Positions 1-64,000 of a stretch of 64,000 nt of DNA are shown here, piece after piece. The stretch spans positions 124,001 to 188,000 of the IMG/VR virus record IMGVR_UViG_3300014720_000001. One strand, written 5' to 3'. Below the pieces are notes generated by a model that was not told where the DNA came from, ran no database searches, and worked only from the letters and a program-made list of their open reading frames with translations. A program made the translations under genes and the position numbers. Position 1 is the first letter of the stretch, and each line of letters opens with the position of its first letter. This DNA comes from a virus.

Positions 1-365
1 GCGTTTGCATACTGCGGATCGCCCCACCCCGTTTGCGGATCATCGGCGATCCACGGGTTGCCGGTAATAGGCGTGTCAGAGTTTTTATCGGCCTTTTGCC
101 ACGAGACCGTAATCGGATCTTCCCAACGGCCGGTTCTATAGGCATTAGCCGTAAATGTCGCGCTAAACGTGCACGACGCGTTTACGTCTGACGGATTTTG
201 CCCGATGCCAAAACCAGTCGTTTCGGGCGCGAGTACTGTCGGCCAGCTGGAACGAAGAAGGGCGTCGTTCGCTTCTTGCAGACCCCATACGCCGTTCGCG
301 CCAGAACGTTTCGGCAACGAGGTATCACGCGCACCGAAGCGCCCGCCAACACGACCGCGACTCAT
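1..365 (-). CDS. Tail-associated protein, N-terminal part (cut by window edge)
   Basis: The frame opens with ATG at 365 and runs off the left edge, so only the first 121 residues are visible. The start shares a base with the stop of the LamG gene upstream (TAATG) and has GAGGAG eight bases before it, so the two are translationally coupled. Residues 25-32 read GVWGLQEA and a Trp-Pro pair follows at 41-42, a pattern I associate with proteins next to phage tail fibres. The visible remainder is rich in Thr, Ser, Asn and Trp, as in beta-structured virion proteins. Function is inferred from position; the family is not identified. Confidence 0.7.
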   Translation of the reverse strand, partial: MSRGRVGGRFGARDTSLPKRSGANGVWGLQEANDALLRSSWPTVLAPETTGFGIGQNPSDVNASCTFSATFTANAYRTGRWEDPITVSWQKADKNSDTPITGNPWIADDPQTGWGDPQYAN

Positions 366-1369
366 TAGGCGATCTCCTCATACGAGCAAATGTAGTCGAG
401 CCGGTTATCCGCACTGGCAAAACAACTGATGCGGTCACCTTCTTCTAAATAAAGCGGATTCTCTTTTGATAATACAGCTAACGTGCCGCCGGCCGGAACT
501 GTGATTCTGTGCGCTATACGGCTTTCCGCGCCGATGAACGCACTCTGCGACGTTTTGATAACAGCCCCGCCAATACCTGTAATTGCATGCGGCGTCAACA
601 CGCTGTCCGTAAATGTCGTGGACCCATTTGCGCCGTCGGCGTGCATAAGCAGCACAGTGTTGGCGTTGTTATCTGGAAACGGCGCTGCCGGCGGCGTAAA
701 GTCACCGGAGTAGCGCGCAATCGTGCTGACGCGCAACTCTTCAAGATAACCATTCGCGTATTGTCCGTCCATGAGGCGGCCAATACGTGGATTATTATTG
801 TTTGCCGTGACTGTGCTTGTATTAACAAACGACACGCCGGTATCACGTATGCCGTCAACATAAAAACTTATGATGTTACTGGCACGACAAATAGCGACAT
901 GCGTCCAACGCTGCAGAAAGATTGGGATTGTTGAGTATTGTGTGCCGGGCGCATCAATCCACGCAAGGCGATAAAACCCGTTGTTTGTTACGTAAAATAA
1001 ATAACCCGTTTGATTTGCTGCCGCACGTGTTTCAAGCAAACAAAAATGATTAGGAAGTGAATCTAAGTACACCCATCCTTCAATTGTGAAATCGCCGGTA
1101 AACGTAAGCCCGGTATTGCTGTTCATCGTTAGATATCCGCTGTAGCCGTCAAAATACGCGGATGATGCGCCAGTAACGCCGCCGCGGCGCAGAACGGCAA
1201 TGACATCAGCATTTGCGGTGCCCGTAGTGTTACTGATTAACAGCGTGCCGACACGGAGCGATTTAAAACTGCCGCTTGGATTCAACAGCACATCAACGCC
1301 GTCAGCCGGAATTCTGCCTGTTACTGTCTTACCGTAAATCGCTGTTGTAGAAACAATGTTTGTCGGCAT
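365..1369 (-). CDS. LamG-like (concanavalin A fold) tail or adhesion protein
   Basis: 334 residues. ATG at 1369 is chosen because CGGAGG lies just upstream and the previous gene stops two bases before it; a longer frame exists but would invade that gene. Residues about 70-220 look like a LamG/jellyroll lectin domain: AYFDGYSGYL, FTIEGWVYLDS, a WTHVAICR strand, FYVDGIRD and YLEELRVS. A second short motif near 240, VLLMHADGANGS, is common in phage LamG proteins. It lies inside the fibre locus, so it probably sits on the tail and binds a surface glycan. The domain call is by pattern only; no ligand can be inferred. Confidence 0.85.
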   Translation of the reverse strand: MPTNIVSTTAIYGKTVTGRIPADGVDVLLNPSGSFKSLRVGTLLISNTTGTANADVIAVLRRGGVTGASSAYFDGYSGYLTMNSNTGLTFTGDFTIEGWVYLDSLPNHFCLLETRAAANQTGYLFYVTNNGFYRLAWIDAPGTQYSTIPIFLQRWTHVAICRASNIISFYVDGIRDTGVSFVNTSTVTANNNNPRIGRLMDGQYANGYLEELRVSTIARYSGDFTPPAAPFPDNNANTVLLMHADGANGSTTFTDSVLTPHAITGIGGAVIKTSQSAFIGAESRIAHRITVPAGGTLAVLSKENPLYLEEGDRISCFASADNRLDYICSYEEIA

Positions 1370-1370
1370 G

Positions 1371-3731
1371 TCATCCTCCGAGAATAAGTGCAGCCCAAAT
1401 TGAAGGCGGTCCGGGCGGGCCTGATGGGCCGCCGCTAGGACCTGTTGGCCCGGCAGGTCCTGTTGGACCAATCGGCCCAGACTCACCGGTTAAACCGCGT
1501 GCGGCATATACAGGAACACCGCCAATTAAAATAACAGAAGGGTCAGTAGTGGCTTCAACCTCGGGTGGCGGGCCTGCGACGCCTGTCGCGCCCGTTGGAC
1601 CAGTGGGTCCGGTAGCGCCTTGCGCAGCATATACCAACACGCCGTCAACATAAATAGAATCGGACGTCGGGCCTGCTGTAACTGTAAGCCCGGGACCTGT
1701 CGCGCCGGTCGCTCCGGTCGGGCCGTCGATGCCTGTAGCGCCAGTTACACCTGCACCTGTGGCGCCGGTCGCCCCGGCCACACCTGTTGAACCGCGTAAA
1801 CCGCTCGGACCAATTAATCCTGATGGTCCTGTTACGCCAGTCGCGCCTTTCGTACCGGTGGCGCCGATAGCGCCGGATATACCTATAGGCCCGCTGGGTC
1901 CAGCCGGACCTGTCGCGCCGCGCTCACCTTGAATGCCTTGCGGACCAGCTGGCCCAACAATACCGGTCGCACCAACGGGGCCTTGAATGCCGATAACGCC
2001 TTGCGGGCCTGTTGAACCCCGCGGGCCGGTCGCGCCAGTTACGCCGGTAGATCCTTGCGCACCTGTCGGGCCAGTTGAGCCCTGTACGCCAGACGGGCCG
2101 GTTGGTCCGTCAACACCTGTCGGGCCAGTTACGCCTGTTGCGCCAACGTTTCCTGTTAAACCTGTAACACCAGTTGCGCCTTGCGGCCCAAGAACGCGCC
2201 CAATGTTTTGCCAGCTCGTGCCGTTCCACGTATAAGCGACACCTTCGGTTGCGTTTGCAGGTAGATCTTCATCGGTTAAAGCGCCGGCGCCAATGATCCA
2301 CGTGTCGCCAATAACGGGTGTACCGGCGGGCGGCCAACTCTGTAGCGTACCGTAGAACCGAATACCGACACCGCTCGCACCTGTCGCGCCAGTGAGCCCA
2401 GTTGCCCCGGTTGTCCCCTGCTCGCCCTGCGGGCCAGTGTTGCCGGTTATACCTTGCGGTCCTTGCGGCCCGGTAGCGCCCTGCGGGCCAGTCACGCCGA
2501 TCACGCCCGACGGACCGCCGGGAACAAACAGCTGCCAGTCGCCGGTGTTGTCAGCCGGGCTGATGCCGGTAACAAGCGGATTATCTACGCGGATATAAAC
2601 TGAGTTATTGAACGCCGCAAGGTCGTTTTCTCTGTAATCGCTTTCACTTTGATAATCACCGGTCCAGAGAAAACCAGCGCCGGCCGCTCCTGTGGCGCCT
2701 GTGGCGCCGGTAACACCAACGAGTCCAGCTACACCTGTCGCGCCCTGTACACCGCTTGCACCTGTCGGTCCTGCGACGCCGGTAGCGCCCACAACCCCGC
2801 TTACACCTGTTACACCTGTTGCGCCCTGAACGCCACTGGCTCCAGTTGGGCCGGCAACACCGGTAGCGCCCACATTACCCTGCGCGCCTGTTGCGCCCTG
2901 CACGCCGCTTGCGCCAGTCGGACCCGCAACGCCAGTAGCGCCGGCCGGGCCCTGTAAACCTTGCGGACCAGAAATACCTTGAGTGCCTTGTGGGCCCTGC
3001 GGTCCCGATAAACCCTGTAAACCTTGCGCGCCAGTTGGGCCTTGGATGCCGGTTGCGCCCGTAGCGCCGGCAGGCCCTGTTAATCCTTGCACGCCAGTGG
3101 GGCCGGGCTCGCCTGTCGGACCAGTGGGGCCTGTCGTACCCTGAATACCTGTCGCGCCAGTTGCGCCGGCTACGCCAGTTGGCCCGGCGACGCCAGTCGA
3201 ACCAGCGAAACCGCGCGGGCCCGTTTCGCCCTGCGGTCCTGTAGCGCCGCTTGCGCCAGTCGGGCCGGCAATGCCAGACGCACCAGTAGTGCCTGCAGGG
3301 CCTGTCGCGCCTGTGGGGCCACGTACACCCGTGGCACCCGTAGGACCGCTGACGCCCGGCGTACCGGCTGTACCCTGCGCGCCAGTAGCACCTGTTGCGC
3401 CAGACGCGCCAGCTGTTCCAGCAACGCCGGTCGCCCCGCTGGCGCCCGCTGGGCCGTCTACGCCCGTTGCACCTCTCGGCCCTGACGGACCCATGGCGCC
3501 GACCATACCGGCTACGCCTTGCGGCCCTGTCGCGCCAGCCGGGCCTACAGCACCTGTTGCGCCTTGCGGGCCTGTGGCGCCCTGCGAAAAGATATTTAAA
3601 GCAGCCAGCAGATTGCCGACTGTGGTTTTTTTCGTAGTGGGAAGCTCTGCCTGCTGATCGACAATTGCGATTAAATCGTCAGCGCCCGGTATTGGTTTAC
3701 TGGGCAGGTCAGATATGCGCTTTTTAGCCAT
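1371..3731 (-). CDS. Collagen-like tail fibre protein
   Basis: 786 residues, mostly Gly-X-Y triplets with frequent GATG, GPTG and GPQG units, expected to form a trimeric triple-helical shaft. The first 50 residues ([20 protein letters not shown], then LLAALNIF) are non-collagenous and match the start of the protein at 16316-16747, so they are probably an attachment domain. The shaft is broken by two globular islands at roughly residues 350-407 ([13 protein letters not shown]) and 454-512 ([12 protein letters not shown]), which resemble small beta-rich binding modules. Near the C-terminus two related inserts appear, [12 protein letters not shown] and [12 protein letters not shown]. The gene overlaps neither neighbour. 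Confidence 0.92.
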
Positions 3732-3786
3732 CGTGCTATCCCTGCAGACAGAATGCCTGCCCTATAAAATAGCATATTCAGGCCAA

Positions 3787-4050
3787 TCAGTCGCCGAGTG
3801 TTTTATCCACGTCTTGAAACAGTTTGCTAAGCCGATAGTCGCTGTCGTAACGGGAGTAAGACCGCCGGCGCAGCCTGTGAATTTGCCAGCTGCGGCGGGG
3901 ATAAAACCGATACCGGCGAAAGCGCAACGTGTGATAGTGCCGGCGGTCTAATTTGGGCCACGCGTTATACCAGTAAATCTTTCGCGCGGCCCAGTGCAGC
4001 ACAGCGCCTACGACAGCGCCCGTTAGAAAACACAACACGAGCGGCAGCAT
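3787..4050 (-). CDS. Small membrane protein with Arg-rich tail
   Basis: 87 residues from ATG 4050, which has GGAG seven bases upstream; a longer frame exists but has no better start. Residues 1-22 (MLPLVLCFLTGAVVGAVLHW) form one hydrophobic segment, followed by a strongly basic, aromatic tail (RFRRYRFYPRRSWQIHRLRRR). A single N-terminal membrane anchor with a cytoplasmic basic domain is predicted. It lies between fibre genes next to another small membrane gene. A lysis role (holin or pinholin) is possible from this pairing but the sequence does not show it. Confidence 0.65.
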   Translation of the reverse strand: MLPLVLCFLTGAVVGAVLHWAARKIYWYNAWPKLDRRHYHTLRFRRYRFYPRRSWQIHRLRRRSYSRYDSDYRLSKLFQDVDKTLGD

Positions 4051-4072
4051 TACAAACTCCTGTGGAACTATG

Positions 4073-4219
4073 TTAACGAGACGCGGCGTAATACATGCCG
4101 ACGTTGCTGAGCGCGTAACCGAAAAAAGCAAGCGCAAGGCCGGGGTTGTTACGGCGCCATTGCTCACCAGCGCAGTACAGGTATACCAGCGCGACACCTA
4201 GAAGCAACCAGCCACTCAT
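4073..4219 (-). CDS. Tiny membrane protein (48 aa)
   Basis: Starts MSGWLLLGVALVYLYCAGEQ and ends GMYYAASR. It has two hydrophobic stretches (residues 3-17 and about 28-46) around a short polar turn (EQWRRNNPG), consistent with a two-pass hairpin membrane protein with both ends on one side. It sits 22 bases before the 87-residue membrane protein gene in the same direction. The SD sequence is weak (TTGAAAG). Candidate holin-like protein by size and topology only. Confidence 0.6.
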   Translation of the reverse strand: MSGWLLLGVALVYLYCAGEQWRRNNPGLALAFFGYALSNVGMYYAASR

Positions 4220-4240
4220 AGCTTTCAACTAGATCCGTTG

Positions 4241-4642
4241 TTAGAGCGTTGCGGCTTCACGAAACGCCTGATCGAGTTGCAGTTCAGTCATACCTAATGC
4301 CTGCGCCATAGGTACGAGCCACGGATGCGCGCGCTCAACGTAGGGCGCATATTCCCATTCCACGCGCACGCTGTCACGCGTTTGTTGGTCGGGAATAGCG
4401 TCAATGGCTGTTTCAACTGTCGCGAGAGAAATACCGTTGCGGACGAGCCACAAACGAATCTGACGCGCCGATACGGATTCTGGTACAGGAGAATTGTCGG
4501 GCGCGTATTCCCAACCTTCTGGTAGTTCGTCGTTTGGTACGGCTGTGCAACCTTCCGGCGGCTGCCAACCTTCCGGCACATCAAGCCGCACAAACGTCAC
4601 GACTTTGCCGGCGCTGTTCAAGATTGCAAGTGAGTCTGCCAT
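4241..4642 (-). CDS. Phage tail-region protein of unknown function
   Basis: 133 residues. ATG 4642 is preceded by GGAG six bases away, embedded in the end of the upstream fibre gene. The N-terminal half is Pro/Glu/Trp-rich (VPEGWQPPEGC, ELPEGWEYAPD). The C-terminal half is helical, with IRLWLVRNGISLATVE, VEWEYAPYVERAHPW and LGMTELQLDQAFREA. I recognise this C-terminal pattern (short helical domain with VEWEYA and a final LG-x-QLDxLFRxA) from small proteins encoded next to tail fibres in many phages and prophages. The role is unknown; a chaperone or assembly factor for the adjacent fibre is plausible. Confidence 0.8.
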   Translation of the reverse strand: MADSLAILNSAGKVVTFVRLDVPEGWQPPEGCTAVPNDELPEGWEYAPDNSPVPESVSARQIRLWLVRNGISLATVETAIDAIPDQQTRDSVRVEWEYAPYVERAHPWLVPMAQALGMTELQLDQAFREAATL

Positions 4643-4644
4643 TG

Positions 4645-5976
4645 TTAACTCCACACCGTGATACGCACATATCCGTTTGACCCGTTACCACCAGCACCGG
4701 AATTAAATCCGTTGGCAGACGCACCGCCTCCGCAGCCGCCATAACCAAAACCTACTGCGTTAGCTCCAGCAATTGCCGCAGCCGACGAAGATGCCGCGCC
4801 GCCGGAAATAGTTGCGCCAATTTGCGTTGTAGACGCAAAAAAAGTCGCCGGCAGCGTTAACGCTCCTACAGCGTACGCGACGCTGGCGCCGTCAAGGGAG
4901 CCGCCGGCTACGCCGCCTAAAACAGTATTACCTGTGACTGATATACCGCTGGGATAATTCCCCAACGCGCTCAGCGCTGCAGCCTGACCAGATGTGCCGC
5001 GGTAGGTGACAATACGGTTGCTAACAGCTGTACCAGCAGTACCCGCCGTAGTCGAGCCACCGCCTCCGCCCAGTCCAAGCTCTGCTGTAAATACGGAAGA
5101 GCTACTGCTATTAAATGTTACAGTTGTTTGAGAACCGTTACCGCCGTTATTTCCGTTTGTGTCGTCCGCGGTGACGGCCGCGCCGCCAGCGCCAGCCGAA
5201 CCAACCGTGATTGAAATAGCTGTTTGAACTAATGACGCTAAAACGGTGGTGTGTATTACGCCGCCGGAACCGCCGCCGCCACCACCATAACGCGCTGTGC
5301 CGGCCGCTCCGCGCCTGCCGCTCCCACCGCCGCCACCACCACCAATCATAAAAAATTCAACAAGTTTGGCGCCAGCAGGCAGCGACCACGTATAAGCACC
5401 AGCGCTGCCGGTTGCCGTTGCCGGGGCGCTGGACGTGGTGAATTCAAAAATTTGCGCTTTTGTGATCGTAACAGCACCGTTGCTGCCGTCGACGCTAGTA
5501 ACCGGCGGCGCGTCCACACGCCACACAGCGCTGGTTGCGTCATACACAATGCGAGCGGCGCCGTTTGGATTCAAAACAAAATTACCAGCCCACGCGGTCG
5601 AAAATCGATTTCCCGCTGAACTGTTAGATGAATTGTGCGCTAAAGTGATCGCGTTAGATCCAACATTAACCAACGTTTCAGTTTGTCCGTCATATCCCGC
5701 AACAACGCCTGAAATTGTGACGGGCGTCGAGGCCGTAAAGCGAAAGATGTCGGCTGTGGTTGGGAGCGCGTAATTGTTTTGATCGGCCGCAAGCGCTGTG
5801 GGGCTGTTTACCAGCGGGTCAGTAGAATAACGAAGAGAATTCCATGCCGTTGTGCCGTCGCCGATTTTGACTTTGCGCGTGTCAGTTTCAAAACCCGGTT
5901 CGCCAGCGGCGAGCGTCAAATTTAGCGCCGCCATGCTGGCCGCTGTGCCGCGCTTAAGTTGAATCTGTGTGGGCAT
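4645..5976 (-). CDS. Glycine-rich tail fibre/adhesin with MTD-type N-terminal domain
   Basis: 443 residues. The first 50 (MPTQIQLKRGTAASMAALN, then AGEPGFETDTRKVKIGDG, TAWNSLRY) match the short N-terminal domain that precedes phage receptor-binding proteins (major tropism determinant N-terminal type). The centre is Thr/Ser/Ala-rich beta structure. The C-terminal 220 residues contain polyglycine runs (GGGGGGGSGRRG, YGGGGGGSGG, LGLGGGGGS, GYGGCGGGAS), as in glycine-rich adhesins of phage tips. AAGGAA precedes the start by about nine bases. Likely a receptor-binding fibre. No reverse transcriptase or template repeat is visible, so a diversity-generating element is not supported. Confidence 0.88.
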   Translation of the reverse strand: MPTQIQLKRGTAASMAALNLTLAAGEPGFETDTRKVKIGDGTTAWNSLRYSTDPLVNSPTALAADQNNYALPTTADIFRFTASTPVTISGVVAGYDGQTETLVNVGSNAITLAHNSSNSSAGNRFSTAWAGNFVLNPNGAARIVYDATSAVWRVDAPPVTSVDGSNGAVTITKAQIFEFTTSSAPATATGSAGAYTWSLPAGAKLVEFFMIGGGGGGGSGRRGAAGTARYGGGGGGSGGVIHTTVLASLVQTAISITVGSAGAGGAAVTADDTNGNNGGNGSQTTVTFNSSSSSVFTAELGLGGGGGSTTAGTAGTAVSNRIVTYRGTSGQAAALSALGNYPSGISVTGNTVLGGVAGGSLDGASVAYAVGALTLPATFFASTTQIGATISGGAASSSAAAIAGANAVGFGYGGCGGGASANGFNSGAGGNGSNGYVRITVWS

Positions 5977-6020
5977 GGGTATTTTCCTTGAACGGGTTTT
6001 ATTCTATCAATTTGCGGGAA

Positions 6021-6038
6021 GGCGGTAAATAAACCGCC
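6021..6038. repeat. Short perfect inverted repeat between fibre genes
   Basis: GGCGGT (6021-6026) and ACCGCC (6033-6038) are perfect complements around a six-base A/T loop, within the 73 bp gap between two fibre genes. On the transcribed strand the hairpin is followed by TTCCCGC rather than a run of T, so it is a weak terminator at best. It may stabilise an mRNA end. Confidence 0.45.
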
Positions 6039-6049
6039 AACGACACAAA

Positions 6050-8626
6050 CTACTGTCCTCGGTTTAATGTGTTGCGAAAAGTTACAAGTGCGTCATGGTA
6101 AGCGGTGCGCCCCTCTGCTGTTGTAAACGCGGCGCCAAGAGAATACGAATCAATCCAATGAGGGCTGTAGCCAACAAAACCCGTACCAGTCTGCTCGCCG
6201 GTAAAAACATAAAACTGCGTTGTTTCTGTTGACACATATGCCCCCGCGCCGCCGCCAAACGCGCCTAAATCAATATTTCTTGCAAAACTTTGCAGTACTG
6301 AACCATTGGCGGTTTGCGCTAAAAACTGCGTGCGCCCCGTTGCCGGTGCCGCAGACCCTGTAGGTTGAAACCCAACGCTAAACAAAGCCACGCGGGGCCG
6401 ACTAACGCTGTTTGAGGTTGGCGTGTAAACAGCTTCTAACGCTAACGAGTTTGATAAATTAGCGCGAGACGAAAGTTGATGCGTAATGCCTTCTGTTGTG
6501 GGCAAAAAACTGACAAACATGTGAACGAGATTTGACCCAAGAAACGTCATCGGCAAACCCGTAGCAAGGTATTTGCTGCTGCCGTTGCCTTTCAGGCCGC
6601 CGCTTGAGCCGCGTTCATTGTAATCAGTTGCAAGAAAATTAACATTTGTGTCTGTCGTGTTTCCAAATTGCGTACCGCTCAAACTTGGACCACGATACAG
6701 CGGCGTTAAACAGGCTTGCAAATTAGTCCCACAGAACAAGTTAAGCCGATAAAACCGATCACGAATACCGGCGGCGTCGATGGCGTTGCAAAACGTGTTG
6801 ACAGCGTTGGCGGTGCTTTGCGACACAGTACCGCCGTTTGCGTACGCGCGGTTAATCCAACTTTGAGCGTCGGCATTTGCCACGATTGGCGGCGCAATTG
6901 AAATACCCCAGCGGTCGGCCAAGTACCGCACGACTGCTGTACGCTCTGCAACTGACACTACGCGCTGAAACGCAATTAACTCACAAATATGTCCCGTAAA
7001 ACTATTGGTGCCGCCGTCTGACGAGCCAAGACTTGTTACAAAATTTGCTAAACCAAAATTACCACCATTACCGAGCGCAGACGCCGGTGTTGGTGTGATA
7101 TCTGCGCCATTAAAAAGTAACGTAACGCTAACGGGGGTTGTTGTCGTTGCGGTTTTTTGCACGACATATATTTGCGCAGCATTATTATGCACCGGAAACG
7201 CGGGTGTTGCGCCGGCATGATACCAATATAAAGCTGATGCGCCGCCAAACGTTTGAGACAGCAACGCGTACTCAAACGTCGGGCCGCGGTAACCAATCGC
7301 CACGCGACCCGCTATACCAGATGTTTGAGTTGTCTCACGAATAACAACAAACACAGAGAACAACTCATTGTTGTTCGCTGGCATGTTTGAAATTGCTAGC
7401 CGCTGTGCGTTTGCGGCCGTAGAAGAACCCGTGAACAACAGCGTATTTCTATTGTTCGCCGCCACTGCTCTTATTGGCCTGTTCGCTGCTGTTGGTTGCG
7501 TCGCATGCCTGTTATTGCCAGATTTGTCGAGCCACGCACCAACGGGGTCGCTTGTCGCGCTGGCGGTGACTGTACTGTGAACGTTAGATACGCCCCATTT
7601 TGCCGCAAGATATTTTTCTACGCGCACACGGTCTTGCGTAGACAGCGCCGCGCTGTAAGCAATAACTTCAGCGATGTCGCCGTTTAGCGGGTGCGGGTAC
7701 GCGTTGCCGCCTGCGCCGTCACTCGTACTAATACTGCCAATAACAAAGCCATTGTTTGTTGGGCTACTTGAAAAAGTAAATGAGTTGTCAATAGCTATTT
7801 GCGCGGCACCAACATTGCGTAACTCAGCAATTGCAGACGCCGATGAAATTAAAAGTGACGTAATAAACGTGCCTAACGTATCGGTTGTTGCGCCGACGCC
7901 CGGATACATAGTCGTGCTTGATCCGCCTAAAGCGCGAATTGCCGCGCTGTTAGAATTTGTTGTCAAACAAAAAAGGCTGTCACTGTCGTACGAGTTTGTG
8001 GCTGGTTTAGAAAGAGAAAACAAACCACCGTCGGCTTGTGTGTTGTCTTTTCGCGCTACAACGAACAACGTCACGGGGCGAACAAAATTTGCCGCAGACG
8101 CGTCGTAGTTTAAGCGGTCGTTACTGCCGTCGAAACGGATAACGGATTTCGAATTTAAACTGTTTGTAACTAACGTAGGGCGTAAATTTGTATTTGTTTG
8201 CGTTACGTGCCGTGTGCCTCCGCTTTTATCTTGCCAGCGCGCTACCGTGCCGCCGTTAACAACTTGACTCCCGCCGCTCGTTGCGTCAAACATGGTCGTT
8301 GTGTCGGCACCGTCAAGCCACAAAATACAGTTGGCGATGTCCAAAGGGCTCGTCGCAGCGGAGAAATTTGCGGCTTCTGTTTGATACAAAGTAGAAGTAT
8401 CAGACGAGTCGAGCCACAGCGCCAGATTAGATATGTTTAACGGCGTAAACTGCTCGCCGCCGTCTGCCACGCTAGGCTCTGTCAATTCCACGACAGTCCC
8501 AGCGGTTGTGCGCGTGTAGGCTTTTCCGTCGGCCGTGTTGAGCGCAATTTCGCCCACGGTCAACTGAGAAGCCAGCGGTGCAATACCGGCGTTGGCGTTG
8601 CGTTTATGATAGATATTATTCGGCAT
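6050..8626 (-). CDS. Multidomain tail fibre: adaptor, two LamG-like units, one DAQDW-type module
   Basis: 858 residues. The adaptor (MPNNIYHKRNANAGIAPLAS, then GEIALNTADGKAYT) is shared with the next three fibre genes. Two LamG-like units follow, each opening with a LALWLDSSD or CILWLDGAD motif and closing with IAEVIAY...VRVEKYLAAKWGV or ICELIAF...YLADRWGI. The C-terminal 270 residues form the repeated module (DAQSWINRAYANGGTVSQ, IRDRFYRLNLFCG, LYRGPSLSGTQFGNTTDTN). The start overlaps the 76-residue gene upstream by 11 bases. Probably an alternative or branched receptor-binding fibre. Confidence 0.9.
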   Translation of the reverse strand: MPNNIYHKRNANAGIAPLASQLTVGEIALNTADGKAYTRTTAGTVVELTEPSVADGGEQFTPLNISNLALWLDSSDTSTLYQTEAANFSAATSPLDIANCILWLDGADTTTMFDATSGGSQVVNGGTVARWQDKSGGTRHVTQTNTNLRPTLVTNSLNSKSVIRFDGSNDRLNYDASAANFVRPVTLFVVARKDNTQADGGLFSLSKPATNSYDSDSLFCLTTNSNSAAIRALGGSSTTMYPGVGATTDTLGTFITSLLISSASAIAELRNVGAAQIAIDNSFTFSSSPTNNGFVIGSISTSDGAGGNAYPHPLNGDIAEVIAYSAALSTQDRVRVEKYLAAKWGVSNVHSTVTASATSDPVGAWLDKSGNNRHATQPTAANRPIRAVAANNRNTLLFTGSSTAANAQRLAISNMPANNNELFSVFVVIRETTQTSGIAGRVAIGYRGPTFEYALLSQTFGGASALYWYHAGATPAFPVHNNAAQIYVVQKTATTTTPVSVTLLFNGADITPTPASALGNGGNFGLANFVTSLGSSDGGTNSFTGHICELIAFQRVVSVAERTAVVRYLADRWGISIAPPIVANADAQSWINRAYANGGTVSQSTANAVNTFCNAIDAAGIRDRFYRLNLFCGTNLQACLTPLYRGPSLSGTQFGNTTDTNVNFLATDYNERGSSGGLKGNGSSKYLATGLPMTFLGSNLVHMFVSFLPTTEGITHQLSSRANLSNSLALEAVYTPTSNSVSRPRVALFSVGFQPTGSAAPATGRTQFLAQTANGSVLQSFARNIDLGAFGGGAGAYVSTETTQFYVFTGEQTGTGFVGYSPHWIDSYSLGAAFTTAEGRTAYHDALVTFRNTLNRGQ

Positions 8627-8846
8627 CTTCCACGCTGCTCTGTTTGGGCTGCTCGTCGGTTGGAGTCAGGGTCGCCAGCCATTCGCCATAGGTTTCCCAC
8701 GTCTGGCCGGGGCCGCAGTCTGTCAGTAGGTCAGCGCCAACAAGCATGCTGCCCTGCTCACCTTCAACGGCTTGGATCTGCCGGTCAGTGTGGTGGGTGT
8801 TTAATTCTGCAAGAACGTCAAGATCAGGAACGATAAGCCAGTTCAT
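8616..8846 (-). CDS. Small fibre-associated protein, unknown
   Basis: 76 residues starting MNWLIVPDLDVLAELN. GAGGAGA lies six bases before ATG 8846. The protein is acidic and Thr/Gln-rich, with a WETYGEWLATL segment near residue 55. It is inserted between two large fibre genes and overlaps the downstream start by 11 bases, so it is probably translated with it. Small proteins in this position are sometimes fibre chaperones or anchors, but nothing in the sequence proves that. Confidence 0.75.
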   Translation of the reverse strand: MNWLIVPDLDVLAELNTHHTDRQIQAVEGEQGSMLVGADLLTDCGPGQTWETYGEWLATLTPTDEQPKQSSVEDAE

Positions 8847-8856
8847 AGGGTTCTCC

Positions 8857-11800
8857 TCAAGTTACAGCCCGACTTAAAGCAGACTGAAAGTTTTGCATGG
8901 CGGTGTTGTAGGCTGCTACAACGTCATTAGTTAAATGCAACCCAACGCTATATGCCGCAAGCAGTTGATTGCTGTACAAAGATATCGAGTATGTTGTACC
9001 GTCCACGGCCTGCGAGTTACGCGCAAATACGGCAAACGGTAGAGAAATCGCCACTACCTGTTCGGTGGCAGCGTTGTCTTGGCTAAATTGATCGTTACGA
9101 AACGCCCGTACGAACTGGCTGCCGGTATTAAACGTGCGCGTAACTCCTAGCAGCGCGTTATGCGTTCCGGGCGCGCCGAAGGAGCCACTTCTGCCGCCCG
9201 CACCATTTCCGCCGCCACCAAACTCCCAAACTTGATTTTGAGCCGCGGCCGCCGCACGAATACCGGCGCCAAGTAGCGCGCCGCTATTGACCGGCGTACG
9301 TTTGTAAACCGACAGATGCGAACCAAGATTTAACGCCACCCACGCGCTCGGCGCAATACCGGTTTGCAAATACTTACTGCTTCCGTTCCCTAACAGCCCG
9401 CCGCCAGAACCAGATTCCACGTAATCCGCAGACGAGAAATTAACATTCGTGTCTGTCGCGTTTCCAAGTTGCGTAGCAGTTAACGCCGGTCCTCTGTATA
9501 GCGGCACAAGACACGCAGTCAGATTATCGCCGCAGAATAGATTGAGGCGGTAGAAGCGGTCACGGATACCGGCGGCGTCAATCGCGTTGCAGAAGTTATT
9601 GACAGCCGCTGCGGTGCCGGGCGAAACAGTGCTGCCAGCCAGATACACGCGGTTTAGCCAATCTTGCGCGTCGATGTTGGCTACCTGCGGGACAATATTC
9701 AGTCCCCACTTAGTCGCCAAGTATTGTTCAACGCGCCGCCGCTCGGCCGCCGTTAAAACGCGGGAGTATGTGATTAGTTCAGCGATATCAGCCGCGAGCG
9801 GGCCGCCGCCTTGCGTCGAGGGATTGTACGCACCCATTTCAATTGCACCCGCGTCGGTGCCAGTGCCAGTTACGGGATCAGCGTCTGCTAATACGCTATT
9901 GACGTATAAGGCTGTGGTGCCGCTCGTCAGAGTACCGCTAAAAAGCGCAGGCGCGGTTACGCCCAACGCCCCGGCAGGAGTAAACACGGATTTATTTGTT
10001 CCGCCCGTGAGCCACATTACGCCGTTGTCGACCATGAGGTTCGGGCCTTGGTTAGACGTTCCCGCGCCTAAAATTGTGCCGAATCCGCCGCCGCCTCCGC
10101 CGCCCCACGTAGTCGGGCCGCGCTTCACGACCGCAAACAACGACATTGTTTGTCCCATGCCCGCGCTGGTCGTAGTTCGCAAACGAGACGTTGAACCATT
10201 CCACGTTAACGTATTACGGGCGTTAATTGTCGTCGCAGAAATAGTCGGACGATTTGCTGCGGTCGTTTGCGTAGCGTGGCGGGCGTTACCAGATTTATCG
10301 TACCAAGCACCTACACCGGGTGTTGGCTCAATTCCGCTTGTTCCGCCCCATTTCGCGGCAAGATACTTTTCAATACGGGCGCGATCGGTCGCTGACAACG
10401 CGACGTTAAAAACAATGAGTTCGGCAATGTCGCCGCTAAAGAAACCGTACGTGCCGCCGCCTTGCGTTCCAACATTAACAGGCAACGCTGTCGCAGGCGT
10501 ATTTCCAGCGTCCATGTACGCCGTGTCAGTACCGAAAGAGACTCCGCGAGAAAAACCAGTAAGTGTCGTTGTCGGATGATTAACGACTGACGACAAAACG
10601 TAAGTGCCGCCGAGAGTAAGCGTGCCACTAGCTGCTGTAACGCTTCTGAGCGTTTCTGCGCCAGTTCTGCGTCCGCCTATAAACGGGCGGCTGTCTTGTT
10701 GCCCTAAACGGTAAATGACTGTACCGCCACCAAAACCAAGCACAAACCGCTCGCCGGCCGCGACGCTATTCGGGCGCACAACCGCAAAACACGTATAACC
10801 CGTGATGTTTTGAATGGCGGTTTGCGCAGCTGAATTACCGGTTAGCGTATTGGCTACTCCGTCAAAAGTTAAAACAGAACGGCTATTAATCGTGGCGGTA
10901 TACGTCGGGCACGCGGTCAAAGCCGCCGTGAAATTTCGCGCATTTCCGCTTTTATCAGCCCACTGCGTCACAGCGTTGCCGGAAAGCGTAACTGTTGCGG
11001 CGTCAGCTGCGTCGAGCCACAGCGCGCAATTTCCGATATCTGTAGGGCTACTTACAGCCGGTATTAACTGCGACAACTGTTGATGCAGCTCAGTGATGCC
11101 CCATTTATTCGCTAGATAACGCTCAAGTCGCGCCAAATTGGTCGACGACAACGCGGACGAAAACTGTAACACTTCACAAAAATACACGTTTTGAAACGAA
11201 CCGGCCGCGTTTTGACGCCCGCCAAAAATGACGCCATTTGCGTTTATTGCTGTCGCGGCCGCTGAACCTGACGCAAGTTGAAACCCGTTATGGCGCAGCG
11301 TGACGGTAGCGTTGTTATTCGTCCAGCCCGTGATAAAACGCTGCCCGAGCGTCGGCGTAACAGCAGGTAAAAGCTGTATGTAACCGCCAGAACTATTGGA
11401 GTACCAATAAAGCATGCCGCCTTGCACCATAATCGACGCCGTGGCGTTTAAACCGATTGTGGCGGAACCGTTTCCCGGCGTAGTAAACCACTGACCGACA
11501 AATAACCACGTGTGCGTAGAAGAACCGGTGACACTTGCGTTTAACAGGTCGTCAACGCCGTCAAATAAAACGGCGTTTCGATTATTAACGGATGCTAGTT
11601 TAAGTAGCGGCCGCGCGGTTGACGTTGCCTGTGTGGCCGCGGGCCGGCCTGATATTTTATTAGCCCAGCGCCCTACGGGAGCGTCGGCGGCAGTGGCGGG
11701 TATTGTTCCTGCGCTATCCTGAAACAGCGTGGACGCGTCGCTTGCGTCCCACCAACCAACACAGCCGGCAATGTCTGTCGGGGCTGTGACTGCAGTGACT

Positions 11801-12060
11801 GGGCCGGCATCCGTAGTGTAAAGCGTGCTGGCATCAGACCCGTCGAGCCACAGCGCCAAGTTAGAAACATCTAAAGGCGTAAACTGCGCGCCGCCGTCCA
11901 TCACAAGCGGGTCAGTGAGGTCTACTACCGTGTTATCTACTTTCTTGGTGTAGACCTTGCCAGAAGCAGCGTTGACGGCCAGTTCGCCTTGAGCTAATTG
12001 CGCTGCTGTAGGAACTGCGCTGGCGGTCGTGCTTGTTTTGTGGCGAATTTCGTTGGGCAT
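8857..12060 (-). CDS. Multidomain tail fibre: adaptor, three LamG-like units, one DAQDW module
   Basis: 1067 residues, the longest protein in the window. The adaptor is MPNEIRHKTSTTASAVPTAA, then GELAVNAASGKVYT. Three LamG-like units follow, each with a (L/G)WLD/WWDASD opening and a closing motif: LARLERYLANKWGI, RARIEKYLAAKWGG and RRVEQYLATKWGL. The C-terminal module (DAQDWLNRVYLAGSTVSP, RDRFYRLNLFCGDN, LYRGPALTATQLGNATDTN) matches those in the neighbouring fibres. The start codon overlaps the stop of the upstream fibre (TAATG). Lectin-type units suggest glycan binding. Confidence 0.9.
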   Translation of the reverse strand: MPNEIRHKTSTTASAVPTAAQLAQGELAVNAASGKVYTKKVDNTVVDLTDPLVMDGGAQFTPLDVSNLALWLDGSDASTLYTTDAGPVTAVTAPTDIAGCVGWWDASDASTLFQDSAGTIPATAADAPVGRWANKISGRPAATQATSTARPLLKLASVNNRNAVLFDGVDDLLNASVTGSSTHTWLFVGQWFTTPGNGSATIGLNATASIMVQGGMLYWYSNSSGGYIQLLPAVTPTLGQRFITGWTNNNATVTLRHNGFQLASGSAAATAINANGVIFGGRQNAAGSFQNVYFCEVLQFSSALSSTNLARLERYLANKWGITELHQQLSQLIPAVSSPTDIGNCALWLDAADAATVTLSGNAVTQWADKSGNARNFTAALTACPTYTATINSRSVLTFDGVANTLTGNSAAQTAIQNITGYTCFAVVRPNSVAAGERFVLGFGGGTVIYRLGQQDSRPFIGGRRTGAETLRSVTAASGTLTLGGTYVLSSVVNHPTTTLTGFSRGVSFGTDTAYMDAGNTPATALPVNVGTQGGGTYGFFSGDIAELIVFNVALSATDRARIEKYLAAKWGGTSGIEPTPGVGAWYDKSGNARHATQTTAANRPTISATTINARNTLTWNGSTSRLRTTTSAGMGQTMSLFAVVKRGPTTWGGGGGGGFGTILGAGTSNQGPNLMVDNGVMWLTGGTNKSVFTPAGALGVTAPALFSGTLTSGTTALYVNSVLADADPVTGTGTDAGAIEMGAYNPSTQGGGPLAADIAELITYSRVLTAAERRRVEQYLATKWGLNIVPQVANIDAQDWLNRVYLAGSTVSPGTAAAVNNFCNAIDAAGIRDRFYRLNLFCGDNLTACLVPLYRGPALTATQLGNATDTNVNFSSADYVESGSGGGLLGNGSSKYLQTGIAPSAWVALNLGSHLSVYKRTPVNSGALLGAGIRAAAAAQNQVWEFGGGGNGAGGRSGSFGAPGTHNALLGVTRTFNTGSQFVRAFRNDQFSQDNAATEQVVAISLPFAVFARNSQAVDGTTYSISLYSNQLLAAYSVGLHLTNDVVAAYNTAMQNFQSALSRAVT

Positions 12061-14723
12061 TACACGGCTCTATTTAGCGCGAGTTGAAACGTCGTCATGG
12101 CGGTACTGAAAGCGGCGGCTTGCGTTGCCGTCATTCCGGCGCCCAAAGAGTAACCGCCCAGCCGCAAACCAAAAAAACGCACCAAGGAACCATCTAGATT
12201 TTGTCCAAACACAAAAAAGGTAAGATTCGACGCAAGAAGCGACGCAGTCACGTCTGTTGTGTTGGTAATTTGCGGTAAACCGTTGATATAGCCGTCAAAC
12301 GAAGTGACGGACGTTCTGTTAGTTAGCCAGTGTTGCGTTGTGGCTAAGGCAGGCGTCCCAACGATCAAATTCAAATTTGCGCCAGCATCAAAAATAACAG
12401 TCGTTTGCCGGTAATCGAACCCCCACCGATTTGACGGCGCCGTGCTAGAGCGCACTCCGATAGGGACCGCCTGATTACCGGCTGAATTTGTTACCCCGAA
12501 TACAAACGCACTGGCATGAAACGACGAAATTACGGGCCATGAAGAAGGCGCAAGCCCGGTATCGAGGCGTTTAGCACCGCCGGGAACGGCGTCGCCGGCG
12601 GCGCCGGTCGCTATTAGTCCTGCTGCCTCGACGTAATCGCTGGCCACGAAATTGAAATTCGTGTCTGTCGTGTTTCCGTACTGTGTGCCGCTTAAACTCT
12701 GCCCGCGGTAGAGCGGCACGCAGCAGGCGGTCAGGTCATTACCGCAGAACAAATTAAGTCTGTAAAACCGGTCCCGCAAGCCAGCAGAATTGATTGAGTC
12801 GCAAAACGTGTTAACCGCATTTGCCGTGCTTTGCGAAACAGCGCCGCCTGCTGCGTAAACACGATCAATCCAACTTTGAGCTTCGGCGTTTGCGACCACG
12901 GGCGGGCGATTTAAAGATGTTTGAAACGCGGCCATTGCCGTAGTGTATGTTGCAACTTGAGCGTCTGTGAGCGCCGCGCCAATGCTGTAAGCGCGCAAAG
13001 GTATGCCCGCGGGCCAATAGCCGCGGGATGTCGTCCCGTTGTTATCTGCAAACACATAAAACGACCGAGTTGTGCTGGCGGGCGTTGTACTTGTAGTATT
13101 TTCAGAAATAAACGCGTTGCTGCCGTATAACCGCACAGACGTCGCAGACGTGCGAGACACAACAAGAAAACTGCCGCTATCTTTGTTGGCTTGCGCCATA
13201 GCCACGACAGTTACGCCGCCCCATATGCCGTCGGTGGTATTACTGCCGCCCTGCCTGAATAGTCGATAAAGATGCGTCTCTGTTTCATCGCGCACAGCGA
13301 CTATATGCGAATTGTTGCCGACGCCGGGGGCTTTATATGCGGCAATGTGACCAGTGCTTAACGTGGGCAGCGCGCTCACCGCCAACCCAGTGTCTAGATA
13401 TTTTGATGAACCGTTGCTGGATAAACCACCAGACACACCTGTTTCCGCGTAATCAGGCGACGTAAACGCAATATTTGTATCCGTCGTGTTGCCGTACTGC
13501 GTGCCTGTACGTGTCTGCCCGCGATACAACGGCACAAGGCACGCGGTCAGGTCATTACCGCAAAACAAGTTGAGCCTGTAGAACCGGTCGCGGATACCGG
13601 CGTTATCAATTGTGTTGCAGAACGTATTTACCGCGTTAGCCGTGCTTTGCGAGACAGTGCCGCCGGCAGTATGCACACGTGTAATCCAATCCTGCGCATC
13701 TGCGTTTGTCGCTGTCGGTATACCGCGCGTTAAAGCCGTTTGAAACGTCTGCATCGCGTTGTAATACGCGAGCGCTTGCGCCGCGGTCATATCCAGTCCG
13801 ACAGAATAGGCGCCAAACGTCCCGCCAGAATAGTCGGCCAACGAATTTGCGCGATTTAACGCAAACACATATAGCGAACTGTTGTTTGTTGTGCCGCCAA
13901 GCCCGTCATTTGTCCCATTGTCGGTCGTTGTTACAGCGGCACCGTTTTTATAAAGCGAGCCGGTTGTGCCAGTCTGCGAACCAATATACATCGCGCCTTT
14001 TTGCGTGTAGTCCGAGTCGAATTTGAAGTTCGTACCACTGCTGTAACGAAAACCGTAATTTGCGCCGGTAGCGCCTGTACCGAGCGAAAATTGTTGAGAA
14101 AGTTGACCCGGACCTTCGGCGCCAATTGCGATGTCAAATTGCGTAGCGCCGCGAACGATTTCGTAAACGGCTAGATGCCGGCCGCTAGTTGGCACAGTGT
14201 TTACAGGAAAACCAGTGTTTAAATACTTTGGGCTACCGCCTTTTAAACCACCAGCAATCGTGCCAGTTTCAACGTAATCGCCGCTGCCAAAACTGTTGTT
14301 AGTGTCAGTCGTGTTTCCGTACTGCGTTCCCGCTAAAGACGGCCCTCTGTAGAGCGGCACTAACGCTGCGGTTAAATTATCGCCGCAGAACAAGTTGAGC
14401 CTGTAGAACCGGTCGCGAATTCCGGCCGCAGTAATCGCATTACAGAAGTTATTGACCGCAGTAAACGTCGTCGCGGATACAGTGCCGCCAGCCGCTATGA
14501 CGCGCGTTTGCCAATCCTGCGCGTCGGCATTAATCCCGGCAAGAGGCTGCGCGCCGCCGTCTGTAATCAACGGCTGGCGCAGATCGAGAACAGTACCGTC
14601 GGTTCGCTTTAGGAACCACGTACCGTCGGCGGTATTTAACGCAAGTTCGCCGTTGGCTAGAAGCGCGGCGTGCGGCACAACGCCTGCTGTGCTGCTGCGT
14701 TTATGCAGAATAGGATTTGGCAT
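12060..14723 (-). CDS. Tail fibre with adaptor and three tandem DAQDW modules
   Basis: 887 residues. The adaptor MPNPILHKRSSTAGVVPHAA, then GELALNTADGTWF is followed by three tandem copies (about 270 residues each) of one module: DAQDWQTRVIAAGGTVS, DAQDWITRVHTAGGTVSQ and AQSWIDRVYAAGGAVSQ. Each continues with RDRFYRLNLFCG, a LYRG motif, a GNTTDTN motif and a closing helix with an F-x2-ALNR-type end. No LamG unit is present, unlike the two neighbouring fibres. The modules have diverged most in their middle parts. Function inferred: receptor-binding fibre. Confidence 0.9.
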   Translation of the reverse strand: MPNPILHKRSSTAGVVPHAALLANGELALNTADGTWFLKRTDGTVLDLRQPLITDGGAQPLAGINADAQDWQTRVIAAGGTVSATTFTAVNNFCNAITAAGIRDRFYRLNLFCGDNLTAALVPLYRGPSLAGTQYGNTTDTNNSFGSGDYVETGTIAGGLKGGSPKYLNTGFPVNTVPTSGRHLAVYEIVRGATQFDIAIGAEGPGQLSQQFSLGTGATGANYGFRYSSGTNFKFDSDYTQKGAMYIGSQTGTTGSLYKNGAAVTTTDNGTNDGLGGTTNNSSLYVFALNRANSLADYSGGTFGAYSVGLDMTAAQALAYYNAMQTFQTALTRGIPTATNADAQDWITRVHTAGGTVSQSTANAVNTFCNTIDNAGIRDRFYRLNLFCGNDLTACLVPLYRGQTRTGTQYGNTTDTNIAFTSPDYAETGVSGGLSSNGSSKYLDTGLAVSALPTLSTGHIAAYKAPGVGNNSHIVAVRDETETHLYRLFRQGGSNTTDGIWGGVTVVAMAQANKDSGSFLVVSRTSATSVRLYGSNAFISENTTSTTPASTTRSFYVFADNNGTTSRGYWPAGIPLRAYSIGAALTDAQVATYTTAMAAFQTSLNRPPVVANAEAQSWIDRVYAAGGAVSQSTANAVNTFCDSINSAGLRDRFYRLNLFCGNDLTACCVPLYRGQSLSGTQYGNTTDTNFNFVASDYVEAAGLIATGAAGDAVPGGAKRLDTGLAPSSWPVISSFHASAFVFGVTNSAGNQAVPIGVRSSTAPSNRWGFDYRQTTVIFDAGANLNLIVGTPALATTQHWLTNRTSVTSFDGYINGLPQITNTTDVTASLLASNLTFFVFGQNLDGSLVRFFGLRLGGYSLGAGMTATQAAAFSTAMTTFQLALNRAV

Positions 14724-14740
14724 CGGTCGTCACCTTACAC

Positions 14741-16306
14741 TTAGAAGGTGCCGCCGTCAACTGTAGACTCGTTGCTAAGAATAGTGCAAGCGGTAATACT
14801 TGCGCCGTGATCGGGGAGTGAGTACGTACGGCTGGCCGTGAGCGTGGCTGTATCCAGAGTGGCATTAAATCCGCTGCTGCCGCCCGCGCGGCCTCTGATA
14901 ACAATACCGTCGTTGTTGGCCGCCTGCCGGAACGTCTGGCCGGTCGCATTCACGAACGTATTGGCGCCGGTGAAAGCGTTGTTGCTGCCGACGTAGGCCA
15001 CCGTGCCGCCAGCGCCAAAGGCTACTGAACTCGCGTCAGTGCCAGTAAAAGTCAAGGTGTTGCTTACCGTCAGCGTCTTACCGTCCGCGATAGTCAGCGT
15101 CGAGCCGGTGGCGGGCTGGGTAAACGACACGCGATTGATGGACGTAGCCGTAGCTGCGCCCAGTGCCGGGGTTGTAAACGACGGGCTGTTGGCGAACACC
15201 AGCGCGCCAGACCCAGTTTCGTCTGAAATAACGCCCGCGAGCTGCGAAGACGTTGTGGCGGCGAAAGCACTTAAGTTATTGCCCGTATAAGCAACAGTAC
15301 CGCCGGCTCCAAAAGCGACTGAAGAACCGTCAGTACCGGTCAGCGTCAGCGTGTTATTAGCCGTCAGCGTTTTGCCGGACGTCACAACTACCGGATTAGC
15401 CCCCGCCGTGACGCGACCGTAAGTATCAACTGTGACGCTGGTGTACGTTCCGGCAGAGACACCCGTAGTAGCGAGGTCGATACTGTCGGCGTTCACAACA
15501 ATACGTTGCGCGCTGGCGGTTACAACGTCAAGCGTGTTGCCGATTTTAGTTAAACCGGCGCCAGCAGTAATTTGACCCGCGCCGGAGAATTGGGCAAACG
15601 TCAGGAGCGTCGTGCCGAGCGTAACCGGCGCAGCGTTTGTCAACACCCAGCCAGAGTTAGCGTTTAATGTGCCCTCTTCGACAAACGTAAACAGGCCGGG
15701 CGTGACTTCAGCGTTTGTATCGGCGTCTGTTGCGCGCGTCCACGCGGCGGTAGCAACAATATAAATACCGTTAGCGGAAGCCGACGACTGATTTTTAACA
15801 AGTACGCGATCACCCGCGACTAGTACAACGTCGTCAATTGTCTGCGCACCTACCAACGTAATATTGGCCGTAGTGGCAGCACGCACACTAGCTTTAACGT
15901 CGAGGCCGGAACGAGCAGCGTCTACGTAGGCTTTAGTAGCGGCGTCCTGTGGATCGACTGGATCTGCGAGACTTGTAATGCGCTGCGCGTTAAACGCTAC
16001 GTTTGCATTCGGAACGGTGAATTCGTTCAGCCGCTTGCCGAGAACGTAGGTGTTGATGCCGGTGCCGGTAACCGTGCCGTCGAGCGTGACTGTGCCGGTG
16101 TTAAACGTGTAGCTGCCGGTGGCTGTGTTGCTGCCAGTCAGCGTCAGAAACGCGCCGATGCCACCAACTGCGGCGACCGTCAGATTTGAGCGGCCGATAT
16201 ACAGGACGTTATCGACTTCATTGTAAGCCAGTTCAGCTGTTGCGAGAGAAGCGGGCGCGCCGGCAGCGCCACTTGTACGGCGCTTAATCTGGATGGTATT
16301 TGGCAT
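14741..16306 (-). CDS. Tail fibre protein with beta-rich shaft
   Basis: 521 residues. The adaptor-like start MPNTIQIKRRTSGAAGAPAS is a shorter version of the one on the other fibres. Residues about 110-235 carry motifs typical of phage tail fibres (LADPVDPQDAATKAYVDA, VLVKNQSSASANGIYIV). The rest is Thr/Ser/Gly-rich repeats including LTFTGTDASSVAFGAGG, which occurs with small changes at least twice and suggests a beta-helical or triple-stranded shaft. The C-terminus, STVDGGTF, resembles the end of the upstream 143-residue protein (ILDGGNF). Likely a structural fibre. Confidence 0.9.
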   Translation of the reverse strand: MPNTIQIKRRTSGAAGAPASLATAELAYNEVDNVLYIGRSNLTVAAVGGIGAFLTLTGSNTATGSYTFNTGTVTLDGTVTGTGINTYVLGKRLNEFTVPNANVAFNAQRITSLADPVDPQDAATKAYVDAARSGLDVKASVRAATTANITLVGAQTIDDVVLVAGDRVLVKNQSSASANGIYIVATAAWTRATDADTNAEVTPGLFTFVEEGTLNANSGWVLTNAAPVTLGTTLLTFAQFSGAGQITAGAGLTKIGNTLDVVTASAQRIVVNADSIDLATTGVSAGTYTSVTVDTYGRVTAGANPVVVTSGKTLTANNTLTLTGTDGSSVAFGAGGTVAYTGNNLSAFAATTSSQLAGVISDETGSGALVFANSPSFTTPALGAATATSINRVSFTQPATGSTLTIADGKTLTVSNTLTFTGTDASSVAFGAGGTVAYVGSNNAFTGANTFVNATGQTFRQAANNDGIVIRGRAGGSSGFNATLDTATLTASRTYSLPDHGASITACTILSNESTVDGGTF

Positions 16307-16315
16307 TGATCACTC

Positions 16316-16747
16316 CTAGAAATTTCCGCCGTCAAGAATGTTGTTTGTGGGAATACCCGAAGCCAGCACCTCAACCCAGTTATTCAAAACAGTGGCCGGA
16401 GCTGTCGCCAAGATAAAAGTCTTGCTGAGGTCAAACCGCACAGCCACATCGCCAACCTGCGCTGGCAACGCTAACATTCCAGCTTCTGAGTTTACAGCAA
16501 ACGTATCATTTATCGCAATTGCTGGAATGTGCTCAGTCGGGATCTTGCCCTGTGTGTCAAGACCGGCAACGCCGTTGGGCACGCCGATATTGTTAGTTTG
16601 CAGCACGTTAAGCGCCGACAGCACGTTTGCAAATGTCGTACGCTTGGTGGCCAAATTGTTCGGGTTGGCCGTATCGACAATCGGCAGCATGTCTGTGCTG
16701 GCGGGCGCAGACTTGGCCGGAAGTGCGGAAATCTTTTTATTTGACAT
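16316..16747 (-). CDS. Short tail fibre or fibre-adaptor protein
   Basis: 143 residues. The first 50 (MSNKKISALPAKSAPASTDM, then KRTTFANVLSALNVLQ) align with the start of the collagen-like fibre at 1371-3731, defining a shared N-terminal domain distinct from the MPN-type adaptor. The remainder (GLDTQGKIPTEHIPAIAIND, VGDVAVRFDLSKTFIL) is a pattern frequent in short phage fibre and baseplate proteins. It ends ILDGGNF, like the next fibre. It is the first gene of the fibre block, separated from the upstream block by 70 non-coding bases. Confidence 0.85.
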   Translation of the reverse strand: MSNKKISALPAKSAPASTDMLPIVDTANPNNLATKRTTFANVLSALNVLQTNNIGVPNGVAGLDTQGKIPTEHIPAIAINDTFAVNSEAGMLALPAQVGDVAVRFDLSKTFILATAPATVLNNWVEVLASGIPTNNILDGGNF

Positions 16748-16817
16748 GTGTTGCCATCCGTGCGCGTCGGGGTATTGCTATTTTAATCTGTCAACACACG
16801 ACAAAAAACTGCCGCAA
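16748..16817 (-). promoter_or_regulatory. Possible promoter region upstream of fibre block
   Basis: The 70 bp gap at the change from metabolic genes to the fibre block contains, on the transcribed strand, a perfect TTGACA hexamer and, a few bases later, TAAAAT. Neither has a partner at standard 16-18 bp spacing, so this is only a hint. A T-rich GGCAGTTTTTTGTCG element just upstream could be a weak terminator of the previous genes. Confidence 0.25.
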
Positions 16818-17120
16818 TTAAAAGTTGTTGTCGTCTTCGTCCTCGCGGCGGGGGCGGTATTTTCGCTTCTTATCGGCTTTTACGCCCTCTAAGTCGTCGG
16901 CCGCGCGGTTGAGCCATTTAGCCAGTTTGCGGGCGTCTGCGGGCGACAGCAACGGCAACTGCGACCCAAATACGTCAACCGTGATGCCCGATTCCGTGTG
17001 ACTACCTGCGTCCCAATCACCAGCCTGAAAACTGACTGTTGGCGAGTCGTCTGGGTTCTTGACGGCGATTACGTTTTTAAATTCTATGTGATCGGGCGTG
17101 TTAACAACAACGGTAGCCAC
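16818..17120 (-). CDS. Unknown protein with charged C-terminal tail
   Basis: 100 residues starting MATVVVNTPDHIEFKN. The first 65 residues look like a small beta domain (VSFQAGDWDAGSH, GITVDVFGSQLPLL). A helix, SPADARKLAKWLNRAADDLE, follows, and a mixed basic/acidic tail (KKRKYRPRREDEDD) ends the protein. It is the last gene before the fibre block and follows the previous gene by three bases. Not recognised. Confidence 0.75.
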   Translation of the reverse strand: MATVVVNTPDHIEFKNVIAVKNPDDSPTVSFQAGDWDAGSHTESGITVDVFGSQLPLLSPADARKLAKWLNRAADDLEGVKADKKRKYRPRREDEDDNNF

Positions 17121-17123
17121 GAA

Positions 17124-17396
17124 TTATTCCTCTTGTAGGTCATCAACAATTACGGGCGTCATATTCCCTACGCGCGTGGCTACAAATTTGCACGCGTAAT
17201 ACTCGTCGGCGTCTTCGCGAGAAAACCCGTCGGCAAGTAATTTGGCGTACAGTTTGGAGCGGCTGTAAACAGGCACGGGGCCGTCGCCGCCGATGTAACC
17301 CACCCCGATCAGGGCGCAGTCCATGTTGTCGAACAACACGGCTTCCGGGTTCAGGTCAGCTAGCTCGGCGAGAATGTGGTGCGGCGTTAAAGTCAT
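17124..17396 (-). CDS. Conserved phage protein of unknown function
   Basis: 90 residues. The layout (an acidic segment with AVLFDNMDCALIGVGYIG, a VYSRSKLYAKLLADGFSREDADEYY helix pair, then a final TPVIVDD) matches a small protein I know from many unrelated tailed phages, in which a DALIG motif precedes a Y-x-D-K-hydrophobic segment and an EDAxEYFxFN motif. No biochemical role is established to my knowledge. The start overlaps the upstream stop (ATGA), so it is co-translated with the 173-residue protein. Confidence 0.85.
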   Translation of the reverse strand: MTLTPHHILAELADLNPEAVLFDNMDCALIGVGYIGGDGPVPVYSRSKLYAKLLADGFSREDADEYYACKFVATRVGNMTPVIVDDLQEE

Positions 17397-17914
17397 CGCT
17401 TCATCCCCAGTTGGACATCTTCTAGGAATAAGATAGCAATATCGCTTGCGCGGCGGTAGCCCTCGCGCACACCTTTTTGATATTCGGGGTCGCCGGGTGG
17501 GGTTGTTTTCTCCGGCATATCGGCAATTGTGGCTAACGCCGCAATAAACCGATTGCGAAGTTTACGGTACTCCGGCGAGTTAGTTACAACAGCGTTTTCA
17601 ACAGATCTTGTCGGCGCGCATACGTCGGCTTCCAGCGCCGGATTTAAGCCTAATCGCTGCAGCGCCCGAGTGGCCTGCGTCAGCGCGTCAAAGTCGCGAA
17701 ATGTCTGCGCTGACCGCGGCGTGTATTTCTGCGCCAGCTCGTGCAAAATCAGGCACAGGTTTGTTATTTCTAGCTCGGCTACGCCCGGCGCCTTTTTGAT
17801 ATTTGCCCGTTCTTCCCGTCGGCGCGCCTCGTTGCGCGTCAGCTTTACAAAGCGGTCGCGTTCTACCTTTTTCTGTACGACTTCAAAAGCGGCGACCGTT
17901 GGCGTCATGCGCAT
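17393..17914 (-). CDS. Unknown helical protein
   Basis: 173 residues. The N-terminal third is strongly basic and helical (VVQKKVERDRFVKLTRNEAR, RREERANIKK). The middle has ITNLCLILHELAQKYTPRSA, and the C-terminus has a helix with SDIAILFLEDVQLGMKR. It overlaps thymidylate kinase by 10 bases upstream and the next gene by ATGA. No catalytic motif is visible. Not recognised; position in a small nucleotide-metabolism cluster is the only clue. Confidence 0.75.
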   Translation of the reverse strand: MRMTPTVAAFEVVQKKVERDRFVKLTRNEARRREERANIKKAPGVAELEITNLCLILHELAQKYTPRSAQTFRDFDALTQATRALQRLGLNPALEADVCAPTRSVENAVVTNSPEYRKLRNRFIAALATIADMPEKTTPPGDPEYQKGVREGYRRASDIAILFLEDVQLGMKR

Positions 17915-18555
17915 CCTTTCGCGGCGGGAGTACGAACTGCGGTGGTACGAGAAACAGACGAAAACAGCTTGTAGATTTCTTCGTGCGTCGAATCAACCGG
18001 CGAATCAGCGTTGATGTGATGCACGATGCTGGCGTGCGGCCGGTAAAGCGCGTGCGTCTTGTACGCCGCCCGCATCCGATGCTGGTCTTCGATGCACCGG
18101 CGCTCGTAACGATCTGGCCGGGTATGGCCGACTGGGCGCCGCTGGCGGACGTTCTCAGGCGCTATGTCCATAAGAAAAAGAATGTCCGGGCAGAGATACG
18201 ACGTCTCTCGGAAGATGTTGATGATCAGGTCAGTCGATATGTTATTTATTTCGCCCTGATACACCAGCGTTGATAGCAACCAGCGATCACAGATCACGAC
18301 ATGATCTTCGGCGAGTAGCTGCTGGATATGCGCGGACAGCTCAGCCCGCGCGGCCGAGAAAAGCAGCATTTGCGCTGCCGGAGAAATAGGCGCGTCATTG
18401 TGCAGCAAGATCTGCCGAATGGCGGTGCCGATGCTCGTCGTGCCCGGGTCAGCCACAATTGTCGCGGTTATACCTTCTTTGTTTAACCGCTGTGACAACA
18501 TGCGCGCCTGCGTTGTTTTGCCGGCGCCATCGATTCCTTCGAAGCAGACGAACAC
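17905..18555 (-). CDS. tmk: Thymidylate kinase
   Basis: 216 residues, normal length for the family. It would phosphorylate dTMP to dTDP with ATP, supplying dTTP for phage replication. The P-loop GIDGAGKTTQ is at residues 7-16, the DRW motif with a following STLVYQG at 90-101, and a LID-like basic segment (VRQRRPVGHTRPDRYERR) near 140. The usual REPGGT dTMP-binding motif appears as ADPGTT (residues 35-40), losing the Glu and one Gly; this may change nucleotide preference or reflect divergence. It lies beside the HD hydrolase gene. Confidence 0.93.
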   Translation of the reverse strand: MFVCFEGIDGAGKTTQARMLSQRLNKEGITATIVADPGTTSIGTAIRQILLHNDAPISPAAQMLLFSAARAELSAHIQQLLAEDHVVICDRWLLSTLVYQGEINNISTDLIINIFRETSYLCPDILFLMDIAPENVRQRRPVGHTRPDRYERRCIEDQHRMRAAYKTHALYRPHASIVHHINADSPVDSTHEEIYKLFSSVSRTTAVRTPAAKGCA

Positions 18556-18569
18556 TGGAGTCCTTTCGT

Positions 18570-18887
18570 TTAGCGGCCGGTGATCTGAAAGCTGGGCGCG
18601 TCGCCAGTGATCGGCTTGGTGATTTTGCTTTGCGTGCCGGTGATGTTGACAGTCTCACCGGGAACAGGAATGACGAGTTCCGCGGGCGGCTCGAACAGCA
18701 GCATTTCGCGACCGTCGGCAAAACGCAGCGCCAGTCCGTTCGGTGTGTGGCCGACGCCGACTACGCCTTTTGTTGCCAGCCATGTTGCCGCGTATTCACA
18801 AAACGCGCGCAGCTGATCGGTAACCAGCTCAGACTTTTTTGCTGTAAAGTCGTCAAGGATGTTATTCAACACTTCGCTTGCGGGCAT
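18570..18887 (-). CDS. Unknown 105-residue protein
   Basis: ATG 18887 has a perfect GGAGG six bases upstream, inside the 3' end of the HD hydrolase gene, which it overlaps by 26 bases; longer in-frame starts lack support. Residues 1-35 form a helix (MPASEVLNNILDDFTAKKSE). The rest is beta-rich (GVGHTPNGLALRFADGREML, LVIPVPGETVNITGTQSK). Not recognised. It may work with the HD protein, to which it is translationally coupled. Confidence 0.75.
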   Translation of the reverse strand: MPASEVLNNILDDFTAKKSELVTDQLRAFCEYAATWLATKGVVGVGHTPNGLALRFADGREMLLFEPPAELVIPVPGETVNITGTQSKITKPITGDAPSFQITGR

Positions 18888-19614
18888 AACGAACCTCCTT
18901 CTTCTTTTTTGTTGGCGCCGATTCTTTTTCAGCGGCAGCGGCGCGTTCTCGTATCCCGGTTGTATGTTGCGCCACGAGTTTGTCAAGTTTCGCCTTATGC
19001 CGACATTCTTTGATTGCGCGGCTGACGTCACCCAACAGATTACGGGCAGCGTGCGAGAACAAGCGCAAAACATAAAAGCGCTCGGTGGCGCGCAGCGCGA
19101 GTAAATCACCGTCAAGCTGGGTAAGCAGTTTTTTGGCTTTTGGAATAGCCGTGGTGCCTCTGGCGTTGACCAGCGTCATAATATCGCGGGCCGTGCAAAT
19201 GATGTCCGCGAGCACAATGATCTGCGCGCCTACTGGGCTACCGCTGACACGCCCCCGAAACTCCATATCGCGTTTTGTCTCAACCATGCGGAAATCGCGG
19301 CTAATGTCGGCAACCATGGCAGCGACCTGAACCGTCGAAATTTCGGCAATATTCTCAAACGCGCAGGCGCTCACGTTCAGCACGTCATGGAGCAAAGCGC
19401 CCTGAATGATGGCCGAAATGCTTTCTTTGCTGTCGTCCGGAAGATAATCGGCGCGTACGTCCTGATACAACTTGTGCGCAATCGTCTCCGCCTGCTGGGC
19501 CACCTGTTTACTGTGCGCGATTAACTCTACGCCAACAGCAGTGTGCAGATCGCGGTAGTGCTGCGCGGCAAATGTCAGTATGTGCTGCAACGGCGACTCA
19601 ATTGGTTTTTTCAT
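18862..19614 (-). CDS. HD-domain hydrolase resembling MESH1/SpoT (p)ppGpp hydrolases
   Basis: 250 residues. The first 155 follow the order of the RelA/SpoT-MESH1 hydrolase domain: H34 in HSKQVAQQAETIA, H76-D77 in GALLHDVL, a VAAMVADISRDF helix, then SPVGAQIIVLADIICTARDI with D137, matching the family's GAKLVKLADKLYNLRDL-type helix. The metal-binding H...HD...D set is present, but the Glu-Asp pair that normally follows HD (HDxxED) and the Asn after the last Asp are absent. The C-terminal 90 residues are basic and helical (KKKKEVRYARKRS). It may hydrolyse an alarmone-like nucleotide or only bind one. GGAGATGCA precedes the ATG. Confidence 0.8.
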   Translation of the reverse strand: MKKPIESPLQHILTFAAQHYRDLHTAVGVELIAHSKQVAQQAETIAHKLYQDVRADYLPDDSKESISAIIQGALLHDVLNVSACAFENIAEISTVQVAAMVADISRDFRMVETKRDMEFRGRVSGSPVGAQIIVLADIICTARDIMTLVNARGTTAIPKAKKLLTQLDGDLLALRATERFYVLRLFSHAARNLLGDVSRAIKECRHKAKLDKLVAQHTTGIRERAAAAEKESAPTKKKKEVRYARKRSVE

Positions 19615-19631
19615 TGCATCTCCATGTGCCC

Positions 19632-20675
19632 CTATACAAGTTTAAGTAGTGTTTGCCAGCCAAGATCAAACGACTTACGCCGCGTCGAGAGGTTGTAATT
19701 CACGCGTCGATTTAAGTTATCAATATGGTTTGGCTCCGCAATCAACGCTTGTAAAGTCGTAATCAACTTTTCGTAGTCCGGGGCGGCGTGCGGAACACCG
19801 TTCTCATCGTAGTCTACGCGTGTTTTGACAAGCACGCCGTTTGCGTCTTGATACACGAAGTCAATTTGCGGCGATAGTGCAAAAGACAAAATAGGTGTAC
19901 CGCAGCTAATCGAGGTCAAACCGCAAAAACCGTAGTTGTCGCATTCGGCCGGAAAAAGCGTAAGGTCGTGCGCGGTGTACATAGCCGGTCGTTTGGCCAG
20001 CGGTACGTTGCGCACAACTTTGACGCGGCCGGCTGTCTTGCGCCCGAGCGTCTGAAAAAACTTAGCGACAGACGGCGCAAACCGGCACGACGTAATCGCA
20101 ACCGTGAGCTGTGCGTCCGGCATGCGCTCCAGCAAATAGCCGAGCAGCCCAAGAAACTGCCCGTTTGCGCAGCGAGCATTTCGGTCAAACCACGGTAAAA
20201 ATATCTTTACCTGCCGGCTGTTGACGGTTTTAGTTTTCTTAGTCGCCGGCAAGCCAACGTCAAACGGAATGTAAGTGACGTTTTTAAATTTGTAGACCTT
20301 GTTAAACAATTCGCGCGATTCCGAGTTCATCGCAATCACATGATCGACGCGCTGCATAACTTTGCGAAACGGCCGCGCTAGTTCTTGCCACATCGGCACG
20401 ATAATCGTGCGCACCCCAAACCGGCGCACGTAATTCAACGTGTCAAGCTTCGGCGGCTGCGTCCAAATAATCGTGTGGCAAGTTTTAGCCCACCGCGTAA
20501 AGGGGCACTTTTTCTTGTGCACAACCGCGCGGTCGTACGCGGTGTGCAGCTTCGCCGGGGCTGCATCTGCGTACAGTGAGCACTCGGCGCCCTGTGCGCG
20601 TAAAAAATCGGCCAGACGAATTGCAAAGTATGCTTCGTCGCAGTGGGCGTAATGTGTATAGATACCGATACGCAT
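19632..20675 (-). CDS. GT-B fold glycosyltransferase (GT4-like)
   Basis: 347 residues. The N-terminal Rossmann half opens MRIGIYTHYAHCDEAYFAIR, and the C-terminal half has the nucleotide-sugar-binding signature YTAHDLTLFPAECDNYGF followed by GLTSISCGTPIL, typical of GT4-type retaining enzymes (Glu in the E-x7-E region). It likely transfers a sugar to DNA, protein or a surface glycan. It directly follows the portal gene, three bases after its stop. Acceptor unknown. A phage-encoded modification of virion protein or DNA fits, as does host surface alteration. Confidence 0.85.
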   Translation of the reverse strand: MRIGIYTHYAHCDEAYFAIRLADFLRAQGAECSLYADAAPAKLHTAYDRAVVHKKKCPFTRWAKTCHTIIWTQPPKLDTLNYVRRFGVRTIIVPMWQELARPFRKVMQRVDHVIAMNSESRELFNKVYKFKNVTYIPFDVGLPATKKTKTVNSRQVKIFLPWFDRNARCANGQFLGLLGYLLERMPDAQLTVAITSCRFAPSVAKFFQTLGRKTAGRVKVVRNVPLAKRPAMYTAHDLTLFPAECDNYGFCGLTSISCGTPILSFALSPQIDFVYQDANGVLVKTRVDYDENGVPHAAPDYEKLITTLQALIAEPNHIDNLNRRVNYNLSTRRKSFDLGWQTLLKLV

Positions 20676-20678
20676 TTG

Positions 20679-22598
20679 TCACTGCGCCGGGGCGCCTTGG
20701 CCGTATTGTTGCGCCATAAGCATTGCGCCGCCTTGTGAGCGGGCCTGCTGCCGAATATCGTCGATGATGCTGGTGACGAGCGCGTGCATCGTCGAGTCGG
20801 ACCGCTTGAGCTTGATTAGCTCCGAGTCTTTTACAGACTCAGGCATAGACAGCAGCTGGTTAGCAATAAGCTGCGCTTGCTGCTGTAGATCTTCCGGCGT
20901 GCGCGGTACGTTCGGCGAGTTCTGCCGCTGGGCAAGAAACTGATCGACAGGGCTGGGCGCCTGCCCGGGCATGCCGCCGGCCGGAGCTGCCCCGGGTGCG
21001 CCACCCTGCGGCATCCCTGTTGCTCCGGCACCGGTGTCACCAACACCCGCGGCCATATCGGGCGCTTGACTCATGTCTTTCATCTGCTGCGCCTGCTGCA
21101 TTTCGGCCTGCATGCGCTCCTGCTCTTCCGCGTAGATCTTCTCTTCTTCGAGCATCTGCTTGATTTCGTCGCGGTAGTCCAGACCCACGCTGGAGAGGCC
21201 CGTGCTCTTGCTGATCTGCTGACCCTGCATGAGCTGCAGCTTGGCCATCTGACGGTTGAGATCGTCAGCGTGTGTGACGCGCTGTAACTTGGCGCCCACC
21301 GGCTCCCACGACATAACGCGCGAGACAGACGACACTAACTCGCTTAAAAACAGATTGAGATTGTGCGGGAGGTGACTCCAGTTGGCCTCGAACAGCCGCA
21401 GCGCTGCCGGAGCAGCCTGTAGCGTCAGCGTCCCGTTAAATAGCTCGACGGGCATGCCAATGCACTTCAGTAACGTTTCGAGGCCCTGATCCAATAGGTC
21501 GCGCGGGGCGAGCTGCGAGGCGTCGCCGCCAAGAGCCTGATACTGCACAGGAAACGGCAGGATGTTCCAGCGCGCCGGGTCGGTTCGGCGAGCGCGAATC
21601 ATCGCATTTACGCGCGCCGTAAAGCTCGACAAGTTAATTGAGTGCACCGGGTCTGACGACTGCGCGTCGCCGCCGCGGGGCATGGGCGTGATCACGCGAA
21701 ACGGAATCACGTAATCGAGCGCGACAGCTTCGTTGTAGCGCTTGAGAATCTGGTAGTACCACGCTTCGCGGAAATTCGCGAGTACGCGCGAGATGCCCCA
21801 GCCGCGATTTCGCATGCCGGCCAGCGCGTCTTCTTTCAGGTGAAAGATAATGCCCTTGTCAAATAACAAATTCTGGCCGTTCTTGATCGCTTGGATAACT
21901 TCCCAGCTGGCGCGCTCAAGATGATGAAGATGACCCTGTTTGATCAGCGTGCGATAGTCTTCAGGAATCTTCCATACGTACGAACACTCGCCGGTATAGG
22001 GATCCCACAAGATATCAATTTCGTGCGGACTCCAACGCTTGACTGTAATGTGGCCTGTGTCTCCGCTGCGTCGGTCAACGTGCTTCCACGGACCGACGTA
22101 TTTGCAATTTGGGCAGGTAGCGTGAAACTGAAAGTTCTGCCACGAGAACGCGCAGGCTTCAGAATTCACGACTCGGTCCAGCGGCATTTCAAAGCCGCAG
22201 CGGGCGCAGAACAGATAGCGCCGAAACGGAACGATCAAACTAGTGAAAGAATTACCGTAGGTCATGTAATCCATGCCTACAGTTTTCAATACGTTTTGTA
22301 TGCTGAGCGTGTCGGCAATGAACGTCTGGTATTTATCTTTCTCTTCGCGGCCTGTCTTATTCTCGCCAACGTCGTAAATTTCAACGTCCGTGATGAAGTA
22401 AGACACAACGCGATCAATGGCCTGCCGATACGGGCCATTCGCGTTCATGATGTATTCTGTCCACCGTAGAGCAGTCTGAATGCTCTCCGGCATTGACAGG
22501 CTGGCTACGTCACAGAACGGGTCGGGAAATCGCTCGTCGGCTTGTACGCCGCGGCCGAGCGAGTTGTAACCCATAGAAGCAGCGGGTAAGAGCGTCAC
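20679..22598 (-). CDS. Portal protein with inserted zinc ribbon
   Basis: 639 residues. It should form the dodecameric portal at the capsid vertex through which DNA is packaged. Recognisable parts are a helical N-terminus (ALRWTEYIMNANGPYRQAID), a DYMTYGNSFTSL strand, the WSPHEIDILWDPYTG wing region, FREAWYYQILKRYNEA near the stem, and a late VELFNGTLTLQAAPAALRLFE helix. Two Cys pairs, CARC at 131-134 and CPNC at 162-165, form an unusual zinc ribbon insertion. The last 150 residues are low-complexity, rich in Gln, Gly, Pro and Met. Terminase and capsid genes are not in this window. Confidence 0.88.
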   Translation of the reverse strand: MTLLPAASMGYNSLGRGVQADERFPDPFCDVASLSMPESIQTALRWTEYIMNANGPYRQAIDRVVSYFITDVEIYDVGENKTGREEKDKYQTFIADTLSIQNVLKTVGMDYMTYGNSFTSLIVPFRRYLFCARCGFEMPLDRVVNSEACAFSWQNFQFHATCPNCKYVGPWKHVDRRSGDTGHITVKRWSPHEIDILWDPYTGECSYVWKIPEDYRTLIKQGHLHHLERASWEVIQAIKNGQNLLFDKGIIFHLKEDALAGMRNRGWGISRVLANFREAWYYQILKRYNEAVALDYVIPFRVITPMPRGGDAQSSDPVHSINLSSFTARVNAMIRARRTDPARWNILPFPVQYQALGGDASQLAPRDLLDQGLETLLKCIGMPVELFNGTLTLQAAPAALRLFEANWSHLPHNLNLFLSELVSSVSRVMSWEPVGAKLQRVTHADDLNRQMAKLQLMQGQQISKSTGLSSVGLDYRDEIKQMLEEEKIYAEEQERMQAEMQQAQQMKDMSQAPDMAAGVGDTGAGATGMPQGGAPGAAPAGGMPGQAPSPVDQFLAQRQNSPNVPRTPEDLQQQAQLIANQLLSMPESVKDSELIKLKRSDSTMHALVTSIIDDIRQQARSQGGAMLMAQQYGQGAPAQ

Positions 22599-22610
22599 AG
22601 GCGCCTCGTG

Positions 22611-22760
22611 CTATTTAGCAGTATTTTGAACAGTGTCAGCCGCGCGTTTGCGGAAGTCACTATCAAGCGCCTGAACCTGCGCTTTCTTTTCAGCAGGCTG
22701 CGGGGCGTCCTCGTGTTCGGGAGGTGTGACGCCGGCTTTTATAACTCCACACTTTTCCAT
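22611..22760 (-). CDS. Small portal-adjacent protein (49 aa)
   Basis: Starts MEKCGVIKAGVTPPEHEDAP and ends in a charged helix (DSDFRKRAADTVQNTAK). GAGG lies nine bases upstream of ATG 22760. The MxxCGxxxxGxTPPE start recurs in tiny proteins near portal genes in several phages, from memory. It sits between the portal gene (12 bases downstream) and the 307-residue gene upstream. Function unknown. Confidence 0.7.
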   Translation of the reverse strand: MEKCGVIKAGVTPPEHEDAPQPAEKKAQVQALDSDFRKRAADTVQNTAK

Positions 22761-22763
22761 GGT

Positions 22764-23687
22764 TTAAGCCTCGTCGTAATTTGCGCGAATAGCACGCTCA
22801 ACGAGTAAAACACAGTACTCGCGGTTATCATAAACATACTGAAATCCCGTCGTATGAACAAGGTATAGTCGGCGGTCGTCACTGATTTGTACAGCCCACG
22901 GACGCTGATATGGATCGTTTGACGGCGGAAACCAGCGCGCGGCATTTTGTTCAAAACGCAGGTCGTAAATTAACACGATGAAACCGGCCTCCTCGATACT
23001 GTCCGGGGAGACCTGCGCAACTGACACAATTACGTCGTGAAAAAACGCCGGAACTGTGCCAATTCCCTCTTTTTCAAAGTACAGCAGTTTTTGCGGCGGC
23101 CCGGCTTTGTGTGCGGTCGCTGCGGCTGTCGGTACCGGATTGTTGGACTGCTTTTTTAACCCAAACGCGGCCATCGGACTGTAATTGCGGTCGATCTTTT
23201 CAATGGGCGGCATGGCCGGCGGCGGATCTAACTCAGCCATCATGTCAGCCACCATTTGCTCCTCGTCGTCCTGCGTTTCAAGCGGCAGTGGCGTTGTTGC
23301 AGGCACGGGCTTTTTCGCACGCACAACAGGTACACGCTGCACGCCAGCTTTTTCCATTTTCGACAGCTCTTCAAAAACCATCGCTGCTCTCTCCCTGATG
23401 GAATTAATATCATTACCGACTATAGCCGCTTGCGCTGTTGCAATGGCCTGTTCGACGGCTGGGCCGGTCATCTGATCCAAGGTAAGCCCGCCGACGTTTG
23501 CGCCGTTCGGATCTACAACATTGATTTTGATCTTTGTGCGGTCGTGCGGGTTGAAATTAATCGGAATACCGCCGGGCGTCGCGGGGGCTACAATCACGCC
23601 CTTAAGCCCCTTGCTGCCGCGCATGACGTCAAGCATCGTGCGCCCGTTTTCCATGCGCTCACTCGCCGGATCGCGATAGTCAGCCAT
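22764..23687 (-). CDS. Unknown structural-region protein
   Basis: 307 residues starting MADYRDPASERMENGRTMLD. The N-terminal 110 residues are mixed with an Ala-rich helix (AVEQAIATAQAAIVGND). The middle is a Pro/Ala/Glu-rich linker (RAKKPVPATTPLPLE). The C-terminal 100 residues form a compact beta domain (GTVPAFFHDVIVSVAQ, GFIVLIYDLRF, RLYLVHTTGFQYVYDNREY). It lies directly after a strong terminator yet has only a GGAG site and no promoter between, and it precedes the portal gene. Function not recognised. Confidence 0.8.
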   Translation of the reverse strand: MADYRDPASERMENGRTMLDVMRGSKGLKGVIVAPATPGGIPINFNPHDRTKIKINVVDPNGANVGGLTLDQMTGPAVEQAIATAQAAIVGNDINSIRERAAMVFEELSKMEKAGVQRVPVVRAKKPVPATTPLPLETQDDEEQMVADMMAELDPPPAMPPIEKIDRNYSPMAAFGLKKQSNNPVPTAAATAHKAGPPQKLLYFEKEGIGTVPAFFHDVIVSVAQVSPDSIEEAGFIVLIYDLRFEQNAARWFPPSNDPYQRPWAVQISDDRRLYLVHTTGFQYVYDNREYCVLLVERAIRANYDEA

Positions 23688-23703
23688 AAAAGCTCCAATA
23701 GCT

Positions 23704-23747
23704 AAAAAAAGGGGGCAACGAGAGGCCGAAGCCTAAACGTTGCCCCC
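23704..23747 (-). terminator. Rho-independent terminator
   Basis: On the minus strand a GGGGGCAACG arm (23738-23747) pairs perfectly with CGTTGCCCCC (23711-23720), with an inner AGGC/GCCT pairing around a TTCG loop, followed by seven T (23704-23710). It begins within the last codons of the 95-residue gene and ends just before the SD of the next gene. It is a textbook intrinsic terminator on the minus strand only; there is no T-run on the plus strand. Confidence 0.92.
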
Positions 23748-24020
23748 GAAAGATTCTGAACTCAACTCGGGGCATACCGCGTACAGCTGCGTTTTCGGGA
23801 TATGAAAATACAGCCGGCCAAGGGGTACCCCGCCGCCGCACACTAGTTTGACGTGCTCTTCTGTGGGCAGTACTTCTGCTAGTACTTTGCCCGAGAGGAG
23901 CTGCGCTACCACTAAACCTGTTGCATTGTCGTCCGGAAAGAACGGCAACGTACACGGCGTGTCGTCGATGTTTAACAACCACGCCAACGCCGAATCTTCA
24001 GGTTTAATAAAGTAACGCAT
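23733..24020 (-). CDS. Unknown 95-residue protein
   Basis: Starts MRYFIKPEDSALAWLLNIDD and ends in the upstream arm of the terminator, so its last codons (GGNV) form part of the hairpin. It is a beta-rich small domain with TPCTLPFFPDDNATGL and VCGGGVPLGRLYFHI. It is the last gene of the long transcription unit from the right. Not recognised. Confidence 0.75.
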   Translation of the reverse strand: MRYFIKPEDSALAWLLNIDDTPCTLPFFPDDNATGLVVAQLLSGKVLAEVLPTEEHVKLVCGGGVPLGRLYFHIPKTQLYAVCPELSSESFGGNV

Positions 24021-24036
24021 GTCAACTAGCTACGGC

Positions 24037-25272
24037 TCAATGCGCAATGCGCATACGAACACTTTCCGAGCACTCAACTGCTACCGCCGAATCATCGTGC
24101 TCCGCCGGCCGGTAATTCGACCGCTTCGGAACAAAGTCGACTGGCGCCAACAGTTCGCCGCGGTAAGGGAACGGCGTGTTTTGCCACTCCTCTACCCAGT
24201 TAACCTGAATCGCGCTGAGGCGACTCAGCACTAAAGGTTTACCCGGGTTTACCGCCGCTGTAAATAGCTCCTCATCGGTCGCTTCGCGCTGCGCCCGCTT
24301 TGGAGCCTGCATCCGCAAATACGTCGCGGCTGCTGACGGCATCTGATCAATCGCCGTCTTGACATCAATTTTCACTTCCAGCGGCTGCTCCGGTGACAAC
24401 AGCGCGTCACACATCTCGCTTTCGGTCGGCTTGATATCGCCAACCTCGGCGTACATTCCGCTGAGAATGTCATCCAGAATCCACTGCGGCATCCCTTCAG
24501 CCGTCTCCAGCCCGTGCCGGGCCAGAATCTTGCCGGCCGGATTGGGTAGCGACACGGTCATATCGCTAACCGAACCAAAGGGATTCCTATCTATCGCGCC
24601 CAACACAGGCGAAAAGTCTTCAATCGCAGCGTCGTGCCTGATTGCCTTGGTTACGTCCTTTGCCGATTCTTTGGCAAGCGCAGCAACGTTAATGTAACTT
24701 TTGTTGCCGAACTCCTTAACCATGCTGTCGCGCAGCTTTCGGCGATACGTTTCAACCAGCTCGGCCGGGGCGTTCTGGACGGCCAGCGCAGTCAACTTAT
24801 CTTCGTCGATCTGCATGTGGTTACGTACCGGAACATAAACCGTCGGCCATCGGCACGGGTCGAACGCCATCGGTTCGCCCCGTCTGTCGCTGTAACCGTA
24901 GTTGCAGATGTTGTGCAACATGTCACAGCCACGCTTCGCATTGAGCTTGTGCTTGTAGTTACGTTTATTCAGCTGCGGCCCAAAGCCCTCGTACGAAATG
25001 GGCGCACGGAAGTCCCACTTGCCTAGGGTTTCAAGCCACACACGACCAGACCTGTCAGCCAGCGCCATCACTGCAGACAACGTAAGCCCGGCGTGCTGCG
25101 TAACTTCGAGCACTAACGCAGACGGACGAACACTATCACCAAATCGACGAGTCGGCGAATCGAATTTCTTACCCTCACCGGCTAGCCAGCTGACCGCTAC
25201 GAGTCCTTCGCAACGGCCGGCGACGCGATCGAACGCCGCGATAATGTCCATCTGTGTTTTCGCAATATTCAC
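24037..25272 (-). CDS. Unknown 411-residue protein
   Basis: GTG 25272 is preferred because AAAGGAG lies six bases upstream; a TTG 48 bases further out has no SD. Motifs visible are DIIAAFDRVAGRCEGLVAVS, WDFRAPISYEGFGPQLNKRN, KRGCDMLHNICNYGY, CRWPTVYVPVRNHM and, near the C-terminus, RLSAIQVNWVEEWQNT. Two CxxxC-like pairs (GCDMLHNIC, DPC) are isolated. No enzyme motif is recognised. The start lies 98 bases inside the 3' end of the preceding gene. Confidence 0.78.
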   Translation of the reverse strand: MNIAKTQMDIIAAFDRVAGRCEGLVAVSWLAGEGKKFDSPTRRFGDSVRPSALVLEVTQHAGLTLSAVMALADRSGRVWLETLGKWDFRAPISYEGFGPQLNKRNYKHKLNAKRGCDMLHNICNYGYSDRRGEPMAFDPCRWPTVYVPVRNHMQIDEDKLTALAVQNAPAELVETYRRKLRDSMVKEFGNKSYINVAALAKESAKDVTKAIRHDAAIEDFSPVLGAIDRNPFGSVSDMTVSLPNPAGKILARHGLETAEGMPQWILDDILSGMYAEVGDIKPTESEMCDALLSPEQPLEVKIDVKTAIDQMPSAAATYLRMQAPKRAQREATDEELFTAAVNPGKPLVLSRLSAIQVNWVEEWQNTPFPYRGELLAPVDFVPKRSNYRPAEHDDSAVAVECSESVRMRIAH

Positions 25273-25480
25273 TGCTAACTCCTTTTCTTGAAATACCATC
25301 CCTGTCGGATTGAGTTCCAAAGTGTTTCGACGAATATAAGGCCCACTCGTTCGGCGTTACGACAATTTCTTCGTAGTCCCCATCGGAAGTCTTGTCATAA
25401 AACTGAATAAGTGTGCGAGTTACATCTAAAACTTCTTGCCTGCGAACAGGCCGTCCTTGGAATCTCACAACGTTACGCAA
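25175..25480 (-). CDS. Unknown small protein with overlapping tail
   Basis: Up to 101 residues from TTG 25480 (AGGGGG eight bases upstream); a GTG four codons later is an alternative. The first 55 residues look coding (FQGRPVRRQEVLDVTRTLIQ, SDGDYEEIVVTPNEWALY). The last 33 overlap the next gene and are Arg-rich (RGVRSRRRPLRRTRSG), as expected of an out-of-frame tail. The reading frame is open, but the functional C-terminus could be shorter in practice. Not recognised. Confidence 0.5.
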   Translation of the reverse strand: MRNVVRFQGRPVRRQEVLDVTRTLIQFYDKTSDGDYEEIVVTPNEWALYSSKHFGTQSDRDGISRKGVSSEYCENTDGHYRGVRSRRRPLRRTRSGQLASR

Positions 25481-25586
25481 ACATCAGTCCCCCTTACAGC
25501 GCTATAGCTGCAGTTATTAATGCGGTCCGCGCTAAACGATAAAGCGCAGTACAATAAATATGCCAGCTTATGCCGAAAAATTTAGT

Positions 25587-26033
25587 TCAGCTGTCGGGGT
25601 CTGGCAGCACGCCGTCGAAGACGTTTAAAGAGCCGTCGTCTTCGTCAGAGAAGAAGTCGCCCGAGTTTACAGACGACTTTGACGCGGTTGGCGATTTGAT
25701 TTCTGGCGGCGCTTCTAGATGAATCGGATCAAGGCCGAGATAGCCTGTGTCATCTGGCTCTAGCTCGTCCTGCTTGATATCAAAAAGCGGAAGGTTGCCC
25801 CACGGCGTAAGAAGGTGTCGAAACGGCGGTTTAGATATCGCCAGCCGCGTGCCGGCAAAACTGAACACGCTCACATCACGATCGACTAGCTCTTTCAATC
25901 GCGCTGTTAGCTTTTCAAGGGTGTCAAACTCTTCAACCTTAAACTCGCCGTCAGCCGTGAGCATAGCCGCGTAATAACGCTGCGTCTCGATGGGGTTCGG
26001 CTTATCGGCTTCGGGCTGCGGTTGTTCAGTCAT
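25587..26033 (-). CDS. Unknown acidic protein
   Basis: 148 residues from ATG 26033 (MTEQPQPEADKPNPIE), which begins one base after the upstream stop with GAGAT as SD. A central segment, LTARLKELVDRDVSVFSFAG then TRLAISKPPFRHLLTPWGNL, looks like a small alpha/beta domain. The C-terminal third is acidic (DELEPDDTGYLGLDP, DFFSDEDDGSLNVFDG). Not recognised. Confidence 0.72.
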   Translation of the reverse strand: MTEQPQPEADKPNPIETQRYYAAMLTADGEFKVEEFDTLEKLTARLKELVDRDVSVFSFAGTRLAISKPPFRHLLTPWGNLPLFDIKQDELEPDDTGYLGLDPIHLEAPPEIKSPTASKSSVNSGDFFSDEDDGSLNVFDGVLPDPDS

Positions 26034-26034
26034 G

Positions 26035-26676
26035 TTAATCTCGCATGTCCAGCGGGTCTTTGCCGTTAAAACCACTCATCGCGCCGGCCCGATAAATGCC
26101 GCGCGGTAGAGACTGCAATTTACTGGCGTCGATCTGCCGAACAACAGCCGGCGCGTTTAGTTGCGTTTCTGCGTACACAACACTCTTATTCGATATAACG
26201 CCAACGACATGCACCTCAAGGATCTGCCCTGTTTTCGACGTTGGGTCTGGAACTGTGACTGCATGCAAAAACGAGTTAGCAAACCACTGTGCTTTTGGAT
26301 TCGAGTATGCGATGCCGCCTAAGAACTCAAAGCATTCTTCCTGCCGCCGCTGATCAATGGCGTAAATCCGCTTATCCCAGTTTACGGGTCTCGACTTGCC
26401 GGGCGCGGGCATGACACCAAAGCCATAAAAGAACCGCTCATGCTCGCGCGTGAGGTCTACGGAAAACGGGCGCAGATCCCGCGACTCCGCCGGGAAGCGC
26501 GCGTCAAACTCGATTACTGGGTCGCGGTCAAAACCGCCGCGTGTAAATAACAGCGCCGGCGTAAACAGCACAAGCGGGTTGTCTCGCTGGTTAAACGCGT
26601 CGGCGCAAGAGATGGGCGCTAATGAATCAGCGCCGGTTACTTCGTCAACTTGTACAAACGTGTCAGGACGGTCCAT
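26035..26676 (-). CDS. Unknown 213-residue protein
   Basis: Starts MDRPDTFVQVDEVTGADSLA. The middle has PVIEFDARFPAESRDLRPFS, RFFYGFGVMPAPGKSRPVNW and QILEVHVVGVISNKSVVYAE, suggesting a beta-rich globular protein. The stop is one base before the next start, giving tight coupling. No catalytic pattern is visible. The gene lies between the RuvC-like resolvase and unknown genes of the same transcription unit. Confidence 0.72.
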   Translation of the reverse strand: MDRPDTFVQVDEVTGADSLAPISCADAFNQRDNPLVLFTPALLFTRGGFDRDPVIEFDARFPAESRDLRPFSVDLTREHERFFYGFGVMPAPGKSRPVNWDKRIYAIDQRRQEECFEFLGGIAYSNPKAQWFANSFLHAVTVPDPTSKTGQILEVHVVGVISNKSVVYAETQLNAPAVVRQIDASKLQSLPRGIYRAGAMSGFNGKDPLDMRD

Positions 26677-26685
26677 ACCGCAGCG

Positions 26686-27324
26686 TCATTTTTTAGCGTG
26701 GGTCAACCCGGCGTTGGTTGTTTGAATTAACAGCAGCAGCACAAACGCGGCGTCCACCACGTTGTCGATGCCGGTTGATTTGTATTTCGCTGAGTCAAAC
26801 GCCGCGCCAAGAGATTTGTTAGCCGCCGAAATCATGTCTTCTTTGCTGGCCTTGCCGTTTCCGGTAGCAAATTTTTTGATCGTACTGATAGCAAAACCAG
26901 TAGATATCAGATCCGCTTCTTCAGCCCACGTCGCTACCGTCACTTTCATACCACCCAAAACTTCAGACGCCGTCGCGACTCTAGACAAAACAGCGGGGAT
27001 CCCAAACTTCTTGTTTACAAAGAACTCGCGCGGCGGTGTGTATTTTACATCTTCGTAGCCGATAACGTCAGCCGCAACCGTGTTCAGAAAAGCCCGCAGC
27101 CGCACAAATCTAGACGCGCCAGATTCTAAGCCCTGTACAGACAAATCCCACTGAAACAGCTGCAGCTTTTCCTGCAGCATTTTTTTACCGGGGATGAAGT
27201 CGTAAACCGCGACCCCACAGTTACTGCCTAAGTCGAGCCCAAGGAACCGAATCGCGTCTGCCGGCTTTTTATCCAGCTTTGCCCCAAATTGCTTGGGGTC
27301 TTTGTACATCCTGTACTTGGGCAC
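26686..27324 (-). CDS. RuvC-like Holliday junction resolvase
   Basis: 212 residues. An RNase H-like fold is indicated by FLGLDLGSNCGVAVYD (Asp31), IGYEDVKYT (Glu91), the helix IPAVLSRVATASEVLG, ATGNGKASKEDMISAANK and the closing DNVVDAAFVLLLL (Asp187, Asp191). Order and spacing match phage RuvC-type endonucleases, which cut four-way and branched junctions before packaging. It belongs with the RecA and SbcCD homologues elsewhere in the window. It is about 40 residues longer than E. coli RuvC, with an extra basic N-terminus (MPKYRMYKDPKQFGAKLDKK). Confidence 0.85.
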   Translation of the reverse strand: MPKYRMYKDPKQFGAKLDKKPADAIRFLGLDLGSNCGVAVYDFIPGKKMLQEKLQLFQWDLSVQGLESGASRFVRLRAFLNTVAADVIGYEDVKYTPPREFFVNKKFGIPAVLSRVATASEVLGGMKVTVATWAEEADLISTGFAISTIKKFATGNGKASKEDMISAANKSLGAAFDSAKYKSTGIDNVVDAAFVLLLLIQTTNAGLTHAKK

Positions 27325-27337
27325 GCAGCGCTCCTAA

Positions 27338-28012
27338 CTATTTCGGACCGGGGTAGTCAGTTTGCTTACCACACCAAGCAACTAAACGCCGCCACAACGA
27401 CGGCTTAGTTTGTTTCGCCGCGGCGATGAGGGCGGCGGCTTCGCTGAGTTTTGCGTGAACGTCCTGTAACTCCTTATACACCACGTTGAGCCGAGTCTGC
27501 AATACGTCGTTTTGCATTTTCAAATGCTCGGCCATGAAGTTGGCGTTGTAAGTCGGCGTACCATTGCGCGCGGCAAACTCAACAACTGTAGCGGCAAAGC
27601 GAGCCATACCGCCGGCAGCAGGCGACTCTTCACCGATTACAGATACCTCGCGCACACCCTTGAACCACGCAGCGCAGAACACTTCGCCGATCGCTGCAAA
27701 CAACGCAAGCCGAACAGGATATCTAAAAGAAAAAAAGTCGCGACGGTTTAGCGCCTGCTCAAACGTTCGCACCGGATCTGCGCCGTTCACGAAGTCGCGC
27801 TGCGCTGCAGCCAACGCTTCCGCGATTTTGACGATCTCGTCCTGCGAAATGTTGTGCTCTTCGTACCATTTCGCGGCGTCGTCTGTGCGGGCTGCCGGGT
27901 CAAGGTTTTCAATCGCACGCACCATCAGTGTTGGCGTGACATAGGCGTAATCCCGCTCGGGGTTGTACAGCGGGCCGCTATCGCCCTTTTGTCGATAACC
28001 AATGCTGCTCAT
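27338..28012 (-). CDS. Unknown 224-residue protein
   Basis: Starts MSSIGYRQKGDSGPLYNPER. A hydrophobic helix, RLALFAAIGEVFCAAWF, lies near residue 105. A predicted coiled region (FMAEHLKMQNDVLQTRLN, VVYKELQDVHAKLSEAAA) is followed by a basic C-terminus (KPSLWRRLVAWCGKQ). It could be membrane-associated or a structural accessory. Not recognised. Confidence 0.72.
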   Translation of the reverse strand: MSSIGYRQKGDSGPLYNPERDYAYVTPTLMVRAIENLDPAARTDDAAKWYEEHNISQDEIVKIAEALAAAQRDFVNGADPVRTFEQALNRRDFFSFRYPVRLALFAAIGEVFCAAWFKGVREVSVIGEESPAAGGMARFAATVVEFAARNGTPTYNANFMAEHLKMQNDVLQTRLNVVYKELQDVHAKLSEAAALIAAAKQTKPSLWRRLVAWCGKQTDYPGPK

Positions 28013-28024
28013 AAACGTCCTTTC

Positions 28025-28876
28025 TCAATGAGCGGACTCTGCCGGCCGCGAGGCCGTATGTTTACAACGTACGCAAAGCACGCCGCCGTCTTGTGGGTCA
28101 AAAAATGCCTCTGTCTGACAACCGTCGCAATGGCGTGTGACATAAGTGCGCGTATGGGTCGCAAAAGCGCACTGATCAGTGCCGAGCCAGCAGTGCACGC
28201 ACGAATGTTCGTACGCGTCAGGGCACGGTCTGGCGCGAGTGCGAACTTCGATGAGCGCACGATTGTGCTGAAACATACTGCTGCTGACGCTGACCTTAGA
28301 AAACGCTGGCGTCTCGCGGCTCCGCTCCGCCTCTACATGCGCGAAAAATAGCAGATGCAAAAAGTGCATTGCCGTCGTATACGGGTACGCGCCCCACGGA
28401 GCAGAAAACCCCAACGACTGCGAAATAGCCCGACAACTATTCTGCGAAAAAAACTGATTAAACGTCATCGGACACGGGGAACCGCCGATTGCCCGACATT
28501 CCAGCATGTACCCCTGCATCGTCTTACGTTTATACGGACGAACGCTTTCAACACGGACCGGAACAAGCTCGTCTTCCAGCTGGCGCGTCCACGGTAAAAC
28601 CGGCATGCCGGCTTTCAGTTTTTCGAGATTCCCGGCCAGCCGCCAAGCCAGCGCGTACGCGGCTTGTCGAGTCAACCGAGTACCGGCTAACGCGCGAATA
28701 GAGTCAAACAGCGCTGGCTGTGACACCGCCGCTGGTAACTCGGCTAACACGTCGCGACAAACGTCGCGCAACGTGTCGCCGGAAATAACAGCGTCGATAT
28801 ACGGCCGGAGCGATTGTTCTGCTAACCGGTCACGATATTTGCGAAGCCGCGCATAACTAAACGCTGGGCGTGTCAT
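28025..28876 (-). CDS. Unknown protein with C-terminal Cys cluster
   Basis: 283 residues from ATG 28876 (GAGG five bases upstream), overlapping the preceding gene by 20 bases. The N-terminal half is helical and Ala/Leu-rich (LRDVCRDVLAELPAAVSQPA, RQAAYALAWRLAGN). The last 70 residues carry a zinc-binding-like pattern: CPDAYEHSCVHC, DQC, then CDGC and CVRC with a His-rich spacer (THTRTYVTRHCDGC). Nucleic-acid or protein binding is possible. Not recognised. Confidence 0.75.
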   Translation of the reverse strand: MTRPAFSYARLRKYRDRLAEQSLRPYIDAVISGDTLRDVCRDVLAELPAAVSQPALFDSIRALAGTRLTRQAAYALAWRLAGNLEKLKAGMPVLPWTRQLEDELVPVRVESVRPYKRKTMQGYMLECRAIGGSPCPMTFNQFFSQNSCRAISQSLGFSAPWGAYPYTTAMHFLHLLFFAHVEAERSRETPAFSKVSVSSSMFQHNRALIEVRTRARPCPDAYEHSCVHCWLGTDQCAFATHTRTYVTRHCDGCQTEAFFDPQDGGVLCVRCKHTASRPAESAH

Positions 28877-29498
28877 TGACGCCTCGCAGCGTGATATCGG
28901 CCGGCGTAACAGGCGCGGCGGATTCGGCCGGCGCTGTGGTGATCGCGCCAGACTCGCCGCCGCGCGCCACAATCTTGCGATCAGGATTGTTAGCCTCCCA
29001 CTGCTGCCGCGCCTTGGTGCAGGTCGTCTCAGCAGAGGTTGCCGTCTCTTTTACCGCCAGCGCTTCCTGCTCCAGCGACAAAATGATCGTACCCAGCTCA
29101 CTCGACAGCAGGTTTGCAATGTCGCCGACGCATACCACGTTTTTGATATGAGCGACCACCGGGTCTGCTTCTTTGCCGTCCTTCACGGGGCGAAACGTGA
29201 TCGCGATGTCTTCGATCTTAATGCTGGCAGGGACGGGCTCGCTCATCGACTTACCGTTGAGTTCCGCCCCTAGCTGGCGCAACGCATTGAAGCGCGTATA
29301 CAGATCTTCCATGCGCGCTGCCGCTTCTTTGATCAATTCAGATGGGTTAACCCGAATTGTCTGCGGTTGCGAAGCAGCCATTTGCAGCGCCTTCGCGAGA
29401 GAGGACGCGTCCATTTTGATCGGCACGGTTACGTTCGTCGTGCCCAGCGTATTCGGGGTCTCTGACTTGACCGCGTCTACAATCGTCGTTTTTGTCAT
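28857..29498 (-). CDS. Unknown helical protein
   Basis: 213 residues from ATG 29498 (AAGGACA upstream). The N-terminal segment (TIVDAVKSETPNTLGTTNV) leads to helices with EAAARMEDLYTRFNALRQLG and SSELGTIILSLEQEALAVKE. The C-terminus is Ala/Pro/Thr-rich (ITTAPAESAAPVTPADI). One central strand reads VVAHIKNVVCVGDIANLL. Possibly a scaffolding-like or oligomeric accessory, but no family is recognised. Confidence 0.72.
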   Translation of the reverse strand: MTKTTIVDAVKSETPNTLGTTNVTVPIKMDASSLAKALQMAASQPQTIRVNPSELIKEAAARMEDLYTRFNALRQLGAELNGKSMSEPVPASIKIEDIAITFRPVKDGKEADPVVAHIKNVVCVGDIANLLSSELGTIILSLEQEALAVKETATSAETTCTKARQQWEANNPDRKIVARGGESGAITTAPAESAAPVTPADITLRGVNDTPSV

Positions 29499-29508
29499 TG
29501 CTTTGTCC

Positions 29509-29913
29509 TTAAAGAAGTTTGACTGCGAAACCAAACCAATACCGTAAACCACTGTTCAATCCGGTGTCGGGATCATACAGCAGCTCTACGGGATTACCAG
29601 TCGCGATATAAAAATGGCGAACGGGGCCGGGAAGATAACCCGCGCAGGCTAGACCGACCTGTAGCATAAACGCCATTGCCAAGTCAGCCCGCGGACTCAA
29701 ATCGTACGAAAAAAGCGGAATGCGTAAATACTCGTCGTGCTCGGAAAATGACCACGTGGGCTGCTCGCCGGGGTTGTACGCGGCATCCAAAATATGCCAC
29801 CGCGAGCCCCCTACCGCCTCGACGGGTTTGACTAGTGCCGGCGCGAACGGGACGCCTTCCGGCCAGTTGTCCCGCGTTTTTTTCATATCTAAACGGTCAA
29901 CAGAAATTTTCAT
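29509..29913 (-). CDS. Unknown 134-residue protein
   Basis: Starts MKISVDRLDMKKTRDNWPEG. The mid-region has SRWHILDAAYNPGEQPTWSF and the end YWFGFAVKLL. It includes one hydrophobic helix, LAMAFMLQVGLACAGYL. The start overlaps the glycosyltransferase stop (ATGA). Not recognised. Confidence 0.7.
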   Translation of the reverse strand: MKISVDRLDMKKTRDNWPEGVPFAPALVKPVEAVGGSRWHILDAAYNPGEQPTWSFSEHDEYLRIPLFSYDLSPRADLAMAFMLQVGLACAGYLPGPVRHFYIATGNPVELLYDPDTGLNSGLRYWFGFAVKLL

Positions 29914-30608
29914 GCTGTCATCGTCCTCGGTTCAGCGGCTTCGACACCCGCTGAATTTACATTGATTTTGACGCCTTCCCGAAAATGACAAAACCGAATG
30001 TCCTGATGTTTGAAAGCGGCGCCGAGAATCCGGTCGCCATGTTTTTGCTTAAAGTCGGGCGGTGGAAAATCAAACCGCTGCAGTAATTCGGTTTTAATAG
30101 CCCACCAGCCGCCGATGACATACGGCAGGTACGTTTTTTCAAAAGCCGGGTTAAACCACGGCTGCTGCGTTAACCAGTCAAGCTGCTCGTCGGGAAGTTT
30201 GGCGCGCTCTACAGACCCCACAAGATTGCAACCGTTCACGTTAGTCGTTACGCGGGCAAACCAGTTGTGTACGTCGTCCATCGGCTCTAGGTACGAGTCG
30301 TGATCGAACCACATCGTAATCGGCGCGCGGATAGGAGGCGCGTAAAACATCCGGCGCATCATCGGATATTTCATCAGGTTTTCGGCGCTGTGAAATACTG
30401 TTGCCGTATGAAAGTGGTCGGCAATCTGCTGCACAAGAAACCGGGTCGTGTCTGGCCCGACGGCATTACAGCCAAACCGAAACTCAACGTTTTGTTTGGC
30501 TAACTCGCGCATAGGTTCGTTAAGAACGCGCTGCGCCAGTTGAAAATGCTGGTCCTCTGCGCCGTAAAACAAAACGCAGATACAGACCGGTGCGGCTCCT
30601 TCCGCCAT
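29910..30608 (-). CDS. GT-A fold glycosyltransferase-like protein
   Basis: 232 residues. It opens with a strand-helix pair typical of GT-A folds (VCICVLFYGAEDQHFQLAQR) and has a DxD-type metal site in TMWFDHDSYLEPMDD (near residues 97-105), then IGGWWAIKTELLQRFDFPPP and a late HGDRILGAAFKHQDIRFCHF. The order fits a family-2-like inverting transferase missing some accessory elements. It is of a different fold from the enzyme at 19632-20675, so the phage encodes at least two sugar transferases. Substrate unknown. Confidence 0.75.
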   Translation of the reverse strand: MAEGAAPVCICVLFYGAEDQHFQLAQRVLNEPMRELAKQNVEFRFGCNAVGPDTTRFLVQQIADHFHTATVFHSAENLMKYPMMRRMFYAPPIRAPITMWFDHDSYLEPMDDVHNWFARVTTNVNGCNLVGSVERAKLPDEQLDWLTQQPWFNPAFEKTYLPYVIGGWWAIKTELLQRFDFPPPDFKQKHGDRILGAAFKHQDIRFCHFREGVKINVNSAGVEAAEPRTMTA

Positions 30609-30633
30609 ACACGACTCCGTTCTATTCCGGTAA

Positions 30634-31182
30634 CTACAGCTTCATCGGCGTCATTGCCGAACGAGCGACGGCTACCGGCATCACTACCGGCGGCACGCGA
30701 GAGCGACCAAGAAGCTTCAACGCCCGCATTACGTCTTGCGGCGCAGGCGCGACATCCTTCTTGGCGTCTTTGACCATCTTATCGACCAGTTCAAGAAACG
30801 TCGTGCGATCTTTCACAGACGTAAAATTGAACCTGACGGAAAACTGCGTCACGGTTTTGCCGGCGTGTTCATCAGCAACGTCGCACCGCTCCCACGCCGA
30901 CTTATCATCGCCGCGGGTGTAGACACAGGCAATCCGACCAAGAAAGTCATAGATAACAATAACCGCCGACTTCTCTACGTCCCCGAGCAACGAGAACACG
31001 TGTGGAAACTGGGTCGCCGGGATAAACGGCAACTTGGAAACCACCGTCTCGTCGAGCGCAAGGCGCTGGAGCTGAAGCGGAAACGTGCGCTGACCGCGCG
31101 TCTCGTCTTTGATGAAGAACTCAGCCTCCAGCGCGCCTACACCGGGCTCAATCACAATCGGCACATTACGTACAGAAAACAT
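30634..31182 (-). CDS. Unknown 182-residue protein
   Basis: Starts MFSVRNVPIVIEPGVGALEA. A beta-rich N-terminal half (FPLQLQRLALDETVVSKLPF, SAVIVIYDFLGRIACVYTRG) is followed by helices (TFLELVDKMVKDAKKDV). The C-terminus is hydrophobic and Pro-rich (RVPPVVMPVAVARSA). No catalytic residues are recognised. It sits between a glycosyltransferase gene and the YhcG-like gene. Confidence 0.7.
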   Translation of the reverse strand: MFSVRNVPIVIEPGVGALEAEFFIKDETRGQRTFPLQLQRLALDETVVSKLPFIPATQFPHVFSLLGDVEKSAVIVIYDFLGRIACVYTRGDDKSAWERCDVADEHAGKTVTQFSVRFNFTSVKDRTTFLELVDKMVKDAKKDVAPAPQDVMRALKLLGRSRVPPVVMPVAVARSAMTPMKL

Positions 31183-31190
31183 AAAACCTC

Positions 31191-32078
31191 CTATCGCGTC
31201 ATGTCGGAACGGCGACGCGGCGAGGCTTCCTGCTCTTCCGTATCGTCATCAATCTCTTCGCGCTTGGTCAGTTCTTCCCGAACCTTAGCACACATTGCAC
31301 GGTGATCAGCCACGAGATCAGACATTTTCTCGAAGTTCTCAAGGATCTCCGAAAAATAGCCCTGTAACGTAGCGTCAATCTTGGACGGCGGCGCATTTAC
31401 GATATCGTCGTAAATGTTGTCGCGCTTCTCGTTGAGCCACAGAGACTCAGACCGAGAAATCCACCGCCGCTGATGCTGCAGCAGATCGTGCATCTGCTGC
31501 TTGAGGCCCTTGGGCGACTGGTGCGTCCGCCCGCTGCTCTTCTGCTTCCCGCGCATCTCCTGCAGCTCAGTGGCCAGCGATCGAGCTGTGAACGCCTCTT
31601 CGGCGCACTTCTCCTCGATGGCTGCCCGCTGCTTGTCATCCGGAATCTGCGTGAGCAGCTGAACATGAGACGTCGTGAGCCGCCATCGCGGACGATCCGG
31701 GCAGCGCATACTCAGCAGGCGAATCACCTCCGCCTCGCTGGGATACTTCTCGAAGAAGTTCACAGCGCCGCGCATCTGCTCGACCGTGTAGACAGGCGCA
31801 AAAATCGACATGAGCAGTGACGCTCCGTCGATGTGCTGCGACTGCTGCTCGGCCGTCAGAAACCGCTCAGGGTCTCCCTTAACTTCACAGATCAACTTGC
31901 CGATCCGCCAGTAGGCGCGCAGACTAGCCTCCTGCGCGTCACTGAACAGCCCGTCGATCTCTGATACGACATCCTGAAGCTCAGGTGTCAGATTTTCTGC
32001 CGCTACTAAATACGGCGAATTGCGAGACTCGACCATATCAGCCTGAATCATCGCCGCCGCTTTAGACTTCCTACCCAT
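31191..32078 (-). CDS. YhcG/DUF1016-N-like protein
   Basis: 295 residues. The N-terminal 180 residues show a pattern of the DUF1016 N-terminal (YhcG) helical domain: SLRAYWRIGKLICEVKGDPE, RGAVNFFEKYPSEAE, WRLTTSHVQLLTQIPDD and TARSLATELQEMRGKQ. The C-terminal part is a long charged helix with KRDNIYDDIVNAPP and an acidic/basic tail. The PDDEXK nuclease usually found after this domain is not visible, so a DNA-binding or protein-interaction role is more likely than cleavage. Assignment is by motif impression. Confidence 0.6.
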   Translation of the reverse strand: MGRKSKAAAMIQADMVESRNSPYLVAAENLTPELQDVVSEIDGLFSDAQEASLRAYWRIGKLICEVKGDPERFLTAEQQSQHIDGASLLMSIFAPVYTVEQMRGAVNFFEKYPSEAEVIRLLSMRCPDRPRWRLTTSHVQLLTQIPDDKQRAAIEEKCAEEAFTARSLATELQEMRGKQKSSGRTHQSPKGLKQQMHDLLQHQRRWISRSESLWLNEKRDNIYDDIVNAPPSKIDATLQGYFSEILENFEKMSDLVADHRAMCAKVREELTKREEIDDDTEEQEASPRRRSDMTR

Positions 32079-32104
32079 TGAATCTCTCCTTAAAAAGGAA
32101 TCAA

Positions 32105-33259
32105 CTATTTACGCTTTCTGCTTTTCGGAGCAGGAAGCAGCAATTCAAGCGCTGTTGTTTGCAGTAAATCGCGAAGGGTATGGTAATGCCCACGCGAGCA
32201 CCGCAACATAGCACAAAATAAGTCATAGGCGTTGCGCCGCTTCAATGACTCTTTTGTGTATACGTCCATGGCGTCACGCGGCTCAAGGTCCGCGCCCACC
32301 ATGACCGTGTTTCGAATAATCTGTTTGGCGTCTTCCCGCGTAATTTTGAACTTCATCAAATACGCGGTCCACTTGTCAGTCGCGGCGTCCATCGTCGTTT
32401 TGTCTGGTGAAAACTCCATCGACAGCCGCATGAGTGCCGCCACACGCTCCGCCACGACATTCATATCAATAACGCGTTCCGCTACGGTGCCCGCCAGTAT
32501 GGCTGTCCGCCCTACTAAATCTGCGCCGGTGTGGTTTAACCGGCCGCCTTTGCCCGGCGATGACAATGCTGCGCCGAACTTTGTGTACAGGCACGTTGAG
32601 GCCCGGATCGCATTACCGGTGTCCTCGCGGTTCGAGAAATACCAGCCCGCCGCGAAAGTATGCCGCGGATCGGTATAGATATCAGTACGCCGCGATTTCG
32701 GGTCAATGAAGTACAGCCGAAGTTCCCGGCCCAGTAACTCCGCCCGAAAAAACTCGGCCTGCGGCTGCTTGTCGCGCAGCTCGTTGCTGACCGTCTCCAG
32801 AAAAACGCTGTTGTCCAGCATGCGGTGGTCGAGGCCCAAAAAGCCCTCCACAGACTGCTCGCGGTGATTCACGAGCAACGTCCGCTCCCGCAGGGCGTCA
32901 AAGCGGACTCGCAGCGTGGTGTTGTAAATACTCACCGCTGCGGCGATATCAGTAGCCCGCGTGGTGGTCCGAATCTGCCGGACGTTCTCGCCCGACAGCT
33001 CGTTAAACAACTGCGCCAGCCCGACAGACAGCGCACCAGACAGCGCGCGAAAACCGATAGCATTAAACCGGTAGCCGTTTTCAGCAATCCGCCCGTCGGG
33101 TCCCATGATTAACTGGGACTCCTCGACAAGGGGCACAGATTCAGTGCTGGTCGAGCGGGCTTCCAGAAACGCCCGGCACTCCTCTAACTGGCTGGCCGAA
33201 AACGAGAACGCCGGCACGGGCGCAAAGACACTGCGCACAGTTGTTGTTGCCGACGCCAT
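32105..33259 (-). CDS. DUF932-like phage protein
   Basis: 384 residues. Segments fit the DUF932 phage/plasmid family: SVEGFLGLDHRMLDNSVFLE, HTFAAGWYFSNREDTGNAIR with NREDTGNA in place of the usual NSExGxGA, then TCLYTKFGAAL and a RLNHTGADL element like the family's RHTG. A long helical C-terminus (MRLSMEFSPDKTTMDAATDK) ends in a basic tail (APKSRKRK). The biochemical role of the family is not established. Moderate confidence in the family, high in the gene. Confidence 0.65.
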   Translation of the reverse strand: MASATTTVRSVFAPVPAFSFSASQLEECRAFLEARSTSTESVPLVEESQLIMGPDGRIAENGYRFNAIGFRALSGALSVGLAQLFNELSGENVRQIRTTTRATDIAAAVSIYNTTLRVRFDALRERTLLVNHREQSVEGFLGLDHRMLDNSVFLETVSNELRDKQPQAEFFRAELLGRELRLYFIDPKSRRTDIYTDPRHTFAAGWYFSNREDTGNAIRASTCLYTKFGAALSSPGKGGRLNHTGADLVGRTAILAGTVAERVIDMNVVAERVAALMRLSMEFSPDKTTMDAATDKWTAYLMKFKITREDAKQIIRNTVMVGADLEPRDAMDVYTKESLKRRNAYDLFCAMLRCSRGHYHTLRDLLQTTALELLLPAPKSRKRK

Positions 33260-33277
33260 CCGGGCCTCCGTGCCGCA

Positions 33278-33841
33278 CTAATCGTAATACCAGTCTGCGC
33301 CGATCGCGTTAAAGAGCGTAGCGGTGTGCTCAACTGTAAACATATTCTTGACAGTTGGCGGAAAGCTGCAGATCCACTGAACACGGGGAATGCCGGTGTC
33401 GTCCGTTATGTGGTTGTGGGCGCACAGCATCGTACGAACCACAGGAAAACACATAATGAACCGGCGTTCTGTATTGATTTCCAGTCGGTGCAGGTTTTTG
33501 GCCACCGCGGCGAGTAATCTGTTTTTACCGTCTTTCGGGATTTTGAACAGATCCGCCATCGTCAATTCGTGAAGCCGGGGAATACGCCGGCCACACAGGA
33601 CTCCGGGGAAGCGGTGAAACTCGGAGTTAAACCAGCTAAAGTTCAACTTGTTATGCCCGGTCATGTCCCGGCATTCGTTCGCCATCTTACCCCAGCTGGA
33701 TATCTTAATCCCGCACTCCTTGAAGACGCGCTTGATAATGCGCTCCTCAAAAGCCAGTTGGCGCTGAAACCGGATGGCCTCAGCGCCATCACTGTCTTGA
33801 TTGAACAGTTCGTTGAAAAACTGGTCGCGTGGGTCGGCCAT
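33278..33841 (-). CDS. Unknown 187-residue protein
   Basis: Starts MADPRDQFFNELFNQDSDGA. A basic helix (EERIIKRVFKECGIKISSWG) and aromatic segments (NKLNFSWFNSEFHRFPG) are followed by LLAAVAKNLHRLEINTERRF. Cys residues at about 43, 82 and 134 are isolated. Not recognised. It closely follows the DUF551-like gene. Confidence 0.7.
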   Translation of the reverse strand: MADPRDQFFNELFNQDSDGAEAIRFQRQLAFEERIIKRVFKECGIKISSWGKMANECRDMTGHNKLNFSWFNSEFHRFPGVLCGRRIPRLHELTMADLFKIPKDGKNRLLAAVAKNLHRLEINTERRFIMCFPVVRTMLCAHNHITDDTGIPRVQWICSFPPTVKNMFTVEHTATLFNAIGADWYYD

Positions 33842-33843
33842 GA

Positions 33844-34053
33844 TCAGGGCGCCGTATTGTTATCAAAGTAACTGGCGATAGACTCGCGCGGCGGGAGCGG
33901 CATCCACAGAAGCAACTCTGTCCGCGTTGCCAATTCGCCGCCGGTCACCATGAACTGGTCGTGCGTAATAGGATCAGCGGCGAGTACCTTTTCGTCGCGC
34001 CCCGGAAGCCTGTCGTTTACGTGCGTCCACCTTCCGAACTTTGGTTCTTTCAT
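33844..34053 (-). CDS. DUF551-like small protein
   Basis: 69 residues. WTHVNDRLPGRDEKVLAADP at the start and ELLLWMPLPPRE near the end match the DUF551 pattern (WxxVxxRLP...VL...WMPLPxPP), a short domain common in phages and prophages with no known function. AAGGTG lies a few bases before ATG. The start is inside the 3' end of the upstream gene (80-base overlap). Confidence 0.75.
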   Translation of the reverse strand: MKEPKFGRWTHVNDRLPGRDEKVLAADPITHDQFMVTGGELATRTELLLWMPLPPRESIASYFDNNTAP

Positions 34054-34312
34054 GAATCACCTTGTCTACGTTTTGTAGTAACTCTTCAGCGTCGATAATT
34101 TTTTCGCACGCCGACTGAAACACCGGATGAATAAACTCTTTCAACGCACGCCGCGTCGCTGCCGTGCCAACACATCCGTCATCCGAAGCGTCGTTTACAA
34201 CGACATCCAATGCGTCGTTTACAACGTCAGCCAACCAGCGCACTTCCTCTCGCGTAAACGAGATCGTGATGCTGGCTGGCTTGAGCATTTCTTTAATTGT
34301 TTTCTTGGCCAT
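33974..34312 (-). CDS. Unknown small protein with basic tail
   Basis: 112 residues from ATG 34312 (MAKKTIKEMLKPASITISFT), with GAAAGAAG upstream. EEVRWLADVVNDALDVVVND is followed by helices with KEFIHPVFQSACEKIIDAEE. The last 27 residues are Lys/Arg-rich and overlap the DUF551-like gene. Not recognised. Confidence 0.62.
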   Translation of the reverse strand: MAKKTIKEMLKPASITISFTREEVRWLADVVNDALDVVVNDASDDGCVGTAATRRALKEFIHPVFQSACEKIIDAEELLQNVDKVIHERTKVRKVDARKRQASGARRKGTRR

Positions 34313-34544
34313 CTGCTTCTTTCTTGTAAGCGCGCGGCGACACATGAAATTCGCCACACCATTCGCCTTGTGTCACGATCGGCCACCACGCCTCTTGCTG
34401 GCGTTCGTTCGCGATCTCGGCGACACGCGGACGCGGCGCGTAACGCCGGCACTCCCCCACCGTATCCAGTTCGGCCGAGGCAACAAAGTATATGCAATTT
34501 ATGCAGTCTCGGCGTGGCGGCGTATGTTCAACTTTCAGAGTCAT
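34293..34544 (-). CDS. Small Cys-motif protein common in phages
   Basis: 83 residues from ATG 34544. Cysteines in CINC, GECRRYAP and the closing WPIVTQGEWCGEF form a four-Cys pattern I recognise from small phage proteins (CxxC...GxCxxxPP...WPxVxxxxWCGEF) that probably bind a metal. The role is unknown. It overlaps both neighbours (17 and 20 bases). Confidence 0.75.
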   Translation of the reverse strand: MTLKVEHTPPRRDCINCIYFVASAELDTVGECRRYAPRPRVAEIANERQQEAWWPIVTQGEWCGEFHVSPRAYKKEADGQENN

Positions 34545-34896
34545 CGTCTTCCTCGTCGTACTTGTCGGCGTTGTGCTGCTCGTCGTACTCGTCGACGGCT
34601 TCCATGAATTCATCAAACGTCAAATCTGGAGCGTTTTGACACTCCAAAAACTGATAGATGAATTTACTTTCGCCGGTCTCTTTGTCGACGCGTTCCATCA
34701 ACCGGTAGTGCATCATGTCGCCGGTTTCGTGGTTGTACCCGCTGATAATCGTGTCAGCTTCGGGCAGCGGGACCGGCAACTTTGAACCGTCTACAGGGCC
34801 GCCAAAACATTCGGCGAGCGGGAACAAGCCTTTTTGCATGCCCATAAATTCATGTTCGATAACCCCGTCGTCTTCGTCTTCTTCTGCCTCGTCCAT
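34528..34896 (-). CDS. Acidic unknown protein
   Basis: 122 residues starting MDEAEEDEDDGVIEHEFMGM. The core FGGPVDGSKLPVPLPEADT with HYRLMERVDKETGESKF resembles a CGGPxDG-type small phage domain. The tail is very acidic (DKYDEEDDDSES). The start overlaps the RecA-like stop (TAATG), so it is co-translated with it; an acidic partner of a DNA-binding protein is conceivable but unproven. Confidence 0.7.
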   Translation of the reverse strand: MDEAEEDEDDGVIEHEFMGMQKGLFPLAECFGGPVDGSKLPVPLPEADTIISGYNHETGDMMHYRLMERVDKETGESKFIYQFLECQNAPDLTFDEFMEAVDEYDEQHNADKYDEEDDDSES

Positions 34897-36266
34897 TAGT
34901 CCACCTGTCCAAGAGGATCGAAATCCGCTCCAACAACTTCGCCAACTGTGCTAGACGCAGCCATTAGCTCGGGTACGTCGGTCATCTGGTTTTTCTTCAA
35001 CTCTTCCATCACCTGCTCGCGGTACTTGCGCGCCGGATCGCAGACGGTGTAGTCGTTAACACCGAGTAAGCCGTGCAGCATGCCGAGGACCTTTGGGTTG
35101 TCTTCGAGCATGATGGACGCCTCGACTTCCGACACGGCTTCCTGCTTGGAAATACCGAGCGCCTTGGAGAAGACGAGCGGTGTTTCGGCGTTCTTGGTGC
35201 CGTGCTTGTACTCCAGATCGCAGACCTGCTTGAGCAAGCCCGGCAGCTTGGGGTCCATGCCCGGAACCGGCTTACCGTCGCCCGCCTGTAGCTCCATAAG
35301 GAGCCGGATGGACGCAGTGTGCCAGTCCCAGAAATGGAACTGCTGGTTCTTGTAGGTCTCGTTGCCGTTCTTATCGACGGCCGGTACGATCTCGTTGTAC
35401 CAGAGCAGATTAACAACGATCTTGCGCCCGGGAGCGCCGAGATTGTTCTTAGTCGCTGCTATACGAATCGACGCACCCTCATAACGCGGCGGGATGTTCT
35501 TCTGCGACGCCTTCGACATGTCGAGGATCAACGTCGGATAGTAATCCAGACTGGCGCCGCCGGGAGCGTACTTCTTGGGCGGACCAAATCCCATGGAGTT
35601 AATTTCCTCCTTGAGATGGTTCGTCGCAACAAGCGCAATCGGGTAATGCCGCAGCGTAGGCACCAGCGCCGTCCGCATGAAGTCCGACAGATTGCGGGCG
35701 AGATACGGGTGACCGGCCGCGGCGTGACCCTCGTCGGCTACCTTCTCGACGCGCCTATCAACCTCGACAGCCGAGATAGAGTCGATGCCGATACAGATAG
35801 GAATAACCCTGTCCGGGGCGTTAGCGGCGTCAACTTGCTTGTGAATAGCCTGACAGAATTCCATGTAGTGCTTTTGCCATTCTTCCACGCTCGCTGCCGT
35901 CTTGATCCGGGTGCGCGAGATGTACTGCTGGTTGTGACTGAACAAGCCCGACATCATCGTCGGCGAGCCCTTGTTTTCCGTGTCGATCATGATGGCGCCG
36001 CCGCCATACATGTGAAACCAGCGCATGATCTCGATGAGCAACGCGGACTTACCGGCGCTGAACTCGCCGCGAAGCTGCGTGAAGCGCGACAGCGGGAAAA
36101 TGTTAGCCTGCAGCAGATAGCGGGCTGCAAGCGTGGGAAGCGGCAAGCCGATCAGCGGGTCTTGATCTTCCGCCGTCGCCTTGAGCACTTCCGTGATAAC
36201 CGGATGCTCGCCGTTGCGGGCGAACACATCAACTTCGTCGTGATCTTCTTTGCGTTTCCTGCCCAT
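34896..36266 (-). CDS. RecA/UvsX-like recombinase
   Basis: 456 residues from ATG 36266 (AGAAGGGAA upstream); longer in-frame starts lack an SD. It would coat ssDNA and catalyse strand exchange for recombination-dependent replication and repair. The Walker A site is GEFSAGKS (67-74), the catalytic Glu region is AIMIDTENK (91-99) and Walker B is PICIGIDSIS (156-165), followed by LVATNHLKEEINSMG (loop 1-like) and GGASLDYYPTLILDM. It is longer than bacterial RecA (about 350), with a C-terminal extension of helical segments (LEYKHGTKNAETPLVFSKAL). It is the first strongly recognisable gene downstream of the promoter at 37.8 kb. Confidence 0.9.
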   Translation of the reverse strand: MGRKRKEDHDEVDVFARNGEHPVITEVLKATAEDQDPLIGLPLPTLAARYLLQANIFPLSRFTQLRGEFSAGKSALLIEIMRWFHMYGGGAIMIDTENKGSPTMMSGLFSHNQQYISRTRIKTAASVEEWQKHYMEFCQAIHKQVDAANAPDRVIPICIGIDSISAVEVDRRVEKVADEGHAAAGHPYLARNLSDFMRTALVPTLRHYPIALVATNHLKEEINSMGFGPPKKYAPGGASLDYYPTLILDMSKASQKNIPPRYEGASIRIAATKNNLGAPGRKIVVNLLWYNEIVPAVDKNGNETYKNQQFHFWDWHTASIRLLMELQAGDGKPVPGMDPKLPGLLKQVCDLEYKHGTKNAETPLVFSKALGISKQEAVSEVEASIMLEDNPKVLGMLHGLLGVNDYTVCDPARKYREQVMEELKKNQMTDVPELMAASSTVGEVVGADFDPLGQVD

Positions 36267-36291
36267 AAATTCCCTTCTGATATGAAAGCCC

Positions 36292-36338
36292 CAGCTCCGG
36301 CGCACACGCACCCAGAGAACAACGTGGCGCCGGAGCTG
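36292..36338. repeat. 12-bp inverted repeat upstream of recA-like gene
   Basis: CAGCTCCGGCGC (36292-36303) and GCGCCGGAGCTG (36327-36338) are perfect complements with a 23-base loop, in the gap between the gene ending at 36350 and the recA-like start at 36266. On the transcribed strand it is followed by GGGCTTTC, not a T-run. A strong mRNA hairpin is predicted, so an RNA-stability or attenuation element is more likely than a terminator. Confidence 0.6.
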
Positions 36339-36349
36339 AAGCGAAAAGA

Positions 36350-37729
36350 TTACTTCTGCGCTGCGCGAGCACGAGCCCGCGCCAGAATATCAGCAGAGTC
36401 GCGCTTTGCGGGCCCAGCCTGCGCCATTGACGGCGGAGCGGGCGGCGCTGGCGGAGCCGAAGCAAAGATATCAGCAACGCTGGCATCTACCTCCGGCGAA
36501 ACTTCAGCCTCCGGCTGCGGGTCCCACGGAGCCGGCGGATCAGCCTTTGGCGCCGATCGCTGCCCGTTCGTCGTCAGCGGGCGCTGACGCGGCGCGGGAG
36601 GAGGAGGAGTCTCCAGATCCTCTACCGGCGTCTCTACGCCCTGAAACGTCGACGTGCCCTTCGGCAGTGCCCGGAGGTACTGCGGGAAGTCACGCCACGC
36701 GTAATCCAGCGCTTCACGCGGAAACACGGGAGCCAGCATCTCAGCCTGCTCCTCGTAGGTCGGCAGCCGCAGGTAATCTTCCCACGTGCCGGCCTCCGAC
36801 ACAATCCGATCCGCGTACGGCTCCAGCGAAAGCTCCTGACCGTTAAACGTGTCATGGAGAATACCAAAGTGTGTGTACTCGCTGCGCGAGTGCGGATACC
36901 CAACGATGTACTGCGTGCCCTGCGGTCCGCGAGCAAACTTCGGGCACTGGAACGTCGTCGGACCTTCCAGACCTGTCGCGATCAAGTTAGCGCTGCCGCT
37001 CTTGAACGCTTCGGGCAGAATCGTAAACAGCTTCGCCGGCCCAAGGGACAGCATATCGCCGCTCAGGTACTCACCGGTGCTTTCGTCGCGGACATTCAAC
37101 GCCGCGTGCAGCGCCTCTGCCGCGCTGGTCTTCAGCCCGATGATCCGCGCGTTACGCTTGGAATCGTCGGAGAAAGCGCCCAGCACGATCTTTCCGTGCT
37201 CGTCAACATAGACCGCTGTGGCTGAAATAAACAGCGTCTTTTCCGGCTTCTTAAGCGAGCCGACGTGAGAGCTGCGGACAAACTCCTTCGACAGCAGGTC
37301 CGAAAACAGTCGCCCCAGTGTCGGGTGCGGGTTGTCCTTAGAGCTGTCATAGGCAACCTTGCGCAGAACGTGCAGCGGGCTCTCGTACAGATTCACGTCG
37401 GGGTTACCGTCGTGAATGATGTAGCAGATGCCCGGATTGCCGACCCAGTGCGCGCACGTCAGCAAACGACTCCAGTCGCCCATGGCAACGTTGTCGTGCC
37501 CTTCGCGGAAGCTGGCAAACGTTTCACCGTTTTTGCCCTCCTCGTAGATGGGAAGCAGCCGAAGGCAAAGGCCGTTTCCGAGGAGTTCACCGCCTGCCGC
37601 AATCAGAACGTTATTCTGCTTGCCGTAGGCGTATCGGCTCTTGTTATTCGAGCCGCCGGTACCGATGTTGTTAGCTTTACGGTACTCAGGATCAATCGCC
37701 GCAAAATTAGCCGCGTTATAGCGTGGCAT
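36350..37729 (-). CDS. Unknown protein upstream of recA; possible ssDNA-binding protein
   Basis: 459 residues starting MPRYNAANFAAIDPEYRKAN. Residues 25-330 form a beta-rich globular region (SRYAYGKQNNVLIAAGGELL, NLIATGLEGPTTFQCPKF). A Pro/Ala/Gln-rich linker (TPPPPAPRQRPLTTNGQRS, APPAPPAPPSMAQAG) and a short Ala/Arg helix end the chain. A folded domain plus a long disordered tail, placed first after the promoter and directly before RecA, resembles a phage ssDNA-binding protein layout. The OB fold is not demonstrable by eye, and the usual acidic tip is absent (it ends RARARAAQK). Confidence 0.55.
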   Translation of the reverse strand: MPRYNAANFAAIDPEYRKANNIGTGGSNNKSRYAYGKQNNVLIAAGGELLGNGLCLRLLPIYEEGKNGETFASFREGHDNVAMGDWSRLLTCAHWVGNPGICYIIHDGNPDVNLYESPLHVLRKVAYDSSKDNPHPTLGRLFSDLLSKEFVRSSHVGSLKKPEKTLFISATAVYVDEHGKIVLGAFSDDSKRNARIIGLKTSAAEALHAALNVRDESTGEYLSGDMLSLGPAKLFTILPEAFKSGSANLIATGLEGPTTFQCPKFARGPQGTQYIVGYPHSRSEYTHFGILHDTFNGQELSLEPYADRIVSEAGTWEDYLRLPTYEEQAEMLAPVFPREALDYAWRDFPQYLRALPKGTSTFQGVETPVEDLETPPPPAPRQRPLTTNGQRSAPKADPPAPWDPQPEAEVSPEVDASVADIFASAPPAPPAPPSMAQAGPAKRDSADILARARARAAQK

Positions 37730-37773
37730 ACAAACCTTTCTATGTAATTGAGGGCCCTATTGCCCTTTGTGGA

Positions 37774-37809
37774 TGTCTGCAACTATAGCAGACAAAACCA
37801 GTCTGTCTA
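37774..37809 (-). promoter_or_regulatory. Sigma70-like promoter with dyad over the -10 box
   Basis: On the minus strand TAGACA (37804-37809) and TATAGT (37782-37787) are spaced 16 bp, each matching five of six bases of the -35/-10 consensus. The -35 box overlaps the stop of the DNA polymerase gene. Perfect 7-bp arms (TGTCTGC and GCAGACA, 37774-37780 and 37788-37794) flank the -10 box, like an operator. Transcription would start near 37775 and run into the 459-residue gene and the recA-like gene. Confidence 0.6.
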
Positions 37810-40800
37810 GCCCTTCTCATCGCAAAACCAATCGATCCCCAAACCCCTAGATTTCGCGGGTTTTAGGTTCTCTCCCCAGTGGAAAAACACGTCGCGACTC
37901 ATGCCGAAATGGTATGGCCCGGCGTTCTCAATCTTGGTGCCGTCCAACCTATGCGGCCAGAACGGTACCCCAGTTACCATGCACTCTGGAATAACTTCTT
38001 TGTAAACGCGCTCGGCGTGCTCTAGCGGCACAATTAACACAATCGCGTCATGGATCTGCAGCGCGATTTTGTAATCAATATCCGAGTGCTCTTCGCGATA
38101 CTTGTAGAAGTTGTAAAGCGCAATCGACACGGCGTCAGCTACTCCGCCTTGAATTGGGAAGTTCTGCGCCTGTCGCTCCTGCTCGCCACGTACAGCGCGG
38201 TCCTTGGTGGGCATGAACCGGCGGAAGCGGCCGTACGGACCAACTAACCAGCCCGGGTCTTGAGACCGCATACGGCACTCTGCCAGAAATGACTTCGTGC
38301 CGGGATAAGACTGAAAGTAGGCGTCAATCATCGCTTGGCACTGATCGGCCGTGACGTCGTGACCTTCCTCTTTGCACTGGCGCGCAAGAGCTTCTGAGCC
38401 GCGGCCGTACGGAATGCCGAAGTTCACGTTTTTGGCTGCAACCCGAAGACCCTTTACACCAGCGTCGGCCATACCCTGTTTTGTGGGCGTGACGCCGCTG
38501 AGCCGGAAGGTCTTAACCGCCTGCTGACTGTGGATGTCGTAGTGATCCGGGTGATCCTCTGGCAGAAGATTACGCCGGACGTGCTCGATCATATTTTTAT
38601 CTTGGCTCAACCACGCGAGGACCGCCAGTTCCGCACCAGTGAGGTCGGTTTCGATACCAACGCAGCCCTTGGGTACACGAAGGATCGAGCGCACGGGATG
38701 CTGGTATCGGTCCTTTCCGAGAATGCGCTTGTAGTCGTCTTCTCGGCGGGAACTGAGGTTCTGCAAAGGAGGTCGGCTGCTGCTGGCTCGGCCTGTTTCC
38801 TTCGTCTGAAACATGTGAGTACGGACCTTACCGTCGGTGTGGACACAGCCGACAAGACCTTTCTCATACGTGTAATTACCGTTCTCATCGAGTTCGTATT
38901 CTCCGTCGTCTGTTTCAGAAGGTTTACGCAACACGGACTGCAGCACCTGACTGATAAATTTGTAGTCACGGATTTTCGCTGCGGTCGAGTTAATGTGGCC
39001 AAGGATGCCCAGACTTTCTTTGTCCGTGCTGGGTGTCACGGTGTCAGCGTTCAGCCCGCGGTACGTCAACTCGTTCCACAGCACGGGGCGCTTGCCGGTT
39101 GTTTTAACCGGCCGCAGATCAAGCGTCTGCGCCGCCTCTGGGATCGTCGGCGAGTTTGTATACCGGTCAGCGAAATCCCGGCCAAACAGCGCAATGGCGA
39201 GCTGCGGCTGCGACTTGGGATTAAACTCTGGCCACTGCAGTTCTTCGCGAATCTCGGCCAGTAGTTGCTCCTGCGTGTTCATAAACAGCGTGGTCAACTC
39301 GTCCGCGCGATTGCGGTCGATTTCAAGGCCAGTCATTTCCATCTCTAGAAACGCCAGCGACGCGTTATGGGCGGTCCAGTACGGCAGCCAGCAGTCGTGG
39401 CCTGTGCCGGACCGCGCGATAATTCCGTCTTTGCCGTTGGTGCCGTAAAAACGCATCATGATGCGGCGCGTAACGTCGACGTCATACGAGGCGTACGGAT
39501 GGAGCACGTGCGCCGGACACTCGCCGTACCCGCCGACTTCACTGGCTTTCAATTTGTTATCAGTACGATACTTTTTCTTCCAGTGGTCGAGCGGTTCCCA
39601 ATAGGTCGGCGCCGCCGTAAACCGCATAGAGCATTCGTCGAGCCCGTAGCGCGCGCACTCGTTCACGGCGTGATACATCAGGCTCGTGTCCCAGCCGCCG
39701 TGCGTGCGGTCGTCCGGGTCTTCGGCGGGCGCATACTCCGGCCGAACGTCCACACCGAAATCAACGAGCCACGGCAAGTCAGCGCGGAAGAAGTGCCCGC
39801 CAACGCGGACATGACGATCAGGCGTGCTTTTCAGCAGACGAATCATTTGCTGGCGAGCCGCGTTCAGATTTGGCTGGAACGCTTCCGCGCCGCCTTGGTG
39901 CCGCAGAACTATTGTTCGGGCCCACTTGTCTTTATTTGATATCTGAACCGTCCGCAGATACGCGCCGTCTTCCGTCGGATAGTCGCCGTGCCACTCACAA
40001 TCGATGGCGATGATATTGGCGTTCGGGTCCGGGTCGGCGAGCATGGCGTCCACGACTTCCGCTAGCGCCTCTTCGGTATAGATATCAGCGTGGTCAACCG
40101 CTTCTTCGTCCAGCAGTTCGTCGTGAATAAGCGCTTTGAACCGCCGGATCTGCCCGACAAAATCTTCTGTTGCTTCAGGCTTGCGCACGACAAATGCCGG
40201 GTGCATCACCGACATGGCTTTCATAGTGCGAGTGTTGCCGTCCGCGTCGGGCGCTGAGATATCTAAAATCCGCCCGGCTAATCCCGTCACCGCGGCGTTG
40301 GTACGCATCACCGCTTTTATGGCCTCGTTGCCGAGACACAAAATAAACTCGGGCTGGACGATGCGGATTTCCTGCTCCAGCAAAATCGCGCAGTTCTTGA
40401 TCCACGCGGCCGGTACAGCCGTGATTTCAAACGGCGCGGCAAACTTACACGCAAACGTGACGTACCAGCTTTCGTACATCTCGGGCGGAATACCGCACTC
40501 TTCGAAGATCTCGGCCAGCGCGGTCATGGCTGGACCGGCCGTGGCGTTCAAGCTTTCCATCTCGTAGTAGCCGGGCAGTTTGCCGACGACCATCACCCGC
40601 GCTTTGTGCCACGGGCCGTATGTCTCGACGGCGGCTGATTTTTTGCCCCAGATATGGCCGGGCAAAAACGAAACCGGAATCAGCTCTTTTGACGACTTGT
40701 GCGAGATTGGCAGGTGAAAGTCCGGCCGGTAAAGCGCATTGCGATACAAGTTCGTCAAGTGCGTCCCAACCGGCACGCTCTTCTTTTTCTTCGCGCTCGC

Positions 40801-40974
40801 TTCATCAATTTCATCGCCCAGCACCACTGCGTGCGCAATGAAGTCTGGGCCGGCTGGCGGCATACCCGGATCCGTAAGCGGAATGAACGGGTATGCCGCA
40901 GCCGTAAAGTCTTCTGTATTCGGATCGTACAGCGTCTGCGTCAGACGGTGCGTAAGCGAAATACCCTGTGCCAT
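37807..40974 (-). CDS. DNA polymerase I-type enzyme with N-terminal uracil-DNA-glycosylase-like domain
   Basis: 1055 residues. Residues about 115-290 resemble family 4 UDG (MVVGKLPGYYEM, WIKNCAILLEQEIR, FILCLGNEAIKAVM), 320-510 a 3'-5' exonuclease (IAIDCEWHG with Asp325 and Glu327; YASYDVDVTRR), and 540-1000 the Pol A polymerase: motif A ETDLTGAELAVLAWL (Asp777), motif B RVAAKNVNFGIPYG (844-857), motif C LQIHDAIVL (Asp976). The order matches the SPO1-type phage polymerases. In motif C the usual Glu after HD is Ala977. Phe852 lies at the position of E. coli Phe762. This is the replicative polymerase of the phage. Confidence 0.93.
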   Translation of the reverse strand: MAQGISLTHRLTQTLYDPNTEDFTAAAYPFIPLTDPGMPPAGPDFIAHAVVLGDEIDEASAKKKKSVPVGTHLTNLYRNALYRPDFHLPISHKSSKELIPVSFLPGHIWGKKSAAVETYGPWHKARVMVVGKLPGYYEMESLNATAGPAMTALAEIFEECGIPPEMYESWYVTFACKFAAPFEITAVPAAWIKNCAILLEQEIRIVQPEFILCLGNEAIKAVMRTNAAVTGLAGRILDISAPDADGNTRTMKAMSVMHPAFVVRKPEATEDFVGQIRRFKALIHDELLDEEAVDHADIYTEEALAEVVDAMLADPDPNANIIAIDCEWHGDYPTEDGAYLRTVQISNKDKWARTIVLRHQGGAEAFQPNLNAARQQMIRLLKSTPDRHVRVGGHFFRADLPWLVDFGVDVRPEYAPAEDPDDRTHGGWDTSLMYHAVNECARYGLDECSMRFTAAPTYWEPLDHWKKKYRTDNKLKASEVGGYGECPAHVLHPYASYDVDVTRRIMMRFYGTNGKDGIIARSGTGHDCWLPYWTAHNASLAFLEMEMTGLEIDRNRADELTTLFMNTQEQLLAEIREELQWPEFNPKSQPQLAIALFGRDFADRYTNSPTIPEAAQTLDLRPVKTTGKRPVLWNELTYRGLNADTVTPSTDKESLGILGHINSTAAKIRDYKFISQVLQSVLRKPSETDDGEYELDENGNYTYEKGLVGCVHTDGKVRTHMFQTKETGRASSSRPPLQNLSSRREDDYKRILGKDRYQHPVRSILRVPKGCVGIETDLTGAELAVLAWLSQDKNMIEHVRRNLLPEDHPDHYDIHSQQAVKTFRLSGVTPTKQGMADAGVKGLRVAAKNVNFGIPYGRGSEALARQCKEEGHDVTADQCQAMIDAYFQSYPGTKSFLAECRMRSQDPGWLVGPYGRFRRFMPTKDRAVRGEQERQAQNFPIQGGVADAVSIALYNFYKYREEHSDIDYKIALQIHDAIVLIVPLEHAERVYKEVIPECMVTGVPFWPHRLDGTKIENAGPYHFGMSRDVFFHWGENLKPAKSRGLGIDWFCDEKG

Positions 40975-40980
40975 AACGCC

Positions 40981-42048
40981 TCACAACAAAAACGAAAGAT
41001 CTGCCGAAACATCCACAGCATCTGCGGACGCCGACAACATTTCAAATAACTCAGACCGGGAGTAGTCAGCTGGATCACGATCATCGGGCAAGATGACCGG
41101 CACAACATTAACGTTCCGCTGGCAAAGAGCCGACACGACCTGCTCTAGCTCTGTCTGCGCGTCGTGGTCGAGCACAACGAACACAGGCTTATTTGCCCAT
41201 GTCGTTGCGATCGTGTTGCACTGCCACGCTGACAACGTCTTACCAAAAATGCAGACGCCGGCAACCCCTAGCCGCCAAACGCTCGGCACGCCCTCGACCA
41301 CGACGGCAACCGGCTGCGTAGCCGCGTTGTCGTAGTTGTAAAGAACCTGACTTTTGCGCATGCCGTTGTAGTACTTGACGGTCATCTTGCTGTTGCCAAC
41401 AACGCGACCCTGCCAGCCGACCAACTGCCCGTGAAAATGAACCGGAATGTAAATACGGCCGTGCATAATCCGATGCTTGTCCAGCCGCGGATTTACGCAC
41501 ACGCCGATTTGAAACATTTCGGCTAGCTCGGCGGGGTCAAAACCGCGGCCGGTCAAATAATCAATCGCCGGGTGGTACGCAGGCAACGTAGCAAGCGGAA
41601 GTATCTCTCCCGGCGGTTCAATCGTCTCGTGCGCCGTGTCGAGCGGCACGGAGCGAATTGGTGTCCGCAGCATGAGTCGCCGGCCGGCGCCGAAAACCAT
41701 GTCTTCAAACTGCTCAAGCCGGCCGGGCTTATCGAGACAGTTTTCGTTGTAGCACACCACCAGATGCGTGTTTGCCCGACGACCGTTGCGAATGTCTGCT
41801 CCGTACCGGTGATTTACCCACAGACGACTTCGCTGGTCGCGACAAAACGGACAACACACGCAGTAATACTCACCCCAGTTTCCGCGATACGTAACCTTAC
41901 CGCGGCGGAGTGGATCATCAAATTGTTCGACCTGCGCGGGCACACCTTCGTTTGCGATAGTTACCTCGCCGAACTTGTGCGCGAGCAGACCGTACAGTAC
42001 GGGATTCAGGGGATTTGAACTTGGCGTCTTTGAAACCGCCATTTTCAT
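40981..42048 (-). CDS. DnaG/Toprim-type DNA primase
   Basis: 355 residues from ATG 42048 (AGGAG six bases upstream). The N-terminal zinc module uses CCPFC (C66, C69) and CYNENC (C99, C104). The Toprim core has AVVVEGVPSVWRLG (Glu252) and FVVLDHDAQTELEQ with the DHD triad at 294-296. It makes RNA primers for the lagging strand. It is encoded between the DnaB-like helicase and the polymerase, six bases from the latter, as a replisome operon. It is shorter than bacterial DnaG and lacks a recognisable helicase-binding domain. Confidence 0.88.
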   Translation of the reverse strand: MKMAVSKTPSSNPLNPVLYGLLAHKFGEVTIANEGVPAQVEQFDDPLRRGKVTYRGNWGEYYCVCCPFCRDQRSRLWVNHRYGADIRNGRRANTHLVVCYNENCLDKPGRLEQFEDMVFGAGRRLMLRTPIRSVPLDTAHETIEPPGEILPLATLPAYHPAIDYLTGRGFDPAELAEMFQIGVCVNPRLDKHRIMHGRIYIPVHFHGQLVGWQGRVVGNSKMTVKYYNGMRKSQVLYNYDNAATQPVAVVVEGVPSVWRLGVAGVCIFGKTLSAWQCNTIATTWANKPVFVVLDHDAQTELEQVVSALCQRNVNVVPVILPDDRDPADYSRSELFEMLSASADAVDVSADLSFLL

Positions 42049-42059
42049 ACTGACTCCTC

Positions 42060-43736
42060 TCACGACATCATGTCTTCAGCAAATGTGTCTACCGGAATAA
42101 TACGCCGAACAGCCGAACGCGGACGGGTGAGTGCCGCCGCTTCTTCTGGACTAACCGGCGCGATGTCGCCGCGCTGAATGATGCGCTTGGCGGCTTCAGA
42201 CGCGGTGTACTCGTCGTTTACAAGACGAATCTCGGCAACTTTGTCATCAATCTTGATCAAACCTTTGAGGTTATCTGCCCGAAGGTAACGCAACTTCGAC
42301 CAGTAGATCGTCGAAACATGGCACGCCTCATCGCGCGCATTTACGCAAAGGCACGCGTGCAGATTCTCCGCGAACGACTTTGAACCGGACGCGTCAGCAT
42401 GCGAAACGTACCGATACGGGGGGATGTTTTTAACTTCACCCTGCGCGAGCTGATGCGCCAGCATAATTACAGCGCCCGACGGCACCGCAATCCTCGCCCG
42501 TAACTGGTCAACTGCGTTTTTGATTGGCCGCGCCATCGACTCTGAATACTTCGTCTTGACGTTGGCGTTCATTTCACGCTCAACCATGACGCCGCAATAG
42601 TCGATGGCCACAAACCCAATTTCCATTCCACGCTCGCGGGCCAGTTGCTCCAGCGCCACGACAATCTCCGCCACGCCGCCAGCGCCGCGATTACCGGTCT
42701 TCTCGTTCTGCGAAAAGTCCAGATACATAAAGTTATGATTAAACCACGAAATAGCGGCGACCCAACGCTCGCGTTCACCGAACATGACTTCGCCGTTTCG
42801 ATTGACCGGCAACTCGCGATCGTAGTCTTTAAGGTTGTCAGCGGTCGACAGCTCATTCCAAAAGTCACGCCCGACGGCAAACAACGAACGATCAATTTGC
42901 GCAGCAGCAGACCAGAACGTCGGATTCATCTTTTCGGCCGGATCTTCGTAGCCGATAAATACCGACAGTTTATTGGGCGAGTTTGCGGCATACTGCTGTG
43001 CCATACGGACAGCCGTAACGGCCAGAAGTGTCGTCTTACCGCCGCCATAGGGCCCTAAGACGCCAATAATGTCACCTGCCCGAAAACCTTGCAGGTACTC
43101 GTCAATAAACGGCAGCGTCGTTGGGACCGCGACCGGCGGGAGCGCAATGGGCGATCCGGGCTCAGGCATCATGGCCGCGTTCTCAAACCGCTTGCCCAGT
43201 GCCTCGACCGATTGTGCTTTTCTCGTCCACTGCGCTAACTGCGACTCTAGGTTCTCCGGCGCGCCGCCCAAAGTATTCAGTACGGCCTGCGCCTCGCCTT
43301 TGACCATGCGCTCGCGAATAAACCGGCGAGTGATGTCCTCGATGTAGGACTTCTCGGCGCGAGCTTCGGTTTCGGCCAGCGGAGTAACGCTAAAAGACGC
43401 GTCGACAAAACGGACCAACTCCTCGACCGCGTCGTTACTTAACGGAAGGGCAGAGGTACCGGCGACGGCGCTGTCACGCCACGCCAGTAATCGCGTGTTG
43501 ATCATTTCGGCCGTGAGCGCGCCGAACTGTTCGTACAGTTCTTTCATCGCCGCAAACAGATAGTAAAACGGCAACTCGTCCAGCGTCTGACCGAAATGGC
43601 CGTGTGTAAGCCCAACGCGCAACGAATCACGCAGCAGGGAGGAGTGCTGTAGAAACCCCGAGATCATCGTGCCAATCTCGGACGTTGTCACCGCGTCGAC
43701 TGTCTTTAATTTTTCGTCTATGAACTCACTAGGCAT
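42060..43736 (-). CDS. DnaB-like replicative helicase
   Basis: 558 residues. The N-terminal helical domain contains LPFYYLFAAMKELYEQFG. The RecA-like C-terminal ATPase has Walker A GPYGGGKT (228-235), a YEDP segment, Walker B IGFVAIDYCG (Asp379), and VIMLAHQLAQG with a QxxxxH-like sensor near 430, then HADASGSKSFAENLHA. It unwinds DNA as a hexamer ahead of the polymerase. It overlaps the gene upstream by 8 bases and is followed by the primase gene. Confidence 0.88.
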   Translation of the reverse strand: MPSEFIDEKLKTVDAVTTSEIGTMISGFLQHSSLLRDSLRVGLTHGHFGQTLDELPFYYLFAAMKELYEQFGALTAEMINTRLLAWRDSAVAGTSALPLSNDAVEELVRFVDASFSVTPLAETEARAEKSYIEDITRRFIRERMVKGEAQAVLNTLGGAPENLESQLAQWTRKAQSVEALGKRFENAAMMPEPGSPIALPPVAVPTTLPFIDEYLQGFRAGDIIGVLGPYGGGKTTLLAVTAVRMAQQYAANSPNKLSVFIGYEDPAEKMNPTFWSAAAQIDRSLFAVGRDFWNELSTADNLKDYDRELPVNRNGEVMFGERERWVAAISWFNHNFMYLDFSQNEKTGNRGAGGVAEIVVALEQLARERGMEIGFVAIDYCGVMVEREMNANVKTKYSESMARPIKNAVDQLRARIAVPSGAVIMLAHQLAQGEVKNIPPYRYVSHADASGSKSFAENLHACLCVNARDEACHVSTIYWSKLRYLRADNLKGLIKIDDKVAEIRLVNDEYTASEAAKRIIQRGDIAPVSPEEAAALTRPRSAVRRIIPVDTFAEDMMS

Positions 43737-44496
43737 CGTAATTTCTCCAATACTGCCTTATCTCGACAACGCCGAGTTTAATTTCGTTTTCTATCCACCA
43801 TGCGTATTCTGGATGCGTCGCGATTACGGCGTCATATGACCGCTGCTGCGCTTCGTAATCCAGCGCGGCTTTCCATAAATAACGCTCGACGGCTTTTTCG
43901 CAGTTACGGCGAGAGGCAAACGCGTTTCGAAAAAACGGAGTCGCTGTGACGTAACTTTCGTCGCAGAGTACGTATAGTTCCTGCGTGGCCTCCGGCATTT
44001 TGTATATCGCGGTTGTTGACATTCGTAACTTCAACGTCTCTGCCGCCACGTGAAAACGATCTTTAAGTATCCGCGGCATATGAGTCATGTAGTCGCGGTA
44101 AATCTCGGCTGACTTGGCGCTGTACAAAATCGCTGGGCGCATTTCCGTCAAACGCTGATTGCCGGTCGCAATGCGTTCGGTCGCAATGGCCGAAAAATGC
44201 GCGTATACCCAGCCGCCAAGATCCGCGTCGACACGTTCTGCGGCGCGAAGAATTTTGCCCCAGACAGGCGTGTGTTTTACGCCGTAGGAGTCTTTACCGC
44301 CGTCCCATGACGGCCTACGCCGAGTATGCGTATTTGCGTCCCAGTCGTGGACGCGTTCATTTAGATATATGTACTGGTACCGGATGTAAGCAAGTTTTTG
44401 CTCCGGCGTCAGAAACCTGTACCAGTCAGCTGATAATAGATCTACATCATTCCCCGCTATCTGCTCCGCGGGTTCGCCAAGAGCGCTGCGCGTCAT
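43729..44496 (-). CDS. Unknown replication-cluster protein
   Basis: 255 residues from ATG 44496, which overlaps the end of the SF2 helicase gene by 50 bases (GGAG about ten bases upstream). It is helical and aromatic-rich: WYRFLTPEQKLAYIRYQYIY, GWVYAHFSAIATERIATGN, CEKAVERYLWKAALDYEAQQ. Position directly before the DnaB-like gene would fit a helicase loader or another replication accessory, but no sequence motif supports this. Confidence 0.7.
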   Translation of the reverse strand: MTRSALGEPAEQIAGNDVDLLSADWYRFLTPEQKLAYIRYQYIYLNERVHDWDANTHTRRRPSWDGGKDSYGVKHTPVWGKILRAAERVDADLGGWVYAHFSAIATERIATGNQRLTEMRPAILYSAKSAEIYRDYMTHMPRILKDRFHVAAETLKLRMSTTAIYKMPEATQELYVLCDESYVTATPFFRNAFASRRNCEKAVERYLWKAALDYEAQQRSYDAVIATHPEYAWWIENEIKLGVVEIRQYWRNYDA

Positions 44497-45985
44497 GCCA
44501 ATTCTGCTCCCATCCGAGGAGTTTATAGCTGTTTCGTCGCCCCAGACTCTTCCGATAGAAGGTCGGGTCGAACGTGTCCATGCAATCCAATACTTCGCCA
44601 AACTCTTTTCGCGTGCCGTCTGGAGCTGTGTAAATTCGACTTACACGCCCCGGACCCTGCACGTCCACAATATCGCTATCGCGGTCATCGGCGCGGACAA
44701 GAACATTTAGTTGTTCAAAGTCGACACCGGTGGCCCATACGTCCGTGGCGATTACGCGCTTGAGTTGTCCAGCCTCGAACTGAGAACGCATGTCGTACTT
44801 TTGAATGTCTGTGAGCGGCTTGTAGTCGGCGGGCAAAAGGCCCTTTTTCCGATAGCCGGCACAGTCATAAGGCGACATGTTTCCATATACGAGACTGAAA
44901 TCAGGCAATTGCGCGCCGAGATGAACAGCGTGTTCAATCGTCTCTACGAGGATCAGAATTTGGTGAGATTCTGGATATCCCCGCACGGCTTCGGCGATGA
45001 TACGGTTCCGCTCATGGTTTGTCCAGATGCCGTATCGCTTTCGCGCCACACGGTTGTTGTAGCGCTCGGCAGGGTTCGCACGCAGCCGCATGGGAAGCCA
45101 ATTGACTCGCACCGGCACAACCAGCCCAAGCTCGACAGCGTTCTGGTAGGTCAACTCGAATACCATCGGGCCGAACATGGGCTCAAGCACCGCATGAGCG
45201 TTGTCCATTCGGGCGTATGGCGTCGCGCTCAAACCAAAGTTGCGGCTTGTGCGATAGCGGGCGGCTAGCGCCGTAGAGAAATTGATCGTAGCGAGCTGGT
45301 GAACCTCGTCGGCAAACAGGAAGTCTGCATCGCCATCCGAGTGCGCCAAGCTGCCAGCCGTGATCACCGTGACGCGCTCCCACTGTTTCCAGCCGTCGCC
45401 TACGCGGCCCACTTTCGGCAAAAGCCGTTTCAGGCTGCGCACGATACGGTCGGCTACGTCCACGGACTTTGTAACGACGTGGATCTTGGCGGTAGGAAAC
45501 AACAGTGCGGCAGCGCCGATCAGGGTCGTTTTGCCGAACCCGGTGACCGCCTTGATAATTCCGCACGGCACACGAGAGATCGTGCGTAAACATTCTTCCT
45601 GTCGGGCGCGAAACGTAATCCGACCGTCCAGATTCTCCCACTGCGGCGTAAAGCAGTCTGGCCGCTTTCGCTGGCCGGACCGATCTACAAGCAACGTGGG
45701 ACAACCAAGCTTTTTCAGGCGGTTGACCATGCGCGCCAGATATCCGCTCAGCACAACAACATGGCCGTGCTCGACGCGGTATAGCTTGTATTCTTTTGTC
45801 TGAAAGAACATGCGCTGTCCAGTAATCGGATCCCGGCGCGCTTGTCCGTGAACCTGCTCGACGTGAGAGTATCGCAGGTCGTGTGTGAGCCGCTTGATCA
45901 GCTCTTCGTTTAATGGCGCATTGTCTGCGCCGGTCAGCGTTAAAACGTTGCCAACGCGTGTAATTGTTACCGGTTGTGCAAGCAT
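44447..45985 (-). CDS. SF2 helicase (UvsW-like)
   Basis: 512 residues from ATG 45985. The motif order of SF2 is clear: Walker A GIIKAVTGFGKTTLIG, DEVH box LFADEVHQLATINF, motif III GLSATPYARMDN, motif V RVIATDVWATGVDFEQ and motif VI VDVQGPGRVSRIY. A 95-residue N-terminal domain precedes them, as in T4 UvsW and related phage helicases that remodel recombination intermediates and regress forks. It lies beside the SbcCD and DnaB-like genes. Confidence 0.88.
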   Translation of the reverse strand: MLAQPVTITRVGNVLTLTGADNAPLNEELIKRLTHDLRYSHVEQVHGQARRDPITGQRMFFQTKEYKLYRVEHGHVVVLSGYLARMVNRLKKLGCPTLLVDRSGQRKRPDCFTPQWENLDGRITFRARQEECLRTISRVPCGIIKAVTGFGKTTLIGAAALLFPTAKIHVVTKSVDVADRIVRSLKRLLPKVGRVGDGWKQWERVTVITAGSLAHSDGDADFLFADEVHQLATINFSTALAARYRTSRNFGLSATPYARMDNAHAVLEPMFGPMVFELTYQNAVELGLVVPVRVNWLPMRLRANPAERYNNRVARKRYGIWTNHERNRIIAEAVRGYPESHQILILVETIEHAVHLGAQLPDFSLVYGNMSPYDCAGYRKKGLLPADYKPLTDIQKYDMRSQFEAGQLKRVIATDVWATGVDFEQLNVLVRADDRDSDIVDVQGPGRVSRIYTAPDGTRKEFGEVLDCMDTFDPTFYRKSLGRRNSYKLLGWEQNWHDAQRSWRTRGADSGE

Positions 45986-45986
45986 G

Positions 45987-46484
45987 CTATCCGTCGCTTC
46001 CCGGCCCTGAGACGGGTTCGACGGAAAGGACTTCAAATGTCCCATATTTTTCCTGTGCGTTGTTGAACGGGGAAAACCCCCGATACTTCCCGACCAAGGT
46101 GAGTAAATGCACAAAGTCTCCCAGTGAAATCTCCTCCGGAAGCACCGCCGACAATATCACAATGTCGCCGGGGCGAAAAGCCTCGTGCAGCGCGTAGTGG
46201 CTGCGCATCTGATTATCGGCCTGTTGCGTCAAAATCGTGCGGCGCCAGTCGTTTCTGGGCTCGCCCATGACGATTGGGCACCAATCAATTTTTTTGACGT
46301 CGCTGTGGTGCCGGTTGGCGATCTTGGCCGCATACCGCATACACGACAGCCACGCCGACGGCAGAAACATGACACGCTGGCTGGGGTCACGGTCGAAGCA
46401 GAAAATAATCTGTCCGTGCCGCCGCTTTTTGGCGGCTCCGAGGCACACGCGGTTGAACCGGATTTTGATAGTTATTTCCTGCAT
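45987..46484 (-). CDS. Conserved unknown protein in replication cluster
   Basis: 165 residues starting MQEITIKIRFNRVCLGAAKK. The fold is probably compact and beta-rich with a basic surface: RHGQIIFCFDRDPSQRVMFL, YAAKIANRHHSDVKKIDWCP, PGDIVILSAVLPEEISLGDF. It is flanked by the SF2 helicase (one base away) and the 311-residue gene (one base away). The tight packing suggests a DNA-metabolism role, but the family is not identified. Confidence 0.7.
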   Translation of the reverse strand: MQEITIKIRFNRVCLGAAKKRRHGQIIFCFDRDPSQRVMFLPSAWLSCMRYAAKIANRHHSDVKKIDWCPIVMGEPRNDWRRTILTQQADNQMRSHYALHEAFRPGDIVILSAVLPEEISLGDFVHLLTLVGKYRGFSPFNNAQEKYGTFEVLSVEPVSGPGSDG

Positions 46485-46485
46485 G

Positions 46486-47421
46486 TTATTTCTTGCTCAT
46501 ATGCTCCGCGTACGCCGCCCGTTCTGCCGGTGTCTTGAAAAACAAGTTTGGCGCGAACAGCCCGTCTTTTGTGCCGCGTCGATTTTCAATCCCGTCTAGC
46601 CAGTTGTAACGCAGATAGCGCACAAACGCCTGCGACGCTCGAAGATCGCCCTTCGGGCCGCCCTTGGCCGCTTTGTAAATGCGATACAAAAAGTTAGCGG
46701 GATCTTGTAAATCAATTGCGTCTGGTTCCACGGTCTTCCACGTCCGCAAAACATTTGCGCAACGCAGCTCGCGGCCTTTGTGCAGCAAGCGCTTCGGCGT
46801 TGACACGCTTGTTTGTACCTGCGGAGTCAGACCCAGAAACAGCTCCAGCTTAGCCGCACGATCCGGTGACTTACGGTCCACGTACCAGCGCGGATCTACA
46901 ATCGTGGCCAGCAGCTGCGCGGCCACTTCCGCGTCCAACGTCGGAATAAACGTCAGCGCTTTATGTGCCGGGTGCATCCGAAAGTACGCCTGCGCCGCGT
47001 CGTCAAACACAAAGTTTGTCCGCTGCATGCGCCCGAGAATCGCGTACGTCGGGTAATCGTGGACCGAAAGCGCATGCCAGCCGCCCGCAGCCGGCGCTAC
47101 GTCGACACTGCGCATGCGACGCAAAACAATCTGCGGGTCGTCAATATCTTCGGCAGTGTGCAAGACGTTCGGTCCGGCGATCTCAACGCGGTTAATCTCG
47201 TTTTTATGGCGGCGTAAATACAGCGCCGAAATTAACTCGGCGTTTTGCGGCAGCCCAAGTACGCGCACCTGTACGCCAATGCCGTTTAGCACGGGAGACA
47301 GCAGAAACGAATCCAGCAGCTGCTCGGAGTTGGTTGCCGGGCCGATTCCGGTTGAAAACCAAACCCGACCATCCGTATGCGTGTGCAGTTTAATTACTGT
47401 TTCATCAGTTACGCTGTACAT
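46486..47421 (-). CDS. Unknown 311-residue protein in recombination cluster
   Basis: ATG 47421 (GGAG about seven bases upstream) overlaps the SbcC end by 17 bases. Visible features are beta-rich segments (IKLHTHTDGRVWFSTGI, ALSVHDYPTYAILGRMQ) and helices near the end (FVRYLRYNWLDGIENRR, TPAERAAYAEHMSKK). Two charged patches, RRHKNEINRVE and KRLLHKGRELRC, could bind nucleic acid. No enzyme signature is recognised. Confidence 0.68.
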   Translation of the reverse strand: MYSVTDETVIKLHTHTDGRVWFSTGIGPATNSEQLLDSFLLSPVLNGIGVQVRVLGLPQNAELISALYLRRHKNEINRVEIAGPNVLHTAEDIDDPQIVLRRMRSVDVAPAAGGWHALSVHDYPTYAILGRMQRTNFVFDDAAQAYFRMHPAHKALTFIPTLDAEVAAQLLATIVDPRWYVDRKSPDRAAKLELFLGLTPQVQTSVSTPKRLLHKGRELRCANVLRTWKTVEPDAIDLQDPANFLYRIYKAAKGGPKGDLRASQAFVRYLRYNWLDGIENRRGTKDGLFAPNLFFKTPAERAAYAEHMSKK

Positions 47422-49558
47422 GCCGCAGCTCCGGAGCTTCGAGTTCAATAGCCGATTCAAACAAGTGAGACAGATTAACCGCGTGGGTTACCAGTAAGCA
47501 CTGCAACCCCTTGGCCGTTGACAGCTCGCGCAGCTTTTCTAGCACCGGGGCCAGCGCTTGAATACGCGGCTGATCCAGTGACGCAGTCGGCTCGTCCAGC
47601 GCAAGCAAGCCGATTTCTTCGGCAAACATCGCGTTGACGGCGACGCGAAACGCAAGTGCCAAGACCGTTTTCTGCCCGACAGATAGTCGTTGAGCGACTT
47701 GTCGTCGTCCGTCAAAGAACTCGGCGATAAATGTTGGTGTTCCATCCGTGGCCACCTTGATAACAAAGTTTACACGAAACACCTGCAGCAACTCATTAAT
47801 CGCCGCTTCAAGCCGCTGCAGGTTACGCTGTGCTACGAGCCGCGGCGCATTCTTCAAAGCCTCTCGCGCTGTTTCTGCCAGTCCAGACCAGCGCCGCAGC
47901 TTACCAGCCCGAACTTCCTGCGCTCGCACTTCTGCGCACTGCTCGTCAAACCGCTTCTTCTCGAACAGGATTTGCGCGCGCTGATCCGCCAGCCCCGTGC
48001 GCGTTTTCAGCTGCTCCTGTAACTGCTGCAACTGCGTCTGCGCCAGATGCGCGTCAGCATGTGTGACAGATATCTCAGCCAACTCTTCTTCGAGCTGCTT
48101 CTTGCGGGCCTTGAGCGCTTCGATTGCGCCATTGACCTGCGCCCGTTCTTCCCGAGCTTTCTGAGCCAGCGGTTCAATCTCTTTCTTGACGCGCTGAAAC
48201 TCTTCGTAATCCACGACCGCCTGCTGCAGCTCATCCTCGCTCGATTCTGGCGGCTTTACAGCGAGTAAGTCTTTTTCAGCTGCGTCAAGCTGCTGTTCTT
48301 TCGCTTCGCGCGCTTTCTGTCGCTTTTCCCAATCCTGCCACACGGCCTCTTTGAGTGTCTGACGACTGGCAGCGTTTTTCCACTCCACTAGGTCTTCTTC
48401 CATTTTCACAAGGTCAAGCTTGTACTGCTCAACCTGCGCCGCCAACTGCGACGACGGTGTGTGGCATGTGGGGCATTCGGCGCAACCGTCAGCCGAAAAC
48501 ATATCAATAAATCGTTTGGCGTCTTTGATACGCTGCTCACGCGAGTGCTGATCGCGGCGCATTTCTTCAGCAGTCGGCAAACCCGGCTTTTCAGGCTGCT
48601 GATCTTTCTCGCATTCGGCGGCTAGTTGCGCGCGCGTGGCCTGAAAGTTTTCCTTGGCTTTCGCGACGCTCTTGTAGCTCGCCCAATGCCCGAGCGCGAC
48701 CCGGGCGGCGGCGTGCGCTGATTCCTGCCCGTCAGCCGCCTGCGTCAACGCCAGCAGGTCTGCGTCGTACTGCGCAGAGGAGTTTACAAGCGCTTCCAGT
48801 GCTTGCTGTTGCTGCTCAAGTTGCTTTTCCAGCTTGGACAGCTCCGCCGCGCCACGCTCTCTGGCGTCCCACTGCTGAATTGTCGTCTGGTCGGCCCGCA
48901 TGAGCGCCAGAATGTTATCTGGGTTCGGCAGTTGCGCGATCTGCTCCGCCAGCGCCTGCGCCCGCTTTGCCGCATCATTTGCCTGCGCCTCCAGCTCGTC
49001 AGCGGTATGCACGATCTCTGGAATGCTCAGCTTAGATAGCGACTTGCCAATTACGTCTTGGCACTTGTCAGCCCGCGACGTGTTAAACAGCCGCTGAAAA
49101 AACTTATCAGTGTCAGTTTGGTTGTCGTCAATGAACGAAAAGATCTCAGTCTGCGAGACAATGATAAACCGACTGATAAACTTGGCGTCGACACCCAACA
49201 GCTTCTCGATGCCGGCGGTTACGCTCTTGTCGCCGCGGCCTATTTCTTTGCCATCCACGAGTAGGGTGGACTGCTCTTTCTCCGGCAGTAGGTGCCGTGT
49301 CACAACAGCGATATGCCCGTTATGTTCGAACTCTAGCGTGGCGTACGCAGGTTCACCTTCGCGAGCATATTGCGAAATGTTGTCGGACTTTACGCCAAAA
49401 TTTGGATTCTCGCCGGTGAGCAGCCATCGAATCGCGCCAAACAAGCTGCTCTTGCCAGAACCGTTTTCGCCGAGAATCGCGACTAACCCGCGGGTAAACT
49501 CACACACTCGATAGCGGTGGTGTACCCAATTCTTCACTTCCAGTCGCAAGAGCTGCAT
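47405..49558 (-). CDS. SbcC/gp46-like recombination ATPase
   Basis: 717 residues. Walker A GENGSGKSS is at 30-38, a long coiled coil follows, a zinc hook CPTC at 362-365 sits at the coil apex, the ABC signature LSVGQKTVLAL begins at 625 and Walker B LLALDEP ends near 657. It is the ATPase of a Mre11-Rad50-type nuclease complex with the gp47/SbcD homologue directly upstream (overlap 59 bases). The complex resects ends and feeds RecA-mediated recombination in T4-type replication. Confidence 0.93.
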   Translation of the reverse strand: MQLLRLEVKNWVHHRYRVCEFTRGLVAILGENGSGKSSLFGAIRWLLTGENPNFGVKSDNISQYAREGEPAYATLEFEHNGHIAVVTRHLLPEKEQSTLLVDGKEIGRGDKSVTAGIEKLLGVDAKFISRFIIVSQTEIFSFIDDNQTDTDKFFQRLFNTSRADKCQDVIGKSLSKLSIPEIVHTADELEAQANDAAKRAQALAEQIAQLPNPDNILALMRADQTTIQQWDARERGAAELSKLEKQLEQQQQALEALVNSSAQYDADLLALTQAADGQESAHAAARVALGHWASYKSVAKAKENFQATRAQLAAECEKDQQPEKPGLPTAEEMRRDQHSREQRIKDAKRFIDMFSADGCAECPTCHTPSSQLAAQVEQYKLDLVKMEEDLVEWKNAASRQTLKEAVWQDWEKRQKAREAKEQQLDAAEKDLLAVKPPESSEDELQQAVVDYEEFQRVKKEIEPLAQKAREERAQVNGAIEALKARKKQLEEELAEISVTHADAHLAQTQLQQLQEQLKTRTGLADQRAQILFEKKRFDEQCAEVRAQEVRAGKLRRWSGLAETAREALKNAPRLVAQRNLQRLEAAINELLQVFRVNFVIKVATDGTPTFIAEFFDGRRQVAQRLSVGQKTVLALAFRVAVNAMFAEEIGLLALDEPTASLDQPRIQALAPVLEKLRELSTAKGLQCLLVTHAVNLSHLFESAIELEAPELRHVQRN

Positions 49559-50681
49559 CGTTAGGTTCTCCCGTCATGTATTTTGAAAACTGTACATCAA
49601 GCTCTTTGGTTGCATCTTCGGCCGCCAACAGTGACGCCGCTAGTTTGTAAGCATCTGTGCCGTCGCCGAGCAGGTCGGCCAGCGCAGACAATAAATCGTT
49701 CTTGGCGCCGTCACGTGTACCAGCGCGCTTGTCGGCGTCGTACTTGTTCGTCAGCGCCTCGCAGAACACGTGCGCCGAATCACCAACTGCCGTGACCAAC
49801 CGGATATACGCGTCGGGCAACCGCTTGTCGAATTTCATGCGCACAATTGGCTTCATGATTTCCAGCGGATGACCAGCCTGCATAGCCTCCGAACGCGCCG
49901 CGCTAATATCTCGAACCAGCCACTCAGCGCAGAGATTGTCGAGCAATTCTTGATCCTCGACGCGGTAGTCGAGAAACCGGCGGGTCTTCAGCGGCACAGG
50001 GCGGAACTCAAAATTGCCCTGCCCGTCGTCATAGATAACAAAAAAGAACTTTGACGGATCTTCGCCGCAGTCCTGCATGCAAATCGAACCCGGCGACAGC
50101 ATCTGAATCGGCTGGCCTTGCGCGTTTGCGGCGGTCACTATCTTGGTCACATGAAAGTCGCCGGCCAGCACGGTCCGGACATGATGCACGTCAAACAGGT
50201 CGCACTCGGTGCGGCCTACGTTGCCCATGAAATCTTTCCAGACCTGATGCACAATCAAGATATCAGTATCTTCCGGCACTTCTTTGAACGCCGTCTGAAT
50301 CTCGCCGCGCGGTAACCAGTCAAGGCCGTACACGCGCACACCGTTGATCGTTACGGTTTGCTTATGGATGTGCCGCGACCACTTATGCACGCTCAACCAC
50401 GGCGCATTGCGGTCGTACTCGTGATTACCCTGAATGTAGTTCACGTCGAGGTTCGCGGCCTGCATGCGGCTCAGCCCGTTACACAACTGCGCAATCGGTC
50501 GAGCTGCGTTGCTTTTCTTCTCCAGCACGTCGCCGCCCAGAATTAACTGCAAGCCGTGATTGATGCAGTAGTCGATGATCTGATTAAAACTGTAATACGC
50601 GTCGCCGTAGATTCCGGGCCGCGTTGACCATGCACCATCTTCAAGGTGCAGGTCAGCGGTAAACACAAAAAGAGGTCTCAC
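49500..50681 (-). CDS. SbcD/gp47-like nuclease
   Basis: 393 residues with the calcineurin-like metallophosphoesterase motifs in order: FTADLHLE (Asp9 region), ILGGDVLEK, YIQGNHEYD and, later, VHQVWKD and LAGDFHVTK. It forms the nuclease half of the SbcCD (T4 gp46/gp47) complex. It overlaps the SbcC gene by 59 bases in the same strand, so the subunits are co-translated. The 60-residue C-terminal tail is less conserved. Confidence 0.93.
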   Translation of the reverse strand: MRPLFVFTADLHLEDGAWSTRPGIYGDAYYSFNQIIDYCINHGLQLILGGDVLEKKSNAARPIAQLCNGLSRMQAANLDVNYIQGNHEYDRNAPWLSVHKWSRHIHKQTVTINGVRVYGLDWLPRGEIQTAFKEVPEDTDILIVHQVWKDFMGNVGRTECDLFDVHHVRTVLAGDFHVTKIVTAANAQGQPIQMLSPGSICMQDCGEDPSKFFFVIYDDGQGNFEFRPVPLKTRRFLDYRVEDQELLDNLCAEWLVRDISAARSEAMQAGHPLEIMKPIVRMKFDKRLPDAYIRLVTAVGDSAHVFCEALTNKYDADKRAGTRDGAKNDLLSALADLLGDGTDAYKLAASLLAAEDATKELDVQFSKYMTGEPNDAALATGSEELGTPPLSSV

Positions 50682-50690
50682 GCCCCGCTC

Positions 50691-51314
50691 CTAGTCTTTG
50701 TCGTCCTCGTCGTCGTACTCGCTGTCGTCTTCTTCATCTTCGAAATACTCTTGTTCGTCATACTGCTTGCTGTTGTTCTTCTGGCCGTACGGAAGTTGCC
50801 AGTATGGATTTACCGGCGCATCCGGTACGCCGTAGCCGTAGTCGAACGGTTTAAATAGCTTTATCAACGTGGCGATGTACGAACCGGCAATCTTAGGTAA
50901 TTTGTTTACATCAATAGATTGAATCGTGTGCGCCATTTCCTTCCACGATTCGGGTTCGCCGCTGAACCACCCGTCGTCTTTCTTTTTGCCTTTCGGCGTG
51001 GTGGTGACCACCTTGAAAAACGACAGCGTGAACAGCTCAGCTAGCTCCTCCATCGTCGGCGGCGGCGGCGCGATCGCTTTGTGCTTGAGTCTGTGCTTTT
51101 TCTGCAGCGCCATCAACTCGCCGTCGAATTCGGCCTGCAGCGTCCGCAATTCACGGGCTAGCCGGGCTGTCGGCACGATCTCTTTGGCGCCGAGGTTCGT
51201 GGGGTTCATCAGATCGAGAACCGACCACAGCAGCAGATAGTCACGCCTCATGGCCGCGACATACGTGCGAATAAACTGGCGCTCTGCTTTAGAGATGTTG
51301 TTCAAATTGAACAT
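50691..51314 (-). CDS. Unknown protein with acidic tail, upstream of sbcD
   Basis: 207 residues. The N-terminal 75 residues form a helical region (FIRTYVAAMRRDYLLLWSVL, LARELRTLQAEFDGELMALQ), followed by a Pro-rich turn (KAIAPPPPTMEELAELF). The last 30 residues are very acidic (EYFEDEEDDSEYDDEDDKD). The acidic tail and location beside recombination genes could indicate a DNA-mimic or ssDNA-binding partner, but this is only suggestive. Confidence 0.68.
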   Translation of the reverse strand: MFNLNNISKAERQFIRTYVAAMRRDYLLLWSVLDLMNPTNLGAKEIVPTARLARELRTLQAEFDGELMALQKKHRLKHKAIAPPPPTMEELAELFTLSFFKVVTTTPKGKKKDDGWFSGEPESWKEMAHTIQSIDVNKLPKIAGSYIATLIKLFKPFDYGYGVPDAPVNPYWQLPYGQKNNSKQYDEQEYFEDEEDDSEYDDEDDKD

Positions 51315-51348
51315 GCGGCAGCCTTGATTACACGCACGTTGTTAACAA

Positions 51349-51591
51349 TTACTCAGCCGGCGGTTCTTCCGTATCTGCGGCGCCTGCGCGCTGGATTATA
51401 CCGTCGCGTTCAAGATCCTCCAGAAGCGGTTGCAGGCGGCGCAAGAACGAGCAAGTCATGTTTAACCAGCTCACCAACTCTTCTGGCGACCGCGTTAAAA
51501 ACTTCGCCTTTAGCTCCTCTTCTGTAAGATGCTCAACTTCTATATTGTGCCATTCACCGTCGCGCTCAACGCGCAAATAAGCCCCTGTCAT
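51349..51591 (-). CDS. Unknown 80-residue protein
   Basis: ATG 51591 with GGAG five bases upstream; an in-frame GTG two codons earlier is less well placed. LTEEELKAKFLTRSPEELVS forms a helix with WLNMTCSFLRRLQPLLEDLE, and the C-terminus is acidic (AADTEEPPAE). Not recognised. It lies between the tRNA-Met and the unknown gene upstream of sbcD. Confidence 0.65.
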   Translation of the reverse strand: MTGAYLRVERDGEWHNIEVEHLTEEELKAKFLTRSPEELVSWLNMTCSFLRRLQPLLEDLERDGIIQRAGAADTEEPPAE

Positions 51592-51622
51592 AAACACTCC
51601 GTAGCTAGCGTCAGCCTCCGAA

Positions 51623-51698
51623 TAGCCGGGGTGAGATTCGAACTCACGGTCCCTAGCTTATGAGGCTAGTGAGGACGACCAGACTCCTCTACCCGGCG
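51623..51698 (-). tRNA. tRNA-Met (CAU), initiator-like
   Basis: A full cloverleaf folds from 51698 to 51623 (76 bases): 7-bp acceptor stem, a 4-bp D-stem with a loop containing TCTGGT, the anticodon stem CTAGC/GCTAG with loop CTCATAA, and T-arm GTGAG-TTCGAAT-CTCAC. The CAU anticodon could be Met or, after tRNA-Ile lysidine modification, Ile. It resembles bacterial initiator tRNA in A11:U24, the AG-pyrimidine-CTGGT D-loop and the unpaired position 1, but the mismatch is C1:U72 instead of C1:A72 and the GGG:CCC anticodon-stem pairs are absent. CCA is not encoded. Confidence 0.85.
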
Positions 51699-51722
51699 GC
51701 AGCTCTTATTGTGCCGCCGGGT
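51691..51722. repeat. 10-bp inverted repeat overlapping the tRNA 5' end
   Basis: ACCCGGCGGC (51691-51700) and GCCGCCGGGT (51713-51722) are perfect complements separated by 12 bases. The inner arm covers the first seven bases of the tRNA acceptor stem plus position 8. A leader hairpin could compete with the acceptor stem before RNase P cleavage, or end an upstream transcript; no T-run follows. Confidence 0.5.
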
Positions 51723-51732
51723 GAGAAAATAG

Positions 51733-52089
51733 TCAATCGTAAACAGTGTCGTTGATCAGAACGACATGCGCCGTGTATCGCCCGCAGTACGTAGCGAACA
51801 CAGACCACCCGCGATACTCAGGGAACCGAATAAACGTCCACTGATCTTTTTTATCGTGGTTTGTATCAAGCGTCCGTTCGTTTGCCGACACCATAATTCC
51901 CGGCAGAGGGTTGCCGGGATGTTCAGGGTCGTTGTCGCTCATCAATCCGTCGATCTCGGCGTACTTGGAGTCAAACCCAAGTTCGAGTGCGACTACGGTA
52001 TCGGACTCGGCAACAATGCCGGCTTCGCGACAGCCGGCTTTGACTTCGCCTTCTTGTATGTCAAGCGGTGTAGTTTTGAATTGACGCAT
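51733..52089 (-). CDS. Unknown 118-residue protein
   Basis: Starts MRQFKTTPLDIQEGEVKAGC and is mostly beta-like: VVALELGFDSKYAEIDGLMS, GIMVSANERTLDTNHDKKDQ, EYRGWSVFATYCGRYTAHV. It is the first gene upstream of the tRNA-Met. Not recognised. Confidence 0.65.
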   Translation of the reverse strand: MRQFKTTPLDIQEGEVKAGCREAGIVAESDTVVALELGFDSKYAEIDGLMSDNDPEHPGNPLPGIMVSANERTLDTNHDKKDQWTFIRFPEYRGWSVFATYCGRYTAHVVLINDTVYD

Positions 52090-52098
52090 TGGTCTCCT

Positions 52099-52362
52099 TC
52101 AGTCGTAAACGCCGTGTTCTACGCGCGTAGTCGTGTCGTCGTCCACTTTTTGCTTGAATTCGTCAAGCTTAAGCGTCGCCTTAAAGCTATCAAAAGCCTT
52201 ATCGACACGCAGTTTGGTCATTGTCGAAATGCCGAGCAACGCATTAGCGACATCATCCGTATCCATGTCGCGCTCTAAGATCGCCTCTACCACCAGATCA
52301 ATGTCGTCGGCGATGTTGTAGAGGTTTGTGATATCCGTCTCAAGTTGAAAGCGATCAGCCAT
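52099..52362 (-). CDS. Small helical phage protein
   Basis: 87 residues. The pattern MADRFQLETDITNLYNIADD, VVEAILERDMDTDDVANALL, LGISTMTKLRVDKAFDSFKA resembles a short all-helical protein found in many phages (typically starting MxDRFELE with a DxIDLVxE segment). No function is known to me. Highly acidic overall. Confidence 0.7.
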   Translation of the reverse strand: MADRFQLETDITNLYNIADDIDLVVEAILERDMDTDDVANALLGISTMTKLRVDKAFDSFKATLKLDEFKQKVDDDTTTRVEHGVYD

Positions 52363-52380
52363 GTTTTTCCTTTTTACACG

Positions 52381-52731
52381 TTATCGATTAATAGTTTTAT
52401 TCTGTTTTGGCAGACGAGAAAGTTGACTATACCACCAACGCGACCGCGCGTATTCGCAAAAATCGCGTAGTTCGACATCAAGACCGGGCCAAGAAGCGAG
52501 CGCGTCGTACAGATAATACCAATCCGTAATTGCGTCTAATTTCCAAGCACGAATAGCCTTCATATCAGCTGCGATTTCTTTCAAATCAACACCGACGAGC
52601 GGCGCGTAATCAATCATTATGCGGCAAATGTTTTTAATTAGGTGTTTACGCAGCGGCCAACCGACTAACCGCCGTTCCGTTTTTTGCTTGGCTGTCCGGT
52701 AAGCCTGATAAACCAAATTACGCTTACGCAT
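52381..52731 (-). CDS. Unknown basic protein
   Basis: 116 residues from ATG 52731 with GGAG upstream (an in-frame TTG two codons earlier is less likely). The N-terminus is basic and aromatic (RKRNLVYQAYRTAKQKTERR); the middle has WPLRKHLIKNICRIMIDYAP and WKLDAITDWYYLYDALASWP. The Trp/Tyr-rich, net-positive composition suggests nucleic-acid binding. Not recognised. Confidence 0.62.
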   Translation of the reverse strand: MRKRNLVYQAYRTAKQKTERRLVGWPLRKHLIKNICRIMIDYAPLVGVDLKEIAADMKAIRAWKLDAITDWYYLYDALASWPGLDVELRDFCEYARSRWWYSQLSRLPKQNKTINR

Positions 52732-52764
52732 ATTATTCTCCAAAAGTAAAGTAAAACAAAACCA

Positions 52765-52835
52765 ATGCCCGACTAGGATTCGAACCTAGACAAAAAGAAT
52801 CAAAATCTCTTGTGCTACCGTTACACCATCGGGCA
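52765..52835 (-). tRNA. tRNA-Gln (UUG)
   Basis: 71 bases fold into a cloverleaf: acceptor TGCCCGA/TCGGGCA, D-stem GTGT/GCAC with loop AACGGTA, anticodon stem AGAGA/TCTTT (one G:U) with loop TTTTGAT, anticodon TTG, T-arm CTAGG-TTCGAAT-CCTAG. It reads CAA (and CAG) Gln codons. CCA is not encoded. It lies 22 bases after the tiny gene stop at 52858. Confidence 0.88.
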
Positions 52836-52857
52836 ACCGCGCATTGATTCCGTTCAT

Positions 52858-52926
52858 TTACGCTCTTCTGGCGCCCACCTTGAGTACCGTCTTGTTGAGC
52901 GTCGCCAGCTCGTGGTTATGACCCAC
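52858..52926 (-). other. Coding-like segment beyond an in-frame UGA
   Basis: Directly after the UGA that ends the 27-codon gene upstream, the same frame stays open for 23 more codons, beginning GTG (VGHNHELATLNKTVLKVGA). The amino-acid make-up is plausible, with no Arg-rich bias. It could be a separate GTG-initiated peptide (no SD seen), a readthrough extension, or a fragment of a decayed gene. Confidence 0.35.
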
Positions 52927-53010
52927 TCACGGTTTGGGTGCCGGGCCGTCGACATACGTCACGGCTTCAGGGATTTCAACCGGGGCGCCGGCACGCCCGC
53001 CGAGTGTCAT
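52927..53010 (-). CDS. Tiny gene (27 aa) coupled to upstream gene
   Basis: ATG 53010 overlaps the stop of the 92-residue gene (ATGA), as many coupled genes here do. It encodes MTLGGRAGAPVEIPEAVTYV then DGPAPKP and ends at UGA (52927-52929). Open frame continues past that stop for 22 codons. Function unknown; a readthrough product of about 50 residues is possible. Confidence 0.4.
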   Translation of the reverse strand: MTLGGRAGAPVEIPEAVTYVDGPAPKP

Positions 53011-53285
53011 TCTTCTTCTGCCACGACGTCGTTGAAGCTGACGAACTCGCCGCCCTCGTCGTTAAACAACAGGCCGGGTTCGCCGCCGTCGCCGGCTGCT
53101 TTTGCGGCCCGAGTGGCGTACTTCTTCAGTAGCTTGTAGATCGCTGCGCCCCGTTTGTCGCCAAACTTGATGCACAGTAGCGCCTCTACCGTTAGGTACT
53201 CCTCGTAGCCTTCTTCAACGTTGTCCTCTTCGTACGGATTCTCGTCGTCGATAAACCCGCCGAAATCAAAATTTTCGTTATACAT
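53007..53285 (-). CDS. Small acidic protein
   Basis: 92 residues starting MYNENFDFGGFIDDENPYEE. A basic-helical centre (CIKFGDKRGAAIYKLLKKYA, TRAAKAAGDG) is flanked by acidic ends (EEGYEEYLTVE, FNDVVAEEE). Not recognised. The start follows the block of the HTH-DHS gene and its partner. Confidence 0.68.
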   Translation of the reverse strand: MYNENFDFGGFIDDENPYEEDNVEEGYEEYLTVEALLCIKFGDKRGAAIYKLLKKYATRAAKAAGDGGEPGLLFNDEGGEFVSFNDVVAEEE

Positions 53286-53294
53286 AGTGCTGCC

Positions 53295-54440
53295 TTAATA
53301 AATCACGGTCAATGAAACAGCGCAATCGGTGAGCGGAAACAAGTACACACCGCGCGCAGAAAATTGCCTTGGACGATCCAGCCGCATAACAACGCGGCCA
53401 GAATGCAGAAGTGTCGCCACGACGTAAGGCCCGGTTGACGAAACCGAGGCGTCGAGCGAGATAACATAATCCGTACCCGGCACAGGGACTTGGATCGCCG
53501 CGCCTTGCGGGCCTGTGGCGCCAGTAATTCCAAGCCTAACCGCTTCTTTGCCGCCGTCAATAACGCGTTCCAACGACGCTACGTCCTCACGCGGTACAAA
53601 CGCCCAGTGCACCGGCTTTGTAAATTCGCCAAGGTACCCGGGCCGCTCAATCTGCTTGCGCTGCGCTTCGCTGATGACCGCGGCGATCTCAAGATGCCGC
53701 GCAGCAATGTTTACGTAGGCAAGCAGCGCCGGACAGATAGACGCGTAGTCTTCAGCCGTGTTTGTGCCGGTAACCGACGGCGCTGAACGCGGGTTGACCG
53801 GGAAAAACTCGCCGGTCTCAAGTAGCAGGCAATGCGTGTTGGTGCCGTTGTCGAATGAAATACCGCGGTAAGCCGGGCCAAGTTCGCCGCTGGGAAGCTT
53901 ATCGCGAAAATTCACAAGACTGGCCGACAGCGCAGACGCCATCGTGTCTGTGAACTGCGCGGGCGAGAACACACGCGCCAGCATGCGCTCGTTGTAAATC
54001 TCAGGCGCAGACGGGTTCACTGTTAACGGATTTTTTGGGGACTCCGCGACCTCTGCGATCACGGCGTCAAAGATATCTTGGGCAGGAACTTCAGCGCCCG
54101 CCAATCCGTTCTCGATCAGGTCCGAGAACAACACAAGCGCCGCAGTCACAATCGCGGGCGCTGTTTCTTTGGTCGCGCCGTACTGCATCGCGACGTCCAG
54201 CCCGCGATTGAGCGACGCGTGTGTAATCGAAAACGGCACGGCGCCCCAGTTGATGTCGCCAGCTTTCTGTGCCAACGTAGCCAGCGCCTTGATGAACGCC
54301 GGATCTTTCTTCGGCGTGCACGACTGGCGAAACAGTTCGAGCGTGCAGGCCAGCAGCCGTAGCTGCCCCAGATCGTCCGATGCTCGAAACTTTCCTATGA
54401 ACTCCCTAAGTAGAACCGACGGTTTTGGTGATTTGTCCAC
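53295..54440 (-). CDS. Unknown 381-residue protein coupled to HTH-DHS gene
   Basis: GTG 54440 is preferred because GGAG lies six bases before it; an upstream ATG at 54452 has no SD. It contains EFIGKFRASDDLGQLRLLAC, AMQYGATKETAPAIVTAALV, ARHLEIAAVISEAQRKQIER, a short collagen-like [11 protein letters not shown], then a beta-rich C-terminus (VISLDASVSSTGPYVVATLL). The start lies 35 bases inside the HTH-DHS gene, so it is likely translated with it. No family is recognised. Confidence 0.7.
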   Translation of the reverse strand: MDKSPKPSVLLREFIGKFRASDDLGQLRLLACTLELFRQSCTPKKDPAFIKALATLAQKAGDINWGAVPFSITHASLNRGLDVAMQYGATKETAPAIVTAALVLFSDLIENGLAGAEVPAQDIFDAVIAEVAESPKNPLTVNPSAPEIYNERMLARVFSPAQFTDTMASALSASLVNFRDKLPSGELGPAYRGISFDNGTNTHCLLLETGEFFPVNPRSAPSVTGTNTAEDYASICPALLAYVNIAARHLEIAAVISEAQRKQIERPGYLGEFTKPVHWAFVPREDVASLERVIDGGKEAVRLGITGATGPQGAAIQVPVPGTDYVISLDASVSSTGPYVVATLLHSGRVVMRLDRPRQFSARGVYLFPLTDCAVSLTVIY

Positions 54441-55608
54441 TGAATACTCCATCACAAGCGTGTAAAAGTGTCATCACGTTCGATTTAAAAGTGCCAGAAA
54501 GATTGTGTGCTGTGCCGCTGTGGCTATTCACATAAGGGGCAAAGTCAGGTTGAACGTGACGGTCGATAAGAACTGCGTGAAAATCTGCCGCGCGCTCCTT
54601 GTCGGACAACGCGCACCGAGCTTGAATAAACAACTGCAATCCGCGCATAGCGTCGCCTATAAACAACACTACGCCGTTTTGCGTTTGACATATCTGACGC
54701 ACTTGCTCGGCAAACACCAGCAAGTCTACGTACGTCGCGGCGCCAAAAGCCGCGCCAATTTCTGCGCCGGGCCCGTCAGGATAAATGTGCCCAGCCATCT
54801 CGCCCAGTTCGACATGAATAGTCGCCGGGACACCCATTGCGTACGCGGACCGCAGCAGGCTGCGCTCTGTCGCGGCGCTAGCTGAATACGCCCACCGACC
54901 AGCCGCCTCGCCGTAACCTAGCCCCTGATTGGCCGCCATACGCGCCACGTAATTCAGGTCGTGCGTGAGTCCCGTTTCGGCCATCCGGATGTCAGCCACG
55001 AGGCCGGCGCCTGTAGTCGCGACGGCGGTCACGTACTTTTTGCGCAGTAGTTCAACGGCAGCGATGCCAGCGCCGGAGTTAATCGCCGGCGCCGAAATAA
55101 ATAACAATACCGGCTGGTCAGCGCCGCGAGCGTTATAGATTGCGCGCGCAACGTCTACGTGCTCGTCGCTAACGGGACAGGGGACCTCAGCGGTTACAGG
55201 CGGCATGGCGTCACACGGCGGAGTCGTGGCCCGAAGGGTGTCGAAAAGCGCAAAGGAACTATTAAGCTGCTTCGGCAGCGCAAGCGCGCTGGGGTCGTCG
55301 CCGGCTGTGGCGCGCAGCATAGCGCCGTTACCCCAAATGAGCCAATTGGCGCTGACGTGTGTGCGGCTGAGCACCTGCGCCAGCAGCGCCGGCGTCACGC
55401 GCAGCCGTCCTGCCAGCACCTGACTCAAGTGCGACGGGTCGAGTGCCAGCGCCCGGGCAAACGCCGGCACATTGTTATCAAAAAGCGTGGCGCAGATGTA
55501 ATCAAGTCTCTGCAGCCACGGTTGGTCGCCGTGTTCCAGTTTGCGCTTGTGCTCTTCGAACTTCTTCTGCTGGTGCGGGCTGCGCTGCCCGTTTTTGGGT
55601 CTCGGCAT
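54406..55608 (-). CDS. CI-repressor-type helix-turn-helix fused to deoxyhypusine-synthase-like domain
   Basis: 400 residues. The N-terminal 35-98 has the phage CI repressor HTH pattern: LALDPSHLSQVLAGRLRVTP then VSANWLIWGNGAML (matching VSxDWLLxGxGPM). The C-terminal 155-385 resembles the deoxyhypusine synthase fold and its bacterial relatives: GADQPVLLFISAPAINSGAG, YVTAVATTGAGLVADIRMAE, LRSAYAMGVPATIHVELGE and GVVLFIGDAMRGLQLFIQA. DHS transfers the aminobutyl group of spermidine to a lysine; the active-site Lys of that enzyme is not visible here. It may be a ligand-sensing repressor. It overlaps both neighbours (107 and 35 bases). Confidence 0.75.
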   Translation of the reverse strand: MPRPKNGQRSPHQQKKFEEHKRKLEHGDQPWLQRLDYICATLFDNNVPAFARALALDPSHLSQVLAGRLRVTPALLAQVLSRTHVSANWLIWGNGAMLRATAGDDPSALALPKQLNSSFALFDTLRATTPPCDAMPPVTAEVPCPVSDEHVDVARAIYNARGADQPVLLFISAPAINSGAGIAAVELLRKKYVTAVATTGAGLVADIRMAETGLTHDLNYVARMAANQGLGYGEAAGRWAYSASAATERSLLRSAYAMGVPATIHVELGEMAGHIYPDGPGAEIGAAFGAATYVDLLVFAEQVRQICQTQNGVVLFIGDAMRGLQLFIQARCALSDKERAADFHAVLIDRHVQPDFAPYVNSHSGTAHNLSGTFKSNVMTLLHACDGVFSGQITKTVGST

Positions 55609-56599
55609 GGTCGACCTTTCGTTTCTGCTGTGTCACCAAGCTACGCCCGGCTGACCGCAAGATACCAGTCCCCGCTAGTAAACGCATCCGATGCACTGCG
55701 CGCAAGTAGGCGGCTACCAGTTCGTCGTAACCGACGAGCAGCTGTTGCGGGTACCGCGTAAACTCACCAAAGATATGAAAGAAGTCAGACGCCGGTTCGT
55801 TATAGCAGTCCGAGACTTTGATCGACTTTATGTACGTCACGCGGCTACCCCGCACCCGCACTGCCGGCAGCTTTGTCTTTGCCGCGTGCAGAAAAAACTG
55901 GCGTGCTTCAATCAACCAGCCGCCGTCTTGCGGAACTACGGCCAGCCGCCACATCGATCCAAGCACGTGCCTGTTTAATGTCTTAACGCATTTGCTGTAG
56001 GCATCGCGCTCACGCTGAAGCTCGCCCCACAACAACCGCGCGTACACACGCACTTTCTCGGGGCCGCACCCGACGCGCGGATCCCAGTCAGGCGCCGCAA
56101 CAAATCGCGCTGCCACCCGGCACGTCGCGACTAGTTTGGTGTCTTTGTTGTGCCGACCGACAGCCCGCAACTTGTGCTTGACGTCACGATACTGAGCCGC
56201 GCTGATGCGGGCATAACAAAACGGGCAGATGTGCGCCCGGTTGCACGGACGATATACAGCTTTTCGGCGCCAACGAAAGTACATGTACGTCGGCCGGCAA
56301 AACATGCACCGTTGAAACGACAGCCGAAACTTATCAAAGTCAAAGTCAGGTGCGTTCGAGTCGGCATTTGTACCGGTCGGAAACCAGAGCGCCCGAATGG
56401 CCAGCTCTTTTAGTTTCGACACCCACTGCTGCCGAATCGTGTTCGTGCGGCCAGTCACCGTGTTGTGGGTCTTGGCGCCGGTCAGCCCCAGTACAAACTG
56501 CTGCACAAAAATATGCGCAGTCCGCACGCTAATCCGCCGCACTCGCCACGTCGGTATTCTGTACCGGCGAATGAACTCAGCAAACTCAATTAGTGCCAT
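55502..56599 (-). CDS. Cys-rich Rep-like protein
   Basis: 365 residues from ATG 56599. Cysteines form a zinc-like cluster CMFC (near 100), RPCNRAHICPFCYARISAAQ, and continue YRDVKHKLRAVGR; the CxxC...RPCNRxxICPFC pattern recalls zinc domains of plasmid and phage replication initiators. Further basic segments include RYPQQLLVGYDELVAAYLRA. The last 35 residues overlap the HTH-DHS gene and are Ala/Gln/Arg-rich. No HUH (rolling-circle) motif is recognisable, so a replication role is only a possibility. Confidence 0.62.
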   Translation of the reverse strand: MALIEFAEFIRRYRIPTWRVRRISVRTAHIFVQQFVLGLTGAKTHNTVTGRTNTIRQQWVSKLKELAIRALWFPTGTNADSNAPDFDFDKFRLSFQRCMFCRPTYMYFRWRRKAVYRPCNRAHICPFCYARISAAQYRDVKHKLRAVGRHNKDTKLVATCRVAARFVAAPDWDPRVGCGPEKVRVYARLLWGELQRERDAYSKCVKTLNRHVLGSMWRLAVVPQDGGWLIEARQFFLHAAKTKLPAVRVRGSRVTYIKSIKVSDCYNEPASDFFHIFGEFTRYPQQLLVGYDELVAAYLRAVHRMRLLAGTGILRSAGRSLVTQQKRKVDHAETQKRAAQPAPAEEVRRAQAQTGTRRPTVAAET

Positions 56600-56807
56600 G
56601 CGTAGTGAGCGTCTTGGGCCGCGGCGGAATCTTACCAAACCATACCGAGCAGCCTAGCACGATAATACGCATAGCCGGCGCGCTGTGCATGCCAATTGAC
56701 AAGACGTGTCCCAGCCCGACCCAATCAAACCGCACACCCCAGTACCGTTTATCAGTAACGGACAACGTAACCGTCCACGATTCATAGTTGTTAACACTGT
56801 GACTCAT
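56586..56807 (-). CDS. Small unknown protein
   Basis: 73 residues starting MSHSVNNYESWTVTLSVTDK. The middle is YWGVRFDWVGLGHVLSIGMH with a hydrophobic stretch PAMRIIVLGCSVWFGKI, so it could be a small membrane-associated beta protein. It is joined to its neighbours by ATGA at the start and a 14-base overlap at the end. Not recognised. Confidence 0.58.
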   Translation of the reverse strand: MSHSVNNYESWTVTLSVTDKRYWGVRFDWVGLGHVLSIGMHSAPAMRIIVLGCSVWFGKIPPRPKTLTTHGTN

Positions 56808-56971
56808 TTCTTCGCTTTCTTGCGGCGCTTTGGTTTAGTGGCGTTTTCCAGTTCAGTCCACAACTCTTCAACCGTAAATTGATCGCAGTCAACGGCGCGC
56901 AGAGGGACGTATCGAATCTCATGTAGAAACTGCCGCACGAGCTTTTTCAGTTTTTTCAGTTCGGCGCTCAT
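56804..56971 (-). CDS. Small basic protein (55 aa)
   Basis: Starts MSAELKKLKKLVRQFLHEIR, then FTVEELWTELENATKPKRRK, with Lys-rich ends. GAGGAAAACG precedes ATG 56971. It overlaps the preceding gene by 53 bases and the next by ATGA. Possibly a small DNA-binding protein from its composition. Not recognised. Confidence 0.55.
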   Translation of the reverse strand: MSAELKKLKKLVRQFLHEIRYVPLRAVDCDQFTVEELWTELENATKPKRRKKAKK

Positions 56972-57218
56972 CGTTTTCCTCTGTTTCGTTTACCAATCTG
57001 TCCAGCGCGGCCATATACGAACACTCCCACTCGTGCGGCGGTTTTGCAGGATATCGCGCGTTCACGTTGTTAAGCAAATCGCTAATGGCGCCACGCAAAC
57101 GCATTACCTCAGCGCGAAGTAGTACAACTTCATCTTGCGCCGCGGCTAATGCAACACCGTCAGCAAGCCATTCGCCTCTCATGCACAAATAGATGTCACC
57201 ACCAAGCTCACCGCTCAT
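56919..57218 (-). CDS. Unknown small protein
   Basis: 99 residues: MSGELGGDIYLCMRGEWLAD, then a helix AAAQDEVVLLRAEVMRLRGA and HEWECSYMAALDRLVNE. Its last 16 residues overlap the next gene and are Lys/Arg/Ala-rich. The start is coupled by ATGA to the preceding gene. Not recognised. Confidence 0.55.
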   Translation of the reverse strand: MSGELGGDIYLCMRGEWLADGVALAAAQDEVVLLRAEVMRLRGAISDLLNNVNARYPAKPPHEWECSYMAALDRLVNETEENDERRTEKTEKARAAVST

Positions 57219-57451
57219 CGCGCATCTCCTTTTTTATTTATCCAGTTGCGCACGTCAACCGGCGGCGGATCAATAGCGTCACGCATTTTGGCGGCAAACG
57301 CGTCACACGCAGATAAAAAATCACGAACGTGCGCGTTTACATACGGCAACGGCACGTCGATGTGATGCTCTAATTTGATTGTGCAGCGATAACCACCGAC
57401 GAGCGGCAAAGATGACATCGCGATAGTTTCAAATTTTGATTCGGTGGTCAT
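57215..57451 (-). CDS. Unknown small protein
   Basis: 78 residues starting MTTESKFETIAMSSLPLVGG, with an acidic helix (RDFLSACDAFAAKMRDAID) and a basic end (RNWINKKGDAR). It is coupled to both neighbours by ATGA. Not recognised. Confidence 0.55.
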   Translation of the reverse strand: MTTESKFETIAMSSLPLVGGYRCTIKLEHHIDVPLPYVNAHVRDFLSACDAFAAKMRDAIDPPPVDVRNWINKKGDAR

Positions 57452-57762
57452 TGTTCATTACCTGTTTGATCTAACGCCCACCACGCACCCATCAGCGCCA
57501 AACAAATCGCGAGATATACGCTCGCAATCACCGCGCCCAGCGTGCGTGATTTTGCGCCTGCAACTGAACAGGCCACGCCGTAGGCTACCGGGTACAGCAA
57601 AGACAGCCGCAAGAACGATCCGGCCACCGCAGTTTTTAGCCACGGTGTATTTGGATTTGGCGGCGCGGCCAACCCCATAATGCCCGCCATAAAAATACCG
57701 GGATAAATGCACAACGGTAGCGCGCACAAAACCAAAACAATACCAGCAATTCGGGTACTCAC
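57448..57762 (-). CDS. Three- or four-pass membrane protein
   Basis: 104 residues from GTG 57762, chosen over the ATG of an overlapping frame because GGAGG lies six bases upstream and the product is coherent. Hydrophobic helices run at residues about 5-20 (IAGIVLVLCALPLCIYPG), 22-35, 45-70 (LLYPVAYGVACSVAGA) and 78-96 (IASVYLAICLALMGAWWA). A multi-pass small membrane protein, perhaps altering host envelope properties. Family unknown. Confidence 0.6.
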   Translation of the reverse strand: MSTRIAGIVLVLCALPLCIYPGIFMAGIMGLAAPPNPNTPWLKTAVAGSFLRLSLLYPVAYGVACSVAGAKSRTLGAVIASVYLAICLALMGAWWALDQTGNEQ

Positions 57763-58085
57763 TCATAACCTCCCGCGTGCCGCTTCAGCAGTTCATCGAG
57801 CGCTTGCGCGTCGGCCGTATTGCCAACGCGTTCAGTCAGTCGCCTTGCTCGCGCAATGACGTCCCGCTCCGCGTCGGTGAGCGCGGGCTGCGGCCTCTCG
57901 TACAGCGGCACAACCGCCATCGCATGGGCCGCAATACTTTCTGCCTCATCCCTGTTGGCCGTCACCCGATATGTAGCGCCGCCGTTCATTGAGATTGCCT
58001 CTATGGCGTTCAGCACAACCGCCCACGCCACTGGTTCGTCCACAGAACCAGTCGATGCAACAGACCGCTCATTCGTATCGCTCAT
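57759..58085 (-). CDS. LTDAER-module protein (short)
   Basis: 108 residues. DEPVAWAVVLNAIEAIS leads to VVPLYERPQPALTDAERDVI, then helices with QALDELLKRHAGG. The PLYxRPQPALTDAERxVI block recurs in the next two proteins and in many small phage/bacterial proteins I recall, possibly a protein-protein interaction module. Function unknown. Confidence 0.62.
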   Translation of the reverse strand: MSDTNERSVASTGSVDEPVAWAVVLNAIEAISMNGGATYRVTANRDEAESIAAHAMAVVPLYERPQPALTDAERDVIARARRLTERVGNTADAQALDELLKRHAGGYE

Positions 58086-58133
58086 GTTTGCCGCCTCCTT
58101 CGTTCGCGGCTGTTGATCTTTCGTGTTCTGTGG

Positions 58134-58370
58134 TCACTTCAGCCGCTCCAGTAGGCCGCGAAGGGTGGCAGGAATGGAGTCATCAAGCGGATACACGCCG
58201 ATAGCAAACTCCAATGCCCGACGCTCCCCGCGAGTGAGTCTCCCAAACTGCCGCAGGCGTTCAATCTCCTCGCGTGCTTCCTGCAAAATATTCTGCACGT
58301 CCGCTCTTGCGGCAACGCTGCTCAGCGGCATCGTTTCGGTATCGCGGATGCGGTCGATGATGTCACTCAT
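58134..58370 (-). CDS. LTDAER-module protein (short, variant)
   Basis: 78 residues: MSDIIDRIRDTETMPLSSVA, then a coiled helix (NILQEAREEIERLRQFG) and RLTRGERRALEFAIGVYPLD, with a closing IPATLRGLLERLK. It is the smallest member of the repeated-module set and is joined to the next gene by ATGA. Confidence 0.6.
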   Translation of the reverse strand: MSDIIDRIRDTETMPLSSVAARADVQNILQEAREEIERLRQFGRLTRGERRALEFAIGVYPLDDSIPATLRGLLERLK

Positions 58371-59146
58371 TCGCCACCTCCTTTGGTTCTCTCCAGCAGG
58401 GCGCGAAGAGTGTCTGCGTCTTGCTCTGTTTGTGTTTTCCCGTAGTCCGCCTGCAAGTAGCGAAGCGTCTCCGAAGCCCGATCAACCGCCGCACGCTCCG
58501 CGTCAGTGAGACGCAAGCGGGCAACCTCAGCCCGCAGTGATTCCACTTCTGCGATAACAGCGGGGGCCATATTTAGCACGATATGGTCGTCAGATTGCGC
58601 GACATATTTGCGAAACGTTTGCCGGTGCCACAATTCTTGCAACGCCTTTGCCGACTGAACAAACGGCGTTGACGCAGCTATGTTACCGCTGGCCTGCAAT
58701 TGACCGGCGCGTTCGTACAGCAGGTCATATGCTCGCGACACCGCCTTTCGCTCCTCGTCGGTGAACTTAAGCGGCCCGGGCACAAGCATGACAGCACGCT
58801 TTTTGTCGCGCTCAATTGCCGCGGCCAATACTGCACGTTGCTCTTCGGTAAGTTCAAGTTTTAATTCGGTTGAGCAGTCGATTGTCACGTTGCCGTTGCA
58901 GACCGACAGCGTGGCATCCTGATCGGCTAGACGGCGAATAGCCTCGCGCATCATGTAGATTTCTGGTTCAGCCGCGCGCATCCCGTGAATAAACCCAGTC
59001 GTCCAATACCATTGCGCTTGCGCTGGGCCGGCGCTATCAGCGTTTTCATACGCGCCGTCAGCAACTAGCTCGGCCCATTTGTCGTCAGCCATCTTCAATC
59101 GAACGGCGTGCTGCGCCCGTTCTTCTGGTGTTGCTGGCTTGCTCAT
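58367..59146 (-). CDS. LTDAER-module protein with tandem units
   Basis: 259 residues from ATG 59146 (GGAGG six bases upstream). It begins MSKPATPEERAQHAVRLKMA. Repeated units include LELTEEQRAVLAAAIERD, LKFTDEERKAVSRAYDLLYE and LRLTDAERAAVDRASETLRY, the last closing with ADTLRALLERTKGG. The repeats resemble the single copies in the two downstream genes. Probably a scaffold or interaction protein; no enzyme motif. Confidence 0.65.
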   Translation of the reverse strand: MSKPATPEERAQHAVRLKMADDKWAELVADGAYENADSAGPAQAQWYWTTGFIHGMRAAEPEIYMMREAIRRLADQDATLSVCNGNVTIDCSTELKLELTEEQRAVLAAAIERDKKRAVMLVPGPLKFTDEERKAVSRAYDLLYERAGQLQASGNIAASTPFVQSAKALQELWHRQTFRKYVAQSDDHIVLNMAPAVIAEVESLRAEVARLRLTDAERAAVDRASETLRYLQADYGKTQTEQDADTLRALLERTKGGGE

Positions 59147-59226
59147 TCGTACCTCCGAAAGAAAAAGTACATGAACGCAATAGCAATCACTGCGCCACAA
59201 ACTTCGCCTACCCACGCACAATTCAC
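59143..59226 (-). CDS. Tiny membrane peptide (27 aa)
   Basis: GTG 59226 has AAGGAG five bases upstream and overlaps the MazG-like stop (GTGA); its own stop overlaps the next start (ATGA). It encodes MNCAWVGEVCGAVIAIAFMY then FFFRRYE: one hydrophobic segment with a basic end, so a single-pass membrane peptide is predicted. Coupling on both sides makes chance unlikely. Function unknown. Confidence 0.6.
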   Translation of the reverse strand: MNCAWVGEVCGAVIAIAFMYFFFRRYE

Positions 59227-59567
59227 GTTGTCTCCTTCACAAAAATACCTTCGGGCGTCAGTGTGCCCTTGCGGTCTTTGATGGTGTTGTACGCCTCATC
59301 AAGGCAGTACGTCAGATCCAGCTGCGCGTTGTACAGCTTGACGTACAGAATCAGCGTTACGAGAACGTCGCCGATTCCGTCGATGATTCCTTCGCGATCG
59401 TTTTTGAGCGTCGCGTCAGCTAGCTCCCCTAGCTCCGACATGGTCTTGAGCAACTGCGCCATCGGGTTGCTGTTCGGGATGATCTGGCGCGCTTGGGCCC
59501 ACTGAACCACGAGGCTCTGTAATTCCGCAAACGTCCGATCCTTTTCCTCCGGCGATTCCTGCGTCAT
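59223..59567 (-). CDS. mazG: MazG-like nucleotide pyrophosphohydrolase
   Basis: 114 residues. The motif LKTMSELGELADATLKND (E45, E48) followed by IIDGIGDVLVTLILYV (D63, D67) is the MazG/all-alpha NTP-PPase metal site. Members remove pyrophosphate from NTPs or modified dNTPs and are common in phages, where they may lower alarmone or aberrant-nucleotide pools. The start lies 152 bases inside the preceding gene and is preceded by GAGGAG. The short length fits phage forms. Confidence 0.78.
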   Translation of the reverse strand: MTQESPEEKDRTFAELQSLVVQWAQARQIIPNSNPMAQLLKTMSELGELADATLKNDREGIIDGIGDVLVTLILYVKLYNAQLDLTYCLDEAYNTIKDRKGTLTPEGIFVKETT

Positions 59568-60012
59568 TGCGCTTCAACTCCTCGATTTCTTTCGTTAAGG
59601 CTTCGATATCCACACCGCCCTTGATCATCATGTCAATCACCGGCTGCTGCGGAAGCTGCCGGCGTTTCTTGCTGACCCAAATAACAGGACCCCATTCAGG
59701 GTTCTTCTCAAAGTGCATATACACATCTTTGAGTTCGTCGTACGTGATATCCTCGGCGTCAGCGCAGCCCCACGCAAACATGTCATTCATGTTCAGGAAG
59801 ATGCAAAACTGCTCGCGTGCTTTCTCGGGCCAGTCTTTCTCCCACCAGTGCTTGTTCATGCCGATCCAGCCATTTGCTATCAAAACGGCCAACATGCCCG
59901 GCTCTTCGTACATCTCTTCCTTGTACGGTTTGCCGGGACAACCCGTACCTTCCCAGTCCATCGTCCAGTGCGCGTCTGTTGGGTCGATGGTGTAGTTAAT
60001 TTCCTTCGGCAT
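59416..60012 (-). CDS. Unknown 198-residue protein with overlapping tail
   Basis: MPKEINYTIDPTDAHWTMDW; the globular part has GWIGMNKHWWEKDWPEKARE, CIFLNMNDMFAWGCADAED and VDIEALTKEIEELKRNDAG. The last 50 residues run inside the mazG frame and are Gly/Pro/Ser/Asp-rich (GSDVCGITEPRGSVGPSA). A frame change near the end would stop at the ATGA of mazG; see findings. Not recognised. Confidence 0.6.
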   Translation of the reverse strand: MPKEINYTIDPTDAHWTMDWEGTGCPGKPYKEEMYEEPGMLAVLIANGWIGMNKHWWEKDWPEKAREQFCIFLNMNDMFAWGCADAEDITYDELKDVYMHFEKNPEWGPVIWVSKKRRQLPQQPVIDMMIKGGVDIEALTKEIEELKRNDAGIAGGKGSDVCGITEPRGSVGPSAPDHPEQQPDGAVAQDHVGARGAS

Positions 60013-60247
60013 TGCTGCGCCCTTTCTGCCGATCGTATGCTTCCATATCGTTCAACAGTTGTTCTTCGTGTATCGAAAAAAGTTCGAGCGCATACGCGCG
60101 CAGCTTCTTCTTCATCTCTTCGCGCTCGGGGCGCAGCAGATTAAGCAGGGCGAGAATGTTCCGCATCTCTTGCGGCGTCATCTCGCCCATTGCCAGCCTG
60201 ATAGACTGCTTGTCGCCGGCCCAGATGGCTTCAAAGTCTGTAGGCAC
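59996..60247 (-). CDS. Unknown helical protein
   Basis: 83 residues: MPTDFEAIWAGDKQSIRLAM, then MRNILALLNLLRPEREEMKK and SIHEEQLLNDMEAYDRQKGR. Almost entirely helical and charged. It overlaps the next gene by 17 bases. Not recognised. Confidence 0.6.
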   Translation of the reverse strand: MPTDFEAIWAGDKQSIRLAMGEMTPQEMRNILALLNLLRPEREEMKKKLRAYALELFSIHEEQLLNDMEAYDRQKGRSNAEGN

Positions 60248-60250
60248 GGC

Positions 60251-60493
60251 TCACCACGTTGGCGTCCACGTTGGCGACCACGGACCTGCCGGCCAGCTCG
60301 GCGCGTCTGGCTTGTGCGGCTGCGGGTACGGATACGACATCGGGATACGAGTGACAGCAGTCTTTACTTCGGATAGTTGCTGCTGCAGTATTTCAATCTG
60401 TACCCGCAGATGCGCTATCTCCAGCGCTAGCTGCGTCATTGGTGACGGCTTGCGGGCTTTCTTCTTCTTTGCTTTCTTGGCTTTCTTGGCCAC
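60251..60493 (-). CDS. Small protein with Lys-rich N-terminus and PTW tail
   Basis: 80 residues from GTG 60493 (CAGGAG seven bases upstream; a TTG eight codons earlier is less likely). The first 15 residues are AKKAKKAKKKKARK, suggesting nucleic-acid binding; the middle is a coiled helix (EIAHLRVQIEILQQQLSEVK) and the end is WPAGPWSPTWTPTW. It overlaps the SEC-C gene by 101 bases. Not recognised. Confidence 0.55.
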   Translation of the reverse strand: MAKKAKKAKKKKARKPSPMTQLALEIAHLRVQIEILQQQLSEVKTAVTRIPMSYPYPQPHKPDAPSWPAGPWSPTWTPTW

Positions 60494-60932
60494 TGATTTG
60501 CTCCTGCATCTTGGCAATCCGAGCGCGCACTAACTCGACGGCGCGCTCAACACTCTCTACTTCAACAAACGGCAGCTTGGCCTGTAGGTGCTCCCACTTG
60601 GTCGGGCCTACGCCGGCTACGTTGATCTCGCCGGGCTCTTGGCTGCCGAACTCGTCCAGCAGCGCCACGGCGGTTGCAATCTCGCGCGACGGAAACACTA
60701 GAATCTTGTTGTCGACGTCGGAGAAAAACTTCACGCCAGTACGATCGCAGATTACATAGCGCACAGCCGACTCACCAGTATCGATGTACTGCATGGCTCG
60801 CGCCTGAGTAGCGTACTGGCTTGCGTGGTTATGCGGGGCGGTTGGGCTGTGGCACGATTTAAACTTTTTGCCGCTGCCGCAAGGACACCGGTCGTTGCGC
60901 TTGATAATGCTATCTTTGCGAATCGTGCTCAC
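60393..60932 (-). CDS. SEC-C motif protein
   Basis: 179 residues. The zinc-binding SEC-C motif RNDRCPCGSGKKFKSCH lies at 12-28 (C16, C18, C27, H28), as at the SecA C-terminus and in many short proteins. A beta domain follows (VRYVICDRTGVKFFSDVDNK), then a helical region (SVERAVELVRARIAKMQEQI) and an acidic Ser/Ala-rich tail. SEC-C modules bind zinc and mediate contacts; specific role unknown. Confidence 0.72.
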   Translation of the reverse strand: MSTIRKDSIIKRNDRCPCGSGKKFKSCHSPTAPHNHASQYATQARAMQYIDTGESAVRYVICDRTGVKFFSDVDNKILVFPSREIATAVALLDEFGSQEPGEINVAGVGPTKWEHLQAKLPFVEVESVERAVELVRARIAKMQEQISGQESQESKEEESPQAVTNDAASAGDSASAGTD

Positions 60933-61218
60933 GAAAAACCTCCGTGTTGCCGTTGAGCTGGATTAATCTCCGGCCAGTTGGACCGGGTTGGGCTATTGTC
61001 TCTTTTTCTCTCGCCTGTGCAATACGTAGCCAGTTCAGGCGAAACTCTTCAATCGTGACCCCTTCCCGCGGCAGCAGCAGTTCAAGCGACATGCGGCACG
61101 TATTGCGCTCGTCGTCGGCCTGCATTGTGATACCGATGAGCTGCGCGTTAAACAACAGCGCAATGCCCTCCTGCAGCTGCTCTAGCGGGTCGGGGTTCGA
61201 TTCAAACGGCGCCCTCAT
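60910..61218 (-). CDS. Unknown small protein
   Basis: 102 residues starting MRAPFESNPDPLEQLQEGIA. The centre is helical (LLFNAQLIGITMQADDERNT) with a strand LELLLPREGVTIEEFRLNW. Its start overlaps the preceding stop (ATGA) and its end overlaps the SEC-C start by 23 bases. Not recognised. Confidence 0.58.
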   Translation of the reverse strand: MRAPFESNPDPLEQLQEGIALLFNAQLIGITMQADDERNTCRMSLELLLPREGVTIEEFRLNWLRIAQAREKETIAQPGPTGRRLIQLNGNTEVFREHDSQR

Positions 61219-61463
61219 GGTTCGACCGTTACCTGCGCCGTCGTCATGATCAAGCCGGCGCGCATGGTTGAGATCCCGTGAATGGTGATCCGGTCTCCCA
61301 CCACGATCGTGTCGCGAAACTGGACACTGAGCCGTTCAGGCGCCGTCGGGTCGGGGTAGATCAGCTTGGGGGCTCCCTCCGCAAGCACAGTCGGACCCAC
61401 AGGCGGGCTGCTGGGCGGCAGCTGTGGCTCGCGCGGAATCGTCACTACTCCGGGTGTTGTCAT
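61215..61463 (-). CDS. Unknown small beta-rich protein
   Basis: 82 residues from ATG 61463 (GAGG eight bases upstream). It begins MTTPGVVTIPREPQLPPSSP with a Pro-rich N-terminus and beta segments APERLSVQFRDTIVVGDRIT and STMRAGLIMTTAQVTVE. Not recognised. Confidence 0.55.
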   Translation of the reverse strand: MTTPGVVTIPREPQLPPSSPPVGPTVLAEGAPKLIYPDPTAPERLSVQFRDTIVVGDRITIHGISTMRAGLIMTTAQVTVEP

Positions 61464-61599
61464 TTTCGAGACCTCGGTTAAAAAAGACGTGGAAGCACAA
61501 CTTACCTGTCGGGCCGCGAAGCACAATGCTGTCGAGAAACGAACGGGTCTCGTTGGCGGCAGATTCATCAGCGGAAGATGCACTCGAATCGTTTTGCAT
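61336..61599 (-). CDS. First gene of the leftward unit, unknown
   Basis: 87 residues from ATG 61599 with GAGGTGACC immediately before it. Starts MQNDSSASSADESAANETRS, then SIVLRGPTGKLCFHVFFNRG. The last 40 residues overlap the next gene by 128 bases and look like an out-of-frame tail (Ser/Ala/Cys/Gly-rich). The first half may be the real folded product. Not recognised. Confidence 0.5.
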   Translation of the reverse strand: MQNDSSASSADESAANETRSFLDSIVLRGPTGKLCFHVFFNRGLENDNTRSSDDSARATAAAQQPACGSDCACGGSPQADLPRPDGA

Positions 61600-61621
61600 G
61601 GTCAGGTCACCTCAGCTCGCG

Positions 61622-61639
61622 GATTATGTTGTCATAATC
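61622..61639. repeat. Inverted repeat (operator-like)
   Basis: GATTATG (61622-61628) and CATAATC (61633-61639) are perfect complements around four bases, about 20-40 bases upstream of the first start of the leftward unit. The position suits a repressor operator or an mRNA leader hairpin. Confidence 0.5.
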
Positions 61640-61704
61640 AGTGGCGAGACGTTTGTAGGGGGGTAAATTGGTCAAAAAACGCAACGCAAATGCTTGTGCC
61701 AGTT

Positions 61705-61714
61705 GGACTTACAA
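61705..61714. repeat. Direct repeat, copy 1
   Basis: GGACTTACAA occurs here and again at 61769-61778, 64 bases apart; the second copy is part of the inverted repeat at 61758-61776. Possible paired binding sites. Confidence 0.35.
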
Positions 61715-61757
61715 CACGCGGTTTGCGCAAATTTTGTCCGTTTTATGTGGACCTAGA

Positions 61758-61776
61758 GTAAGTCCTTCGGACTTAC
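61758..61776. repeat. Inverted repeat (8-bp arms, 3-base loop)
   Basis: GTAAGTCC (61758-61765) and GGACTTAC (61769-61776) are perfect complements. The right arm is part of a 10-base direct repeat. Predicted as a stable hairpin in RNA. Confidence 0.5.
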
Positions 61777-61800
61777 AAGGAGAAAGGCATTTTTCGAGAC

Positions 61801-61830
61801 ATGCAGGCATTGTTTGAATGCCTACTGCAT
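61801..61830. repeat. Extended inverted repeat
   Basis: AGGCATT (61805-61811) and AATGCCT (61817-61823) are perfect complements around five bases, with outer ATGC (61801-61804) and GCAT (61827-61830) also pairing after a small bulge. Confidence 0.5.
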
Positions 61831-61858
61831 GATCGGGGGGTTGTCCAATTCACGTTGG

Positions 61859-61876
61859 GCAAACTGGGTAGTTTGC
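61859..61876. repeat. Inverted repeat (7-bp arms, 4-base loop)
   Basis: GCAAACT (61859-61865) and AGTTTGC (61870-61876) are perfect complements with loop GGGT, close to the large terminator. Confidence 0.5.
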
Positions 61877-61894
61877 ACTCAACGTTTGGATAGC

Positions 61895-61947
61895 AAAAAA
61901 AGAGATGGCGTAGGGGCGGGGAAATCCCGCCCCTACGCCATCTCTTT
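61895..61947 (-). terminator. Very strong rho-independent terminator
   Basis: 20 perfect base pairs (61901-61920 with 61926-61945) and two more A:T pairs frame a five-base loop, followed on the minus strand by seven T (61895-61901). It starts four bases after the ParB-like stop (61952). It should stop leftward transcription almost completely. Confidence 0.93.
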
Positions 61948-61951
61948 GCCA

Positions 61952-63244
61952 TTAACGGGTCAATCCGTTGTTTTTCTTTTGCCACCAATAGTCTGGCATG
62001 CCTTTGTTACTGCAGAATTTACGGTGCCCCGTAATGTGCTCTGCGCGGGTATTCGCGTCGGCATAAAACAGCTCAAACAAGGATTTGAACCTCGGCAGAT
62101 AATCCGTTTTCGGCTTGTTGCGATCTTTGAACAGCTCGGCTACCTGTTTTACAAGCGCCGTGCATGTTTTGACTGCTCGTCCGTCCTCGGAACCCAGATC
62201 TTTTGCTGCTGGGCACATTACGCGGTTGAACACCTCGCTGGCAATCGGTTTGGTGATTGGTGCAGCTAGGTTTTCAATCAACGTTGGCGTTGTGTTGTGC
62301 AGCATGTGCGCCGTCATATTGCTGTGAATGAAACCGGGGCGCTCAAACTCTTCAATATAAAGCGCTAAACCCGCAATCATGTCGGCGCGCAATGAAGACG
62401 CGTTGCCGTGCCAGTGCGTAAACTGTTCGTCTCCAAGTAGCTCAAAGACACGCTGCAGTACTTCTACGCCGTATCGCCGCACAATGCGTTCCAGCGTAGG
62501 CACCGCGCCAATTTCCGGCCACGGCTTGATGCCTACGCGCAGCGCCAGAGAAAACCCGTGCGCTTCTACAAGTTCTTTGAGCGCCAGAAGCCGTTCTTCT
62601 TCAGACGTCAAGCGATTCTTGAGGATGTCAGAGATTGAGTGTGATCGTCGGCCGTAATTGCAATCGCTTGAAATCTCGGCTTCTTCTCGCACATTTTCCA
62701 CAATCTGCACGCTGGCTTTGATGTGCGTATAACCTAGTTCTTGCGCGGCAACTGTGCGGTGTACGCCGTCCGGCAGTGAGAAAATGATATCAATCAGTTC
62801 CTGCCGCTGGTCGTAAATACACCGCACTGACACGCTCGGCAGCGACATCGATTTTGGGTGGAAATCCATGGCAATGTCAGCCACGTGATTCCAGTCCACA
62901 AGGCGATTGCGCGCCCACGCGTCATCAACCGTAAGCATGTTAATAGGAATCATGTGCGTCGGAATATCGAGCAGCTTGATTCCCTGCTGCTGCATACGGG
63001 CAACGTCCCGCTGCGAGTCTTCATGCAGCATTAGGATTTCGTCGTACAGCTCTCGTTTTTCGGCGAGCGTTGCTTCAGTGGTTTGAAACAGCAGCTTTCC
63101 TTGTCGCGCTGAGTCAAAGTTTTTGAACGTATACTTCTTGTGCGGGTTGCGCTTGCCGTGCACCGTAAATGCGCGCTGTTTTACTCCGCCAATAATGTCA
63201 TCGTTGCTAGCGTTGTCGGCGTCGTCGGCATTGTTTGTTGCCAT
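61952..63244 (-). CDS. ParB-like (ParB/sulfiredoxin-fold) protein
   Basis: 430 residues. A ParB/Srx-type domain is suggested by MIPINMLTVDDAWARNRLVD, LPSVSVRCIYDQRQELIDI and SLPDGVHRTVAAQELGYTHI (DGxHR at 159-163), as in phage ParB-like nucleases and methylase-associated domains. The rest is helical (EERLLALKELVEAHGFSLAL, VRRYGVEVLQRVFELLGDEQ) with NRVMCPAAKDLGSEDG and a basic C-terminus. Possible DNA-binding or nuclease role. The stop is followed by a strong terminator. Confidence 0.68.
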   Translation of the reverse strand: MATNNADDADNASNDDIIGGVKQRAFTVHGKRNPHKKYTFKNFDSARQGKLLFQTTEATLAEKRELYDEILMLHEDSQRDVARMQQQGIKLLDIPTHMIPINMLTVDDAWARNRLVDWNHVADIAMDFHPKSMSLPSVSVRCIYDQRQELIDIIFSLPDGVHRTVAAQELGYTHIKASVQIVENVREEAEISSDCNYGRRSHSISDILKNRLTSEEERLLALKELVEAHGFSLALRVGIKPWPEIGAVPTLERIVRRYGVEVLQRVFELLGDEQFTHWHGNASSLRADMIAGLALYIEEFERPGFIHSNMTAHMLHNTTPTLIENLAAPITKPIASEVFNRVMCPAAKDLGSEDGRAVKTCTALVKQVAELFKDRNKPKTDYLPRFKSLFELFYADANTRAEHITGHRKFCSNKGMPDYWWQKKNNGLTR

Positions 63245-63262
63245 AATTTTCTCCCTAAAAAT

Positions 63263-63601
63263 TTAGCTTTGCGTAGCTACTTCCGGTTCGCCGCGCTCTA
63301 CCTCTGCCGGCACCTCAATATCCGGCAGCATTTCGTACATCCCCATTTCCATGTCGAGAATCAGGGGATTTTGTACGTCTGGGCCGCCGTAGATCAGGCA
63401 GCGCATATGCGGGTCTGCCGGTTTGCCCGCAATATGTTCGTGGATCATAGCCCACGTAATGATATAAAAGCGCTCGGCCGGCAGTCGGTCGACAAGGCTC
63501 TGCGGCAGGCTGCGGTTGTAGTGCAGCACGTCGCGAGAGATAAAGTTAATCTTGTCGAGCAGTTCTTTATCGAGGTACTTGTACTTACGGGGCTCAGCCA
63601 C
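63263..63601 (-). CDS. Unknown small protein
   Basis: 112 residues starting MAEPRKYKYLDKELLDKINF. LVDRLPAERFYIITWAMIHE is followed by an acidic end (VPAEVERGEPEVATQS). It lies 18 bases upstream of the ParB-like gene. Not recognised. Confidence 0.65.
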   Translation of the reverse strand: MAEPRKYKYLDKELLDKINFISRDVLHYNRSLPQSLVDRLPAERFYIITWAMIHEHIAGKPADPHMRCLIYGGPDVQNPLILDMEMGMYEMLPDIEVPAEVERGEPEVATQS

Positions 63602-63610
63602 CGTTGTCTC

Positions 63611-63865
63611 CTAGCGTTTCCGCGCTTCTTGCGCGTTGTGAAATTTTATGATTGCTGCGGCGGCTTCGGCCGACTCTTTGTCTGAATAGCCTTCGAGCTT
63701 GACGCGCTCTTTGACGTAGCGGTACTCGCGCGAAGATGTATCGGGCTCAAAAGACTGAGTGGTGCTGGTTGTTGAGCCGGAAAATGACCCGGCAAGTAAA
63801 CACCCAAGAACGAGCAGCACAATGAAAACCGGCCACATGGATGCGTTGTTATTCTGATTGCTCAT
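63611..63865 (-). CDS. Small membrane-anchored protein
   Basis: 84 residues starting MSNQNNNASMWPVFIVLLVL, then GCLLAGSFSGSTTST: a signal or anchor segment with a possible lipobox (LVLGC). The rest is soluble and helical (YSDKESAEAAAAIIKFHNAQ). The end overlaps the ParB-neighbouring gene spacing by none; its start overlaps the partial gene upstream by 17 bases. Function unknown. Confidence 0.62.
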   Translation of the reverse strand: MSNQNNNASMWPVFIVLLVLGCLLAGSFSGSTTSTTQSFEPDTSSREYRYVKERVKLEGYSDKESAEAAAAIIKFHNAQEARKR

Positions 63866-64000
63866 GTTTTTTCCTGTTGGTGCACCATTCGTCGATAGCT
63901 TTTATGGCGTTGGTGAGTTCGGGAATCCGTTCGTCTTCGTCAAAAATACCGTCGCCACGCGTATTGGTCGTGTAGACAGTCTCGCCGCCGCAGTACGGTA
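63849..64000 (-). CDS. C-terminal part of a gene with a CPxCGG-like motif (cut by window edge)
   Basis: The frame enters from the right edge and ends at TAA 63849. The visible 49 residues are PYCGGETVYTTNTRGDGIFD, EDERIPELTNAIKAIDEWCT and NRKKHEQSE. The PYCGG piece is likely the end of a CPYCGG zinc-ribbon motif whose first Cys lies outside the window, as in small Lar-like restriction-alleviation proteins; this is tentative. Confidence 0.45.
   Translation of the reverse strand, partial: PYCGGETVYTTNTRGDGIFDEDERIPELTNAIKAIDEWCTNRKKHEQSE

Follow-up and report, generated by a model that had tools for sequence, protein, structure and literature searches.

Deoxyhypusine synthase (DHS) carries out the NAD-dependent oxidation of spermidine, after which an imine forms on Lys329 (PMC7226451). 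In trypanosomatids, a catalytically dead DHS paralogue works through complex formation (PMC3663545). A published BLASTP survey reported that homologues of DHS and of the homospermidine synthase SpeY are absent from viruses (PMC9992855). GSU2086 represents an uncharacterized bacterial family; in Geobacter, the defects in electrode growth are alike for GSU2085 (hldE), GSU2086, and GSU2087 (gmhA) (PMC5585712).

Here, we describe a phage gene that joins a putative CI-type helix-turn-helix (HTH) to a DHS-fold domain. The window analyzed is a stretch of 64,000 nucleotides that corresponds to positions 124001 to 188000 of a 204,621-bp virus record (G000). On its minus strand, an uninterrupted open reading frame (ORF) of 400 amino acids extends from 55608 to 54406, and all motifs quoted in a preliminary description of this DNA fall within this single ORF. 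That description had considered the pairing of an HTH with a DHS-like domain to be undescribed. In agreement, we retrieved neither a description of the combination nor anything else relevant from the open literature, subscription papers and preprints being outside the scope of this search. The gene comprises the following features:

54406 to 55608, minus strand: HTH-DHS ORF, with a CI-type HTH, a linker, and a DHS-fold (GSU2086-like) domain (ORF, translation, full-length conservation in nine contigs)
55309 to 55506, minus strand: putative CI/Cro-type HTH, residues 35 to 100, ending in the phage-repressor signature NWLIWGNGAM (PHROG, 4ich, tblastn)
54421 to 55170, minus strand: DHS-fold domain, nearest to the GSU2086 family, residues 147 to 396 (NCBIfam, hhalign, AlphaFold, Foldseek)
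54991 to 55017, minus strand: TTGAGLVAD, a DHS-like nucleotide-loop motif, residues 198 to 206 (alignment with DHS and GSU2086; near-invariant in 10 relatives)

We propose that this protein may be a one-component jumbo-phage regulator in which the DHS-fold domain acts as an oligomerization and ligand-binding module, the ligand state setting DNA binding. To this reading we assign about an even chance.

Conservation of the two-domain protein

Nine other IMG/VR contigs (L001 to L006, L014, L126, and L127; most of them 140 to 205 kb in size) carry full-length homologues that share the start and the arrangement of the two domains, at 62 to 76% identity. The fusion of the HTH to the DHS-fold domain is thereby kept in 10 of 10 family members, and no full-length homologue was detected in GenBank phages. 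The dN/dS ratio was about 0.06 to 0.11 for the C-terminal domain (residues 147 to 396) and about 0.04 to 0.22 for the HTH (residues 31 to 100); both domains are under purifying selection. Because of the full-length conservation in nine contigs and the low dN/dS values, we consider the ORF to be a real gene. The regulator reading is favored by the persistence of the fusion in every member and by the selection acting on both halves.

The N-terminal helix-turn-helix

Residues ~35 to 100 matched PHROG 9710 (1.9e-5) and a PHROG "HTH DNA binding protein" model (4e-4), and the PHROG "transcriptional repressor" model phrog_2328 was matched by all six relatives tested. A profile of six relatives retrieved PDB entry 4ich, a "Transcriptional regulator" (E = 0.005). 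Searches of phages by tblastn with the N-terminal part gave weak matches (best E = 0.003), and the annotated ones were nearly all repressors. Furthermore, the C-terminal end of the HTH shows the signature NWL.WG.G.M, as in CI/Cro-type repressors. The PHROG 9710 and 4ich matches thus point to an HTH of the lambda-repressor type, though Pfam HTH_31 was below threshold (E = 0.08) and the AlphaFold model, computed with 56 sequences, is of low confidence in this part, because only close homologues cover it. A match to Pfam iHD-CE (E = 0.003), overlapping the HTH, was put down as an HTH match.

Taken together, these scores are each modest but in agreement, and residues ~35 to 100 resemble, weakly but consistently, a CI/Cro-type repressor HTH, as had been proposed for the N-terminal part from the outset. 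The consistent similarity to phage repressors favors a role as regulator, which is weakened by the low individual scores and the low confidence of the HTH model.

Fold and family of the C-terminal domain

The Pfam DHS family PF01916 scored 14.9 bits (E = 0.017) against the HTH-DHS protein, below the gathering cutoff of 27, and 15.2 bits in a genome search. The NCBIfam GSU2086 family (NF052581) matched with E = 8.5e-28 and 97.8 bits against a curated cutoff of 250, and the relatives scored between 93.7 and 100.2 bits. Alignment of the phage and GSU2086 domains by hhalign gave a probability of 99.2% over 212 columns (E = 8e-20, 26% identity), and a GSU2086 profile search of the phage record returned the HTH-DHS locus at 2e-12. 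AlphaFold with 56 sequences gave pLDDT values mostly between 75 and 95 over residues 141 to 396, except for ~269 to 280, whereas a run with seven close homologues gave a pLDDT of 37 and was left uninterpreted. In a Foldseek search of the PDB, all 41 matches with E ≤ 1e-3 were DHS or its ArgZ/AgrE C-terminal (LOR/SDH) relatives, with a probability of 1.00. The TM-scores were moderate (0.22 to 0.52 by target length), in part because the whole chain, including the unresolved N terminus, served as the query. Foldseek against the BFVD viral models gave no match at E ≤ 1e-3, a PDB sequence search with a phage-only profile gave nothing meaningful, and a genome-contig scan seeded with the phage domain, which detects close relatives only, gave no bacterial relative.

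We consider a DHS-type fold established by the combination of NCBIfam GSU2086, hhalign, AlphaFold, and Foldseek, PF01916 alone being sub-threshold. The preliminary description had anticipated a DHS-like fold, and structure prediction followed by Foldseek against the PDB recovered, at E ≤ 1e-3, the DHS/ArgZ fold and no unrelated one. Its assignment of the domain as a DHS relative stands for the shared fold but not for the nearest family: by sequence, the domain is closest not to DHS or SpeY but to the GSU2086 family of bacteria, which forms a separate branch within the DHS/ArgZ-C fold.

Members of the GSU2086 family were gathered by searching GTDB genomes with a short consensus of the bacterial family, which yielded 80 loci; the one scanned with NCBIfam was GSU2086, with 428 bits. 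Stand-alone GSU2086 homologues also occur in phage contigs, at L106:452-1363 and L107/L108:3911-4777 (NCBIfam, 214 to 229 bits). The L106 homologue lies directly before a portal gene, as does that of L108, which is located just 3' of the terminase large subunit gene with one small gene between. More were seen in large viral contigs, namely, L102:3986-4930 (a 201-kb contig), L103, and L104:3995-4873; the L104 homologue is near a topoisomerase II gene, and that of L102 weakly matches ornithine cyclodeaminase TIGR00300.

Active-site residues

In the alignment, the DHS WGK segment (containing Lys329 in the human enzyme) corresponds to a gap in the phage domain and in GSU2086. Between residues 337 and 375, the HTH-DHS protein is free of lysine; in L126 and L127, arginine takes the place of K375. 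The GSU2086 motifs GAH.IK, HD, GTD, PEVFLKA, YRP, and GHHE are mostly altered or missing in the phage domain, which also lacks a GSU2086 segment of ~20 residues; from GTD..H.HP, PEVFLKA, and GHHE, only single residues are kept, such as H265, H274, and G372. Of features that may relate to NAD and spermidine binding, only the TTGAxLxxD loop, near-invariant across the family, was seen. Eleven further positions, H265, E267, E270, H274, D319, R322, H344, D349, H351, H363, and H368, make up a histidine-rich set that is invariant in the 10 sequences of the phage lineage.

Judged from these residues, the phage protein is not a deoxyhypusine synthase. It had been suggested that the protein may modify a lysine; a modification of the deoxyhypusine type is unsupported, because the DHS catalytic lysine is absent and K375 is an arginine in two relatives. 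Since this lysine is missing, we dismissed a main reading of polyamine synthesis or lysine modification, and a polyamine site is likewise unsupported. Binding of NAD or another nucleotide is possible, the TTGA loop being retained. The DHS/ArgZ fold, the near-invariant loop, and the gapped WGK lysine column favor the regulator reading. It is weakened by the many invariant polar C-terminal residues, which might just as well belong to an active site, in this case an altered one.

Alternatively, the protein may be an active enzyme tethered to DNA by its head. It would perform a GSU2086-type reaction, of the kind linked in bacteria to heptose/LPS genes, while the HTH brings it to phage DNA or serves in autoregulation, similar to trigger enzymes. 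The lineage-specific set of invariant His, Asp, Glu, and Arg residues and the low dN/dS would fit such an enzyme, as would the position of bacterial GSU2086 genes next to SIS-domain genes (Pfam SIS_2, GmhA-like, in 10 of 45 scanned neighboring proteins) and, in Geobacter, an electrode-growth defect of GSU2086 similar to those of hldE and gmhA. However, most GSU2086 invariants are altered, the ~20-residue segment is missing, and no SIS-domain gene was present among the 25 Pfam families listed, of 29, for 48 ORFs of the phage record. We regard this alternative as unlikely.

We hold it to be rather improbable that the DHS-fold domain is degenerate and ligand-free, a mere oligomerization scaffold for the HTH. 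The absence of the DHS lysine and of the GSU2086 motifs is consistent with such a scaffold, for which the dead DHS paralogue of trypanosomatids is a known parallel, but residues of the loop or pocket type in TTGAGLVAD, HVELGEMAGH, and IGDAMRG are conserved beyond what a scaffold needs.

Gene neighborhood and phage context

Two genes of the same direction overlap the HTH-DHS gene:

55502 to 56602, minus strand: upstream Cys-rich gene, 366 amino acids, overlapping the HTH-DHS start by ~107 nucleotides; order and overlap are the same in relatives
53295 to 54452, minus strand: downstream gene, about 385 amino acids, no family, overlapping the HTH-DHS end; synteny conserved

The upstream gene has no Pfam or PHROG match and contains a zinc-ribbon-like Cys-rich segment (CMFCRPTYMYF...CNRAHICPFC). 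The HTH-DHS gene sits within a run of overlapping minus-strand genes, inside which no promoter of its own is evident, and genes of the region match SbcC, SbcD, UvsX, primase, DnaB, and polymerase. It is quite improbable that the HTH is a protein-protein or nucleic acid-unspecific module of a protein acting in replication or recombination instead of transcription, a role that these neighbors and the lack of an evident promoter would suit, since the N-terminal part resembles CI/Cro-type repressors down to their signature.

A search for tyrosine integrases (PF00589) gave no match in the 204,621-bp record. For this reason, and because the gene lies inside the overlapping run, a classical role as lysogeny repressor is doubtful, and the regulator reading is weakened in that no lysogeny role accounts for a repressor.

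Genes for tRNA-Met (51623 to 51698) and tRNA-Gln (52765 to 52835) separate the recombination genes from the HTH-DHS gene. One of the 48 ORFs scanned in the record matched Pfam Volactin (1.5e-62), and others matched matrixin, trypsin, ferritin, and glycosyltransferase families.

A conserved noncoding region

The sequence directly upstream of the operon (56560 to 56960) is not conserved and contains no inverted repeat, and the region from 61600 to 61920 was therefore examined instead. A noncoding stretch at 61599 to 61947 shows strong conservation in six phages; it lies ~6 kb upstream of the HTH-DHS gene on its strand, where the run of genes on this strand begins. It contains two dyads:

61622 to 61639, minus strand: dyad D2, GATTATG-ACAA-CATAATC, immediately 5' of the ORF whose start is at 61599; candidate operator
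61758 to 61776, no strand assigned: dyad D1, GTAAGTCC-GAA-GGACTTAC; candidate regulatory site

The segment from 61600 to 61900, which had been put forward as an operator region, does hold conserved dyads. D2 includes the -10-like sequence CATAAT and is conserved, with one mismatch in the more distant L138, whereas D1 has the same sequence in all six of the closer phages that were aligned and is absent in L138. Both are operator candidates only, all carriers belonging to one lineage. D1 is probably not the site of the HTH-DHS protein, since it is identical between phages with differing recognition helices. The position of conserved dyads at the head of the gene run, with the -10-like element in D2, favors the regulator reading.

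At 61899 to 61947, a perfect 22-bp terminator-like hairpin followed by seven T is found at the end of a 430-amino-acid gene. Rfam matches in 61600 to 61920 were sub-threshold, fell mostly on this hairpin, and were discarded.

Proposed function

As a regulator, the protein would probably be dimeric or tetrameric, and its N-terminal HTH would bind operator DNA. The C-terminal domain would oligomerize and bind a ligand, which may be NAD(H), another nucleotide, or a phosphorylated metabolite, and the state of this ligand would set DNA binding. The target may be a gene run of the phage itself, adjoining the replication and recombination genes. In a more specific form, which we advance only tentatively, the protein may be a metabolite-sensing switch, its GSU2086-related domain reading a metabolite of the host, such as NAD(H), a sugar nucleotide, or a heptose-pathway compound, and setting the expression of a jumbo-phage operon from D2 or D1 in the conserved region. 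We found no sequence evidence linking the phage domain to the heptose pathway. If true, a transcription switch would be the role of the first member of the DHS superfamily to be described from phages.

The novelty lies in the pairing of an HTH with a DHS fold and in the presence of a DHS-superfamily domain in phages: a divergent DHS-fold domain is fixed to a repressor-type HTH across one jumbo-phage lineage, and stand-alone GSU2086 homologues are present in other phage contigs. The fusion offers a testable way into the function of the GSU2086 family, whose bacterial members often adjoin heptose genes, and an entry to metabolite-linked regulators in large phages in which no integrase was detected.

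Comparison with known systems

GSU2086 (NF052581) gives the strongest match by sequence, covering most of the domain, and the DHS catalytic lysine is absent in both. However, the phage domain scores below the family cutoff, has a deletion of ~20 residues, lacks GHHE, PEVFLKA, and GAH.IK, and is fused to an HTH. With DHS and SpeY (PF01916), it shares the fold (Foldseek probability of 1.00) and a TTGA-type nucleotide loop, but it is sub-threshold in Pfam, lacks the equivalent of Lys329, and has far shorter loops. The C-terminal domain of ArgZ/AgrE, the LOR/SDH ornithine cyclodeaminase (TIGR00300, PF21570), ranks with the best matches by fold (6juy, 6lrh, and 3c2q), and GSU2086 relatives also weakly match this family. 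The identity is only ~12 to 14%, and the phage protein has no arginine dihydrolase domain and no identifiable ornithine site. CI/Cro-type phage repressors resemble it in the N-terminal HTH. They differ in that no tyrosine integrase was detected in the phage carrying the HTH-DHS gene and in that, instead of an S24 peptidase or a Cro-like C terminus, the phage protein carries a DHS-fold domain.
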